A DNA stretch of 64,000 bases from Scolanthus callimorphus (lineage: Eukaryota; Cnidaria; Anthozoa; Actiniaria; Edwardsiidae), in assembly GCA_033964015.1 (NCBI GenBank), contig CM066916.1, positions 16,780,501 through 16,844,500 on the forward strand, written 5' to 3'. The notes beneath the pieces were generated by a model. That model was not told the DNA's origin, made no database searches, and saw only the letters and a program-made list of their open reading frames with translations. The translations under genes and the position numbers were made by a program. The first letter of the stretch is position 1, and each line of letters begins with the position of its first letter. This document shows positions 1 through 64,000 of this stretch, one piece after another.

Positions 1-1870
1 AATGTCTGTTTGAATCAGCGTTCCATGAATTCTCGAAAGACGAAACGCTCAGTTTATTTTATAACAAAGAAGCGCTCATTTCTGCGCGAATGTCTGCAAA
101 GTACCGAGTTTCTTTTTTTTTTCGCATGAAACCACTTCTCCCCTACAGTCAGTGTATACAAGCCATTATTCTTTGATCGGCAATGGAAAGCACAACATTC
201 CGCTACCTCATTGTTGCCACACTGCACTGAGCTCAATTTAATTTATTTGCAAACTTTCAAAACAGGGGGGTGAAGAGGTTCTCCGTGATTCACCCCAAAT
301 TTGCTCCGTGATGCGTGAAAACAGGAAAATTATTGCCGTGATCCGTGAAATCTCGTGACACGTGATTTTACGGATTTCTCTTCAGATGGGTCATGGGGGT
401 TGCGTTCTCTGGGGATCATTTTCTCTTGATTCAACTCAGCAGTGGAACGAAAACATTTTCGTGTAGCGCCCAATCTACAGCGCCACACGGATCCGAAGAG
501 CTGCCAAAAGAGCAGTAGCAACCCCGGGAGCAATCCATTTTGCATAAATGCGACAAAGATCACAGTGAATTTCGCAGAATGCATCGCGCTCTTCCCCAGG
601 CCCACTGCGCTCCCGTCCAAGATGGCGTCCACGCATGATGGAGCAGTCCGGCGTGACTTGAACTGCTTTTATGCATAATTCGGCCTTTTGAGGATGAAAT
701 CAGATCATCAGGCGACCTTCTTTCTCGTGACCTTTATTACAAGCACGATCTGGTATTGTTTGATTCATTTTCAACGTCTTGTTTACCTGGAAATGGTCCT
801 CGATGTACGGGTCAGCGAATGGATATGTCTTCATGGAGGGTGATTTTTGTCAAGAAATTTACTTTTCATGCTGTGTTACAAGGTCCATAGCCGTGAACAT
901 TCTTGTTTAGTGATGGAAAGGACTTGAGGAAGGCAGATTACGGGCACATATTTGCACAAGCGGCGATAATTTGACTGTGTTATTGTCTCACAAATGACAG
1001 ACCATGTTGTGTTTCCAAGCTCAGGACGCATGACAATCTAAGCAGGTAAACATAAGTGTATCTAGGAACATTAGTCGATGTAATTGCTAGCTTATTTTAT
1101 CAGATTGAGCTTTTGGCGAGAAGAAATAAGTCGAAACATTGGAAAATGTGGTATTTCTGTGCTTTCCGGTTGTATTTTATGCACCGCCAGGGACATTGGA
1201 GTTTGATTTAGGCCAAATGACTTTTTTATTGATGATCAGATATATGCTGAGAACAAATACAAGTGATTGGTGCTATTATTTCTACGAATTCTTTGGATTT
1301 GGTGATAAAAAGATCTCTTTTGGCCTAATGACTTATGTGCCACCATGCCTAATAAATGGCCCTGAAAAAGTAATTTATACAGAAGTGCCCAATTTTTTCT
1401 CAACTGATTTTGTTAGTACTAGGGTCAAAGTCATTTGTGGAAGTGAAGTCATTGCCAGATCTTGTTGCAGGTAAAAAAAATAATAATTTCTAAAAAGTTG
1501 CAATTTTCAGTAGTTCTTTCCATCTCAAAAATTGGCTAACACTACTGCCAGGCCCTGCTCGTCCAGGCAAAGCTATGCCAACGACACATATATTTTCTGA
1601 AAGGGCATTAACAGTAGATAGTTACCATGCAGTTTATTATTTCAGGAGTTATATTGTCTTGGTGAAATAACCATGATAATACAACTCCCCAAAACATGAA
1701 AATTTGGTGGTCAGAGGGCCAAAAGTGGGACCCCCCTGTAACTTTGAAACAAAATACCAGAAAACAAAACCAAAGTGGCTTTTGTAATATCTCATCAAAC
1801 CTAACTTCTGACACAAGTTTGAAGGAAATCGGTTGACACTCACTTTTCCTGCCTGGAACACTTTCTCAGA
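1..1870. other. No supported gene
   Basis: Several open frames of 60-111 codons occur, but none shows a recognisable domain, codon bias or splice context. A Kozak-like ATG in 'AAGATGGCGTCC' near 621 opens only 18 codons on the plus strand, so it could at most be a first exon. The stretch from 1660 to 1870 looks like old non-coding repeat. Confidence 0.5.
282..369. repeat. Degenerate CCGTGATNCGTGAA motif repeats
   Basis: The motif TCCGTGATTCA, TCCGTGATGCGTGAAA, GCCGTGATCCGTGAAA and CTCGTGACACGTGATT recurs four times in 88 bases with short spacers. This is seen directly. It may be a decayed minisatellite or the end of a dispersed repeat; no function is implied. Confidence 0.5.
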
Positions 1871-1871
1871 C

Positions 1872-1957
1872 AATGGCTCTTAAGCTCCTTCTATTCTGTA
1901 TTTGACACATTGGCAGGGATAGTCAATGAAATATATGTGGGCGTATTAGACAGTTTT
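1872..1957 (-). pseudogene. MULE-like pseudogene copy A, 3' fragment
   Basis: This stretch is nearly identical to 11811-11890, which is continuous there with the rest of the MULE-like pseudogene. Here it is separated from the next homologous piece (3600-3654) by about 1.64 kb of inserted sequence. It is therefore the downstream end of the same relic, cut by a later insertion. No usable reading frame is left. Confidence 0.6.
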
Positions 1958-2277
1958 TTTTGAAGCTATTTGCTCAGCAAATCTCTTCTTAGTCATCGCC
2001 CTCGAACTATGTGACTATGTATGTCACTTCGCGGGAATCGTCCAGCTTGCACTCCATGTTGCTCCTGTTTCTACATTGATTATACTTCAGTCACACAAGA
2101 ATCACGGGTCATGAAGTTTCTGCCTTACAAATATTTGAATTGAGCCAATCATAGCACTGCATCACTTTTACCCTCCCCTCCCTTGCTACATCAATCGGTA
2201 CGTCTCCCCACCATCCCCTCCCTTGTATCATCATGGCATTCACTTGTTCGGCGCTGGGTATCCTGTGTCTCGTCCCG
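1958..2277. other. Inserted sequence, no gene seen
   Basis: Left part of the insert that splits the MULE-like pseudogene. I see no coding or RNA feature before the first 605-bp direct repeat. Confidence 0.5.
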
Positions 2278-2882
2278 AGTCATGCGATCGATCAGTTATT
2301 TAAATCGAGCGTGGAATACAGCAAACAACGGTCGAAATTAACAAAGAACTATCCATAAAAGTACAAGAGATACACAAATATGGATGAAACTGAAAGGGGA
2401 AAAACATTACAGGTGAGAAATGAGAACAAGTCTAAGAAATGAGTTCCGAGATCAAAGTCTTATTTAATCCAAGGTCGACATCAATATTTATGTATAAATA
2501 ATAAAAGTTCCTCTTCGGGTAATGATCTACTGAGTGGCCGAATGGTATGATTCTCGCTCTGTAAAGTAATAGTCCGGGGTTCGAATCCCGGGATGGCAAG
2601 TTTTCTTTTTTTGCATTTTTCTCAAAGGCAAGTATTTTTTGTGTTTTCTTACCGGACGCGTCGTGATTAAAAAAGTCATGTTTTATTCCAAATCGATAGG
2701 GAAAGGGTAGAACTACTTCAGACAATGAAGTCTTTAATAAAAGTTGCCAGTGAGCATATGCACAATATTTTCTGGAATTTATCGCCTGCTTTAATTAAAA
2801 CCAAAATGAAAATTCACACCGCATTGCTTTAACCGGTGACGCAAACAAGTCTTATCTCTTTTCTCATGATTAGCCCATTCAT
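2278..2882. repeat. 605-bp direct repeat, copy 1
   Basis: Starts AGTCATGCGATCGATCAG and ends AGCCCATTCAT. It is about 97% identical by eye to 2932-3536 and separated from it by 49 bases. The unit contains a tRNA-like segment with perfect Pol III A and B boxes. The ends lack the TG...CA of LTRs, so I favour a tandem duplication of a SINE-containing segment over an LTR pair. Confidence 0.8.
2528..2598 (+). repeat. tRNA-Pro-like SINE head, copy 1
   Basis: Box A TGGCCGAATGG (2535-2545) fits TRGYNNANNGG and box B GGTTCGAATCC (2578-2588) fits GGTTCGANNCC. The segment TGGTATGATTCTCGCT matches the D-loop and anticodon 5' stem of metazoan tRNA-Pro as I know it. The 3' half of the anticodon stem is not complementary (AGTAATAG instead of GCGAGA), so it is not a working tRNA but a tRNA-derived SINE head or tRNA pseudogene that keeps its internal promoter. 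Confidence 0.7.
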
Positions 2883-2931
2883 GCTTTGTTCCAATCACCT
2901 AATTTACGAGGTGAATGTTTTGAGAGTTTAT

Positions 2932-3536
2932 AGTCATGCGATCGATCAGTTATTTAAATCGAGCGTGGAATACAGCAAACAACGGTCGAAATTAACAAAG
3001 AACTATCCATAAAAGTACAAGACATACACAAATATGGATGAAACTGAAAGGGGAAAAACATTACAGGTGAGAAATGAGAAAGAACAAGTCTAAGAAATGA
3101 GTTCCGAGATCAAAGTCTTATTGAATCCAAGGTCGACATCAATATTTATGTATAAATAATAAATGTTCCTCTTCGGGTAATTGATCTACTGGCCGAATGG
3201 TATGATTCTCGCTCTGTAAAGTAATAGTCCAGGGTTCGAATCCCGGGATGGCAAATTTTTTTTTTGGCATTTTTCTCAAAGACAAGTATTTTTTGTGTTT
3301 TCTTACCGGACGCGTCGTGATTAAAAAAGTCATGTTTTATTCCAAATCGATAGGGAAAGGGTAGAACTACTTCAGACAATGAAGTCTTTAATAAAAGTTG
3401 CCAGTGAGCATATGCACAATATTTTCTGGAATTTATCGCCTGCTTTAATTAAAACCAAAATGAAAATTAACACCGCATTGCTTTAACCGGTGACGCAAAC
3501 AAGTCTAATCTCTTTTCTCATGATTAGCCCATTCAT
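2932..3536. repeat. 605-bp direct repeat, copy 2
   Basis: Second copy of the unit at 2278-2882, offset by 654 bases. It differs by scattered substitutions and short indels, for example AGAACAAG versus AGAAAGAACAAG, and a 4-base difference just before box A. Confidence 0.8.
3184..3253 (+). repeat. tRNA-Pro-like SINE head, copy 2
   Basis: Same tRNA-like segment in the second repeat: box A at 3190-3200 and box B at 3233-3243, both still perfect matches to consensus. The anticodon stem is again broken. Retention of both boxes in two diverged copies is consistent with a recent SINE origin. Confidence 0.7.
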
Positions 3537-3574
3537 TGGAATGCTGGGAACAAGGTTATGACGGCCGGTCCTAC

Positions 3575-3599
3575 ATACATACATACATAAACCTTTATT
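3575..3599 (-). repeat. (CATA)n tract and LINE-tail-like AAATAAAGG
   Basis: CATACATACATACATA followed by AACCTTTATTTAG. Read on the minus strand this is TAAATAAAGG then a TATG microsatellite, the form of a CR1/L2-type LINE 3' tail. No LINE body follows, so it is at most a tail fragment at the edge of the 1.6 kb insert. Confidence 0.4.
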
Positions 3600-3654
3600 T
3601 AGCCAGAATATCAAAAATTTCGGGAACATCGTCTTAGGAAGAATTGTGTTGAAT
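3600..3654 (-). pseudogene. MULE-like pseudogene copy A, middle fragment
   Basis: Homologous to about 11895-11954 in copy B. It ends exactly where the Copia LTR begins; the homology resumes at 8283 on the other side. In copy B this stretch reads in frame as part of the pseudogene (minus-strand peptide QIQHNSSQGDVPDIF). Confidence 0.6.
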
Positions 3655-3989
3655 TGTTGCGTTTAGCCCCATAGCCATAGTAGTTACACAAGATAGCATA
3701 CAAGAACTTGACAGGATATTCACATATATAACAACAACAACAACAACTGATTTATTTCATATAGCTCAATCATATTTATATACAAGTTTCTAGGCGTATC
3801 AAGAATGGAATTCACGTACGATTATTTAGAGTTACATTCTTTTGGTTCCGGCAAGTCCTACATAGGAAATTACATACAGGTATCATAATAATTGTGATAG
3901 CACTAATCTATCTAATCTAAAGTGGTGAATCATGACTTAGATAGAGTAATCAGATAATGGATACGTAATATCAGGCACGTATTCTAACA
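3655..3989 (-). repeat. Copia 3' LTR
   Basis: 335 bp, bounded on the plus strand by TGTTGCGTTTAG and ATTCTAACA. In element orientation it is the 3' LTR. It contains an AATAAA signal on the minus strand and a short (TTG)n tract. Confidence 0.95.
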
Positions 3990-3998
3990 CCCCCACTT
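3990..3998 (-). other. Copia polypurine tract
   Basis: On the minus strand the nine bases AAGTGGGGG abut the 3' LTR start TGTTAG. This is the expected place and composition for the plus-strand primer. Confidence 0.8.
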
Positions 3999-4030
3999 GC
4001 TCTGATGTTACGAACCTTCAACAAAAAAAA

Positions 4031-6940
4031 TTAATTTCCCATTATAAAAGTTTTGAACTTTTCCAGCTTAGCTTTTGTGGCTGGTTTTGTAAAAATGTCT
4101 GCTACATTGTCCTCAGTTGGGACATACTGAACTTTTACATTTCCACTTTGAATTTCTGATCTGATAAAGTGGTATTTGATGTCAATGTGCTTCGATCTTT
4201 GATGGTTAACTGGGTTCTTAGCTAGATTAATTGCTCCCTGATTGTCGACATGAATCGTTACTTCTTCAACCATAATACTCATGTCAGTACATAGCTGTTT
4301 CAAAAATTTAGCTTCTTGTGCAGCATTAGCTAGTGAAATGTATTCAGCTTCACAAGTAGATAAAGCTACAGTTTGCTGCTTGCGGCTTTTCCATGAAATT
4401 AACGGTCCATTCTCAGTCAACTGAAAATTATATCCAGTTATGCTGCGTCTATCTTTCACAGATGCTCCCCAGTCCGAATCACACGAGCCTGTAAGTATCA
4501 AGGCTGATTCCGATTTGCCAAATTTAAGGCCTTGTTCCCGTGAACCTTTGAGATATCTCAGTACATGTTTTGCCATACTGAGATCTGACTGAGTTGGTTT
4601 TGCCATATTCTGTGAAAGTTTAGTCACAGTGTAACACAAATCAGGTCTAGTACCTGTCATTACATATATTAAACTCCCCACAATTGCTCTATACAATCTC
4701 GGATCATCCAATTCGCGCGCTTCTTCGTCGTTACTCTTTTCTGCTCCTAGAGCGCACGGCGTTGCCTTTGGTTTGCAATCTGACATTTCAAATTTCGAGA
4801 GGATTTTATCTATGTATTGTGTCTGGCTCATCTCGATTGAATCTTTGTTGCATTTGAAATTTGTTCCCAAAAACCACGAAAGTTTGCCAAGATCTTTCAT
4901 TTTGAACTTTCTGCACAGAGCCTCTTTAACGCTTTCCAACAAAGTTAAAGTAGTTGCAGAAATTATGATATCATCTACCCAGATGATCAAAATAATCAAT
5001 CCATTTTCCTCTGAATTTCTAGTGTACACGCATGGGTCTGCGAGCGATTGAGAAAAGTTTTCACTTAGCAAATAGTTATGAAGCATGTTGTTCCAATTTC
5101 TCCTGCTTTGTTTCAAACCATATAGAGATTTCTTTAACTTACAAACTAGTTTCTCTCCGTTTTCTCCGCGCTTCTCAAAGCCTTCCGGTTGTTCCATATA
5201 AATTTCGCAGTCAATTGGCGCATTTAGATAAGCTGTCTTAACGTCCATTTGATGAGTAATCATGTCATTCTGCACTGCTGTTTGCATAAGCATTCGTACT
5301 GAACTCATGCGAGCAGTAGGCGCAAACGTTTCCTGATAGTCTATGTCTGCGATTTGTGAATAGCCTTTAGCTACGTAGCGTGCTTTATGTGTCTCTTCTC
5401 TATTAGGTCCCGTTTTCACGGCAAAAACCCATTTTCCCCCCACTATCTGTCTACCCTCGGGTGGCGTGACTAACTCGAACGTGTCATTGTCAATTAGAGC
5501 TGTCATTTCGTCATTCATGGCCTTTTGCCATTTTGGCATCTCTTTTGAAATCAAAGCATCGTCATAAGTGGTCGGGATGTTCGCGACTCGATAACAGTAG
5601 TCTACAGTGTTGCTAACTTCGTCTAAGTCACTGTTCATTGCATATTCGTCAAAACGCTTAGGTTTGTTGCGAATTCGTCCGGGATAACGACGTTCTAGTT
5701 CGTGTTCAGTACTCTCAGACTCCGTCACGTCCTCCTCTTCTGTTGTTTGTTCTGTTACGTCAGTGTCAACAGTTGTATGTGGGGTCGGTAACACACTCTC
5801 GTCTTCGTCTATCTTAGGCACGTAAACTTTGTTTTGTTCAAGAAATTTTACGCATCGCGCTCTTTCTACAACGTTTCTCTCCGGGTAATAAACAAGGTAT
5901 GCCGGACTATCTCGGTCATAACCTACGAAAGTGCCTTTCTTACTGCGCGCTTCTAATTTCTTCGCGTTCTGAACATAGGCATAACACGTAGAGCCAAAAA
6001 CATGCATCCTACTCGCATCCGGTTTCTTTCCGATAAGGGCCTCATAAGGCGTTTTACCTAATCGCGCGTTAAAACAACGATTACGAATGTATGCGGCTGT
6101 CATTACTGCGTACGTCCACAATTCCTTAGGTAATTCAGACTCTAGCAAAAGACATCTCGCCATTTCAAACAGGCTTCGCCACATCCTTTCTGCAGTACCA
6201 TTCTGGTGCGGAGAATGCGGCGCACTTGTCTCGCGCTTAATGCGATTTTTGCGAAGTAAAGACTTAAACTGTTTACTTGTAAATTCACCCCCGCCATCCG
6301 ATCTAATGCGCTTTGGCTTACCAAATGGAGCGATGTCAGCAAGAAACTTCTGCGTCGCTTCTAGAGTATCACTTTTCTGTTTCAGAAAATACACCATGTT
6401 AATACCGGTAAAATCATCTACAAAACACAAAGCATATCGGAAACCTCCCTTTGCTACGGGATCTATCGGGCCGGCCAAATCGCAATGCACAAAATCTAAA
6501 GGTGCTTTAGCCCTATCATCTGGCTTACGGCTCCGAGTTTGGCACATTTTGCCTTGCGTACAAATAGCGCAATCGAGCTGTTCATCATTCGCAATTTTCA
6601 TGCTTTCAACAACATTTTCCAATTTGCGTAAATCTTGAAAATTACAATGACCCATAATTTGGTGCCACTGCATTAAAGAACTCGCATTATTGTTTGAAGA
6701 TGAAATGCTGTTTAGGTAATACAAACGGCCTTTCTGCTCGACCTCAAACATTGTGCCATCTGGTGCTTTAAAATACTTTGCGTCCTTATTAAGACTGACA
6801 CTCGCGCCCTTTGCAATGGCAGCAGAAACTGAAAAAATGTTTTGGTTGTATGACGGAATGTACAGAGCATTGTTGAGAATAACATCTTGTAAATTTCCAT
6901 TTACATCGAAAAGCTTTACTTTGGCATTCCCTTTTCCCAA
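4031..6940 (-). CDS. pol: Copia polyprotein: integrase, RT and RNase H
   Basis: An uninterrupted 969-codon frame carrying the downstream part of a Copia polyprotein. In order: pre-integrase zinc-binding region (WHQIMGH near residue 93, then CAICTQGK near 125), integrase core with HCDLAG, RSDGGGEF and NGTAER supplying the DDE triad (about 150-250), reverse transcriptase with YGLKQ and the catalytic WVDD (family usually YVDD), and Copia RNase H ending with the DNQGA and KHIDIKYHFIR motifs. It converts element RNA to cDNA in cytoplasmic particles and integrates it. The frame opens with TTG rather than ATG, because it was once continuous with gag-protease: a single-base loss near 6938 put them in different frames. 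Apart from that indel I see no stop or gap. Confidence 0.93.
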   Translation of the reverse strand: MGKGNAKVKLFDVNGNLQDVILNNALYIPSYNQNIFSVSAAIAKGASVSLNKDAKYFKAPDGTMFEVEQKGRLYYLNSISSSNNNASSLMQWHQIMGHCNFQDLRKLENVVESMKIANDEQLDCAICTQGKMCQTRSRKPDDRAKAPLDFVHCDLAGPIDPVAKGGFRYALCFVDDFTGINMVYFLKQKSDTLEATQKFLADIAPFGKPKRIRSDGGGEFTSKQFKSLLRKNRIKRETSAPHSPHQNGTAERMWRSLFEMARCLLLESELPKELWTYAVMTAAYIRNRCFNARLGKTPYEALIGKKPDASRMHVFGSTCYAYVQNAKKLEARSKKGTFVGYDRDSPAYLVYYPERNVVERARCVKFLEQNKVYVPKIDEDESVLPTPHTTVDTDVTEQTTEEEDVTESESTEHELERRYPGRIRNKPKRFDEYAMNSDLDEVSNTVDYCYRVANIPTTYDDALISKEMPKWQKAMNDEMTALIDNDTFELVTPPEGRQIVGGKWVFAVKTGPNREETHKARYVAKGYSQIADIDYQETFAPTARMSSVRMLMQTAVQNDMITHQMDVKTAYLNAPIDCEIYMEQPEGFEKRGENGEKLVCKLKKSLYGLKQSRRNWNNMLHNYLLSENFSQSLADPCVYTRNSEENGLIILIIWVDDIIISATTLTLLESVKEALCRKFKMKDLGKLSWFLGTNFKCNKDSIEMSQTQYIDKILSKFEMSDCKPKATPCALGAEKSNDEEARELDDPRLYRAIVGSLIYVMTGTRPDLCYTVTKLSQNMAKPTQSDLSMAKHVLRYLKGSREQGLKFGKSESALILTGSCDSDWGASVKDRRSITGYNFQLTENGPLISWKSRKQQTVALSTCEAEYISLANAAQEAKFLKQLCTDMSIMVEEVTIHVDNQGAINLAKNPVNHQRSKHIDIKYHFIRSEIQSGNVKVQYVPTEDNVADIFTKPATKAKLEKFKTFIMGN

Positions 6941-7971
6941 ACTACATTGGCCTTACTTCCATCTGCCAATTCAATATAATGACCATTTGCGTCAAAATTT
7001 TCATCAAAACTCACAAATTTTTCACGCTCTGTTACAATGTGGCTCGTAGCACCACTATCTAGTAAGAGATTAGTGACTTTCTTACCATTCCTATTTGTTA
7101 TCTGTTCTTCACTAAAAGTAAAGGCGAAATCATGTTCGTCCTCCTCGGCACTCTTCTTTGCGGAGTCGCCTGATCTCTGTTGCCCTTGTGACTGACCTTG
7201 GGGCTTCCTGCTGCGACAGTCTCTTGTGTTGTGTGATACAGTCCTACACTTTGCACACCATTTGCTAGACTCCTTGCTGTAGCAGTCAATACTTTTGTGG
7301 CCTTTTCTTCCACATTTGTAGCAGTTTCCCTGGAATTTTTGCTTTAAAGTCATGACGCTTTCCTCGTCATTTCCAGGGGTCCTTCGGCAGCTTTTCTCCG
7401 TCTCCTCATAGTTTCGGAGAGCTGTTTTAAACTCGCTGAAGGTCATCGGTTTTTCCTTCTGCGCTGCCACCGTCGCGAAGGTTTTGTAGCCATCTGGCAG
7501 GCCTTTTAGAGCCATGGCTACCAGTAGCCCATCGCTTATTACTTCTTCGGCGGCTTTCAGGGCGGTAGATGCTTTCTCCGCTCGGAGGATGTAGTCCGTT
7601 GTAGACTCGCCATCCTTCATCGTCAGGGAAGTCAACTCAGTATATAGGGCAATTACTCTTGGCTTCCCCTTGCCCTGGTAGTGCTCTCGCAAGACACCTA
7701 GGGCTTTCCTGCCGTCGTTATTGGCCTCTCGTATCACGAGAGCCAAACTTCTGTCGTCCAAGCACTGGACCAACTCCGCGAACGCATTTGCGTTCTTTTC
7801 TTCGTCAGGGGCCGTGGTTTCTCCTTCCTTTGGTATAACCACATGGTACAGCTTCTGGAGGCGCATGTAGCCAAGGAACTTTACTTCCCAGAGCTCGTAC
7901 TTGCTTTCGTCTCCACTGAACATGAGCGTCCTCCTGGGCCCATAACCTGTTGCGTTTAGCCCCATAGCCAT
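6916..7971 (-). CDS. gag: Copia gag and aspartic protease
   Basis: Gag with the Copia-type N-terminal domain (FSGDESKYELWEVKF), two CX2CX4HX4C zinc knuckles (CYKCGRKGHKSIDC and CAKCRTVSHNTRDC), then the protease active site LLLDSGATSH. It packages element RNA into particles. The frame runs into pol but ends in WEKGMPK and a stop where pol begins one frame away. Start choice is uncertain: ATGs at 7971 and 7965 lie inside the 5' LTR, so translation from them would read through the primer-binding site; ATG at 7923 is the first after it but would sit only 3 residues before the conserved domain. I chose 7971 because the frame is open across the LTR border. Confidence 0.85.
   Translation of the reverse strand: MAMGLNATGYGPRRTLMFSGDESKYELWEVKFLGYMRLQKLYHVVIPKEGETTAPDEEKNANAFAELVQCLDDRSLALVIREANNDGRKALGVLREHYQGKGKPRVIALYTELTSLTMKDGESTTDYILRAEKASTALKAAEEVISDGLLVAMALKGLPDGYKTFATVAAQKEKPMTFSEFKTALRNYEETEKSCRRTPGNDEESVMTLKQKFQGNCYKCGRKGHKSIDCYSKESSKWCAKCRTVSHNTRDCRSRKPQGQSQGQQRSGDSAKKSAEEDEHDFAFTFSEEQITNRNGKKVTNLLLDSGATSHIVTEREKFVSFDENFDANGHYIELADGSKANVVWEKGMPK
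7933..7947 (-). promoter_or_regulatory. Copia primer-binding site for half initiator tRNA
   Basis: Immediately inside the 5' LTR the minus strand reads GGTTATGGGCCCAGG. The plus strand, CCTGGGCCCATAACC, is the anticodon stem-loop of eukaryotic initiator tRNA-Met (anticodon CAT), not its 3' end. Drosophila copia is known to prime from a tRNA-iMet fragment cut in the anticodon loop, and this site has the same design. Confidence 0.9.
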
Positions 7972-8282
7972 AGTAGTTACACAAGATAGCATACAAGAAC
8001 TTGACAGGATATTCACATATATAACAACAACAACAACAACTGATTTATTTCATATAGCTCAATCATATTTATATACAAGTTTCTAGGCGTATCAAGAATG
8101 GAATTCACGTACGATTATTTAGAGTTACATTCTTTTGGTTCCGGCAAGTCCTACATAGGAAATTACATACAGGTATCATAATAATTGTGATAGCACTAAT
8201 CTATCTAATCTAAAGTGGTGAATCATGACTTAGATAGAGTAATCAGATAATGGATACGTAATATCAGGCACGTATTCTAACA
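7948..8282 (-). repeat. Copia 5' LTR
   Basis: 335 bp, apparently identical to 3655-3989. It should carry the promoter and, on the minus strand, an AATAAA at 8049-8044. The gag frame is open into this LTR. Confidence 0.95.
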
Positions 8283-9419
8283 AATGCAAGCAAGTTCTTT
8301 GAAAATCTTCTCCAGGTCTTTGGATTTAAAAAACAAGCGATGCCAGACTGTCAAGCGATCGTAGTGGACTGAGCATCCTCTTGTTACCTTTTCTGCGAGT
8401 TCTTTACCAAGAATAGATACAAATCCGTTGTACTCTCCATCAACGAAATCGACCATAATCTGCTTTATGGACCTGCCATATCTAAAATCGTGGTGATCTT
8501 CGGTAACTTTTTTGATTTTGCTTTTGAATGTCGTCGCGTATCCTCTCCATTCTGCTTGTCGCGTAAAACTCTTGCAACTTCTTGACACTGCATTGTGTCG
8601 GGGTTGAATGGAACCCGGTTGAGCAGGTAAGTCGTCCTTGCAGGTGTAAGCAATGTCTGGGAATAGTTTTTTTGCTGTGCTGAGAAGTTGTAGCTGAAAG
8701 GGAGGCATAAAAATGCATGCTTTCTATTCGGTTTAAAATGTACTCCATGCCATCCATTTAGTAATTCCCCAAAGTATTTCGTTCACTTTATTGGACAATC
8801 CACATTTTGGACCATGTTGTTGATTTTCAACGTTTTCTCTTATCATGCCGTTATCTATAATTTTAAGGTGCCCTCGAGTGGACTTACTTGAGGTTCCGAG
8901 AACATGGACCCTAGTACGACGTATTCAATCAACATTTCAAGTTGCCGGTGATATTTCACCTCGAATTGACCCAATGCCACACCCTTTTAATAGATCGTTT
9001 GTCGTCAGAGAGGAGTTTCTTCTGATCTTGAGTTGCATTTTTGTGAAATGTGGTGACGTCTGGTTTATCGTGATTGTGAGATGTTCCTGGGACGATGCCC
9101 ATCCATCTCCTGCCGTCATAGATCTCGGGCCAAAGATACATAACTTGTGCTGGACAGTTACCACTTTAACTTAGCTTGTACATGTCGCCATGCAGTTGGC
9201 ATTTGTTAGCTTTTTGTCGATTGGAGACTGTGTACAATCTGAATGAATACATCCTTTCACACCTACACACAGGGCTTGTTTTACTCTCTTTTCCAGCAAC
9301 AGCCATATTGTGCGATGTGTGCCTGTCTTATCGACCAAGAAACCTTTAGAAACACGCGAGGTTGAGCATGAAGCTAAAACCTTATCTTCTACCTGTAGCG
9401 TTGAGTTTTCTAGAATCAA
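8283..9419 (-). pseudogene. MULE-like transposase pseudogene, copy A 5' part
   Basis: Minus-strand sequence with shifting frames that, taken piecewise, resembles a Mutator-like (MULE) transposase. One piece (8277-8708) has a DDE-like segment VDFVDGEYNGFVSILG followed by RGCSVHYDRLTVWHRL, the D...GCxxH pattern of the MULE domain. Upstream pieces include DGRRWMGIVPGTSHNHDKPD, like the FLYWCH/FAR1-type DNA-binding regions that precede MULE domains. It is about 90% identical to 11940-12910. The Copia element interrupts it just after KELAC. Family assignment is from motif pattern only; frameshifts and stops show it is dead. Confidence 0.5.
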
Positions 9420-9834
9420 GGACGGTTCACCTCCGACACGGTTAAGGTCCTTATGATCTTCCGAGAGTATTTCTAAAAAAATATAAAGAAACGCTCACGA
9501 AAAAAAAAATATTAGCGGAGACCCTCTCAGAAACTATTATGCCATTATGTAATATATGAAATGTATATATAAAATGTATTTAGCACGGCCGAAAGCTGAA
9601 ACCGATTGGTTAAAGAATAAAAAAATATATATATACAGAGTAGGAAACAAAACTACCAACTTCTACCTTCCAAGGTTCTTAACAACCAGCGAGTTCTTGG
9701 AAGCAGACGAGGTCTTGTCCCCTGTCAAGTGAAAAATATTTTCATATATAAACCTGGTTAATGTACACTGTGTACACAACTAAGACTGCTTTGGGCCTTG
9801 AAGGGTAGCAGTTAAGACATTTTTTGCTCAACAT
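9420..9834. other. No gene seen
   Basis: AT-rich sequence with short T/A runs between the MULE-like and the P-element-like relics. No domain or splice pattern is supported. Confidence 0.5.
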
Positions 9835-10580
9835 CTATTTGAATGAAACGGGTAGAAGTGTAGTACATACGTGCATCGTTTTTGCTTGTTGAACATTAAG
9901 TGCTGTCCAGGAATCTTTGAACACAGATCTGTACCCGAGCTCTGGGGCACGAATCATTTCAATCCGTTTGGCTCTTGAAATTTTTCTGTTCCAAAGTCCT
10001 ATGATTGACTCCCAGCCAAAATGGACATCACGAAGAAAGAAGTGCTTTTTCCCATTCAACTGAAGGCAGCAATCGTGCTTTTCAGCTGAAAGCAAGACAA
10101 AATTCATTCGTTTAATTACAAACTTCTTGTCATAGATATTATTTTAAAGTTATTTTAAACCTAAGATAGAGCCCAGCATATATTCTTACTAAAATCCTCA
10201 CACTAAAAATATTTTACATAATGTATTACGGTGGCTTTATGAATACGTGACAAGAAGGACATGGAATAAATATTTTTCCCCTGTAAAAGGGTTTAATAAA
10301 CGCGTTTTTATATATGGTGAGTCATCTGCCTTCGGATTGTTATTCATTCCATACATCCCAGCCTTTCCCATTGACAAACACTTCATGACAGTAAAATTGG
10401 TACTAGCACAATCAAATATAATAGCCATGGTCCCAAAGCCATACAGGTGAAGACTGTGAATGGTTTCGATCAGAAAAATGATAACAAAGGTATGCTTCAT
10501 TCCTGTTTCGCTTGTATAGTAATGCCGAACCACATCAAATTCTCTTGTGAGGTCTCTCCTGAGAAATTGGAACAAATAGG
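9835..10580 (-). pseudogene. P-element/THAP9-like transposase relic, C-terminal half
   Basis: Two pieces on the minus strand. The first (10575-10237) has LYGFGTMAIIFDCASTNF and later NPFTGEK, the RNase H-fold segment of P-element/THAP9-type transposases as multi-copy invertebrate relatives show it. The frame then breaks, and one frame over PCPSCHVFIKP resembles the next conserved block (CPSHxLKN). The second (10107-9835), entered by a clear acceptor TTGCTTTCAG, has VHFGWESIIGLWNRKISRAK and DSWTALNVQQAKTMH, which match the following exon of the same family. An indel and missing residues make it non-functional. The N-terminal half of such a protein lies at 13904-15009 on the same strand. Confidence 0.55.
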
Positions 10581-11810
10581 ATGTTCTGATTTCTCGCTCA
10601 TTTGGGTCATTACCAGAAACATGTTTGAGTCAGTGTCACATTCAATACAGAAAACATATAGACTAAAACTACAATGCTTAGATTTTCTCGCGCTGTCAGC
10701 GGTGCGTCAATTTCTTTCAACCGACCTCGTGAAGAGTATTATTATAGCAACAACCTAACGCTAAAATAAATTATTTTATAGCTGTTTTAATGGTGTCTAT
10801 TTGCAATTAAACATACACGGCCTAGACTCCATACATCTTCACTATTTTGCGAGCGCGAAATAGAAATACATAGTTTATAACTCGCTAGTAAAACCAGAAT
10901 CTTACCCAATCGAAGTAGCGACGTCGACTTCCACAAGGCCTGTACTTTCTCTCAATGGCATCGTTTTTGACAATAAAATAGATTAAATGGTGTCTATTAA
11001 CATTTGTGCTTTGGAGTAGCTGTAATCTCCTTGAAATTCAGCCATCTTGCCACGATAAATCTTCAAAACTCGGTTGAATTCGGAAGGCGAAAACACAGCT
11101 AAAAATTGACTATCGAAGGGTCGCCATATTGAATAACAGGCCCTAATATAGTTAGGGACAGAGGTAAAGCTCTATTTAATGCCTCCAAAATACCTCAAAT
11201 AAGCCCCTTAGTGGGACCATCTAGCGAAGGGTCTTTGCGAGACCACGAATCGCGCGGGGGCGGAAATTTACAAAAACAGTTTCTAAACTAGTTTTAGAAG
11301 TATTACTAAAAATAAAAAAAGCTTGCGAAAGAACTTCCACAAAACAGAATAACTGATGAAAAACAGCACGGGAACAGCGCCTCAACCTTTCTTCTAGAAA
11401 TTATTCTCCACGTTATAGCGCCGTAGAAGAACATTTGCTTCTCCTTGAACTCGCCTGGCTTTAGATAATTCTAGGGCCTCAATATCCTTGTAAAATCCAA
11501 CTGAACGGCGCCCTCGCGCTGAGACCCGGGCGACCATCATCTTGAATACGCGCTCCTGGGTGAAACCGCTGACTACTCAAAGGATGTCCTAAATTTCTGC
11601 TGATGTTGAGGTCCTCATACAGGTCGTGCAGGAATATCATCATCAGCAGTACGGCAGTAGATATTGATTTTAGCTGGTCAAGAATATGCAACATACCTCC
11701 TGTTAGTCACTATGAACTTTGTACACATTACGTTTTTCGTCCATTGGTAAGCTGCTTCAGGCCAATCTTTTTGCTGCTTGTGTCGTGGTCTTGTCCACCA
11801 CTTTGCCCAA
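10581..11810. other. No gene seen
   Basis: Contains only short open frames on both strands without family resemblance. It lies between the C-terminal half of the P-like relic and copy B of the MULE-like pseudogene and probably represents intron or insertion sequence. Confidence 0.5.
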
Positions 11811-12910
11811 TGTTTAAGCTCCTTCTATTCTGTATTTGACACATTGGCAGGGATAGTCAGTGAAATATATGTGAGCGTATTAGACAGGTTTTGTTTCAGA
11901 CAGAATATAAAAATGTCGGGAACATCGCCTTGGGAAGAATTGTGTTGAATTTGGCAAGCAAGTTCTTTGAAAATCTTCTCCAGGTCTTTGGATTTGCAAA
12001 CAAGCGATGCCACTCTGTCAACCGATCGAAGTGGACTGAGCAACCTCTTGTTACCTTTTCTGCGAGTTCTTCACCAAGAATAGATACAAATCGAAATCTG
12101 CTTTATGGACTTGCCATATCTAAAATCGTGGTGAATTTCCGTAACTTTCTTGATTTTGTTTTGGAATGTCGTCGCGTATCCTCCCCATCCTGCTTGCCAC
12201 ATAAAACTATTTGCTTGACACTGTATTGTGTCGGGGTTGAATGCAACAAGGTTGAGCAGGTAAGGCAAGTTGTCGTTGCAGATGTAAGCAATGTCGGAGA
12301 ATAGTTCTTTTGCTGTGCTGAGAAGGTTGTAGCTGATAGGGAGGCATAAAAATGCACGTTTTCTATTCGGTTTACAAAGTACTCAATGCCATCCATTTGG
12401 TAATACCCGAAAGTATTTCTTTCACTTTATTGAACAATCTTCATTCTGAGCTATGGTGATGATTTTCAACCTTCTCTCTTATCATGCCGTAATCTATAAT
12501 TTTAAGGAGCCCTCGAGTGGCTTTACTTGAGGTTCTGAGAACATGAGCCCTAGTACAACGTATTCTATCAATATTTCAAGCTGCCGGTGATACTTCACCT
12601 CGAATTGAGCCAATGCCACACCCTTTTAATAAATCGGCAGAGAGGAGTTTTTTCGAGAGCTGCTTTGATCTTCAGTTGCATTTTTTGTGAAATGTGGTGA
12701 GAAGCTGGTTTATCGTGATTGTGAGATATTCCTAGGACGATGCCAATCCATCTCCTGCCGTCATCAATCTTGGGTCAAAGATATACAATACCACTTTGAC
12801 TAAGCTTGTACTTGTCGCCATGAAGTTGGCATTTGTTTGCTTTTTGTCGATTTGAGACTGTGTACAATCTGAATGACAACATCCTTTCATGCCTTCGCAC
12901 ATGGCTTGTT
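11811..12910 (-). pseudogene. MULE-like transposase pseudogene, copy B
   Basis: Paralogue of 8283-9290 plus 3600-3654 plus 1872-1957, here uninterrupted by the Copia element or the 1.6 kb insert. Minus-strand peptides include LVCKSKDLEKIFKELACQIQ and SDCTQSQIDKKQTNANF. Frameshifts and a deletion (the segment corresponding to 8420-8450 is lost) show it is decayed. Its value is as the empty-site reference for both insertions in copy A. Confidence 0.55.
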
Positions 12911-13206
12911 TAACATCAATCAATCAATCATGTATTTATTCATTCACTCACGTCACATTATAACTATTATTTTGTTTACATATTTCACGATAAGTGGCGA
13001 ATGAATGGGGTTCTAAAGGAAGCAGAGCTTGTACATTTGTAGAACCCCTTAAACTTTATAATTTGATTACTACTATAAATTCATGGCTGAGCTTAAGAAG
13101 TTATTTACAATTCAATTGTCTTGATAATTACAGGTGATCATGATAATCAGAATAAAAGCTAATTGAAATCATAAATAATCATATTGTGGATATATATTTC
13201 ATGGCT
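12911..13206. other. Short (TCAA)n tract, LINE-tail-like, no gene
   Basis: ATCAATCAATCAATCATG near 12917 followed by sequence with ATGAATGGGGTTCTAAAGGA near 13000. The form suggests a LINE 3' end on the minus strand, but no reverse transcriptase is attached. Confidence 0.35.
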
Positions 13207-13330
13207 CACCAGCGCCTGGCTTTTGCTTGTCAACGCGCGGACTGTGTACACACAGACCCATTACAGCACTCAATTGGAAGTGATTAGCACTGCCATCTAA
13301 TCCTCTCGAGAAAAGACACCAAAGCGAGTG
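13207..13330 (+). repeat. 124-bp inverted repeat, left arm
   Basis: CACCAGCGCCTGGCTTTTGC to ACACCAAAGCGAGTG. Its reverse complement is at 16161-16282 with only a few differences. The two arms enclose 2.8 kb that holds the N-terminal half of the P-like relic. Flanks show no clear target duplication, so they could be termini of that transposon or two opposed copies of a MITE. Confidence 0.8.
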
Positions 13331-13903
13331 TTTTGTCCACACATTGTTGAGGACGAGTTCCATTTTGTAATGTCATGCCAAAAATATGCATTAGCATAAA
13401 ATGACTTTACACTATGCTCCTAAATGTCTCTACAAAATTGATCCAACCAGACTTCCCGAAAAGGGTCTATTTATGTTAATCATGAACCCGCCAAGGGAAT
13501 TAGCTAAAATAGTTGCTGAATATGTTTCCAAGTGCTTTGAGTTAAGGAACGCAGAATCAGTCACTTCTGAGGATATTGTCTAAAGAATTGAATCACTTGA
13601 AATCATTTCCAAGGCGTGGCTGCTGCCTTTACTCATTATTAATATTAGTATTCATTTGACAACTAAGGGTCAATTGAACAAAATTGAATTGAACTTGGTG
13701 GGGGTTGGGGGTCGTGGAGGGGGGTCGGGGGGAGGAAAGGAGGCGAGTGAGAATAAAAGAGAGTCGAAGCGGGGTACAAGGAGGGCTTGCAGACAGACCC
13801 CCGATTTTATTATTTTCGCAAACTAATTAAAGTTCCCTTCCCTTTTCACAGTGAACACAAATCCTAATTTAAGTGCAGCTCTTGATTTGAAAGAACGAAT
13901 TAC

Positions 13904-15009
13904 CTGAATCGGCATTTCATCAAAAATGAGTATGCCGCATCTACCAAAAGGCCCCAACTGTTGATCGTCGGCTTCACGCTTCATCCAGCTCATTCGATCG
14001 GTGGTAAGACCTGGACTATTGTTTACTGCGTTCTTATAGTAGCGGAGCATACGTCCAGATGGCAGTGCCAGTAAGCCGCTGTTCTTCAAGGTTTCGTAGA
14101 CTTTGTTAGATCTGTGCCAAAGCTGCAAGCAGGTTCTTAAGATGCTGCAAAAAAAATCAAAGAAGCCCACGCTAAATAAATGGAGCGGTTCAATTATCAA
14201 TATCTTGTTCGAGCATTTTTAGCTCCGCATCGCTCACGGAAACGTATTCCACGTCATGACTCATGTACGAAATACCTTTCTTATAAAAATGTTTCGCATT
14301 TCTAATCGTCCTCGGTCAGTAAATACAACTATCCTACTGAGTTTGACTTTCATTTGAAAGGGTTATTTGCAGGAAACCAATTTGTGATTACTGAGAACAA
14401 CCGCCTAAAAGTGTACCTTGGATGCCACTTAATGCTCAAATATCTGAACCAAAAAAAGATTCTGGTCAAAGCTGTGTTTATGTATAAAGCGTTACGTGAA
14501 GAGTCCCGCTCACTACTAAGTAGCTGGACAAGCTCCTCAGCCAGATCGAGCAAATCATCGACAAAATCATTCCTCGCTATACGCGCATGCAAGCTAAAGC
14601 GGTCGCAGAAATAGAAATAGAACAAATTGAATAATGCCAAGTCATATTATTAGTGCCGCCGCAGCTGGCTACAATTTGAAGAAACTAAACTTTCATTTCT
14701 AGGAGGCAGGAAGTGCACAAGGCAGTTAACGGATCGATGGACATCGATGACACTAACTTCCCGTTAACCACCGTCGTCGTTTTGGAGTTTTTCCACATAC
14801 CGGAAGCATCTTTCAAGAGACCAATGTTCCTGAACGCTTCGTTTTTCAAACCCGGACATGACCTGAGGTTCTCCAATGCTGTTAATATATTTATCTCCGC
14901 TGGTACTTTGAGGGTATTACACGTTAACTGCACTGTACTGGGGTGGACCTCTTCAGCAGACTGGAAAGCATGCCACGTGCGATCGTTAGTTACTCGCAAT
15001 GCTTTCTAG
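13904..15009 (-). pseudogene. P-element/THAP9-like transposase relic, N-terminal half
   Basis: At least two exons on the minus strand. Exon 14144-13904 has an acceptor after a T-rich tract (TTTTTTTTGCAG) and a donor CAG|GTAATT; it encodes YETLKNSGLLALPSGRMLRY and GILIFDEMPIQ, the LPS..TL..Y and DEM motifs of P-element/THAP9-type transposases. An upstream exon (about 15000-14690, acceptor GTGTGGCTAG) encodes VHPSTVQLTC and SMSIDPLTALCTSCLLEMK. Splice borders look intact, but the sequence between and after is degenerate. Downstream exons of the expected type appear only at 10580-9835, beyond the MULE-like pseudogene. A THAP zinc finger was not found. Confidence 0.55.
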
Positions 15010-16160
15010 CCACACACGAAAATAGAGGAGTGCTGTTCGTCCGAGTAGCACTTCCAATGAGGCACAACCCCGATGACTTCATTTCTTTAAAATGCTCAAG
15101 CACTGTTACACTTTGACATCGTGGTAAATTGCGGAGATGAACTGAGTTTTCCTTATCGGGATGATTTCCAATATTTTGTATGCCGACATAAACATATCTT
15201 CTACTGGTTAAAGACTATTCCACTATAGTCGCTCGCTATAAAACTGAGTCACTGTACACCTTATCGCCCTTCTTTCCGCGGCGCTTTAAATTTCGCGAAA
15301 ATTTACTCAACACATTTCGCGAGGTTTTATTTTAGCGATCGCGTTCAAAAGATGTGTTTGCAAAGAATTAAATTTAGCGTAATTCATTATTCCGATACGC
15401 TTTTTTCCATGTAATTACAACAATTCTATCGAGAAATACGGCATTTTTGCAAAACTGAAAACGAAACTGAATTGTACTGGCCTATGAAAAGTGATTAATA
15501 GTAGTTAGCTCGGGCGTTCTCGTTGTTGGTTAAATTTCCCGATACAAATGAAAAAAACGCCGCGAAGCTTTAATGAATTTTTTTCATCGCGAAAAACGCG
15601 AAATTAAAAGGAAATAAGCCAGCTGATAAAAAACACGATGCGAAACACGCTCAAAATCCCGCTAATGTTTATGAAACAGTGCGGCAGTAAAAGTTAATAC
15701 TTTTTGGCAGAATGCACTGCCGTTGTATGACTATACAAATATAAATGGAAATATATATATTTGTGAGATGATAAGGATACGTTCTTGTTGAAGTACGCTT
15801 CGAGCGTACCCGCTTCCGTTGTAATCCGTACCGTTCCTCGCTACACGCAGCAAATCCCTTTGACTCGCAACTCTTTTTAAAAATTGAATGCGCTTCTGAA
15901 CAAGCGATTTCATGGCTGTTGATTACGAGAGGATAAAACCGTTATTGTAAGCTTATTTTAAAATTCCCGATCAAACGAAAACGCTGAAATCGTTAAACAA
16001 CTTACCTTGAATAATCTACTACAGGCCCGAGACGATTAACGGTGAACCCAAAGCCAAGCATCCTTTGGATAGTAGCATAAACTTGCTTAAACTCTCAAAT
16101 GAGTATCTAAATGTACTGATTGCATTCCGTGATCTCGAAACTCAAATGTACAACGGATCA
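15010..16160. other. No gene seen
   Basis: Non-coding sequence rich in CGCGAAA/TTTCGCG words around 15290-15620. Short open frames only. Confidence 0.5.
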
Positions 16161-16282
16161 CACTCGCTTTGGTGTCCTTTCTCGAGAGGATTAGATGGCA
16201 GTGCTAATCACTTCCAGTTGAATGCTGTAATGGATCTGTGTACACAGTCCGCGCTTTGACAAGCAAAAGCCAGGCGCTGGTG
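16161..16282 (-). repeat. 124-bp inverted repeat, right arm
   Basis: Reverse complement of 13207-13330 (122 bases here). See the left arm for interpretation. Confidence 0.8.
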
Positions 16283-17341
16283 TTCCAAGCTGATGTCAAA
16301 AGAGGTCACGGTAGTTGGTTGATGGGTAGACAAAGGGAAGCTAGGGAGTTTCTTACCCTGTCTCTCTTCTCTTGAGGGTGTAAAGGGGCGGGTTAATCAC
16401 TACCTGGCGCGCGTTACTTTTTAACCAGAGAGGTCAAACCGTGAGTTCAGTTGAACAAACACAACCAAAGAGCGCGTGTCTCGGGACTGAAGGAAGCCAA
16501 ACAGTAAGGACAGCATAAACGTGCGAAACATACGCACGTCACATACGTCACATACGCTGAAAAGAACTTCGATTTAGAGGTAAGGGGCAAATAAGAAGTG
16601 AAATGATTAAGTTTTGCATAGAATTCGCAAGCAAAATGTGCCAACAATGCATGAATTACTTCGTAAAATCACCAATGGTAATTTGCAAGCAAATTTAGTC
16701 TATAATACATAAATTACTTCGTGAATCTATACCGAATTTATCTTATCGACTGTGGCTGAACAAAGCAGTCGAGCAAGGGAAAACGAAGTCAAACTTGAAC
16801 ATGAATAAGATGAACGACGACAGCTAAACTCTGCTGAGGCATCCTGTAGAAAAGTGGCGAATAGTATGCAGCAGTTGCGAAGATACAGCTAAGACTGCCT
16901 GAATTCGGTTATAGCAGAAACCTGTTCTGTGTCTTATCTCTCTTAAGCTCGTTTCGGCAGAAACAGGGGGCGAAGTGAACTCGGGAATCCCCAGAAACAT
17001 TTGCTTGGAAACAGAAAGGGTTACTGAGTATCCTTCTGTATGCGTCGACGTTGCCTGCCCCACTAGCAATCGCATCACCAATGTACACTTCGACGGTAGT
17101 CCTTGCTACCTTTTCCATGTGTAGTTGTTTCATCCAGTATCTGAAGCAGACACGTTTCTTTGAACTGGTGGTCATTTGTCCATAATATCGATGAATGGCT
17201 GGATTTTGTATAAATAAGCCCCAAAATAATTAAAAAATGCGTAAAATATTCAGTATGTAACCTATTGATGTCAAATTCCACTCTGAATGGCAAGCAGAGT
17301 CTATTTTTTTTATTTGATGGTCTCCGTTCTCCTAAAATATT
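16283..17341. other. No supported gene
   Basis: Minus-strand frames of 66-88 codons between 16447 and 17293 overlap in several frames and resemble no family I know. I do not call them. Confidence 0.45.
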
Positions 17342-17475
17342 TATCTGATCAAACTAAAATTTCCACAGAAGTTATAGATCCACTAGAGGTAGAGATAGAT
17401 GAAGTTTGAGCGATTTCGCAGATTTTTGAATCTCGCGAGTTGGTCGATATTTACAGACGAGCGCTCTTAAAGGTC
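17342..17475 (+). repeat. End fragment of the 56-59 kb inverted repeat
   Basis: Diverged copy of 59438-59568, from TTATCTGATCAAACTAAAAT to the shared terminus GACGAGCGCTCTTAA. The homology stops at the same TTAA as both arms of the 56231-59568 inverted repeat, which marks a true element end. Confidence 0.7.
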
Positions 17476-17591
17476 TCTGAGTCTCCAGTATGAGTATTCA
17501 GTCTTAAGGGTCTGTGCTGATGGCAGAAGTAACAAAAGTGCATAAATTAACAAACAAATGGCAAAGGTTATAACTGGTCGGAAATGAATCC

Positions 17592-17918
17592 TTAGTGGCC
17601 GCACAAAACGGCCCACATCGTGTTTTGCAGCGCCAGCACATGCTCATGTTCGTTCACAGTTGTGACCTTGGTTATTAAAATGTCTGGCGGTGCGGGGTTT
17701 TCAATCTCCAGCAGCCTTCCATTCTTTTCAGCATTCTTCATGGGCGATGAAATAATGCTTTTTAACTCATTGGTGGGATGCATCCCCGGTCTCCAGTCCT
17801 TGAGTCGTTCTGCCAATTCATCAAAATGGATCTGTGCCTCCTCCCGAAGAAACCTCAATAAGGCGGCCAAAGAAAGCGGCAAGCCCCTCGATAACTCCCG
17901 ATCCTCTAACGTGTTGGC
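17592..17918 (-). CDS. Candidate C-terminal exon of an unknown protein
   Basis: After an acceptor AGAGCAG at 17919, the minus strand is open for 108 codons to a TAA/TAG-type stop at 17592. The polypyrimidine tract of the acceptor is an 18-base C run (G on the plus strand, 17929-17946). The peptide has varied composition and a helical, charged stretch (LRFLREEAQIHFDELAERL) followed by PGMHPTNELKSIISSPMKN. I do not recognise the family. No upstream exon was identified, so it could also be an orphan exon carried by a repeat. Confidence 0.35.
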   Translation of the reverse strand, partial: ANTLEDRELSRGLPLSLAALLRFLREEAQIHFDELAERLKDWRPGMHPTNELKSIISSPMKNAEKNGRLLEIENPAPPDILITKVTTVNEHEHVLALQNTMWAVLCGH

Positions 17919-17946
17919 CTGCTCTTAAGGGGGGGGGGGGGGGGGG

Positions 17947-18795
17947 AACTTCACTATAGTGAAACTATAGATTGCTAAATCAAGAAGCACAGAAATGTCT
18001 TCCTGAAGGGATTTTCGACCTTTTTTGCTGGAGCAGCAGACGCCATTGTGCTTGCACGTTGGATCTGTCTATAGTGGTATGAACACATGGAAGCAAGGCC
18101 TGACATATCTGTTCTTTTGACCAGCGATATTTACTAGAAGTAAGGGAGAAAACAACTTCAAAGCTTTGTTCAAGTACTCACTTCAATATATATCAAGATA
18201 TGCCTGTTGCGAGTTCGCTCTCTGATGTATGACATTGCCATGTATGACATTGCCATTTGGCAGTACTTGTTGATGCTAGGTACGAAGAAACAACCTAAAG
18301 TGACGTATTAAAGGCGTGAGATCGTGGCAAAATTTTGTGTAAACTGCTGGAGATGTCGGCATTCGACCACATTAAAATAATGTTGGAAGAAGCAACTGAA
18401 GCCACAGATGGATGGAAAGGTGGAGAAACAGCAACAAAAAAATATGGTTGAATGGGCCCTAGACCAGTGGCTAGGAAAAGAGCCAAGCTACCCATGTAAT
18501 TTCGGTGCCGAACCAGGGCTGCCTTTTCCTCTTTTTGTGCCTGACATTCCCGTGTGCATCAGATGCCGCATACCCTGCCCAGATTGCAGAAATTACCTCG
18601 GTCGTGTTAAGACAGATATTGCGAGGAAACCAGAGGAAACGACGAAGAAAACGAGCTAATGTCATACGAGGATGGACCACTAGTGAACGGGAATCCGGTT
18701 GATTCACTGACACATGATCTTTATGTGATAAGCCATCATCATTCTATACTTGTATTTAAAAATATTTAAAAATCTGGTGCGACGCGAAGTTCATT
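17947..18795. other. No supported gene
   Basis: A short direct duplication TGTATGACATTGCCA occurs at 18226-18255. Around 18353-18700 the plus strand has coding-like pieces in different frames (MSAFDHIKIMLEEATEAT; PVCIRCRIPCPDCRNYLG) but no consistent gene; it may be a decayed exon. Confidence 0.4.
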
Positions 18796-19330
18796 GATAG
18801 TCACAGCGCGAGCGATGCGAAAGTTTTGTGAGTTTTCTGTGCGAGTCACAAGAGAAGGCCACAAGAGAAAGCCAAAGACTTGACTCAATCTGAAAATATA
18901 GTTACTCTCAGATCTTCGTTCCGAGAACCACGGACGAAACGAAACTTATATGAAATAAAAGCTATTCCATAGATTCTGAAAAAAAATTGTCGTGTTGTTG
19001 ATGCAAGCTAGAATCACAGCGCGAGCGATGGGAAAGTTTGTTGGGATTACTTAGCTTTCTGTGCAAGGCAAAGAGAATGCCAAAGGCTCAAAGACTTCAC
19101 TCAATCTTAAAAAGAATAATTACTCTCAAATCTTTGTTCCGAGCACCACGCACGCGAAACTTATATGAAATGAATGAAAGCTTATATTCCAAACATTATG
19201 TTGTTAATGCAAATTAAAAAATCGCAGCGCGAACGATGCGAAAGTTTGTTGAGTTGCTCTTTCCTCGGCTGATAGGAGAGTCGAGGAGAGTACAAAAGAA
19301 AGCGAGTACCAGAGAAAGTTTCAGATGGAA
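18796..19330. repeat. Tandem repeat, period about 210 bp, ~2.5 copies
   Basis: The words TCACAGCGCGAGCGATGCG, CACAGCGCGAGCGATGGG and CGCAGCGCGAACGATGCG begin near 18801, 19014 and 19222, each followed by the same order of AAAGTTTGT, AAGACTT.ACTCAATCT and CGAAACTTATATGAAAT. Spacing is 213 and 208 bases. Copies are about 75-80% alike by eye. Confidence 0.8.
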
Positions 19331-19628
19331 CAGCGATAAACTATTACAAGTAAAATCTCTGAAATAAATTCGTTCAAAGGTTCAAATTGAATTCACTACA
19401 AACATCTCTTGTTTCACCTGCGGTTGTTTTGATTTTGATATCTAGCCACGCGCCATGAAGATTCCTGGCCTTCTGATTGGCCAGATCGGATATGCCCGAC
19501 CCAACGTTATCATTTTATGTTACTGAGGACTTCACGCGCCGCGTTTCCCACAGGATACCCAGATACGCGATTTCGGCGCTTTTTGACAGGACGTACAGGG
19601 CGCACATTTTATCGGATCAATATATAGA

Positions 19629-19772
19629 GGATATTACATGGGCGCGCGGAGATACGAATTTTATCTTCGAGTGTTGATATTATCTCTCACGAGTGAGCGC
19701 AGCGAATGAGTGAGAGATAATATTAACACGAGAAGATAAAATTCGTATCTCTAAGCGACCATGTAATATTCT
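19629..19772. mobile_element. Palindromic foldback MITE
   Basis: Two ~65-base arms, from GATATTACATGG and GAGATACGAATTTTATCTTC, mirror GAAGATAAAATTCGTATCTC and CCATGTAATATTC around a short loop GAGTGAGCGCAGCGAA. The arms differ by a few indels (GGCGCGCG versus AAGCGA). No coding capacity. Confidence 0.8.
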
Positions 19773-20088
19773 GCTTATTATATGAACTACAAATTCAATG
19801 ATTTTCGAAAAAGGCTTGTGGAAACACATTAGCTAAGTCGGTGGTTCCCAATTTATCTCTCATAAACTTTAGAAGTCCTTTCATTTTTCAATTAAAAAAA
19901 AACAAGTTTTTATCATCAAACTACAAATTAAAATGTACAAAACCCACAAATTCAGTGCACAAAACCCACAAATTCTTGTGGCATTAATTATAAAATGATC
20001 GGCAAGTTCCTTACTTTACTCCTGACTTACTTTCTTGTCAGACTCTCGTCGCTACTTTCCAAAGCTCGTATTGACCCGTAAGCGTAGC
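19773..20088. other. No gene seen
   Basis: AT-rich, with a short local duplication ACAAAACCCACAAATTC near 19940-19975. Confidence 0.5.
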
Positions 20089-20601
20089 TTACTTGTTTCC
20101 ATTTTTTACTTCTTCAAAAACTGCAGAACTCTCTCGTTTTTCAGGGGATCTATTTTGTTGCAAGTTCACATTGATATTTAACGTTCCACCTGTAATTGTT
20201 CCAGTATTGAATGAGAGAGCCAAATCCCGTTGTCGAAGCAGTTTGTTGCACCGTCTCTGCCGGCATTTTTTGCATACGAACACACTCGTATTTCCTACTC
20301 GGCAGGGAGCTGTTTTGTCGTCGTACATGAACTTGCCGCAGCAATACTAGTGTACTAGCTGGACCTCTGAAGGAGAAGATGTTGGATATCCTCTCTTGTT
20401 GATTATCTGGCAGAGACGAGTAATTATTGTTCACCTGAAGTTGACCTGAGCAGTTCGGGATTTGGTTCCTGAATGAACTCCATTAAAATTTTGACGTCGT
20501 AATTCAGTTTTTCGTTTCATGTTAGCGTTTTCCTGCAGGTCTATGAATTCAGTAAGATCTTCATCAGTAAAATCTAGCTTGAACCTTTGCACACTTGCCA
20601 T
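20089..20601 (-). pseudogene. Crypton/DUF3504-like tyrosine recombinase relic
   Basis: From ATG at 20601 the minus strand encodes MASVQRFKLDFTDEDLTEF and ENANMKRKT, then a one-base frame change near 20505 leads into YDVKILMEFIQEPNPELLRS. The form E-N-A-N-x-K-x-K-T followed by a helix is typical of the N-terminal core-binding domain of Crypton-derived proteins (ZMYM/QRICH/DUF3504-type). About 100 bases on, another frame gives LALSFNTGTITGGTLNINVN, like the tails I know from such invertebrate proteins. The catalytic domain is absent, so this is an internally deleted relic. The assignment rests on short motifs. Confidence 0.35.
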
Positions 20602-20639
20602 GTTTGATATGATAGAGAGCTGATTTATCCACTGCGAAA

Positions 20640-21304
20640 TCGGAAAACTAAAGCAAAACATGGCGATTATTTTTTGCAGAGCGACTGCCAGCACGTCATT
20701 TGCATAAGCGCGCGAAAATACTGAAAGCTCATTGGTTGAAATTTGATATCACCACATGTGTTGAGAAAAATCGTATCCCCACTGGTGGGGGTGGGGATAC
20801 CGATTGTATCATTTTGATGTCACTCAGTATCCCACTGCAGTTCATATAATAAAATCGGGTATCATTCGAAAGCTAAAACTTCAGAGATTTCGTCAAACTT
20901 GTGAAAAAAGGGTGATATGCACTCTAAAAACAAAGCGAATGGTTGTTTCTTTGGGTGCCTTACTCCGTGGTGGGGAATTCTCCAGACCTGCCTGACCCCC
21001 CTCCTCCCCGCTGCTCAACTGGTGCGTCCATTACTGGTTACTTGCGCGATCGTCTTCCGTGAAGGCGACGTACTCTTCTTTATACTTCTTATCTGCTGGA
21101 AACTTATGCTTCAAACGCATTAGGTGACGCAAAACAATGTCTCTGTTGTTTTAAAGAGTGACATTGAGTTGCTTGAAGGGAAGCGCTAGCTGGTAATGAC
21201 CATAAGGAAGCCCTTTGATCCCGTTTTGTGCTACATCAAGAAAGCGTCTTTCCTCTCTTTTCAGTCCTAACAAGCTTCTCTCTTTCTTTTCCGAGACGTC
21301 TTGT
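20640..21304. other. No gene seen
   Basis: Upstream of the Crypton-like start and downstream of the BEL/Pao relic. A short palindromic GGTGGGGGTGGGGATACC occurs near 20785. No coding feature supported. Confidence 0.5.
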
Positions 21305-22260
21305 TCAAAAAAACTTTCTTATCGTTTCAGGTTGTATAACCTCCTTTGTGTTTGATTGCAATACAAAACTTAGAGTATTGCGTGACTCAGGGACCACCTC
21401 ACGTGCCATGACTCTGTTGCACATGATTGGCTCCTGATCACTGTCCTCACTTGTGTGTACTGGGTCTACTTTTCGTAATGCATAGGGGCCCTCCCCGCTT
21501 TCCAAAATTTTCTCCTTTGGCTTCAGTGCGCGGGGACAGTTGCATCCTATTAGAAGACCAACCTCTGCGTCCTCTTGTAGGTCTGGCATTCTTTCTTTTA
21601 TTCGCTCGCGGTGTGGCCATTTTCCAGCCATATCTCGAGTGGGAGTCTGGTCCTTCTGGATGGAATAGTTTCTCTGGTGTAGGTCTTGGGTAGTTCTACC
21701 CCCACTCGCCCTTCCAAACGATTAACCACCAAGCCTTCGATTTTCTTGACTGGGATTTCTTCCTTTCCCAGCATGGTACTTAACTGCAGGGTTGTGTCTG
21801 GGCCGTCAACACCAAGGTGCTGCTGGGCGCTTGTCTTGATGAAGGTTGTGTCAATGGCGTCATCCAGCAGGGCATAGTCCTTGCTTTTCGGACCTGCCTT
21901 TGTGGTGAAGATAAACTGGGAGTATCATGCAGTTAGTAACAACACCACCTTTACTAGTACCGCTACTATTGGTAACGGCTACGTTAGAACTAGTTTCGTC
22001 AGTTGGTGTGGGCGGGGCAGGCTCATTTGTACTGGATTGTGGTTTGGTAATGCGAAGAGGGTTGGGGTGGCGTTTCCCACACACATCACAGGTCTTTCTT
22101 TGTAATTCTTCGTGACCCTTTAGCAAACAATCAAAGCACAAGCGACTAGTTGGGATACAATCATTGCGCTGTTCTACTTTTCTCTGAACTTTCTACATTT
22201 TTCGAGAGTGTGCGTGTTGCTTTCACACAAGAGACATGAAAACAAGGCTGGAGTAGTGTT
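21305..22260 (-). pseudogene. BEL/Pao retrotransposon relic (gag end and protease)
   Basis: On the minus strand and across several frames, in the right order: gag zinc knuckle CLLCESNTHTLEKCRKF (about 22240), a second cysteine cluster CFDCLLKGH and CDVCGKRHPNPL, then ILPVYLHHKG, a protease-type YALLDDAIDTTFIKTS, and the BEL-specific DUF1758 segment EVGLLIGCNCPRALKP with NTKEVIQPETIRK. It ends where reverse transcriptase should begin. At least two frameshifts and the truncation show it is dead. No LTRs were found. Confidence 0.8.
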
Positions 22261-22436
22261 GAAAAATTGATCAAGACCTGTTATTATTACTATCTGTTAA
22301 AAAATGTTAAAGGTAGATGTAAACCTATTCCAACAGTCTATATCACTCTTCTTGCCACCCAAAGGCAGTTGCTATGCTCTCTGGCCTGCAGTGTTTGCAG
22401 TCGGCAGATTTCCATCAGGGGCTCTAACCGTGTATA

Positions 22437-22469
22437 ATTAACAATTGTTCCTCGAGCCCGAATGGACTC

Positions 22470-22505
<36 letters not shown>

Positions 22506-22685
22506 CAAATCACACTAGTAGGTCAATGTGTATTGCCAAAAAATGTTTTTGTTCTGGTCATTTGCAATTTTCTGGCTTTCAAATCCGACACTTTTCGCTA
22601 CTAGTAGGCTATAACTTATTGCCTACTAGTAGCTCAACCAATCAGAACGCAGCATTGATAATAGACCACTAGTGTGATTTGACTA
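22437..22685 (+). mobile_element. Hairpin+TIR MITE, copy 1
   Basis: Two parts. A hairpin at 22439-22502 (AACAATTGTTCCTCGAGCCC pairing with GGGCGAGAGGAATAATTGTT) is followed at once by a MITE with TIRs TAGTCAAATCACACTAGT at 22502 and its complement ending at 22685. The interior contains CAATCAGAACGCAGCATTGA, shared with 57852-58112 and, diverged, with 41712-42000. It is non-coding. Confidence 0.75.
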
Positions 22686-22979
22686 ATGTTGGTTAGATGC
22701 TAGTTTGAAAAGCATATCCAATCCAAGCAAGCATTTACATTAATCTCCATCCAAAGCATTGAAAATTATGTCAAAGACAATGGAAACCAATAATATATCA
22801 CTGAGAGAGAAAAGACAATGTTTCATTCCTTAAGGGTATGCCTCAGATAACCCCATAATGGGTACATTTTAGACACAAGTATGCCACATGGCATAATTAG
22901 ATATTGTAATGGCAATGCAAATTTGTACCATATATTTGTGGTGTTTCATCTCTATTCACCAAAAGCTGTGTCCAAACCG
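22686..22979. other. No gene seen
   Basis: AT-rich sequence between the MITE and the first duplicated block. Confidence 0.5.
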
Positions 22980-23241
22980 TGCAACAGCACAGGGAAATGT
23001 AAACTTAGGTGTCATCCTACCAGAGGGCACATACATACTATCACACTCATACATACCAGTTATGTTGTAAGTGTAGGCATGACGGCTATGAAAATGCCAG
23101 CAAACATAATGCACTAATTTACATGACACAGTCCATGCATGTTTAAATCAGAGTAGAGATACAATACAATATTTTTTTTTAAAAGTTGAAAGCCTTTTCT
23201 GCTCTTTTGTTGTGTACAAGAAACACTAAGTAAACTACTTT

Positions 23242-23475
23242 TCAGTACCATAAGTCCATTTCCTGTTGGAAATCCAAGAGTAAAAGATCAAGTCTCTGCA
23301 CCACCATCGATTGCCACAACAGGGATTTGCAGCGAGCAGATATTCCCTCGTGTCGATCGAAAAATTCGTTTTGGTGGATGTTTGTATATCTGTGAATCAG
23401 AAAAGGATGTCTTGCTTTTTGCAAAATGACAGGCGTTTTGTAGCTTTTCTCTCTAGTTTTGATTTTTGAATGCAA
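23242..23475 (-). pseudogene. Terminal exon of an unknown gene family, copy 1
   Basis: A 77-codon minus-strand frame ending HEGISARCKSLLWQS...LDFQQEMDLWY and a TGA stop. In copy 2 (28466-28660) the same position reads ARC*SL*QS...LDPRQQDNDLWY and stop: the end of the protein and the stop codon are conserved although the middle has decayed. That points to a real last exon in the ancestral block. I do not recognise the protein. Confidence 0.4.
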
Positions 23476-23980
23476 CTTGCAGAAAATAAGCTGATGTTTT
23501 CCCTTTCCACGCAGAAGCGTTTTATTAGCCTTCGTTGTTGAAAACTATAATAATCTTAAGGGGGTCAAGGTCAAACTGTTAGCCCAGCAGCCTGGAAAAA
23601 CGGCTGCACCACGGAACTTCTAAACCACGCCATTTTCTTGCATACTTGGGGAACCGTGTTGTACATTTTATTCGAAAACGATAAAGTGGACGGAATATCT
23701 AATTCAAGCGTTTTCGTAAGCGAGAAGATCGAGTTCGCAAAGGCGCCATTTTAAGTCTTCCACAGAAACCAAAAAATAAACAATTTCTCGCAGCCCAAAG
23801 CAACAAATACGTCCAAACCTACGCGATTCTCTCACAAATAACACAGTAATGTTCAGGCAAAAGTCGTTTTTCCAAAACGTTTAGAGTGAACAATATATCC
23901 CATTCAAGCCCCGGCGCGCCATTTATAAATAAACAAACACTCAGTTCACAAACAACAGTCCTTTGACAGCCTATTTATTT

Positions 23981-24132
23981 CGAAATCTATACTAAAAACA
24001 GAGAAGTTCGAGCCGAAAAAACGAAGCTCCCAAACCCGACCGGAAGGAGGGAATGTATGAAATTTTCGAAATCTATACTAAAAACGGAGATGTTCGAGCC
24101 GAAAAAACGAAGTTCACAAACCCAAACGGAAG
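23981..24132. repeat. 86-bp tandem duplication
   Basis: CGAAATCTATACTAAAAAC followed by GTTCGAGCCGAAAAAACGAA occurs at 23981 and again at 24067, with small differences. Confidence 0.8.
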
Positions 24133-24659
24133 GAAATCTCTCCAGTGTGCATGTTTTTGTTGGAAAAGGTTTTACTTGAGCTAAGGTCTAATTCAAGCGA
24201 TTTTCCCAAGTTTCACTGATAAACTTAGATTGACCGAGTTTGTACAAGCCTTTAATATATAGATTTAGCCACTGGCTAAAAGCGGAGCTCCCGGTTGTGT
24301 AACATGGTTTGTCACTATAATAATCTTTTCAGAAAAAATTCTCTAAATATGTGCAGTATACAGAGATACAGATGAAAATAAGCACGAAAGAAAGGTAAAA
24401 AAAAATAGGTACTAACCCCTCACAATGGAATAATTCTAACAAGGTGAAACAGTGTAATCAAGAGAAAACCTTTTCTTTGTCATGAGCTGTTTTAATATTT
24501 CAACATATACGAATATACATACCATACATGTACCATATTATTACATGTTCAGTGTATTTTTATTAAAAATACACCCCAGAAAATACCCAACATGAATAAG
24601 CAGAGAAATTCAGAAAACTGTAGTTGGTTGTCAATTTTGGTATTTTGACTGAATTTCTG

Positions 24660-25610
24660 TGTAAAATTATTGCAAATTCCAATTGTAAGGGAAGGAACGT
24701 TTTTTTTCTTGAGTGGTGGGGAGTGGGGGTAGGGAGGCACAAGGGGAGGGCCATACCTATATGAAAGCTTTTCAGGGGAGGGCAGACCATTCTCTTACAT
24801 GTTACTTTCCATTTAATTAATTGTCCATTTAATACCTCCTAGTTCATAACTTAAACTACTATTTTATATATACACTTTTTTCATGATGCATAGTCTTCTC
24901 AGAAGCCTTGGAACAAAACATATACCAAGGTGAGGGGAGGTTTGCACCTTTCCTAGACCCCTGCAGATGGGGGGCAAGATGTTTTTCCTAAAAATGCAAG
25001 GGAGGGCCAACACTTCAGGGGCGTAGCCAGCACTTATGAGAGAGGGGGTTCCACAATGTGTTTTTTGCGTTCTCGCCACAGGAAACCCAGCCAAAAATAT
25101 TGATCTCGGGGAAAAACTAGCGTTTGAAGAAATTTGCTACATTTTATTGGAGCTTTTATTTGTTGTCTATTAAATATTTACAATTTTAGTAGTAAGTCGG
25201 TCCAGAACAGAGGCGAGAGGGGGGGTTCCACTGTGGGAAAGGGGGGGGGGATTCCGGAACCCCTGGAACCCCCCTGGCTGCGCCCCTGCACTTTATTGAA
25301 AACAGTGCTGAAATTCCCCAGTCCTCTCCCCCACCTCCTTGAAATTAAAAAAAACTACCTTGCATGTGTGCAAAACCCACCATGGGAGATGAGTATTTGG
25401 TAATCTGGCATTGTGTGGACCTTCCAGAAAATATCCATCCCCCTCCCATGGAATGGTGTTGAAAAGTAAACCCCCCCTCCCCCCAAAAAAAAAGAATAAT
25501 ACAGTATTTGTATGGAAAAAGGCAGGATAGTTGACCCCCAACCACTCCCGTGTTTCCAATCCCTTCCGTGGAGGGGGGGGGATATTTTCTGGAACCACAC
25601 ATAGTCAGTA
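24660..25610. repeat. G-rich repeat block, partner of 30410-31066
   Basis: GGAAGGAACGTTTTTTTTC (24690) matches 30420, ATGCAAGGGAGGGCCAACAC (24993) matches 30663, and CCCCAGTCCTCTCCCCCACC (25316) matches 30709. The block is interrupted by the 273-bp MITE at 25016-25288, absent from the partner. Its right end, GGATATTTTCTGGAACCACA, belongs to the G-rich family at 30902, 34640, 35078 and 48575. Confidence 0.65.
25016..25288. mobile_element. MITE with CAGGGGCG TIRs
   Basis: TIRs CAGGGGCGTAGCCAG and CTGGCTGCGCCCCTG flanked on both sides by CACTT (25011-25015 and 25289-25293). The homologous unoccupied sequence at 30670 reads straight through. CAGGGGCG ends resemble hAT elements, although hAT duplications are usually 8 bp. 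Confidence 0.8.
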
Positions 25611-25802
25611 CTATCTATGTCTATGTACCACAGAGCATCCTATGAGATCAACCTGCAGCAAGTATAAACAAACTACCATTGAAATATAACCCAAATACGA
25701 CTTCAAACTTGGTTCGAAAACAAGGAAAACTTCACCCTGGAATCAGGGTATGAAAAGCTATGTCTAAACCAAACTGTGTGTGCACTGTGCAATTACAACT
25801 AA

Positions 25803-27702
25803 GGGACTGGTCATAAATTAGAGGGGGAAGGGCTGCTGCATTTCTATTTTGGTCTACATGTTTTTGGAAACCCTCCTGACAAGATGCAGGAAAAATGTTG
25901 GCCCTCCCAAATGTGGTGACATAATTAATGGTGACCCGCCTCCCCCATCATTCACTGGATCTAGATATTGCTAAAAAGACATTTTTATTACTTTCTAAAA
26001 TCCATTTTCATGTAATAATAGCAGTGCAAGATTCGATATGTCTTTTGTTTAGGGCAAAAAAGAAGCCGAAAGTTACTTCATCTGTACGTATGTTTTACAT
26101 AAAATACTCACAAATATCCTAAACTTCAACAGACTATTTCTCAATTAATAATAAATACACACAAGAGAATTTTAAAATTCTGACCAATATTTTTTGGATA
26201 GATAAAGTAGGGCAGAGTGATACTATTAGAGTATATTGTACAGTTGAAATATTGGTGGAGTCAGAATTTTATAATTTCTCTTATGTGTGTATTTATGTTT
26301 AACATAGATCTGTACATTATGAACTGCTAAAATCCCAGATAATAATTATCTTGCCAAGTTCAGTGTTACTTACAGTTTTATTGGTAAATCTAGAGATCCT
26401 ATTACAGGGCCGTAGCATTAGCCTCCAAACACTAAAAAATCTTGGGGGGGGGGAGACAACATATAAACAACTTAGGGACCGTTCATTTTTATCAGGGAGG
26501 GGGGGCTGGTGGAAATGAGGGGGGGTCACCCCAAAAAATACGGCCCCAAAGGGGGGGGTCACCCAAAAAAATATGCCACTAAAGGGGGGGTCACCCAAAA
26601 AAATACAAGCACATAACAGCAAGGAAACGAAAAGTTTGTATTTCTTACAGCATGCAATATGTTTGTTACATGTTTCAACTCGCTTATATGTTTCTAATTT
26701 CACTCAATACTTAATAAAAATTTCGGCGCGCTTCGCGCATATGCAGAATTTAACATATAATATGCACTGATAGGCCTGCCGGTCAGTCTCTATGTTTGAA
26801 AGAACACACCTTAGGTAAGCGTGAGTTCAACGTTTAGTCATTTGGGCCGCGCTTCAAGCACATGAATAATTTCTTCATTTGCGGAGCACATGAAAAATAT
26901 TACCTAAAGGCTCAGGAGCCCTTCACTAGGAGCTTTCATCTAACCTATATAATTAGCACATTTCCTGGGCTCCTGACAGGCTTTGTTTACTATACACAAA
27001 AAACCATCTACCCATTTTCTGAGGCTTGATGAAATGCGGTTATCAAAAGTTGGGCGCGCTTCGCGCGCAAAGAAAGAATTATGTGACCCCCTCTTTATGT
27101 AAAATGTCTTCTACTAGGTCAAATAGTGGACCTGAGGTGGGTGTCACGAAAACGTTTAATAGTTCTGAGGGGGAATCGGTTCCTTAGCTTCGACAGAAGT
27201 AAGAAAAACGTTAAGAAGAATGAGACTGCATCACTTAGGCAAGAGTCTATCTTACAGGGCAAGCATTTATAAGAGGGGGGGGGGGGCACAAGAAAAAATA
27301 CATTGGATTTTTGGGGGCCACCTAAAAAAATACGGACATGAAAGGGGGGGCCACCCAAAAAAATACAGGGTCTCCCCTCATTTCCACCAGCCCCCCCTCC
27401 CTGATAAAAAATGAACGGTCCCTTAAGTCGGCTTTTAGGGAAAGTTTAGAGCCAAGCATGTGAAATTACCGCATGTTTGGGGGAACTTACTGGGGAAAAA
27501 CTGTGGGGGCACAGGCCTCCCTGACCCTATAATCACTATGGCCTTGTATTACCCTAACAACATTTGCGTAAAAAATAATGACCTTCCCTTTATCATTTGC
27601 ACCAAATTTTTTGACCCTCCCTTTTCACCTGCATAAAAATTAGAGGCCCTCCCCATATTTGCACCAGTCCTCCCCTCCCCCCTCTAATGTATGACCAGTC
27701 CC
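25803..27702. mobile_element. Harbinger-like non-autonomous element, outer
   Basis: Begins GGGACTGGTCATAAATTAGA and ends with the complement ...TATGACCAGTCCC, with TAA on both sides (25800-25802, 27703-27705). A 3-bp TWA duplication and G-rich TIRs fit PIF/Harbinger MITEs. No transposase is visible inside. A second element is nested in it. Confidence 0.7.
26475..27422. mobile_element. Harbinger-like non-autonomous element, nested
   Basis: Begins GGGACCGTTCATTTTTATCA and ends with its complement ...AATGAACGGTCCC, flanked by TTA at 26472-26474 and 27423-27425. Subterminal G-rich GGGGTCACCCAAAAAAATA blocks are repeated inward from both ends. Lies wholly inside 25803-27702, so it inserted later. 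Confidence 0.75.
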
Positions 27703-27714
27703 TAACTGTTTTGC

Positions 27715-30062
27715 ACAGTGAAATGCAAACATACACGGGGTTATCACCAAGAAAAAAAACAATCAGAGGGCACATACATATCACACAAACTAGGATGTAA
27801 TCAGGCTCGGCCTACGGCCTCACCTGATTCCACCTGTCTCGACATGCATTATGCATCAAGGCTAATGAAGGTTGATACTAAAAACATTTGTATTTTTGTT
27901 TTTTCCTATTGTTCTTACTGGTATCTTTTTACTAAGAAGCTAACTAGCATATTATCATAAGGTTTTATGTATTCACTCTAAATAGTGGACAGTGCCAATT
28001 CAATAACTTCGGCTGTGCACATGAAACCCTAAGCCTAGTTTCCATAAAGTCTTATCTGTCGTATCTGACATCTCATCAGTAAACCGTGAAACAACAACAA
28101 TACTTTAATGCCCTCTGAAGTAACAGGATACAATACAAGAAAAGTTATGAATTAAAGTAATTAGAGGATCACAGTTACCTAAAAATAGCAGAGCTAATCG
28201 AGTTAGGTAACAGTGGTCAAGCAGATAATAGTCATTTACAATTCATAGGAGTTATAGTTAAGGGAGAGACAAACAAAGGAGAATAATTAACTAACAATAA
28301 AGAAAATAAATAAATAAATAAACAATAACAACAACAGCAACAGAGTAGTACACTATGAAATAAGAGGATATGAAATAGAGAATTCCAATTTTCATTGTTT
28401 CACGGTCGACTGATGAGACAGATACGACAGATAAGACTATATGGAAATTAGGCTTAAGTAAACAACTTCAGTACCATAAGTCATTGTCCTGTTGCCGAGG
28501 ATCCAAGGCAGCAAAGAGAACACGGCTCCATCACCATCTTCTCAAGTAAAGTAAAGTAGATTTGACTGCTACAGGGATCAGCAGCGAGCAGAGGTTTTCT
28601 TGTGTGCCGCTCGATACAATACAGTACGTTTTTCAGCGTTTTTATTTATCTGTGAATCAGAATAATGATAATATGTTATTCTATATGTAATGTAACAGGC
28701 TACCTCGTTTTCGAGAAATGCCACTGAGCGTGCAGAAACCTAAATGTTTTTCTCAACACACACGGCTTAAGCAATAGTTAGCCTTATTAGAAAGTTTAAG
28801 GAATTCTGGAGATTTTCGGGGTCGCATATTAACTCAAATGTAATATTTTATTTTGAAGCTAAAACAAGTTCGCGTTTCAATGTCATGCCGGCTTTGTTTT
28901 TGTTCTAGCCCTTCTAGCTAGGATTCAAAGGTCAAATGCTTGATGTTATACTAACACAGTAAACTAACTTTTAGTTCCTACCTTCATCCCGAGTAGTTTT
29001 TTCTCCCGTGTTTAGAAACCTCGGAACTGTGAATGTCCTGTCATCTCCCAATAAACACTGCTTTATCCAGGAATTTTGAACCACGAATTGCTCGACCGCC
29101 ATTAAAGACCCGACTTGTGTTGCTAATTATTTCTACAAATAAAAACGTCCCTTTTTCACACGCTTCTGCCGTAGTGGAAATGAGCTTCTCCCAGTTAATT
29201 TTACTCTTCAAAAAGTCACTGCCCAGTTATTAAAACGCCTCGGCTTTGTGAAAGAAATGGAGAGAAGATGAAGAATGACTTCGCAAGTAAATGCACAGCC
29301 ATTGCAATTCTACTCGGCACTAAAATCTTGGTTGGACTTCTAGATGATAGGAAGACACTCTTCTGATTTCTTCAGACACAGCTCAAACATTGTCTTGTAC
29401 TCCCTGGCTTTTTGTAAACAAATTATCATTTGCGTAGCACAGTTCTGCAGTCGGGTACAGTCGATATTTTTTCTATCAAAAGATTCGTCAAGATGTTTGG
29501 GTTTCCTGTAGTCTGTCACGTGAGCAGCATCCCCCCCCGACCACCCACCCCTCCCCCTCACTGCCATACCGCCATGTTGCGACGTCATGAGCGCGCGCCA
29601 TCCACCCCTCCCCCTGCCGCGCCATGTTGTGACGTCACGCCAAGTTGTGACGTAGGGCTTCACAGAAATCACGGGAAATGGCGGGAAAATGCCTCTCGAC
29701 GTCGAAAATTCACTCGCATCCCTTTGCAACCTGTGATGCTTGGGTACCCTGTGGGGATTTCATACATGCGCTATATTTGCGATCATTTGGACGCTTTTTT
29801 CTTAGGTATGGTGCTCCGCTCAGCGGCCTTCGGCCGCAAAGGAGCTCCGCTATTAGAAAGTCCAACATGATGAGCAGTGCAAAGCAACTTTCCATTGAAA
29901 ACAGCAAGAATCTAAAAAGTTTTAGTTTACCTTTCTGGCGCTTCCTAAACCTTCCTATTCACCAGACGAGGGACTTCTCTTGATATAATCAATTATAAGC
30001 AATTATTTACACCTTATATATAGATTTAGCCACTGGCTAAAAGCGGAGCTCCCAGTTTTTCC
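27715..30062. repeat. Duplicated block, copy 2
   Basis: Second copy of the block described at 22980-24300, with more of the exon-like content kept. The hairpin GGTGCTCCGCTCAGCGGCC...GGAGCTCCGCT at 29808-29856 is shared with 38332-38378, and the end AGATTTAGCCACTGGCTAAA with 24262. Confidence 0.6.
28466..29740 (-). pseudogene. Unknown spliced gene family, copy 2 (decayed)
   Basis: On the minus strand, from 5' to 3': a C-rich stretch around 29530-29620 with several GTGACGT words (promoter-like), an exon-like segment CTRLQNCATQM (29470-29350), an exon (about 29060-28990) reading MTGHSQFRGF*TREKKLLGM with donor GAAG|GTAGG, and the last exon ending DPRQQDNDLWY at 28466. The same exon and donor positions recur at 36108-36900 and 37400-37940. 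In-frame stops show this copy is dead. The protein is unrecognised. Confidence 0.35.
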
Positions 30063-30901
30063 GAGTATGAGTGAAACAGGGTTGCCCATGTGACCATAAA
30101 AAATATATTGACAACATTATCTTGAGATGTATACAGGCGAATACAGGTATACGGGATTCATACCGGCCAACCTTGGACAAGTGAAAACCGGGAGATCGGG
30201 GAAAATGTTGTCATAACCTCAAAGCACAAATAATAGCTTTTCTCTTAACTGCAGTTAGGAGCGAGCAACATCGTTTTTTTTTTTGGGGGGGGGGGGGGGG
30301 GAGGTTGTGTCATTCAAGAAATAACCCATCATGGCATGAGCAGAGAAAGTAAGAATAGTCACTTGCCATCTTTATTTTCTATTCATCCTCCTTTGAATTT
30401 ATTGGAAATTCTAATGGTAAGGAAAGGAACGTTTTTCTTCTTCTTGGAAAATTGGGGGGGGGGGGGGGGGGGGGCAGGTCATAAGGGGAAGGCCATACAT
30501 TCAATTGGTCAATATTTTAAATGAACTACCTTAGAACTACTAATACTACTTAAGATATACACTCAATTTAAATTTGACGATGCATAGTTTACTCGGAGGG
30601 CTTGAACCAGTTGTACCTTTCCTAGTCCCATGCAGATGGGGAGTAATATGTTTTCCCTAAATATGCATGGGAGGGTCAACACATTCTTGAAAACAATTGC
30701 TGATTTTTCCCCAGTCCTCTCCTCCCTCCCCCTAAGAAAATTACCTATCCTATGTGCAAAATCCCAACATGGAGAGAAGAGCATGGTTATTCTGATATTA
30801 CACAATTTATGTAACAATAAATTATAACAAGCTAGAGGTTCATTTGGGCTAGATTTACATTTATTGTAAGATCATAGTGTGAATGAGGAGTCTTTCAGAT
30901 T
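30063..30901. repeat. G-rich repeat block, partner of 24660-25610
   Basis: Holds two long G runs (30285-30301 and 30454-30474) and lacks the CAGGGGCG MITE, so it serves as that MITE's empty site. No coding feature. Confidence 0.6.
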
Positions 30902-31066
30902 GTGTGTTTCCAAAAAATATCCATACCCCCCCCCGGGATTGGAAATTCCAGAGGGGTGGGGGGTCAATTTACTTTTTCTTCGGAAATTCCAGAGGGGAGG
31001 AGGGGTCATTTCTCAACACCCTTCCGGGGGGGGGGGGGGGGGTATGGATATTTTTGGGAAACACAC
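30902..31066. mobile_element. MITE with GTGTGTTTCC TIRs and a G17 tract
   Basis: TIRs GTGTGTTTCCAAAAAATATC and GGATATTTTTGGGAAACACAC, flanked by ATT at 30899-30901 and 31067-31069. A further terminus GGTATGGATATTTTTGGAAA lies at 31143. Partial copies are at 35078-35220, 48575-48845 and 25560-25605. The interior has two GGAAATTCCAGAGGGG repeats. Confidence 0.7.
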
Positions 31067-31405
31067 ATTATTATGGACATCTAGAGCAAGTAATCTATTG
31101 TTTAGTGTTCACCAAACAGATGAACACTAAAACAATAGGGGGGGTATGGATATTTTTGGAAACACACATTATGGACATCTAAAGCAAGTAATCTATTGTT
31201 TTAGTGTTCACCAAACAGATGAACCAATAATATTTGATAAATACTCTAATCAAAAACACAAGACTGAGACAGGGTCTAGCGCATGCTATGCTAATTGCTT
31301 TGTGTCATTTTACAATCCTCAGCTATTGCCTCATCAGCTGGTTTAGACTAATTTTAGACAAACCTGGTTGATGCATTACATCCTTAAAATTATAACAGCA
31401 ATGTA

Positions 31406-31627
31406 CTACCATTTTTCATCCATCCATGAAGTGTGATGATTTTTCAGAAAGATTTACTTTTCAAAGGTGCACATTTTGTCAAAAGTAGTCACACTTTTCG
31501 CTCTCTGATTGTCTGCAAAAATAACGGTCAAAACTGCAGCCATCAGTGAAGGAGAAACACGACACATGCACACTTGAAAAGTAAACCTTGAAAAAATGTC
31601 ACACTTCATGGATGGATCACATGGTAG
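31406..31627. mobile_element. Mariner-like palindromic MITE
   Basis: Ends CTACCAT...ATGGTAG with TA on both sides (31404-31405, 31628-31629). Longer inverted segments CATCCATGAAGTGTGA and TCACACTTCATGGATG and AAGATTTACTTTTCAA-type blocks mirror each other. Non-coding. Confidence 0.65.
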
Positions 31628-32799
31628 TAAATGCATTAAAGTGATTCTGGATGGAAGAGCTCGTGGTGGTGATGGTGGGGGAAGGGGGAGTGTATCCTTC
31701 ACTACTAATCAGCAATGGTTCATGTTTTCTCTAAACGATCCCCCCCTCACACACACACACGCACACATTGCCATACATATTCTCTGAAGATCCCCCTCAC
31801 TTCAGAGTGTTCTCCACAGTCCATGTACAGTAAAACTGTTGATATTATTTTGACTTGTGCCATATGGTCTGTCCAAGGCAAGAACCACCTGTCCCTGGCC
31901 GCTGCCCTGATGCTGAAATTGAAAGAGAATAACCAATAACTCTGGTGAACCTAAACACAGATGATCTTGTATGTCCAAGTCTTAAATACCATGCATGGCT
32001 ATGCATACAAGGAGCAGATCCAGGAGTTTCGGAAAGGGGTGGGCAAATAGTGATAATAGGGCCAAAAATTCCAGTAAATGTATGGGAAAAATCTCCCCCC
32101 AAAAGGGGGCAGTGGTCCCCTTGGCCCCCTCACCATGCAAATTTTAGTAGGGAACATACTGGAGCCCCCTTGTCATTGTAAAATCCATAAAATTAATAAT
32201 GAATTGATCAAATCAAGAATGAATGAAATGATTTCTATTTTTTTTTGGTCTAATCAAGGAGTTTTTATGTGAGATGCAACTCAAACAACCAGTGGCAGGT
32301 TCTTTGAGAAGCATTTTTACACTGTCTAGTTTCATTGGACATTAAAGTCGATGAAATCTATGCGATTCTTACTAAAAAGAAGCATGGCCTTCCTCAAACA
32401 AACACAAATAGAATGAACTATAAAAACTTCCAATTTTCCATGAAGTACCAAACTCTGCCATGTTAGTTCACTTCACTGAATTTTACATAATTATAGCCCT
32501 GATTTATAAATCCTATCTTCAGATTGGGCTTGTAGAATTTAGTCAAACTTCGGTTACGGGTAAGCAATCAGTCAATCTCGAGGTACCGTAGAGCATTTTT
32601 AGAAAAAAATGTCAGTACAGCCGAAACTGTGAGTAGAAATAGGCGTGGCCCAATTGTCACATGATACTAACTCTGATCTCCCCAACTTTTGTACTGACAT
32701 GTATTTCAGTCTATGGGTAGTATTTGTGTTACATGCTTTTATATGAGAGATTCAAAATTGGTTGGCATGGGTGCAAATTACTAGGTCGATCCACCTTAA
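31628..32799. other. No gene seen
   Basis: Repetitive, with (CA)n near 31748-31767 and a fragment GAGCAGATCCAGGAGTTTC near 32011 that resembles a hAT-type MITE end. AATGTCAGTACA and TGTACTGACAT at 32608 and 32690 form a weak inverted pair. Confidence 0.45.
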
Positions 32800-34053
32800 C
32801 CCTTGACTACTGAAGTATTTTCCCTGAAATCTTTCTTTTTTTGGGGGCAAACAGACCAGAACAGACACACCCTTCCGTTGGTGGAAAGCCCTCGCACAGG
32901 TTACACATTGAAAAAATACCACAAAATACAACCAAAATTCCACTCAGAAGAGGCCATAGGACATCATTAAGTCTATTATGGACAATACATTTTGTGCTGT
33001 GCTTAAGAAAGAAGTATGGCTGACAGGTTTAATTCACTTTTTCCACTGTTCTTCTGAGAGCTGTTGAAAAATTTTGGTGAAAGAAACCCTGGCTCCTTTC
33101 TAGTGGAATCTTTTTGCTCAGCACAGAATTCGGTTGAATCTGTGTTCGAGACATAAAAAGCAAGCAGCTGAGAGTAGTCTAGCTTTTAAATGTCGCAGGG
33201 CAAAAAGACTTATGTAAATCTTTTGTCTAACCTGTCAATACAAAGGGGAACCGCTGTGAAATTTCATTGGTTTACCACAGCTAATCCCGAGCACTAGGGT
33301 TTTGCGTTGCCTTGTTGTTCAGTCCCTTCACATTTCAAAGCGCCCTATTTTCCTTGAATATACACTTGCAGAGGAGAAACTTCACGTCAGAGCTAAGGAT
33401 TAAAGGTACTTTTAAGTTAAACCTGTGGGTTGTTGATTGTGTTTGATTTAGTCTAGAAATTAATGCGAAAAAATGGCTGCTTGTGCTCAGTCTAGCGTGT
33501 GATTTTGCATGCCCAAAATTGTGTGTTGTTTTGTGAAATTATGTGGTTGTTTCTTTGAGAAATCCGAGCCTCTGGTCCACTCAGCCTCTCTCGTCAGTAG
33601 AAAAATCACTCTTTTACACAATTTATCAGATCAAGTATCAACAGAAACATATAAGTGAGTTGAAACGTGTAACAAACATACATTACTTTAGTGCCAAGCT
33701 GCGGAATATTCGCAGAAGAAACAATTGAACAGATTTTGAAAATAATGTTGTTGCAAGACTTCAGGATGTTAATTGTTAGTATTTTATCACTTACCAATGT
33801 TGCTCTACTTTAAATGAGGGAAAAATGAAATATTATGAAGAGAAAACCTACTTGGGTTAGCAGTAGAGAGTTCATTATTGACCAATTAATATGGTCATAA
33901 ATTCATCTTGAATAATCCACAGCTTGGTTCGCCGTTACATGTTTCAACTAAGTTATAAGTTTCTGCTATCAATTTGCTGTGATTTTGATAGTAGAGCCTT
34001 CCAAGTTCCTGCATGTAGCAATGGCCGGTTTTGGCCTGTTCAGTAGTCAAGGG
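32800..34053. mobile_element. piggyBac-like non-autonomous element
   Basis: Flanked by TTAA on both sides (32796-32799, 34054-34057), with 15-bp TIRs CCCTTGACTACTGAA and its complement. TTAA duplication and CCC ends are the piggyBac signature. Inside I see no transposase frame, so it is a non-autonomous 1.25-kb derivative. Confidence 0.75.
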
Positions 34054-34057
34054 TTAA

Positions 34058-35930
34058 GCAGCCACTTGGCTTGGCAGTCCTGAGGTAGCACTGTGTATTA
34101 AGGAATGTCATAGAGTGGGAGGCAAAGGCCTCTGAGGAGAAGAACAACAGGAACCCTTGACATGGTAAAGGACACTCTTATATGAAGGACCTGCCTTAAA
34201 GGGTAGACCAGTAGGGAGAGAGAGAGACTATAATAAGAAAGACATTTTGGCAACAAAGCAGAAGGAAAAGCAGTTTAGTAAAGCACAAGATCTTACACTG
34301 AACCATGTTGCTAAAAAAGAAGAAAACATTTTTGTGATTGACCCTCTTTGAATAAGGGTGAATTGAAAATAGATTTTGAAGCATTTCAATCAGCTTCATG
34401 TCAAGGGAAACATTACTTATTCTATGATACAGAAGCACAATGATGCAAGTATGCTCAGTGTGGGGATAATACCAGAAAATCTAAAAGCACATGGATTGAG
34501 TTATTTTTCAATGTCATAGACTAAAATGTACTGTATGTGTGTGGTTTTCTTTGTAAATGTATGGTACGGTAGAAGTTTCTGATTTTAAGCATGACCTGAA
34601 AAAGTCTCAATTTACCTGAACGTTTCCATACAAACTGTATTTTTATTTGGAAATTCAAGAAGGGAGGGGAGGGGAGGGAATATTTTCTGGAACCACAAAT
34701 TGGTCTTCTCAATTTAGGTGCAAGTCTTGCCTGAGATAATAAAGTATTCACAGCTGGAAATTAAGAAAAAAGAATGGTTTCAATCATTTTTATTTTTATT
34801 TTACAGACCGACTAGGCAAGAATGTAACTGAGAAAATTCAGTCCCAAATGATAAAAGTTTAGTTGCAAAAGTGACTTATACGTGTACAATTTCCAGCCCT
34901 GGTATACATGTAGGCAGCATACCACTACAGTACAGTAAATCTCTAGAGTTACTGTACAGCAACACCCAACCTTGAATAAGTACCCATAAATTGGTGCCCC
35001 TCCCCTTGATAAATGAAAAGCTGATATTTCTCTAGAGCGAATAAGTGTAGAATTTATAGTCCTTTGTATGATAAATTGTGTGTTTCCCTACGGAAGGGAT
35101 TGGAAATTCCAGAGGGGTGGGGGGTCAATTACCTGATCTTTTCCATACAAACACTGTATTTTTCTTCGGAAATTCCAGAGGGGAGGGGGGGGGTCATTTC
35201 TCAACACCCTTCCGTCAGGATCAACTAATTAATGACTCTCATGAAGCTAAGACTAGGACTGACAAACTTGGAACTTGTTGATAGTTAGTCAGGAGATTTT
35301 TCCTATATTTTTCAGGCTTTTTTCGAAGTGTAGCGTTTCCCGCCATGTCGGCAACCATGTTGAAAGCCTTTGTTTACCCAATTCAGGTCATGTGACTTCG
35401 TAGCGAAAGAGTTCTATTGTTTTAGGAGTATTTTTGTTTTAGTTTCTTGTAAGTAAGTGATGGGCAATCCCCAATTCTTTCAATGTGAATATAGCAAAAT
35501 ATTCCGAACCTCTCGACCAATCAGTGCGCAGAATCGTTTTAGTAATTATACTAATATTAATTATGGGCTTTTCAAACAAATAATCTAGATTTTGAATTAC
35601 CTCTCACCACTTTCCAATATAAAAGTGCCATTTAGTGCCTGACCCAAGGATTTATGGTAGTTTTTGGTGTGTTAAAATAAACTTAATTACTTTGCGAGTG
35701 GTTTCTAATTCAGGCTTCAGTGGGTAGGTTTATCAGTTAATACGTGTAGAAATTGATTCTCATGATAAATTTGCAACGGAAGCATACAATAAAACATGAC
35801 TTAAGTTAATTTCCTGAGAGGAAGTCCAGAATGTCGAACATTTAGGCGAGGAAAACCCGCAATAAAACGAGGAAGTCGGCTAGTTTAACGCCAACAACAT
35901 CTTCGCTTTACCAAAAAGAAACAGCTTCCT
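34058..35930. other. No gene; fragments of the GTGTTTCC G-rich MITE
   Basis: 34640-34695 and 35078-35220 are partial copies of the 30902-31066 family; the latter has its left TIR and both GGAAATTCCAGAGGGG repeats but lacks the right TIR. The remainder is AT-rich and featureless. Confidence 0.5.
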
Positions 35931-36040
35931 GCTAGCAGAGGCCTCTCTCTTTTCTCTGCATTTGCTGGCTGAGAGTCACGAGAAAAAAGACCCTCAGCCA
36001 GCGAAATGTAGTGTGTAGAGAAAAGAGGCCTCCGCTAGCT
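35931..36040. repeat. Hairpin (about 50-bp arms)
   Basis: GCTAGCAGAGGCCTCT and TTGCTGGCTGAGAGTC pair with GACCCTCAGCCAGC and AGAGGCCTCCGCTAGC around a short A-rich loop. Probably a small foldback repeat. Confidence 0.7.
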
Positions 36041-36107
36041 CGTTCTTTGTGGACTAGGAAATTCTTCCTGCCGATTCAAAAAATCAGCTCGATTCACAAT
36101 GAACAGC

Positions 36108-36900
36108 GAGGCTTACCTTTATCCAGAGCAGCTTCAGTGTTAATCCTGCATGGAACTTGCAAATGTCCTCCTATACAGTATAAACAATTACAAAGTGAGT
36201 TGGACAGCTCGCAGGGCCGCCATTAAGATTTACGTACACGTGCTCTAAACTCTACTCACACAAAATATTATACTTCTCCTACTGATCAAGCCGTATCGAC
36301 CAACGCTTCTGCCGTTAGATGAGAATCAAAACAAAGTTTTATACAATTTCAGTAAGTCCAGCAAAGCAGTTAAGCATGACCGACAAGTTTATGTGACCTC
36401 CTGGTCTTAGACCTACCTTTTCCGTGACATAGTTTCAGCCACGTAGCTTCCTTCAGGTTATTTAGTCCTCGAAAAACTGTGAAAAAGCCACTGTCCTGTT
36501 CTAAACACCTCAGGTTCAAACTCGAAAAAGGTCAAGGCGAAGATAAATTTTCCTTGTTCGCTGCAGCGTGACATGTACGCTAAAGCTTAGTACAATCAAT
36601 AGTACAAGCAGACTGGTGTAGTTGCCGGCTCAAGAAGAAACTCTTTGACTTGTACAGACACTTTTAGTCCCGAAATTTGCGTAGTACGAATCTAGTTGGT
36701 CCTGCAGGTCTTCTGTAGTTGCTTAAAGTAGTTACTTTCTTCATGGTCACGATAGAAGTAACTCAACATTTTAAAATTTGCTCGAGGATTCACCTGGTAC
36801 TGTATTTTAAAAATCTTCTGTAATGACGTCACAGCCACGTGAACCCCTCCCCCCCCCGACCACCCACCCCTCCCCCGTCATACGACCATCTCGACCGACA
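36108..36900 (-). pseudogene. Unknown spliced gene family, copy 3 (decayed)
   Basis: Minus-strand segments align with copy 4: the C-rich GTGACGTCA stretch (36830-36890), an exon-like segment around 36740-36650, CACGGAAAAG|GTAGGT donor near 36411, and GGACATTTGCAAGTTCC...CTGGATAAAG|GTAAGC donor near 36115. Frames are disrupted. Both donors are kept. Confidence 0.35.
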
Positions 36901-37399
36901 CACGCGCGATCCGTATCGCGCCAAAACCACAGTGAAACCAATGCCTCAACACCTTGGTTAGGAAATATTTAGGGGGTTATTGTGTGGCATTTGCCTCATT
37001 TCCATTCACAAGGAACATTGTTTTCAAAGATCTTATTTAAAACGCCTTTCCCATCGTATGCTATGGTGCAAATGTTTCACACCGGTATGCCACCTATCTA
37101 TAAGCTGATAACAAATACTTTAATACCTTAAGTAAACAGGCGTAGTTACAAATTGTTTGAGCACATCTCTCTAAACGTAACTGTTCATTCCACAACGGCA
37201 GAGAATCCGATAATTTTCGTCATTCAAGGAAAATTTAATTCGTGAATTTTTCACGGGTACTTACTAGTACTAGTATAATTCTCTAGATTTTTAGGGTCGC
37301 ATAGAACTGGAAAAAGCTAAAAACTGTCAAAAACAATTTGAGTCCCGACTAATCCGCGAACTTTTGGATTCACGTTCTGCTCGATAAACAAACATGGCA

Positions 37400-38110
37400 A
37401 ACTTTAGCTTACCTTTCTTCCGAGTAGCTTTTTTCTCCGTGTAGAAACAACTTCAGTGTTTATCCTGCTCGGATCTTGGGAATGTCCTGCCATCTCCCTA
37501 TTAACAAAGTGTTATCCAGGTCAGTCTTCTTGATTTTTTCCCAGGAGACGGAGCGAAAAATCTTTCCCGGCAAAACCGGGAAACTTGACGTCCCTGAGTT
37601 TGAACCACGAATGTTGCATGGCTGCCAAATAATTTCTCCAAATCAAACAACAAGAAGCCAAACAACAGGTCGAATGAAAACTCACCTTTTCCGTGCCGTA
37701 GTTTTTCTCCTTGAAAAAGTCGCTGTAAGGTTACAGTGTATCTAAAACGCCACAGATTTGTCAAAAGAAACCCCGAAGAATGGAGAATGACCAGTTACAA
37801 CTTTACAACTTCGCCAGAAACTCTCACTTGTCCGCCTTCTTTTTGAACAAGATGAAACTTTCTTGACACATTTGCGTAGTACGTTTCTAGTTGGTTCTCC
37901 AGTCGCTTGCAGTAGTATTTTATTCATTGGCGGCGATCGGAAAACTGAATAATCAGTGATAAAGCATAATATTTGCCGTATTTGGGTTCACTGTAATGTG
38001 ACGTCACTTTCACGTGAGCATCCCCCTGACCACCCAATCTCCTCCCCCTGACCACCAACTCCCCTCCCCCCTCATTTTGAGTTTGTTTCGCCCGGCTCCA
38101 CCTTGTGACA
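37400..38110 (-). pseudogene. Unknown spliced gene family, copy 4 (best preserved)
   Basis: Minus strand, 5' to 3': C-rich stretch at 38010-38110 with GTGACGTCAC; exon-like segment near 37935-37800 with CRLENQLETYYANVSRKF and VQKEGGQVRVSGEVVKL; exon near 37730-37685 ending GEKLRHGK with donor AAAAG|GTGAG; exon near 37500-37407 reading MAGHSQDPSRINTEVV then RRKKLLGRK with donor AAAG|GTAAGC. This copy has open frames through each segment. No known domain is visible. A following last exon was not found close by, so its function and completeness are open. Confidence 0.4.
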
Positions 38111-38331
38111 TCACGGCCGCGCGACTGCGAACCTGGCGAAGGCGACTTTTAAAAATCAGGAGATGGCTGCGAAAGAGGCGGGCTTCACAGACACGCGCGG
38201 AAAATTCTGCTTGACGTTGAAAATAATTTCGACCTCTTTGCGTTCCTTTGCGTTATTCAAGGAATTGGGTACCATGTGGATTTTATATCGTACACTCTAT
38301 TTGCGATCATTTTGACGCTTTTTTCTTAGGT

Positions 38332-38378
38332 ATGGTGCTCCGCTCTGCTGCCTTCGGCCGCTAAGGAGCTCCGCTAAA
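38332..38378. repeat. Block-end hairpin
   Basis: GGTGCTCCGCT...GCCTTCGGCCGC...GGAGCTCCGCT, the same hairpin as 29808-29856 at the equivalent edge of another block. Confidence 0.6.
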
Positions 38379-38449
38379 AAGTGATATAAATTGTATATAA
38401 TATATAATAAAATTTGATAAAAAAAATCTAGAGAATAGTGGATATATCA

Positions 38450-39165
38450 AAAACTATCAAAGACGCTGGGAGGTAAAGAGCTATATGCTCGAATTCTTTT
38501 GGGAAATTTGTTCCTAATTTGAGCTCCTTTATATTTGAATTTTTTTTCTGTCCCATAGTTAGTTTTCTGGAGAGGTAACTGGAATCCAGAGAAAGAACCT
38601 CTAGTGTCATAATGGAATGCATTGTTGGAAAATTTGGTCTAAAGATGTTCGGGGGCTAGGCCATTATTGATTTGAACATTTCCGTGGCTAGCAGCATTAG
38701 CCTACGAATAGAAAATTTGTCCCAACCCAACTCATTTAACAGGCTCCGAGCTAGAGTCGTAGTTCGAAAATGTTACGATTCTAGCTGCACGATTTTGTAG
38801 CTTTAGCAATTTTGATGATAACTCAGCCCAAGCCCTTCCCATGCTACACTGCAATAGTCAAAATATGGTTGTATCAATGACCGGTACATTGTGTGAAGAG
38901 TTGAGGGTGGGTGGGGGGGGGGGGGGGGGGGGACAAACTGTCGTACCCTTTTCATAGCTCCTATTGCACTCGACAGTTTCTTAGAGGTCTCCTCCACATG
39001 CTTTGACCAATTGAGAATTTCATCAATATAAACACCCAGTGACTTTTCTGATTTTACTCGTGGAATGTTAGCACCACCAATAGTGAGTGATGGGCAAAGC
39101 ACACGGGAAGACCTCTGTCTGGATCCAACAATTAATAATTGAGATTTAGTTTCATTATATTCGAA
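38450..39165 (-). pseudogene. LINE (CR1/L2-type) reverse transcriptase C-terminal relic
   Basis: Minus strand: NETKSQLLIVGSRQ, KSEKSLGVYIDEILNWSKHV, SAIGAMKRV, SLIQPYFDYCSVAWEGLG, then after a frameshift LLKLQNRAARIVTFSNYD and, after stops, LGWDKFSIRRLMLL-like and FPKEF-type pieces. This order is the C-terminal end of non-LTR retrotransposon pol proteins. A 20-base G run (38913-38932) reads as proline codons inside it. Truncated at the 5' end, as LINE copies usually are. Confidence 0.85.
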
Positions 39166-39312
39166 CTTGAACGTAATTTCCCATTTAAATAATGGAAAGA
39201 AATACGACAGATATCAAACCAACCCAAAACAAATGCTGATATAATGAGGCTTAAAAAAAACAGAAAAAGTGCTCGACAACGGGGGAGTTTAATGGAAACT
39301 GAAGCTTAATGC

Positions 39313-39787
39313 TTAAATGCTGAGATAACGAGTCTCAAACCTTTGCCAATAATCTAGATATTTCAGAAGGTAAAAGTATTCACCGTGGCGTCTCATCGCG
39401 GCGAACCCGGCGAACTGGTCCGTGCCAAACTCGACCGTGAGGTGCACTATCCTATCATATCGCTCCTGTAATCCTCTTTTTGGCCTTCCTAGATCGGACG
39501 ATAGTGGAAAATAATGTCTTACTACATGTAAAGTTTAAAATGCAAGACTTTCCCTAAAAAAACATCTTCATTAGCCACGAAGTCTTACCTCTTGTTCGAT
39601 CCTCTCTATCGTCCCATCTAGAAAATTCGAAAGTTCTTCTATCCAGGCGTGGACCTGGGTATCGTTTATTTCAACGATCCGTCGTTGGGTATTCTGATAT
39701 TAAAAATAAAAAACAAGCGTAAAAATAACTTCCAGCAAATATAGCATACATAAAAACCTCACTGCCGGTGGTTGTAGAATCTGCCAT
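39313..39787 (-). CDS. Three-exon 95-residue protein, unknown function
   Basis: Exon 1 39787-39758 (MADSTTTGSE), donor GAG|GTTTTT; exon 2 39693-39589, acceptor TTTTTAATATCAG, donor GAG|GTAAGA; exon 3 39465-39313, acceptor GATTACAG, ending RFETRYLSI and TAA. Both introns (64 and 123 bp) are phase 0, and the three exons join into one frame without a stop. ATTAAA, a weak polyadenylation signal, follows at 39293-39288. Exon 2 is a charged helix (VHAWIEELSNFLDGTIERIE) and exon 3 has GTDQFAGFAAMRRHGEYFY. No signal peptide, membrane segment or known motif. It is the best host-gene candidate in the window; expression is untested. Confidence 0.55.
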
Positions 39788-40216
39788 ATTGAAGGTGCGA
39801 AAGAATGTTTTGCTGGAGGATCCCTGTGTTATTACTGAAAAAAGTCTGAACAGGAGGGCCTGTGCGAGTAACCAGAATGCATAGCGCATATCGATCAAAA
39901 ATGGCGGAATCATTGAAGCATTCAATTTATCGCTGACTCGTCGAATACTCGTCTAGTCGAATGTTTTTAAAATATAAAAGGATACACTCACGTGTGTATT
40001 GACAGAAAATTCGGCTACGACTTAAATAGAAGAGGTGGTAATCTGCGCTCGTCGACAAATTTGAAGATGGACCAGGTACTAATGTTAAACCAATAAATTC
40101 AGCTAAGCTTAAGCTTAATTTTACCTGTGAGTGTAAACTTATTTTAATAAATTACAGTCAAAAGATATGAAGCGTGCCCCCTAGTTATGATTCAATTCAT
40201 TATACCATTATTCAAT
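39788..40216. other. Upstream region of the three-exon gene
   Basis: No coding feature. A possible upstream ATG in CCGCCATTTTTGATCG context opens into the same minus-strand frame region (39925), but it would add a hydrophobic stretch before MADS and is less likely as the start. Confidence 0.4.
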
Positions 40217-41629
40217 TCATTATTCAATCCAAAAATGCAATTTTCAATGCAACGTGCATGGGTTTTTGGGGGTTTTAAAGATACATGAAGCGTGCCCCCC
40301 TAGAGTTGAATATCAATTCATTACAAGAAAACAGCCCGTCACTTCGTGACGCTAGAAGACTCAAACTGAGTCTCCTTTTCCTTAAACTGCTGATTTACAT
40401 TACTAATGAGTCCTCCCTTTCTAAAACTGCTGATTGACATTAACAATGACCTCCCTTTTTGTTTGTTTGTTTTGCACCATGTCCATGGTCTCCACTTCCA
40501 GCTCTAAAATTTGTCTAATACTAAGAACCCGCTAAAATTGAAAACGCAAGCCCTAATTACAGAAAAACCATTTGACTTCGGAATTGTTTGTATGCTTATC
40601 AGTAAGGGAAGAGAAGAAACAGGTAAAGTTAAATTGTTCTAAGAAATTTCTTAGTTTATCATAGGAATATTTAGAGATTATCATTCATGACTTTAGCACG
40701 CGCTCTGTATGTAGGCAGTGCCGTGGTAAGTTTGTTCAAACTTGAATGAAATTTTTCTCAGTTCAAAACTTTCTCGAATTAGAGTTATCCTACACACAAA
40801 TGTAAGTAATCTGTAATAGAACCATTTAGGTTTGAATGTCTATGGTGCTTTGGGCTAAGGGAATTGAGTTGTTTTTTTAGTTTATGTGGAAGATTTCAAC
40901 ATGGCCGCGATGGGCGGCTTTGTTCCCCGCTGAAAAAATCGCTTGAATTAGAACTTAGCCAAAGGTGAATCTTTTCCAACAAAAGCACGCCCACTGGAGA
41001 GATTTCCTCCTTCTCGTCGGGTTTGTGTCCTTCGTTTTGCGATACAGCGTCAGGATTTATACTTAGAGAATATTATTCCTGGCTTTGCTTTGTGTAAATA
41101 TGTCATTTCGCCTTAGCACGCGCCCAGGAAAGCATGGCAGCAGTGTACGTTTGTTCAGGCTGAATGAAAATTTTTCCCAGCTTAAAGCTTTCGAATAAGA
41201 ATTATCGCTGCACATTCCTGCAAGTAATCTGTGACAGAAATATTTAGGTTTGGATGACTATGGTGCTTTCGGCTGTGCGAAGTGAGTTCTTTTTTAGTTT
41301 CTGTGAGAGATTTCAAATTGGCGGCGATGGCAGCTTTGTCACTCGCTTAAGAAATCGCTTGAATTAGAACTTAGCCCTGGGCGAATCTTTTCCAACCAAA
41401 ACACGTCCACTGTCGAGATTTCCACCTTCTCTTCAGGATTGTGAACTTCGTTTGACGGCACAGCTTCAGGGCCAGGCGGAGTGAGTGCGGACGATTTAGC
41501 CAATTAGAAACGTTGCGCAGACAACCCGATTATAATAGTATAGATACCGTTATTGACTTCATTATTCAATCCAACAATGCAATTTTCAATGCGACGTGCA
41601 TGGGTTTTGGGGGTTTTTAAATTTTGCTA
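40217..41629. repeat. Direct repeats flanking a ~420-bp tandem duplication
   Basis: CATTATTCAATCCAAAAATG...GTGCATGGGTTTTTGGGGG at 40217-40276 recurs at 41569-41629. Between them, 40695-41055 and 41114-41475 are two diverged copies of a segment starting TTAGCACGCGC and containing ATCGCTTGAATTAGAACTTA; an inverted piece is at 24124-24215. Non-coding as far as I can see. Confidence 0.65.
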
Positions 41630-41631
41630 TC

Positions 41632-41711
41632 CCTTAGGGGTGATTTTTTTAGTTTGTTATCCCTTAGGGATCCTACATAAGTGGTGCTCTATTAACAGAG
41701 CACTTACTATT
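41632..41711. repeat. Left part of a CCCTAAGGGATAG-family repeat
   Basis: GCTATCCCTTAGGGGTGATT and GTTATCCCTTAGGGATCC match the family at 47199-47592 in reverse. The right part resumes at about 42010-42212, with the hairpin+TIR MITE between them. Confidence 0.5.
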
Positions 41712-42000
41712 TAACAATTAGACTACAAGTTTTCTATGAGTCAATATATAGTTAACAAGGTGCGTAGCGCCGAGTTGACTATTTGACTCATAGAAAACGA
41801 GAACGAGTAGTCTAATTGTTTTAGTAGAAACCCACTAGCATACTACCTTCGAGGTTGTCGCTAAAACATATTTATTTTCAAGATTTTAGAAAGTTTTGCG
41901 CTAGCATTTTCGGTACTCACTATCTATCATGTAATAGATAGTGGATAGTGGAGCCAATCAGATTGCAGGATTCATGATAGTTTGCGAGTGGGTTTCTACT
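41712..42000 (+). mobile_element. Hairpin+TIR MITE, copy 2
   Basis: Hairpin at 41712-41822 (TAACAATTAGACTACAAG and TTTTCTATGAGTCAA pair with TTGACTCATAGAAAA and GAGTAGTCTAATTGTT), then TIRs AGTAGAAACCC and GGGTTTCTACT ending at 42000. The interior CCAATCAGATTGCAGGATTC corresponds to CCAATCAGAACGCAGCATT of copy 1. Same layout and orientation as copies 1 and 3, but with different TIR bases. Confidence 0.7.
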
Positions 42001-42009
42001 TATACTTTT

Positions 42010-42212
42010 TTTTACTAATCTCAGATAGGAAGTTTCATAGTTCCTGTTTATGTAAGCTAAAATCCCCCTAAAATCACTTGTTAACAATTTGAAAATATAT
42101 CATTCTTCAGATTGCTATCTCTAAGGTTTTAATTTTTATTGACCACATCCATTTGCTATTCCTTAGGGTTAAAGTCAAATTTCCTGACTAGCATTCCCCA
42201 ATTTTGTTATGT
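42010..42212. repeat. Right part of a CCCTAAGGGATAG-family repeat
   Basis: TTTGCTATTCCTTAGGGTTA and TTTCCTGACTAGCATTCCCC match the termini of 47199-47592 in reverse, so an older element was split by the MITE at 41712-42000. Confidence 0.5.
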
Positions 42213-42405
42213 GGAGTACCCACTGGGTTTTTTGTATACAGTCAAATAGCAACAATATGTGGATAGTGACTTCATTATTTCCAAAAGTACAAGCATGTTG
42301 GTCAAATACTTTATGGTAATTTGGTGGCTCCTAAAGGAGCCGTTTGTTTTATGCCTGCATAGCAGGCTAAGCTTGTCTTGGCTGAATCACTTCTTGTCAG
42401 CTCAG

Positions 42406-42783
42406 TCAGCCTTGGAATGACAGCTGCTTTGCGTGAGCGGGACCCATCTGCATGCCAGTAGTTTCCCTAAAGAGCCTCAGAAGGTCTGGCACCTTCTTCT
42501 TTTTCAGCTCATACTCACTAAACTGTGCTGGTGTCAGTGTCAGTGTTGGTGTCAGGTGTGTTCAGGATACATTGGAGCTCCTTTGTGATTCTTAGCACTT
42601 TCTTTGCCACTTCCAGCTTGCTCCACCGTCACAGAACTCCATGTCGTGTTTGTTGCAGGTGTGATTATCATGGTTTGGTCATACCCTGGCCCTAAACCAG
42701 ACAGAGAGACCATGTGCTCTCCCCATGCCTTGACCTTTAAGCAGATAAGCATGATTATGGATACAGTAAAAACAAAACCTACA
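42406..42783 (-). other. Coding-like segments, unknown
   Basis: Two minus-strand stretches. One (42783-42552) has a hydrophobic start VGFVFTVSIIMLICLKVKAW followed by polar sequence ending KGAPMYPEHT. The other (42522-42406), after a possible acceptor CACCAGCACAG, reads FSEYELKKKKVPDLLRLFRE to a TGA. They are in different frames, separated by ACTGACACTGACACC repeats. They may be exons of one gene or chance; I cannot decide. Confidence 0.2.
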
Positions 42784-43513
42784 CACAAGTACCAAAGACC
42801 CCTTTAATAAGTCCAGTTATACACATTTTTCGCGAATAACGTCGTGGAACTTAAAAAGCGTCTATAGAAGGTTGGCTAAAAAAATTCTCACATGCTAATT
42901 GTGCTCTTAAAGGTTACTAAGAACCTTCGCGCACGTCCTCGAAAAAAAATCATACTCGTCCTTAGTTTAATCAAAACATGTCAACCTATATATCGTCGGA
43001 AAGCTTATAAAATGGACTAGCGTGCTATTAGAAAAAGAAGTAACTTTTGTAATAATCATAATTTTTTTAAAGCTTTTATAAAAACCTTTGAGTGTGACAT
43101 TTTCAAGAGCTATCGCTGCAGAGTTCCATAACTTTTGAACTAAGCAAAATTTAAAAAAACGCGGACACGGTTTTTGAGAAACATATTTAAGGATTTAAAC
43201 AATGTGTTGCTTGGGAGTCAAGGTCAAGCAGTTCGGCAACGATAGCTCTTGAAAGTGTCACACCCACATTTTTAATAAAACCTTCAAAAAAATTATATTT
43301 ATTAAAAAGTTATTTCTTTTTGCCATAGCCCGCTAGTAGTATAGGAGGGGCCGAACTACCCTTTTTTTAGGGGGAATACTAATTAGTGAGGGGGAATATA
43401 TAATGAGCTTGATGACGTCATGATCTATGTTTAGCCTTTTTTCGGTCACGTCACTGTCACGCGCGGAAAACGTCTTAGTTCTGATTGGCTTAGCCTACAT
43501 ACACTCTGATTAG
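42784..43513. other. No gene seen
   Basis: AT-rich sequence with an inverted pair near 43095-43110 and 43240-43260 (GAGTGTGACATTTTCAAGAG, GAGCTATCG versus CGATAGCTC TTGAAAGTGTCAC). Its last 17 bases, ACATACACTCTGATTAG, recur in reverse at 54932-54948 and are the left flank of the Polinton-like element. Confidence 0.5.
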
Positions 43514-44212
43514 TTCAAAATACACTCTATTGTTCTCATCGTCTATAAAACCAGAGCTGCAGAGGCTCCGGACCACTTCATTTGAGGGGAAATATATAAT
43601 GAGCTATGTAATGACGTCACATGAAGACACCCCTCCCCATCCTTTTTCAAGCAAGGGGGTACCCCCCTCCCCTATTTCAAACAAGGGGTAACCCCCTCTC
43701 CTTTTTTGAACAAGGGGGCACCCCTCCCCCTCCTTTTTTCAAGTAAGGGAGGTACCCTCCCCCTCCCCCTTCTTTTTTTAATCAAGGGGGATACCCTCCC
43801 CACTCCCCTTCCTAAGACTACTGGGTATCAGGTTACCTATAATTTGGCAGGCGCTACGCCACTGGGGGTATCAGGTTATATCCGGATTAGTAATGACGTC
43901 ATAGGCTATTTTAGTGACAAAAAGCACATACGACTAGTTGAATAGATATATATCGTTCTTTATTATCCATTACATTGTCCCTATTACATAAGATTCTATT
44001 ACATAACATACTACCACTAGCGGTAATTAAATAAACGCTTTATTCCGATCTATACATTGCTTACAGTCTGGTAGTGTTTTCCTATTAACTACTAATTTTC
44101 TTATTTTATATGGAGAAGAACGGTGAGAACGCAAGCGATAGCGTCTCAACGTGGATTTTAGATACGGTCCGTCTTTATTGGCATCGTCATCCAAATAATT
44201 CTTTAAGATATT
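43514..44212 (+). repeat. Polinton-like TIR, left
   Basis: Pairs with 50881-51581 with only scattered differences. From the outside: TATAAAACCAGAGCTGC, a ladder of AAGGGGG/CCCCC blocks (43630-43810), GCGCTACGCCACTGG, the AATAAAG shared polyadenylation region, and the last ~60 codons of the 168-codon gene. Confidence 0.9.
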
Positions 44213-44533
44213 TTGTAATTTTGGCTTCTTTGGGGTTATAGCCACTGAAGGTGGCGGTGTCAAGGTCGGTTCTGGAACGGTCGGCGTCGGCGGAATAAAC
44301 GATGTCTTGGGAGATTCTACCAACTTTGCCAAATAGGGTATAGTGTCTGGCTCGGGTGATGTTAAAGGGATACTTGGGGGAGTAGTGTAGGTAGGTGTTG
44401 TTACTGGAGGTTCTACAACCACTGGAGGGTTGTGACTTGCTTGGTGCTTCATTCGTAACAATTCGTTTTGAAGCTGCGTGTATCGTATGACCTTTTCACC
44501 TTCACTCATAGCGGAACTCCTGTGGAGCCCCAT
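44027..44533 (-). CDS. Proline-rich protein with basic C-terminus, TIR-overlapping
   Basis: 168 codons from ATG at 44533 (a second ATG, MSEGEKV, at 44509). Residues 10-35 form a likely helix, 36-105 are a Pro/Thr-rich linker (VEPPVTTPTYTTPPS and similar), and the C-terminal 60 residues are basic (LRRYRLRSHRSSPYKIRKL). Codons for about the last 60 residues lie in the left TIR. The AATAAA signal overlaps the codons for N-K just before the stop. Its right-TIR counterpart is frameshifted after SPYKIR. The Pro-rich, basic-tail layout would suit a minor virion protein, but I do not recognise the family. Confidence 0.55.
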   Translation of the reverse strand: MGLHRSSAMSEGEKVIRYTQLQNELLRMKHQASHNPPVVVEPPVTTPTYTTPPSIPLTSPEPDTIPYLAKLVESPKTSFIPPTPTVPEPTLTPPPSVAITPKKPKLQNILKNYLDDDANKDGPYLKSTLRRYRLRSHRSSPYKIRKLVVNRKTLPDCKQCIDRNKAFI

Positions 44534-45650
44534 AGGCTAATGTGTGAAAAAAAAAATGAATAAAAAAAATGAATAAAAGTAACCCATCGAGTTGTATTCG
44601 AGTGGTTGTACAGCCGCTGGTGTACCGTCGGCTTATTTCTGAGTGCGTACATGGTGTGTTGCCATGGGTTACGATATTCACTTTTTGCCGGCGGCCCTTG
44701 TGCAAGTCAAGATTTCGTCCGCCATCTGCAGTTTCTTGTAGCTTGTATCATTGTTATTGGCCACAAAACTTTGAAAGAACTTTCGGGGATGTTCGGAAAA
44801 GATACATGAAGCCTTTGGGTTACCTGTCTTTGGTTGTTGGCAGAATGGACTGGGATCAGGGAAGGATGAGTAATCGATAAAGTCAGCCGGGATCATACCA
44901 GAAAGAAATTAATTTGGAGAGGTTTATAAAATCAAGCTATGAATCATTCTAGATAATACAAAAACAAGGAAAATAATTTGCAGCTTTGTTACAGCTCAAC
45001 ACGGAATAAATTAAATTGTCATAGACACGGAATTCTCACGGAATTTAGCCAGCCTTTGCAGTCTCAACATTTGTACATGGAAAGAACAATGTACGACTCG
45101 CTTCTCAAGGACATCCTTGGAGCTGAATAAGTTTCTAACGACAGAAATGCTTTGGCATCAAGATTCCTTCAAGAAGAAAAGACACGATATTCAGGTGAGT
45201 TTTAAAGGAAGTTTGTTCCAAAGTTGAGTGCTTTTTGCTCATCTCTTTGCTTATAGGGCGCATGTTCTCCATTGAAACTGCAACACATGAATCGCTAGGA
45301 TATCATATTTAAACTACTCTATCTATACTTCATATCCCTTGTACTTGCATAAGATAATTGTAAATACACAATGGAATCGTGTTTCAGTCCCGTGATTCAT
45401 TCAGCAACTCTCTTTAATTTGGCTACTGGAAATTAGATTTAATTAACTCAATATTTGAAGCTTAGCTTTGTGGATGAGACTGTGTGTTTTGGTGAAAACT
45501 TTTTTGCTGAAAAGGGGTGTGCATTTGGCGTGAAATCATAGACAGAAATAAATAATGATTGACTGTAACATTGTATCATGATAACAAAGCTTAAAGTTGG
45601 TGGCCAGCATCACAGCCAGCTGAAAGACAAAAGCATTTTCCACTCTTTTA
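44534..45650. other. Polinton-like interior, no gene recognised
   Basis: Short frames on both strands (for example 44896-44678 minus) show no recognisable domain. No polymerase or integrase motif seen. Confidence 0.45.
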
Positions 45651-45918
45651 CTGTGCGACTACGTCAATCGGGCCATTTTGTAAGAAGTTAGCCAATCAGA
45701 AAGCGAGTACAGAACAAAGGATGTCGACTTTCTTGAGTTCTGAGACACCGAAATATCGCTTTTCTCGTAATAATTGTGAAAATTATGTGCAGAAATAACT
45801 TCAAAACACTTAATTACTCATCGTCATATGTATTGCAAGTATTAAATTTGCTTAAAATGGTTTGGATCTCTAAATGACAAACTTTTTACGGGATGGCCCG
45901 ATTGACGTAGTCGCACAG
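45651..45918. mobile_element. Mariner-like MITE
   Basis: TIRs CTGTGCGACTACGTCAATCG and complement ending CGTAGTCGCACAG, with TA on both sides (45649-45650, 45919-45920). 268 bp, non-coding. Inserted within the Polinton-like element. Confidence 0.85.
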
Positions 45919-47198
45919 TAATCCTCTGGTAATGTCATTTTTTGTCAGCAGAGATCAGGCTAAGACATTTTTTTATTAGGCAGTTTGTTAGAAAATGCAA
46001 GGGATTTTCTTGATTTTCTTGCATAACAAAGTTCCCAGGCACAACAGGCTTTGGCAATAAAAAAAATCCCCCCAACCCCTGGACATTTGCTGGTTTTCCT
46101 CAGTTGCTGGTTTTCCACAGTTCGAAATGCCTACAAGCTAACTTTGCATATATAGAGCGTGGGAGGAAAATCGCTCACATTTCCTAACAAGCTGCCTTCA
46201 AATAAAGAAAATGTCTCGGCCTGTCATCTCTGTTGAGAAAAAATGTTATTACAACAGTAAATACTTTAAAACAGTGGAAACACATTTGTCTTTCAGTTGG
46301 CCAAGATGCCTTTATTCACTGTGCATTTTTTATGCCGATTTAGCTTGTAGATCTCATTTCTACAAGCTAATTCTAAAGAAACAGGTAATTCTAAAGAAAC
46401 AAACCCTGCCTACGGACAATTAAAAAAAAATCATTTGGGTCAGGACTTTTTTCCCTGCAAGCAGATTACCCCTGATGGACATTTTTCACATTACCCCAGG
46501 GTAAAACGAAACAACCAATCTGACCCCAAAGGGGCAGGGAGGAACGCTTGTGCACATTTTCTTATTAAACTTCTACCTGGAATGTGCTATTATGCAGAAG
46601 ATACTATCATCTTTCTTTTTTCTTGCATGGGTCTTACAGGAATGTCAACTCTCCCGGTTTTGCCAGGCGTCTCAAGAGTTTTTGCTTCGTTTCCCAGCAC
46701 AACTTCAAGATGACTGCCATACATTTACTGTATTTCTCCCGGGAATATTTCAGGAAATTTAGCCATTTCAAGACAATCTCCAGATTTTTTAAGTCCCTGG
46801 GTTGACGTCCCTGGTCTTAGAGATTCCATGAAATGAATGATTTTCTGATTTTCTTGCTAGAGGTCTGGAATCTTAGAATTCAGACTTAGGTTAAGATTTG
46901 TCACCACACTCTAAAGTTTCTGTGGAATTTTAAATGCTGTTTCAAGGACTTTAAAGGTACTTTAAGGTATCAGTTATGGTATTTGATGATCCAACCCTCC
47001 AAGCCTGTAAATTTATTTTACTGACTAGGCTACTTAGCTGTAGGTGTCCCGTTTGACTTTCATTTTTTTTTTCCAGTTTTTAGGTGCTGATGCTAGGGCT
47101 GGTTCACACATGAATTGCAACACAAGGTGCAAGAAGGTAGCCAAGACTTTTTCCAGGGCATCAGCTAACCCATCCTGTAACTCTAGACTCCATTTGCC
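45919..47198. other. Polinton-like interior, no gene recognised
   Basis: Short plus-strand frames (for example 46435-46713) have no family resemblance. A small duplication of AATTCTAAAGAAACA is at 46368-46400. Confidence 0.45.
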
Positions 47199-47592
47199 CA
47201 GGGGGGGGGGGGGACTCCCAATATTTTAGACGGGGGTGCTCGTCAGGAAAATTGATTTTGACCCTAAGGGATAGCAAAATGGGTGTGGCAAACAGCAAAT
47301 TTACCCCTAAAGGAAAGCAAATTCGGCGTGGCGACTGCCAAATTTACCCGTAAAAGATAGCAGGTCAAAACAAATAAAAGCCGAAATTTTAGGTCTTTTA
47401 GGGTTTCCAACCAAGTTTCCTTTGTAAATATCGGTTCTGGTGTCAGTACCAATATATTTCTGGGCAAGGATTGGTCTGAGACTCCCCTTAGGGATAGGTC
47501 TGATTTTAAACACCCCTAAGAGAGAGCACGTCTGTCATTTTTATACCCTAAGGGATAGGACGAGCACCCCCGTCTGAAAATATGGGGAATCA
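47199..47592. mobile_element. CCCTAAGGGATAG-family MITE with G13 end
   Basis: Termini GACTCCCAATATTTTAGACG with GGGGGTGCTCGTC and its complement GACGAGCACCCCCGTCTG at 47559. The interior consists of degenerate repeats of CCCTAAGGGATAGCAAA / AATTTACCC. Related pieces are at 41632-42212 and 59829-59965. Confidence 0.75.
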
Positions 47593-47667
47593 GGATCTCA
47601 CCTTATAGTGGGTAAGGGGGCTATGCTCATTTTTCTGTTGGTAGTTTTTCGTTTACGTTTACTTTAA

Positions 47668-48097
47668 GGGAGCATTCATTATTTATGCCAGGGGTGGGCT
47701 GGCAATTATTAAGGGGGACCATGTTAAATTTGGCACGTTCAAGTAGAGGGTCACCAGAAAATATGAAAACAAGTGTGAGGATTCGTCTACGTTTTATGGC
47801 AGCAACGACGTTAATATAATATATGGATACAAGAGGTTACACACCTGTAAAATTACAACAAACTGTTTATGCACGCACCAGGAAATGTCTTAAAAATACT
47901 GGTTGTTGTCTACTTGGTATCTAGATGTCGCAACATTTCTTCCTCATCTAAAGGGGGGAGGGGGCTATCATTATTATAAAAATTGCCTAAAGGGGTTTCA
48001 AGGTTTTTATTGATAATTTGAGGGGGGTCAAGTTTTTTTTGGGCTGAATGAAAAAATCTTGCCAGCCCACCCCCTGGCATAAATAATGAATGCTCCC
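47668..48097. mobile_element. Harbinger-like MITE
   Basis: TIRs GGGAGCATTCATTATTTATG CCAGGGGTGGGCTGGCAA and complement; flanks TAA (47665-47667) and TAC (48098-48100), one change from a TWA duplication. 430 bp, non-coding. Confidence 0.75.
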
Positions 48098-48574
48098 TAC
48101 CAGAACAAGGCTTAAAACTGGATTTAAACCATTGCTCACTGGAGTTCCAGTAAATCCCCCTACAATGAGATATACTTAGATATATTTTTATTCGGAACTG
48201 TAAGAAATAATATTGATTTACATTGGCAAAACTCCAATAAATATAAAAAAGTACATTAATTTTTGCCTAATTTTGATTGTTTGATTTCACTTATTAGTTC
48301 AAAGAGGGGGTTCGAAGGCTTGTCATGATGGAGTTATTTTGTAGTTTAAGTAGTTCTTCTTGTTCTGTTTTGGTCACCCATACAAAATTTTGCTATGTTT
48401 TCGGATATTTTCTATTAATTTTAGTAATATTATTCTTGTGATGCATCCAAGGGGGCCATTTGACATAAATTGACTTTGGTTTTGATTTCTATGGTATGGA
48501 TAAAATTGATCTTCCATTTCAGTTCTTTATTTTTTTTCTAACACCTTGAATGACCTGCTTTGTCTCCCGTTTTC
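48098..48574. other. Polinton-like interior, no gene seen
   Basis: AT-rich, no coding feature. Confidence 0.5.
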
Positions 48575-48845
48575 CATCCGTAGGTCATGGAAGGACATTG
48601 GAAATCCCGGAGGGGTGAGGGTGGGGAGTCAATTTACTTTCTTTGGAGGAATGAGGGGAGGGGGTCTCCTCTCAACACCCTTCTTTGTGGGGGGGATATT
48701 TTCTGGAAATGTCTGGTTCCATATTATCCATACCCTCCTACGAAGGGATTGGAAATGCCGTCAATTTACCTGATCTTTTCCATACAAATACTGTTTTTTT
48801 CTTTGGAAATTACATAGAGGGGGTAAGGAGATTTTTGGAAACACG
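48575..48845. repeat. Partial copy of the GTGTTTCC G-rich MITE
   Basis: Contains ATTGGAAATCCCGGAGGGG, GTCAATTTACTTTCTTTGGA, CTCTCAACACCCTTC and GATATTTTCTGGAAATG, in the order seen at 30902-31066, followed by a second partial unit to 48845. Confidence 0.65.
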
Positions 48846-49472
48846 ATTATGATTATGATTTTTATACTACAGTACAGATTTTTAAGGGTTTTTTTCTGAC
48901 TTTTCTGACTAGGATTCTGTTAGGGGTAGTTAGGAAACTCAGTATTATTAAGCAACTCTTTCTAAGGAAAAAAAATCTTCAGATGTTTAGGTTTTGCCAG
49001 ATTTCTAGGATTCTGTAATGGGAAGTTATGTTTCTCTGGGGTTAAAATACATGTCCACAATACACAGCTCTTCAAATTCTATTTGTCCAACAAGCACCCC
49101 CACCCAAACTGATTTGAATGAGTGCTCGACCTTGACTTTTTTGATCACTAGTCCCATCGGGACAAGTAGCACAGAAACGTTACTTGCCTTAGCCAACTGG
49201 CTTATCAATTATAGTCCATTATAGTCTAGTTTTGGTCATTTCCAAATGCTGCTGTCCCCTCTGGCGACCATGACTCATAGCGCAAAAACAATAGAGTGTT
49301 TTGATATGACGTCATAGTGAAATAGGGCAATTATTGTCAGAAATTTGCTATGATATTATTGCATTGTATAAGAATTAGTCGTTCTGTAAGAGGTATAAAC
49401 ATTGCAGTTCCGCTTTTAGGCAGTGCCTAATTCTATATATTAGTTTGACTGTGAAGGATGTCGTCCATTTTG
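48846..49472. other. Polinton-like interior, no gene recognised
   Basis: A 60-68 codon frame lies on each strand at 49018-49224; neither matches a family. Both are probably chance or remains of a Polinton gene too decayed to name. Confidence 0.4.
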
Positions 49473-49775
49473 TCATGTAGTTCTCTCATTCGCCGCTCTT
49501 GGGTTCCTGAATAGGATCAAGTAGTGGCTGTTTAAGGATATGTTTCGATTGACTTTACCTTGGTGAAATAGGTTTTGTAGGATATAAATCACTGACAGAT
49601 TTCTGTGACGGGATCCCTTTGTGAATAAGTTTGCAATCCTGTTGTCATTCCTGGTTTCAATCATCTGATCGTCAATGACAATGGGGTTTCGTATATGCAA
49701 ATCAAAGTACGAGTCTTGCTCAATGTCATTTGGAATTCCTTTACGAATTCTATTTCTTGGCTTTCTCCAGGCCTT
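49473..49775 (-). pseudogene. Polinton-type packaging ATPase, C-terminal fragment
   Basis: Open on the minus strand from 49775 to a stop at 49473. It encodes GIPNDIEQDSYF, the Walker B segment NPIVIDDQM, and then NLFTKGSRHRNLSVIYILQ, NLFHQGK, RNISLNSHYLILFRNPR: the conserved sequence of the FtsK/HerA-type genome-packaging ATPase of Polintons and adintoviruses. The Walker A half is missing; the frame is cut at 49775 where a plus-strand gene fragment begins. The end is also altered after FRNPR. In an intact element the protein would pump DNA into capsids. This fragment is the strongest evidence for the element's identity. Confidence 0.8.
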
Positions 49776-49932
49776 GTGTAGTTGCCCGCCACATCAGCGT
49801 CAATACCTTCTCGACACAGCCACCCCAGAACAAGTTCATGCTCTAACTCAGGTTGCCCATAATATCGGAAAGGGTTACATTCCATTAAGTGACAATGAGT
49901 TTAGAAACGTAAGACGACATGGGAGGACCTAG
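49776..49932 (+). pseudogene. Small Polinton/adintovirus-type protein fragment
   Basis: Plus strand: ALCSCPPHQRQYLLDTATPE, QVHALTQVAHNIGKGYIPLS, ending VRRHGRT and TAG. Polintons and adintoviruses carry a small protein with this plan (R..LL..A....I..L.E.A.N.L.G.VPL....K..L.RHK). The start is missing: upstream sequence belongs to the opposed ATPase fragment, so the junction at about 49775 is a deletion point. The role of the family is not firmly known; a core or DNA-associated virion protein has been suggested. Confidence 0.6.
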
Positions 49933-50048
49933 GCGCCTTGGCTAGTGGTTCCACCCCTTTCAAAGAAAAAAAGCAAATCTTGTCACAAAAAGGGGGTGGG
50001 TTTGTCAAAGACCTACTCGTCCCTGTTTTAGCATTGCTGCTCTGAGGG

Positions 50049-50056
50049 TATAAATA
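50049..50056 (+). promoter_or_regulatory. TATA box
   Basis: TATAAATA, 45 bases upstream of the ATG at 50101. Position and sequence fit a core promoter for the acidic protein gene. The plausible transcript start would lie near 50080. Confidence 0.6.
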
Positions 50057-50100
50057 CAAGTCACGTTTGAAGATTAATTCATTTGCGGTTGCCTTTTACC

Positions 50101-50907
50101 ATGAAACGTTCACTGGACTCAGATAGCGATATGTCTAGCGATGACGAGGATGAGCACGAGGAGACTAAAGATGAACCTCGAATCAAAGACGTGTTGAGTC
50201 AGATTTCAAATGCTGTTCCCTATCAAGGTGCCCGAGACCTTCTCCACAGCATAGCCACCTCTAAAGATATTTTGTTTTGGTCGCCTAACGGGGAAATGAT
50301 TCGTCGTAAACGCAGAATGCCAAACACAGTTATTGCTGATCTTGTAGAGTTTGTATTACTACCTTTCAACGAAGATATTTCACCTCCAAGAGGCTTAAAG
50401 TCTTTTCTCGAGGGACTGGCAGAATTAGGAGTTGATAAGAGATTGATCCGTAATAAAGCAGCTTTGAACGATGTAGTTACTTATGAAAGCAGAGAGAGAC
50501 AAAGCGACCAATCTAGCGATGATGAAACGGACGGTAATAATGAAAGTGTTGAACAAACTGACCAATCTAGCGACGATGACGAAGAAGAGCGATCCAGTGA
50601 TGAGGAAGCTGAGCAATCCAGTGACGACGAAAAGAGTCAAGAGGGAGGTGGAGTCTCGAGTGACATTGAAAAGAAAGTCGATGTGAAGGGAACAATTCTT
50701 ATCGTATCGATATTGCTGGGTGTGGAATGTGCTTGTGGCAAGATAAAATGTACGGGTGTTATGAAAAAGGCAAACAATACCAATGTCCAGTTTGTCAAAA
50801 GCAATCACCCATGGGAAAAGCTTGGAAGGGGTCTTTTCTGCGGTGTTATGATTGCATGGCGGGATCGTATTACAACAAGAAAAAATCTTAAAGAATTATT
50901 TGGATGA
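50101..50907 (+). CDS. Polinton-type acidic protein (ILFWSPNGE motif)
   Basis: From the ATG at 50101 (KRSLDSDSD follows) the frame is open for 268 codons. Residues 6-25 are acidic; residues about 30-125 form a folded domain with DILFWSPNGEMIRRKRRMPN, DLVEFVLLPF, PRGLKSFLEGLAELGVDKRL and IRNK, a pattern (W...GE, ...DL..., P.G...F...L...V...LI.NK) that I know from uncharacterised Polinton and adintovirus proteins. Residues 130-200 are four DQSSDDE-type acidic repeats. The last ~70 codons probably do not reflect the native protein: the frame one base away there is Cys-rich and more protein-like. The stop falls just inside the right TIR. A TATA box precedes it. Confidence 0.6.
   Translation: MKRSLDSDSDMSSDDEDEHEETKDEPRIKDVLSQISNAVPYQGARDLLHSIATSKDILFWSPNGEMIRRKRRMPNTVIADLVEFVLLPFNEDISPPRGLKSFLEGLAELGVDKRLIRNKAALNDVVTYESRERQSDQSSDDETDGNNESVEQTDQSSDDDEEERSSDEEAEQSSDDEKSQEGGGVSSDIEKKVDVKGTILIVSILLGVECACGKIKCTGVMKKANNTNVQFVKSNHPWEKLGRGLFCGVMIAWRDRITTRKNLKELFG
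50670..50891 (+). pseudogene. Cys-rich zinc-ribbon-like frame overlapping the acidic gene
   Basis: Open for 73 codons in the frame one base back from the acidic gene, ending in TAA at 50889-50891. It has paired cysteines CGMC, then YGC, CPVC and CYDC (C-x2-C spaced 18, 17 residues apart) in IAGCGMCLWQDKMYGC, QYQCPVCQ and FLRCYDCMAG. Such spacing is hard to get by chance. It has no upstream ATG until Met 20, so it is either the true C-terminal domain of the acidic protein, reached by frameshift, splicing or before a mutation, or a separate gene that lost its start. Confidence 0.5.
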
Positions 50908-51581
50908 CGATGCCAATAAAGACGGACCGTATCTAAAATCCACGTTGAGACGCTATCGGTTGCGTTCTCACCGTTCTTCTCCATATAAAATAAGATAAAA
51001 TTAGTAGTTAATAGGAAAACACTACCAGACTGTAAGCAATGTATAGATCGGAATAAAGCGTTTATTTAATTACCGCTAGTGGTAGTATGTTATGTAATAG
51101 AATCTTATGTAATAGGGACAATGTAATGGATAATAAAGAACGATATATATCTATTCAACTAGTCGTATGTGCTTTTTGTCACTAAAATAGCCTATGACGT
51201 CATTACTAATCCGGATATAACCTGATACCCCCAGTGGCGTAGCGCCTGCCAAATTATAGGTAACCTGATACCCAGTAGTCTTAGGAAGGGGAGTGGGGAG
51301 GGTATCCCCTTGATTAAAAAAAAGAAGGGGGAGGGGGAGGGTACCTCCCTTACTTGAAAAAAGGAGGGGGAGGGGTGCCCCCTTGTTCAAAAAAGGAGAG
51401 GGGGTTACCCCTTGTTTGAAATAGGGGAGGGGGGTACCCCCTTGCTTGAAAAAGGATGGGGAGGGGTGTCTTCATGTGACGTCATTACATAGCTCATTAT
51501 ATATTTCCCCTCAAATGAAGTGGTCCGGAGCCTCTGCAGCTCTGGTTTTATAGACGATGAGAACAATAGAGTGTATTTGAA
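50881..51581 (-). repeat. Polinton-like TIR, right
   Basis: Reverse complement of 43514-44212. It includes a copy of the C-terminal coding part of the proline-rich gene with a 2-base insertion after SPYKIR that brings a stop. Outer end ...GTGTATTTGAA, then AACAATCTAG. Confidence 0.9.
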
Positions 51582-52430
51582 ACAATCTAGTCCAGTACAT
51601 TTACGGATAGACCTAGAACTAATTGCAACAGAAGCTCTCTCTTCACAATTCAATAGTAATTACCATCATAAACAACATACTATAAGTCCTACTGCATGCG
51701 TGCGGTGGAACCCCTCCAAATTTAACAGTTTAGAATATGACTCTTTACCTTTAGCATGGAAACGAGGCTGTAACCGGAAGTTGAGCTATTTCGCTGGAAA
51801 CCGAGCAATTATTTTATCGGATCTCAAAGTAATAGATATTTTGTGTCTTCTTTAACATTCTTCTAATATATGTGACCCTTTTTGAGTATTTTCTTCTTGA
51901 GACTAGTCGTTTGCTTAGGAAGATTTAATGGGTGAGATACGCGTATTAGCTGGTCAAGATCGTAAAGGAAATACGCATGTAAAATAGGAGTTTTATTTTC
52001 GTTGATATTGCTCGTCCTAAACAAGAATTTGAAAGTGACAGATGCAATTCTCGCCTTTTGATAATCATAAGAGTAATAAACTGGCATTTTCTGAATTCGT
52101 AAGATCGTCTTTCATCATCTGCTGCTCATCTTTTGGCTACCCAGGTGCAAACAAATTTCAAAGTTGTGCCGCAATTAGTGGAAAAGTGGTTTATTTTGAA
52201 ACCTTTTCATGATTATCAAAATGCCGTTTTGATTGCGACCAAGACCACCCTTCAGGTCTGCGGTAGGGTATACAATTTTGACCGTAGGTCTACGGTAGGG
52301 TATAAAACTAACGAGAATTTTTGGTTTCTGATAGGGTCAAGTTTTTGAGACCTTGGCGGCACACCCCTACCGAGAAATCAGTGTAGTACCATCCCCGGGG
52401 TGCGTGTGTAGTTTACACTACACGACTGAT
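51582..52430. other. No supported gene; right flank of the Polinton-like element
   Basis: 51587-51640 (CTAGTCCAGTACAT...CCTAGAACTAATTGCAACAG) matches 54871-54942 in reverse. A plus-strand frame starting in the TIR (51520-51855) crosses the element border and so is not a gene. GGTCTGCGGTAGGGTATA and GGTCTACGGTAGGGTATA are a local duplication at 52255-52300. Confidence 0.45.
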
Positions 52431-52609
52431 GATAGAGCAGATTCGTATGACTGTGAAAAGTACCGCGAAAGAGTTGTACCGCGACCGTGTCCGTATCGCG
52501 ACTACGCGGTTTCGTTTGGTATTTACAGCAGGCCAGGTTCCGTACCGCCACCACGACAGTGCCGCGCCGTGTCAAAGTACTTTTCACAGTCATACGAAAT
52601 CTGCTCTAT
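52431..52609. repeat. Inverted repeat with 33-bp near-perfect arms
   Basis: GATAGAGCAGATTCGTATGA...GTAC at 52431-52463 is mirrored at 52577-52609. The interior is also partly palindromic (TACCGCGACCGTGT, ACGCGGTTTCG). A foldback MITE, probably extending outward to GTAGTTTACAC. Confidence 0.75.
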
Positions 52610-52722
52610 ACACCGCGGCTGGCAAGTCGTGCACGTACAGCAACCTCGCCCTCACTACCGCCACCCATGAATCCCCCCTCACAATACCTAAGACCACCCT
52701 TGTGTTTTGCGGTCGGCAGTAT

Positions 52723-52842
52723 ACTGTAAAAACGTACTGGCCATTTTGACCAACGTAATTGGTCATCTCTGACTTAAATGATGTGAAATTGAGTCAGAGA
52801 TGACCAATTTTTTGGTCAAAATGACCAGTACGTTTTAACAGT
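52723..52842. mobile_element. Palindromic MITE
   Basis: ACTGTAAAAACGTACTGG and GGTCATCTCTGACT mirror AGTCAGAGATGACC and CCAGTACGTTTTAACAGT. Flanks TA / TG suggest a TA duplication with one change. 120 bp. Confidence 0.75.
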
Positions 52843-52862
52843 GTGAAAAACGGTACTCACTG

Positions 52863-52930
52863 GAACGCAAGCACATGACGCAAGCACAGGACGCAAGTGC
52901 TGGACGCAAGCGCAAGGCAAGCGTGAATCA
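52863..52930. repeat. 12-bp minisatellite (GACGCAAGCACA)
   Basis: Four or five imperfect copies of GACGCAAGCACA/GACGCAAGTGCT in a row. Confidence 0.75.
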
Positions 52931-53580
52931 TAGCGACGTAAGCGCAGGCCTAAAATCAGCACTCATTAGTTGCTTGCGCTTGTGTTCACCTGATTCACAC
53001 TAGACGCAAGCCCATGTTCAAGGGAACGCGACGACTTGTTGGTCATATACTTGCGACCTGCACTTGCCTTCTAGTGTAAACCACAAAAGGGAAATGTATG
53101 AGTTTGAAGTCCTTGCACTTGGGTTCCACTTAGAACCAGCTCTAAATGTTCCTTGTGAACATATTGTGCCGGGCATGTTTAAACGGTACTATTTCATTCC
53201 TTGCTGCATCTATTGATTCCCGCCCTGTCTGGTAAAGTTGCACTTATGGCTCATTTACACGGAGGGTATTTTTTAGCACGGCTCGGATAAAAAGTGGTAC
53301 GGGTACCAAATTTAATGGCACGGCTCGGGTGTATATGTGCTTTACTACGCAGACTACGTGGTGAGGCATTTCCAGAACCATCAACATCCCTATCTGTAAA
53401 GAAGTGATGTTATATTCTGATCAGTTGGTGAAGCAAATGGATAGATTTTGCATTATGGTAGTAGTAGCAGTATATTTATTTACGTAATGCACAGTGCACA
53501 CTATTTTTTTGAAACCACTAAATTTTATTCGCGTGATGTCTTTCTTATGTCGTTATGTCGCAAGTGTGCATCAAGCTTAA

Positions 53581-53862
53581 AGCCGGGATAAATACGAGGC
53601 ACGAAATCCCTCAACTTGTCGCGCAAAATTATTGCGTTGCACGTCGATGATCGATGTTGCGTGTTTTTCATCTCGCATCACAAGTTGTCCTGCAATCAAA
53701 ACATTTGTTCAAATTGTAAGCTTATTGCGCGAAATAGAGTGCGGGTCTACTTTGAGCCACAAATTCTGGCATTGTTGCTCGTTTTTCATCAAACACACAA
53801 CTTGTGATGACAAACGTAGCGCGACAAGTTGAGGGATTTTGTGCCTCGTATTTCCCTGGCTG
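53581..53862. mobile_element. Foldback MITE
   Basis: AGCCGGGATAAATACGAGGC and ACGAAATCCCTCAACTTGTC are mirrored by GACAAGTTGAGGGATTTTGT and GCCTCGTATTTCCCTGGCT. A second internal inverted pair contains TTTTTCATC. Small frames inside are by-products. Confidence 0.75.
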
Positions 53863-54870
53863 AAGGCACAATGTTCGTCCCCATTGAATGTTCAATAAGG
53901 TAAGAGAAAGTAAGAGAGTTTCATTTTCTACGTAGAATAGTGAATACCAGGCGCATTCACTATTCTACGGGCAACCAAAGAAAGTTATCTTCAATTAGTT
54001 TGGAATGCAGTTCAAATGAACGGAAATACGTACCTAAGTATAATATTTTGTTGTTATTAGGTGGTTTCTCTTTGAAAAATATTTCACTTTTTTTACTAAA
54101 ATATTAATCTTCTTCTATGATAAACAAATAGCATATTTCGAGAAAATATTTTATAGATCGTGCGCGGAATTTTAAACTGATGCGTGTAATCTACCTAACT
54201 AGAATTAGTTTTCGAAAGACTCGAAATGTGCAAAATATGAGATATACCAAATATGAGATAAAAATATACTCAAACACATAAAGCTGGAAAAATATGTAGT
54301 TCAGTGCTATCAGAAATAGGAGCTGGCGGCTCGTAATCAGATCTTAGGGTGATCCCACTTTTCCTAAAGACGCGCCTTTCCATGAGACTGCCTAAATCTG
54401 ATTGCTGATTCATTCAAGTGTAAATCTACGACCCAGGTGAAGTCACAGTAACTTGATAAAGAGTCGAATTGTAGGAAAACTACTCTAAATAACGCAAATA
54501 AAGTAAAGAAATCCCGAATTTCACCTGTTCCCATAAATAAATGAAAAATTCTGTTGACTTCTTGATTAAGCGATGTGAGTTCATCGGCTTAGATTGCATA
54601 CGCTTTCTGTCGAACTCCATTTTTTGCTCAAAATGCCAAGAAATACAATGTTAGGTTGTTAAACAGGTTTTAAATATTCATACTAATATATTTAGACCTG
54701 AAAAAGATCAATATTAAAGTGTTCTAATGTTTATTTTCTACTTTTGTTACCACGCGGGCTTTACCCTGTGACACAAGATGGCGGCCATTCAAGATTTCAC
54801 CACTTTCCACCACTAGGACTAAATAGGACTTTTGATATGTTATTCAGCATATAATTCTGTGTCGAAAACC
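53863..54870. other. No gene; small hairpin at 53930-53970
   Basis: TACGTAGAATAGTGAAT and ATTCACTATTCTACG form a hairpin near 53930-53970. The rest is AT-rich; ACAAGATGGCGGCCATTC near 54773 looks like a promoter-proximal word but no exon follows. Confidence 0.45.
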
Positions 54871-54960
54871 GTTGAGAGACCTTCTGTTGCAATTAGTTCT
54901 AGGTTCACCCAATTTTTTCGATAGATGTACTGGACTAATCAGAGTGTATGTTGTTCGGGT
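54871..54960 (-). other. Empty-site paralogue of the Polinton-like insertion
   Basis: On the minus strand this reads ACATACACTCTGATTAG|TCCAGTACATCTATCG ... CCTAGAACTAATTGCAACAG. The left part equals the sequence just before 43514 and the right part that just after 51586, joined without the 8.1 kb element. Confidence 0.75.
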
Positions 54961-56230
54961 CTCAGTCGAAACTGGTTCATTTGTGAGTTGAGTTTTGCTA
55001 TACTGTGTTTCACGTTTCTCCTATATCACATTATGCACGAGGGACGTTAAGAATCACTGGAGAAGTTATAAACCCTCTGGCACTGACCACCCTCAGTGTC
55101 TGTGCTTATGACGGCATGGTTGCCAGTGCCGCGGTTGGAACCCGGGGAGCACGCAGGGTATTTCGCGCTTTAACTCAGGTTGGACTAGGTACATTTTGGG
55201 GATGCCATAGACTGAGCTAATGTATCTCCTAGCATTATCTTCGTTTATACACGTCGCCAATAATAGAAACAAAAATGAAGCAAAATTAGAAAGGCACAAA
55301 AGAAAATAGTTATAATCAAAGAAATCTCTTCAATTCAAACTAATGTTGAAAGCGGCCTGCAATCGTATCCTATCCATAGCCACCCTTTGCGTTATAGGTG
55401 CGGTTTTGGGAGTTTCCAAAGAGCAACATTGACTAATTTTTCGCGTAACTTACCATGTGATTTCCACTTTTTTTTTGGTTCTTTCTATTATTATGCATAT
55501 CGCTTGAACTCGATCTTACGGTGACGGAGGTCCTTTGCATACATTTTCAAGGTAATACATTTCAGTCACTGTAACCGGAAATAACCCGTCACCCTTGGAC
55601 GATAAGATATTGAGAGCCCTGATTTGACCCTTAAATGATACCGCGACCTTTCTCTTATGGTGATTAATTCTGACAGCTTGTGTACTAGCATGGCTATCTT
55701 AAATTATATTCTGCAATGAACTGGAAGCAAGTGCAGGTTGATCAATCATGGTGATGTCATTGATCAGACGGTAAAGATCTTCAAGAGGTTAATGGCAACG
55801 ATGTATACAATTTTCGGTACCCATCTCTGTTAGTGAGCGTGTCGAAGACTGTCAGCGCAGTATCTTAAACATCAATATTAAATGGTCATTGATAACGGAT
55901 CCATCATGGTGCTCTTTGATCATATCTGCACGAGTGCTTTGAGTATATAATTCAAAGCAGTTGGATTTCATGCAGAAATATAAGAAGAGAATGGTTGGTT
56001 AAGAATGCTCGCCAAAGTTATAATAATGTATGATTTGACTACTATGTAACTGCATCTGCTGCACTTTCGATAAAGGACGAGTTATAATACTGGGCCCGGT
56101 TTCGTAGGGGAATAAAACGACGAGACGACAGATAGCCGATTTGGCTATTATTACAATGGTTTTATTCTGGTTAATCACGCACGTAAAGCTGCGGATAAAT
56201 CAAGATACGAAATAGAAATTAGCTAAATAA
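54961..56230. other. No supported gene
   Basis: A 71-codon plus-strand frame at 55005 lacks any family resemblance. No splice or repeat structure recognised. Confidence 0.45.
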
Positions 56231-57468
56231 TTAAGAGCGCTCGTCCACAAATATCAACCAAGTGGCGAAATAGAAACATTTTCGAAATTCGCCAACTTTT
56301 GCTCATTTGTTCCTCTACTGGATCTATAATCGCTGTGAAAATTTTAGGTCGATCCGATAAATATTTACATGAGCGAACTTGTTATCTGATTATCCGGCAA
56401 ATTGCCCCGTTCGAGACCATTTTTAGCCTACCTCAAAATTGGTTAAAAATCGTAAGTTTCAGCAAACGAATCCAAGCATAAGAGGTTTCTAACTAAAGAT
56501 GAGACATTTCTTGGTACTAGGAGTGAATTTTTAAACTCGTAGAGGAAAAATTAAATATTTTACCGATTTTTCAATTATTTCAAGTTTTCGTACTGTGTTT
56601 TGAAGGTGAAATTGGATGGCTAATATTTCCATTTCGACGGCGGCGGCGAATTCAGCCGGTTTCTCAATTCTGTAGGCGAAAATGGTCCTTATTGATTACA
56701 TTTCTCAAGTGAAAATTGAGGGCCAGGCAGAGTTAAAGTTTTGCGAAAGCTATTGCGAGCGCCGCTTCAGGCCAATTTGTGACACTTAGAAACACCTTCG
56801 ATCACGTACCCGTCGAGTTTAAAAATACACAAGAAGCCATTGCCTGCATGACTTACAATTAAGTGTTCTCCGTTGGGCCTTCGTAGAATGAGTTTCCAGC
56901 TCGAAATTATCTCATCCAGCGACCTACTTTCAACGTAAACAACACCAAACCCGGCACAACATGCAGACATTTCCCCCAGTATTTGCAATTTCTCCATCGC
57001 CTTATGTTCACATAGTGTTTCAAAGCCAAATTGCCCTGTATTAATCTTTTGACGAGAAATCTAGAGCTAAATCTAGGCCCATGGGAAGGAATATTCTGCT
57101 CGTAGCGAAATATAAACTTTACAAGACGAAGAGCTGTCAAGACTGAAGACACGTCACCAGTACCACAGGAAGCCCAATTTGGTGGCATGCATCAGCACAT
57201 CCGCCGCGGATTGTTCTCGCGAATTCGGGCCTGGCAAAATTTAGTAATCTGAGTTCTAAAAAGGCGTAAGACACTTGCCTACATTAGTTTATAGAAATAA
57301 ACAAATTTGAGAAAGCGAAAAAGAGTTCCCTTGTGTACGAACGACAGACCAAAAGACCCTTTGAGTCAGAGGGAAACGCCGATTCACTTCTTATAACAAA
57401 TCAAAAATAAATCCACAGCGTTTCCTGAATGTCGTAATAGAAGGACCTGAAATCAAGGTTTTTCCTAG
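56231..57468 (+). repeat. Large inverted repeat, left arm
   Basis: Starts TTAAGAGCGCTCGTCCACAA and ends near TCAAGGTTTTTCCTAG. Its reverse complement is 58160-59568, which is about 170 bases longer through insertions. On the minus strand the arm contains coding-like sequence (56997-56767: GFGVVYVESRSLDEIISSWK, RRPNGEHLIVSHAGNGFLCI, ending KCHKLA). Confidence 0.85.
56767..57188 (-). pseudogene. Coding-like remains in the left arm, unknown
   Basis: Two overlapping minus-strand frames (PNWASCGTGDVSS... and MEKLQILGEMSACCAGFGVV...). The right arm carries the same sequence, but with an in-frame stop after ESR and a ~50-bp insertion beginning GTAAGTG and ending GGTGCAG exactly where this arm reads straight through, as an intron would. 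The protein is unrecognised. Confidence 0.3.
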
Positions 57469-57851
57469 CCTGCCTACAGGCTATCTTCGATTAACCAAGT
57501 TATGTTGTTTGATTCGCTTGTTGATTTAGACGCGCGCGGGCGATTCTGCACGCGGTGGGTTTCCTGTGTCACGCGCGATGTTTTGAGGGCTGTTTATATT
57601 GGAGCTTTTTGAAAGCTTTCGTAGTCTACGTTCAGAGTCCACAGGAACCCCATACAAAAAAGAGTGTGCAGGAAACATACTCTTCTCTTTGCAGTAGAAA
57701 CGGAGAAACGGCCATGCGTAGTGCATTGATTTGCGCAGTGACACGCTTTATTTGGACACCTCTGACATTGCTACTGTGAAGAGAAAAGATCCATTTATCA
57801 GCAAGTTGAAGGACGTCGGTCGTAGACAGTTGTGCAGTTGCAGAGCCTAGT
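57469..57851. other. Spacer of the inverted repeat, no supported gene
   Basis: A 72-codon minus-strand frame (57744-57526) has no known domain. Confidence 0.4.
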
Positions 57852-58112
57852 TAACAATTAGACCTCGAGCCCGAGGCCCTTGAGGGCGAGAGGTCTAATT
57901 GTTTTAGTATCACCCAACTAGTTACAAAAAAGTGAAAAAGTTGTCTAAAAATCATCAGAAACCTCGATAAAACGAGAAGCGGCCGCCATTGTTTTTTATT
58001 TGGTTCAAAATCAGCGCTTTCGCTAATAGAGGTATTTTGATAATAGTCCCCTAGTAGCGTAGCCAGTAAGAACGCAGCATTGGTCCAGTAGTCCACTAGA
58101 AGGGTGATACTA
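57852..58112 (+). mobile_element. Hairpin+TIR MITE, copy 3
   Basis: Hairpin at 57852-57905 (AACAATTAGACCTCGAGCCC with GGGCGAGAGGTCTAATTGTT), then TIRs TAGTATCACCC and GGGTGATACTA ending at 58112. The interior AAGAACGCAGCATTGGTCC matches copy 1. It sits in the spacer of the large inverted repeat. Confidence 0.75.
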
Positions 58113-58159
58113 ATTTGCGATAGCCTAGATAGCTAGTGTTTGGAAAAAGCTAGCCTCCC

Positions 58160-59568
58160 CGCTAGGAAAAAGCTTGATTTTCAGGTCCTTCTATTACGAC
58201 TTTCAGTTTTTTGTTATATCTTATAATCTTTTTTGACTCATAATGAAATGTCAAAAAAGTTACAATATTATTGTGTAGTATCTAGGGGTAGTGTATAAAG
58301 AAATTTGAAAAGAAAAATGCGAGAGGGAAGTTAAATGAAATTAAATGTTGTTATAAGAAGTGAATCGGTGTTTTGACGTCGAACAACACAGAAAGTCTTT
58401 TGGTCTGTCGTTCGTACACAAGGGAACTCTTTTTTCTCTCTCGCTTTCTCAAATTTGTTTATTTCTATAAACTAATGTAGGCAAGTGTCTTACGCCTTTT
58501 TAGAACTCAGATTACTAAAATTTGCCAGGTCCGAATTCGCGAGAAATCCGCAGCGGATGTGCTGATGCATGCCACCAAATTGGACTTCCTGTGGTACTGG
58601 TCACGTGTCTTCAGTCTTGAGAGCTCTTCGTCTTGTAAAGTTTATATTTCGCTACGAGCAGAATATTCCTTCCCATGGGCCTAGATTTAGCTCTAGACTT
58701 CTCGTCAAAAGATGAATACAGGGCAATTTGTCTTTGAAACACTATGTGAACATAAGGCGATGGAGAAATTGCAAATACTGGGGGAAATGTCTGCATGTTG
58801 TGCCGGGTTTGGTGTTGTTTACGTTGAAAGTAGGTAGCTGGATGAGATAATTTCGAGCTGGAAACTCATTCTACGAAGGCCCAACGGAGAACACTTAATT
58901 GTAAGTGATGCACAGCTACAATAAATGTTTTTTCTATTCATTTGGTAGTGTTTCTGGTGCAGGCAATGGCCTCTTGTGTATTTTTAAACTCGACGGGTAC
59001 GTGATCGAAGGTGTTTGTAAGTGTCACAAATTGGCCTGAAGCGGCGCTCGCAATAGCTTTCGCAAAAACTTTAATTCTGCCTGGCCCTCAATTTTCACTT
59101 GAGAAATGTAATAAATAAGGACCATTTTCGCCTACAGAATTGAGAACCGGCTGAATTCGCCGACGAAATGGAAATATTAGCCATCCAATTTCACCTTCAA
59201 AACAGAGTACGAGAACTTGAAATAATTGAAAAATCGGTAAAATATTTATTTTTTTATCTACGAGTTTAAAAATTCACTCCTAGTACCAAGAAATGTCTCA
59301 TCTTTAGTTAAAAAACTCTATGTTTGGATTCGTTTGCTGAAACTTACGAGTTTTAACCAATTTTGAGGTAGGCTAGAAATGGTCTCGAACGGGGCAATTA
59401 GCCAGATAATCTGATAACAAGCTCGCTCATGTAAAATATTATCGGATCGACCTAAAATTTTCACAGCTATTATAGATCCAGTAGAGGAACAAATGAGCAA
59501 AATTTAGCGAGTTTCGAAAATGTTTCTATCTCGCCACTTGGTTGATATTTGTGGACGAGCGCTCTTAA
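58160..59568 (-). repeat. Large inverted repeat, right arm
   Basis: Reverse complement of 56231-57468, ending GACGAGCGCTCTTAA at 59568. Extra sequence relative to the left arm lies at about 58205-58350 and 58908-58960. Confidence 0.85.
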
Positions 59569-59828
59569 GGATAACTACAGTGATATATTCTGTGGATTTC
59601 TTGCGGCTAAGTTGAAGTCATTAACATATAATTTCCAGGTCTGAATCAGGCTTGAAATCAGCTACTTGTCTATCCATGATGGGCATAAAGAAATGTCTAT
59701 TTAACTTCTAAGTAAATCGTTTCGAGCTTGCTTAAATCATACAGAGATGTAACCGTGAACATTATAACAAATAGTGATCTTACCTCTGTTCCACACGGCA
59801 ACAGGCAGTTAAAGTGTGTATCGAACGC
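59569..59828. other. No gene seen
   Basis: Unique-looking AT-rich sequence. Confidence 0.5.
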
Positions 59829-59965
59829 CCGGGGGGGGGGGGGGGACTCTAGGTTAAAATGCTAGGGGAGACCGTCGGGAAACTCGAATTTTGACCCTAA
59901 AAAATACCTGGTCGGAAAAAAATTTCCACCCTAAAAATACCCCTCAGTCTGAAAATACCCTAAAA
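59829..59965. repeat. Truncated CCCTAAAAAATAC-type repeat with G15 end
   Basis: G15 (59831-59845) then ACTCTAGGTTAAAATGCTAG, TTTTGACCCTAAAAAATACC and CACCCTAAAAATACCCC. The same plan as 47199-47592 (G run, ACTC, ...TTTTGACCCTAA...) with only the left end kept. Confidence 0.6.
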
Positions 59966-60576
59966 AATACCAACAATTTGACAGATTAAATTTTATTCTG
60001 GCCGTTTATTTGATATACATCAATTGTATCCTCTCGAGTTTCAAATACACTATCATTCTTTCAAATATTTTGGACCTATGTATCACCAAACAGAAACCAG
60101 AGAAGTAACAACACAATCTTCAAACAATATATACAATATTACAAATATGTATGTGCAACGGCGAGATACACTTCGCACTTTACGCGAGTCTTAATACATT
60201 GCACTATAGACACTAGCTGCTTTGTCGGTGCGTAAGATTACTTTTTAAAAGTTCGCCATTTGCTGCATTTGCTTGTCGATAGACATTTCACTAGTACTTT
60301 TTAACGGACCTGTCGTTAAAAACACTTCTATATCAGTACTTTAACAATTCCTTTCTAGGGAGAGCTGTTTTTAACGACATGAAATGCAGCACATTTTATA
60401 TTTCGAACTTTTGAAAACAAACTCTACTTGCGCAACATTAGCTGCAATAAATCCTCATGTTGCGATAACCAAGCAGTAAAAAACGCTTGAATTGTGATTT
60501 GGTTGGAAGACAGAAAAAGCAAATGTTATCACACTATTGTTTAGAAAGACACAGTATTCTATGCCCGAAGTTGCGA
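59966..60576. other. No gene seen
   Basis: AT-rich, no coding or repeat feature recognised. Confidence 0.5.
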
Positions 60577-60810
60577 TTAATACATCAAGTAAGAAACTCT
60601 CCTACTCTGTCTGCCTCTACTGGTTTCTACAACGTCGACCCTTCGCCCATCGTCATCGATTGCTTGCAAATCCATATGCTCTTCCGTTGATGGTTGAGCC
60701 CGCATTGTTGTGGTTCTCGTTATTCCCGCTCGACGGCGTGCAGGTGTGGCTTGAGTCGGACACACATCTGTTAAAAACTCCCTTACAACAGCAGAGTCAG
60801 CGTCAGACAT
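60577..60810 (-). CDS. Candidate short protein or first exon, unknown
   Basis: 77 codons from ATG at 60810 (context AAAATGTCTGACG): MSDADSAVVREFLTDVCPTQ, then basic QATPARRRAGITRTTTM, DDDGRRVDVVETSRGRQSRR. The composition is protein-like (acidic start, basic tail), and it could be the first exon of a gene. It has no recognised motif and follows directly on the transposase-like relic, of which it may be part. Confidence 0.3.
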   Translation of the reverse strand: MSDADSAVVREFLTDVCPTQATPARRRAGITRTTTMRAQPSTEEHMDLQAIDDDGRRVDVVETSRGRQSRRVSYLMY

Positions 60811-60836
60811 TTTAAAAGCAGTTCAACTTCCATCGA

Positions 60837-63777
60837 TTACAGAAAGATGACGACGCATATCACGGATTCAAGAGGGTAAGATGATGTATGTTCTTCAACT
60901 GAGAATTCATTTGGACCACCCTTACTTATATATTTGTTCACCAGAATTTCTACACCAGCTGGTTTCTCTTGTAGATTCACAGGCTTGATGTATTCAACAT
61001 ATCCTCTCTGTCCTTTTTTCCTCATGCGTTGGACATGTCCGATTACAAACGAATCACGTTCTTTTTCATCGTACAATGCACAATCATCAAACAGGGCAAG
61101 GCTGTCGCAAACGTCTGTATCTAGTGGCCTGTCAACTGTGTTGCTACTGGCTTCTCGAACCCTCTTTAACCTGTCGCTAGATACATTTGGGTTATTACGG
61201 AGCTCAGCTGCTACGGTGGACTTGTAGCGCAGACCAACACCAGGTACCGACATCTTTGGATTGTGCTTTGCGGTATCGCCCCTGCTTTCGGGTTCTTCAT
61301 CTGATGTCGACTCTTGATCGCAGATATCTAGAATAGAGTTGAATATGTGTTGCGTATCCCCACCACCGTCTTGCTCAGTAGCTCCTTCCTCAGACTCGTC
61401 CAGGTCGTCACAGTCTTGAAGTGCTTCCTCTTCTGGGCCTCGATCCTGGCTGACCACATTATGAAGATCGAAAAAGGTTGTCGGTTTGAAAAAACATTTC
61501 TTGTCTTCGTCGTCGCTGTGATCGCACCCATCGTCACCTGGATCAATACCCAGCTCCCATGCAAGACTTTGTGCCATTTGAACGCCTTCATCCCATGCCT
61601 TGACCGTTTCTTCTTTGCTAGGGTAGTCACGTAGGTCACACGTTTTCTTCCGCTCTCCCTCTGGAAACTGGAATGAAGCGTATTTCACCCTTGTTCGAAG
61701 GGAGGCGTGGATACTGAAAAATATCTCTGTATAATGCCAGGCGACACTCAAGAATGCCCACGTCCCATACACAGAACGATCTGCCGGGGAGCCATCTACA
61801 CCTGTCGTTATATCTAGCAAAACACTTCAGCACTCTCTTAAACTTCAGACGTTGAACGACTTCCCATTTCTGTCGGTCTTTCCTGTTAACATCATCGAGA
61901 CGAAGGCCGTGGACATTCTGTGGAAAACGCGCTCTAACAAGCCTTAGGTGATTCATGTGTGCTGTAAAGCGACCAAGCTGCAAGATCCTGGTTGGGTGAT
62001 CAAACGGGTTGATCAGCTTTTTGTCGTTGTGGATGCAGTCTTGGTCGTACAGATCTCTTAAAACGGTTTTCCCAGCAGCTGTTAATTCCACCCTGGCAGT
62101 CATGATAAAGCCATTCTCCAAGGGGACGGGGCGATAACGGTTCTCTTGAGTCGCAGTAATCGCGTGATTCAGCATTAGCTTCCTTCGACGCGTGTCTCCG
62201 TCCGAGGCGTGTCCGATTCCTGGACCAACAAAAGGCTCTAGAATCTGCTCACAAAGTCTTCCCAGCACAAGCCACTAAGCCACTGATGGAGTACCTCGTT
62301 ATGGGTAAATCTATTGCAGGTTGCTTGGAGGAAGATGACAGTTCGTGGTAGATCTGCATGAAGCGGACTCACCATAATCACGCGAGCGTGTGTCGCCACC
62401 TGGTTGTTTGGAACGCGTTTCGTAGTCGATCGAATGCATCTTGATCATCCCCAACTTCAACTACAAAACTGTCCTCGCAAATATGGTGATTGCTCTTCAC
62501 ACCACAGAATCCCCAAATTTCATCCGTTTCAGCTTTGTAGTCGGGACGTGGAACAATTGCAGTTTCGTCCTCTGCTAATAAAAACGGAACCTGACTTGTT
62601 ATTGACTTACGTTCTTTGGCGTCTTTGTAAATCATGGCTACAGATCTGATGTTTTCTTCGTGGCCACCAAGAACATAAGGAGAAAGCATGGATTTCCTCC
62701 ATTGCATCGTCGTGTGGAGATGAGACCGTTAATATTAGCAGTGACAAAATCGCAAATCCGTGGCGTTAACAAGACTCCGAAAAAATCCTGGGTTGTAGCG
62801 TTATAGCGTTTTCCGTGTTTCGTTCTGTTCAGATTCTGGGCAATAGTCTCTAGGAGACTCACAAGGGATGATCGATCTTTCAACTTTCCATCAGCATAGG
62901 CCCTTTCAATTGAATAGCCGATTGCTTTTACATTGCCTCTCTTGCATACCTCCCGGAATTTGTCTTTGAAGCTTAAAACGCTCCGCTTTGTTCTCGCAAG
63001 ATAGCTCCCTAAAAGAAATAACCTATCCTTACAGGCCTGCAATTCTTGCTTGGTTGTTTGATATCTTTCAATTAAATCATTGCGAGGTATGAGTTCGTAA
63101 TCTAAAAGAGTCTATATTTGGTAAGCTCTTACATTTACTGCACAAACGTTCCTTTGACTCTTACCCGTTCACAGTCTTTATGTCTAAACGTGCCTTTGAC
63201 AGTACCGTCAGTAAAATGTGGCTCAGGATACCACAAAACTTGTCCAGCATCAGTTGAAACGTGTGGGTCTTGAATTATGATTTTAGGATTTATCTTTGAT
63301 TCGGAAATAGTAACCTCGCTCAAATAAAATCCCAAGTATAACTCCTGCGGAGGTCACTTTGGTTGGACGGTTGAGGATGGGCCTCTAAGAAACATGGTTT
63401 CTATTCTCGATTGCTTCTGTCCGCTTTTCGTGGCCGTTTGATGTTGCTTAGAGTTTATATGTGAACTAACTTTATTCTCGAATTTTCCATGTTTGGATTC
63501 AATAGCACCCGCCGGCTCTCCCCGACCAGTAACGACATACTAAATATCCATCGCATATCTCAAAGACTCCTGGTGCCATATTCTGCACTTTTGTCAGCTT
63601 GTCAGCTTCCAAAATTTCAAAGTTTGCTACGCTAGCGGAGCTAATACTTTGACGATCAGATGCCGAAATCAAATTAGCCTTGTGCGCAGCCGTTTCAAGA
63701 AAATGCTTACGCACGGGTTGTAGCCTTTGCTTTGGTAAGCCTAGAGCTATATTAACCTCACACAACGAACAACGCAC
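60837..63777 (-). pseudogene. Transposase-like multi-copy cnidarian family, frameshifted
   Basis: A ~950-residue protein spread over six minus-strand frames in the right order. 63777: N-terminal C2H2-like MRCSLCEVN...HFLETAAH. 63335: FTDGTVKGTFRHKDCERV, then a frame change into LCSKCKSLPNIDSFRLR. 63042: FKDKFREVCKRGNVKAIGYS and NLNRTKHGKRYNATTQDFFG. 62707: VPFLLAEDETAIVPRP and EIWGFCGVKSNHH. 62268: GIGHASDGDTRRRKLML, HNDKKLINPFDHPTR, LDDVNRKDRQKW. 61820: DRSVYGTWAFLSVAWHYTEI, then an acidic linker and NVSSDRLKRVRE near the end. I associate this order with a large uncharacterised coral/anemone family; the AEDET and SDGDTRRR motifs suggest a DDE-type nuclease, but I cannot name the superfamily. 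Four or more frameshifts mark it as dead. Confidence 0.6.
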
Positions 63778-64000
63778 TTTTTCCGCGCCTTTGATAAGGA
63801 CAGGGACAAATGTGCACTTGACACTGACACTCCTGCGTGTTCACGCGAGAGATCCTCGCACAGACGTTCTCTTGGCGTTTTCTCAGACTGGACTGACCTC
63901 TCATTTACTATCTATGGAGCAAAACATTGACATTAATGCTAGTGTCTGAATATAGACTAATATATAGAACAGACCACTGTCGTGAAGGCAATTCACAAGT
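63778..64000. other. No gene seen
   Basis: Upstream flank of the transposase-like relic, to the window edge. Confidence 0.5.

Follow-up and report, generated by a model that had tools for sequence, protein, structure and literature searches.

The window (the whole 64,000-nucleotide stretch of DNA that was analysed) contains the remains of a Maverick/Polinton-type element in which pieces of an ATPase gene lie beside a small gene and an acidic gene. An ATPase piece on the minus strand (49476–49793) had homologues in 395 of 395 candidates at E ≤ 0.01 (best 2.3e-34), which bears out the packaging-ATPase fragment proposed in the initial annotation. Some of the 120 relatives listed for this piece carry PF04665 and 11 of its 19 aligned members match Pox_A32; the window piece itself matched no Pfam family. 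The core of the piece (49498–49755, minus strand) has a Walker B motif (VIDDQM) and the motif NLFHQGK, and a further piece of the frame (49441–49497, minus strand) lies between an insertion and a 259-bp deletion. The Walker A part was lost through a deletion of about 847 bp at 49755/49756. Together, the two deletions removed the start of the ATPase and part of its C-terminal half.

A 168-codon proline-rich frame (44027–44533, minus strand) had been described as a separate protein. On its own, this frame found no homologue (none of 88 candidates reached E ≤ 0.01). In relatives, it corresponds to the C-terminal part of a 425–444-aa ATPase frame, and it is therefore the ATPase tail, severed from the rest of the frame by a 4.93-kb insertion (44512–49440). 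The frame is still open, as initially reported, but it is no gene of its own.

The small protein gene (49756–50042, plus strand) has lost its start and has a frameshift before its C-terminal third. The gene is real and belongs to the layout in relatives. Its protein was compared with L001, an adintovirus/Polinton-like fragment (the 7.1-kb contig JAHFML010000006.1 of a bacterial MAG), and aligned to it better than 494 of 500 shuffles. The acidic protein with the FWSPNGE motif is also real, with 306 of 1438 candidates at E ≤ 0.01 (best 1.6e-55); where the 120 relatives listed name a host, it is a Porites coral. Its 268-codon frame (50101–50907, plus strand) has an N-terminal folded domain (residues ~24–146) and a predicted TATA box of its own (TATAAATA, 50049–50056, plus strand) 45–52 bp before the ATG, as first noted. 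The frame is open but frameshifted near 50680; the family's zinc ribbon lies in another frame (about 50676–50888), and the open frame continues into a copied arm described below. We call the small gene PM-like and the acidic gene PZ-like, names based mainly on position. Homology by sequence between the acidic domain and the 304-aa protein of L001 was considered and is unsupported (160 of 500 shuffles reached its score; hhalign probability 7%, E 0.0048). Scans of viral contigs yielded a single locus (L002, where 32 residues matched in a contig of 266 kb). Searches by phage tblastn and against PDB sequences and BFVD, and comparison of the window frames with Pfam and PHROGs, gave no useful lead.

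Ends and rearrangement of the window copy

The initial annotation placed the element at 43514 and bounded it with inverted repeats of about 700 bp. Comparison with relatives in the same genome places the true left end at 43335, where the sequence starts with AGTAGT. The outermost left TIR (43335–43512, plus strand), about 180 bp beyond the end first assigned, is common to the window and its relatives; on its right side, the window copy lacks it. Just outside the true end, the host flank CCCGCT (43329–43334) occupies the 6-bp slot of a target duplication, without a right partner. An imperfect TTCAAA/TTGAAA duplication at the ends first assigned was considered and dropped.

The inverted repeat itself is real (43508–44214 and 50880–51587; 98.7% identity in an alignment of 710 columns that contains 4 mismatches and 4 gap openings). 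Its left arm (plus strand) comprises the inner TIR and the 3′ end of the ATPase frame, and its right arm (minus strand) is an inverted copy of the left, fused to the acidic gene. Because the right arm ends at 51587 and lacks the terminal ~180 bp, the inverted repeat is not the TIR pair of the element. The right arm occupies the place where relatives have a 250-aa gene and the true right TIR. A fold-back replaced the right end with the inverted left arm, and the copy did not keep both ends as had been suggested.

Most of the 8.1-kb length first assigned to the element is the 4.93-kb insertion inside the ATPase frame. This middle segment, flanked by a 3-bp duplication (TAG), is not Polinton sequence. 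In 22 of 33 loci from the same genome, the sequences on either side of it lie next to each other (20 when L041 and L042, repeats of L011 and L012, are set aside), and repeats within it recur at 30.9, 34.6 and 35.1 kb of the window. A motif resembling a TIR tip occurs at 49287 and was an early candidate for a nested end. With one insertion, two deletions and frameshifts in its genes, the window copy is dead.

A compact family in the same genome

The TIR had at least 60 matches in the same genome (40 of 434 candidates scored). In the 33 loci fetched, the acidic-ATPase-tail block recurs in the same order in 19, and all four genes are present in 15. A TIR spread through the genome with no Polinton genes between its copies is therefore not what the loci as a whole contain; some (e.g., L017, L018 and L021) have TIR sequence and no family genes in the fetched stretch. 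Ends could be paired at nine sites (L013/L019 as one site, L020, L031, L032, L033, L036, L043, L011 with L041, and L012 with L042), and at all nine the ends read AGTAGT and the 6-bp target duplications are perfect, a hallmark of Mavericks/Polintons. These ends and duplications, together with the ATPase, support the proposed Polinton origin. The paired-end elements measure 3.8–7.2 kb, and the TIR identities of two of them (98.0% in L032 and 99.4% in L043) indicate that some insertions are recent.

The family layout is a 250-aa gene (plus strand), an acidic zinc-ribbon gene (minus), the small gene (minus) and the ATPase (plus). The ATPase has an N-terminal C2H2-like zinc finger, an A32-type core and the proline-rich tail, and relatives carry the full 425–444-aa frame with Walker A; the L011 frame matches Pox_A32 only below the Pfam cut-off. 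In 8 of 33 loci (6 without L041 and L042), an unbroken ATPase match covers 406 or more of the 444 residues, and many copies are broken. The structure model of the 250-aa protein has a mean pLDDT of 44.6. Median dN/dS among clean copies, which were pre-selected, are partly allelic and form non-independent pairs, was 0.32 for the ATPase core, 0.41 for the acidic gene and 0.27 for the small gene; the 250-aa gene (0.64) and the proline tail (0.56) give a weak sign of constraint. Without pre-selection, the values were 0.43–0.64. We also identified a second compact lineage of 4.3 kb with the same ends, whose ATPase is 39% identical and has an open frame.

Replication enzymes and candidate helpers

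No polymerase or integrase relative was found within the window, in agreement with the initial annotation and with searches of the relatives. A Polinton PolB (C-terminal 537 aa) and integrase from the same genome, both drawn from one Polinton lineage, had no match at E ≤ 1e-3 in L011–L044 or the window. The PolB of L001 was likewise not found in the 33 loci, with a query insensitive enough to find the PolB of this genome only at E = 0.005. The four family proteins have no integrase match in Pfam. Furthermore, in seven of eight single-locus paired elements, every frame of at least 130 aa is accounted for; L043 has two unexplained frames of this size, which are repeat-like.

PolB-bearing Polintons are common in this genome, where PF03175 had at least 169 matches (76 of 533 candidates scored). 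Many of these matches lie in frames of 1500–1700 aa. For example, the 7 kb read at L045 contains PolB, then an integrase (rve plus chromodomain), and two long frames that may encode a capsid; no ATPase relative was detectable in these 7 kb beside PolB. The two long frames had no match at E ≤ 1e-3 in L011–L044 or the window. The search for relatives sharing the TIR returned compact units and no full-size Polinton that could be the helper. In the two partial lists compared, 4 of 40 TIR places lie less than 100 kb from any of 76 PolB places, the nearest at about 19 kb.

Interpretation and comparison with known systems

We consider it probable that the locus is a dead, rearranged copy of a multicopy, compact, non-autonomous Maverick/Polinton family that is mobilised by helpers and whose genes are partly constrained. 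The non-autonomous derivative first offered as an alternative thus fits the family, with its nine duplicated target sites, but not the rearranged window copy. The complete 4–7-kb units, with no polymerase or integrase gene detected in them, probably owe their spread to full-size Polintons. The PolB and integrase of the latter would replicate and insert the compact elements, perhaps by recognising ends common to both. The compact genes may act in packaging or particle assembly during this helper-driven cycle, a role that would account for their partial constraint. We read the compact lineage as one that keeps part of the packaging module and is mobilised in trans. A more tentative extension, by analogy, is that the 4–7-kb elements are long-lived Polinton satellites that borrow polymerase, integrase and capsid and whose own packaging motor and assembly proteins divert helper particles; a single genome would then contain two or more such lineages that separated long ago. 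The compact elements may be virion parasites.

Other readings fit parts of these data. Taking the whole 8.1 kb as one Polinton with both ends intact and TIRs of 700 bp would agree with the near identity of its arms, but this is very improbable: the relatives have 180 bp outside the left arm that are missing at the right arm, and the middle and right junction of the window are absent from the relatives read. The near identity of the arms probably reflects the copying that produced the right arm, rather than a young and intact element. It is also rather unlikely that the four genes are mere passengers of one internal-deletion derivative of a full Polinton amplified in trans. The single layout of the first lineage fits one ancestral deletion, and the many broken copies and the dN/dS of the proline tail and 250-aa gene (0.56–0.64) are in keeping with it; however, long open frames are kept, as in the near-complete ATPases, three genes have dN/dS of 0.27–0.41, and the second lineage, with so divergent an ATPase, also has its ATPase frame open. 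The content of L045 (PolB, integrase and two long frames beside no detectable ATPase relative) and the compact elements with an ATPase and no detectable PolB would also suit a segmented Polinton, with PolB, integrase and capsid on one element, packaging ATPase and accessory virion proteins on the other, and both required. We know of no segmented Polintons, and this reading, based on one PolB element and 7 kb of it, appears improbable.

The helper-mobilised reading bears on whether Polintons are packaged. According to PMC8097293, Maverick virions have not been observed. A mobile element without polymerase or integrase, whose packaging ATPase and neighbours are under partial constraint, would indirectly support real packaging and would offer a small system for studying it. 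No compact ATPase-bearing Polinton derivative appeared in the literature searched (titles and abstracts, with most subscription journals outside its scope).

Vertebrate Mavericks, as described in PMC8097293, span 12.7–24.6 kb and have 5′-(AGT)2 ... (ACT)2-3′ ends, TIRs several hundred bp long, 6-bp target duplications and a polB-ATP-PM-PZ module. The compact family resembles them in end motifs, duplications and TIR length, and in a packaging ATPase beside a small and a further gene (cf. ATP-PM-PZ). In contrast to those elements, it measures 3.8–7.2 kb, its ATPase lies on the strand opposite to its two neighbours and has the C2H2-like finger and proline-rich tail, and it has the extra 250-aa gene; PolB and integrase were not found. 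Hence, of the features of autonomous Mavericks, the family has (AGT)2-type ends, the 6-bp duplication and the A32-type ATPase, and neither PolB nor rve integrase was detected in it; the window copy has the left end motif only (43335) and an ATPase in pieces. L001 shares with the window an A32/IVa2-type ATPase (47% across 92 columns aligned to the window piece) and with the compact family an ATPase after which come a small protein gene and a larger one, but it has PolB upstream and its five genes share a strand. Also among the closest known systems are adenovirus capsid chains 6z7n_O and 6qi5_N, which, to judge from their residue numbering, are probably protein IIIa. Like non-autonomous DNA transposons and MITEs, the compact elements have ends without detectable replication or integration enzymes; unlike those, they carry several protein genes under partial constraint. 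The proposed diversion of helper particles by compact Polintons can be likened to that by capsid-stealing phage satellites and, if true, would provide an animal counterpart to the world of virophages and phage satellites.

Layout and ends of the compact family

The elements related to the window copy constitute a compact, protein-coding, non-autonomous Maverick lineage, a type for which we found no description in the literature searched. A search of the S. callimorphus genome with the terminal inverted repeat (TIR) yielded at least 60 matches (40 of 434 candidates scored), and we compared 33 partly overlapping loci around such matches (L041 extends L011, L042 extends L012, and L016 continues L015). 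Four pairs of loci (L013/L019, L011/L030, L017/L018, and L037/L038) have flanks in common and look allelic or duplicated. All nine sites with pairable ends had AGTAGT termini and identical 6-bp flanks, and the elements they delimit measure 3848 (7210 in the L019 copy), 4115, 5596, 4889, 4752, 4946, 5626, 6135, and 6570 bp. The 6135- and 6570-bp lengths were derived from positions in L011/L041 and L012/L042, respectively, and the pairing in L031 follows its inverted repeat, leaving out a further right-type end. The remaining loci had one end, none, or ends without pairing. TIR identity ranged from 79.7% to 99.4% in the best aligned end stretches (65–693 columns); insertion was, therefore, spread over time. 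L013 (contig C2) and L019 (contig C200) share flanks and the duplication TCCCGA but differ in length (3848 versus 7210 bp), suggesting two alleles or haplotigs with large in-place internal changes.

The relatives have the order TIR, 250-aa gene (+), acidic zinc-ribbon gene (286 aa, −), small gene (104 aa, −), ATPase frame (425–444 aa, +), TIR. The ATPase frame joins a C2H2-like finger (below the Pfam cut-off), an A32-type ATPase, and a proline-rich tail, so what the initial annotation took for a separate proline-rich protein belongs in relatives to this single frame. The acidic-ATPase-tail block was present in 19 of the 33 loci and all four genes in 15. Furthermore, the elements on contigs C15 and C1 carry an additional RING-finger gene (PF13639; L041:2423–2929, E = 1.1e-07, and L042:2489–2950, E = 1.6e-07) that was not found in the remaining paired elements.

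Constraint and a second compact lineage

Eight of the 33 loci (six if L041 and L042 are set aside) match the ATPase frame in a single unbroken piece spanning 406 or more of its 444 residues, and seven match the acidic frame across 275 or more of its 286 residues. The median dN/dS of clean copies, taken over pairs with dS > 0.02, was 0.32 in the ATPase core and 0.41 in the acidic gene (18 of 28 pairs each), 0.27 in the small gene (residues 1–64; 68 of 105 pairs), 0.56 in the proline tail (45 of 66 pairs), and 0.64 in the 250-aa gene (residues 60–178; 42 of 45 pairs); the medians were 0.43–0.64 when clean copies were not pre-selected.

We also identified a second-lineage element of 4308 bp adjoining the C1 copy (C1:42447771–42452078; L042:6772 to L044:1578), bounded by AGTAGT ends and a GCCACC duplication. 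Its zinc-finger/ATPase frame (470 residues, stop to stop) is accompanied by a second acidic frame, and its ATPase is 39% identical to that of the first lineage over 191 residues. The presence of such distant ATPases in two compact elements argues against a single accident.

Anatomy and decay of the window copy

The window occupies C6:16780501–16844500 in a genome of 597 Mb and 302 contigs, and its copy of the element is a dead fossil. The inverted repeat initially annotated is present (43508–44214 versus 50880–51587; 98.7% over 710 columns, with four mismatches and four gap openings), but its arms are not the element's two ends. Comparison with the fetched loci moves the left end from 43514 to 43335, where the sequence starts AGTAGT, and the right arm is the left arm copied in inverse orientation. 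This arm begins at 50880, where the acidic gene is about to end, and breaks off at 51587 without the terminal 180 bp. In relatives, the 250-aa gene and then a TIR come after the acidic gene. A 4.93-kb insertion (44512–49440) with a TAG duplication also interrupts the copy; of the 33 loci, 22 have its flanks side by side (20 if L041 and L042 are not counted), and one or both flanks are missing from the rest. Two deletions remove 259 bp at 49497 and ~847 bp at 49755/49756. Because overlaps at the junctions are short or absent, template switching or end joining would fit them. Similar inverted duplications, which fold back internal segments, occur in L035 and L037/L038, a pattern that would fit repeated end copying in the family.

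The packaging-ATPase fragment was correctly recognized: all 395 candidates match the piece at 49476–49793 (−), and 11 of 19 scanned relatives contain Pox_A32. The Walker A half of these relatives is missing from the window piece. The acidic protein had 306 related sequences among 1438 candidates (E ≤ 0.01); Porites corals are the only named hosts among the relatives listed (48–57% identity). Relatives end in a C-terminal zinc ribbon (CPxCG_zf, matched in 3 of 24 members), which the window also encodes but in a different frame. Thus, the 268-codon acidic frame is open, as first described, but frameshifted rather than an intact gene.

Other features of the window include a segment (43016–43337) that is 72% self-complementary and ends within 3 bp of the element start, and a histone 3′ stem-loop (42303–42346; Rfam RF00032) behind which, at 42500–43500, there is no closed ATG/GTG/TTG frame of at least 80 aa. 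A retrotransposon at 3655–8282, Copia-like by eye, has identical (100%) 335-bp direct repeats (3655–3989 and 7948–8282) and long minus-strand frames. A 1.2-kb inverted pair (56231–57399 and 58348–59568) is 90% identical.

Polymerase-bearing Polintons as possible helpers

The reported absence of polymerase and integrase from the window copy was borne out with queries from one Polinton of the same genome: its PolB piece (537 aa), integrase, and two further frames had no match at E ≤ 1e-3 in L011–L044 or the window. The PolB of L001 (JAHFML010000006.1) had no tblastn match to the 33 loci at the same threshold, an insensitive test because this query reaches only E = 0.005 against a PolB of the S. 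callimorphus genome. L001, which carries PolB, an A32/IVa2-type ATPase, and small proteins, is an adintovirus/Polinton-like sequence that was probably misbinned in the bacterial MAG under which it is filed. Frames of at least 130 aa outside the four genes were absent from seven of the eight paired elements lying on a single locus; the sole exception, L043, has two that are repeat-like, and the one tested had no Pfam match.

Matches to PF03175 number at least 169 in the genome itself (from the 76 of 533 candidates that were scored), and many of them lie in frames of 1500–1700 aa. One such Polinton (L045) has in a row PolB, an integrase (rve plus chromodomain), and frames of 947 and 344 aa, which had no Pfam match and whose position suggests capsid genes. 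Relatives of either compact-lineage ATPase were absent (E ≤ 0.01) from the 7 kb beside this PolB, and none of 40 distinct TIR places lay nearer than ~19 kb to any of 76 PolB places, both lists being partial. The anatomy of the compact elements supports mobilization in trans by PolB/integrase Polintons, via putative shared ends, as the most economical mechanism. The packaging genes that the compact elements retain could, in turn, give them an advantage, possibly in particles shared with these Polintons.
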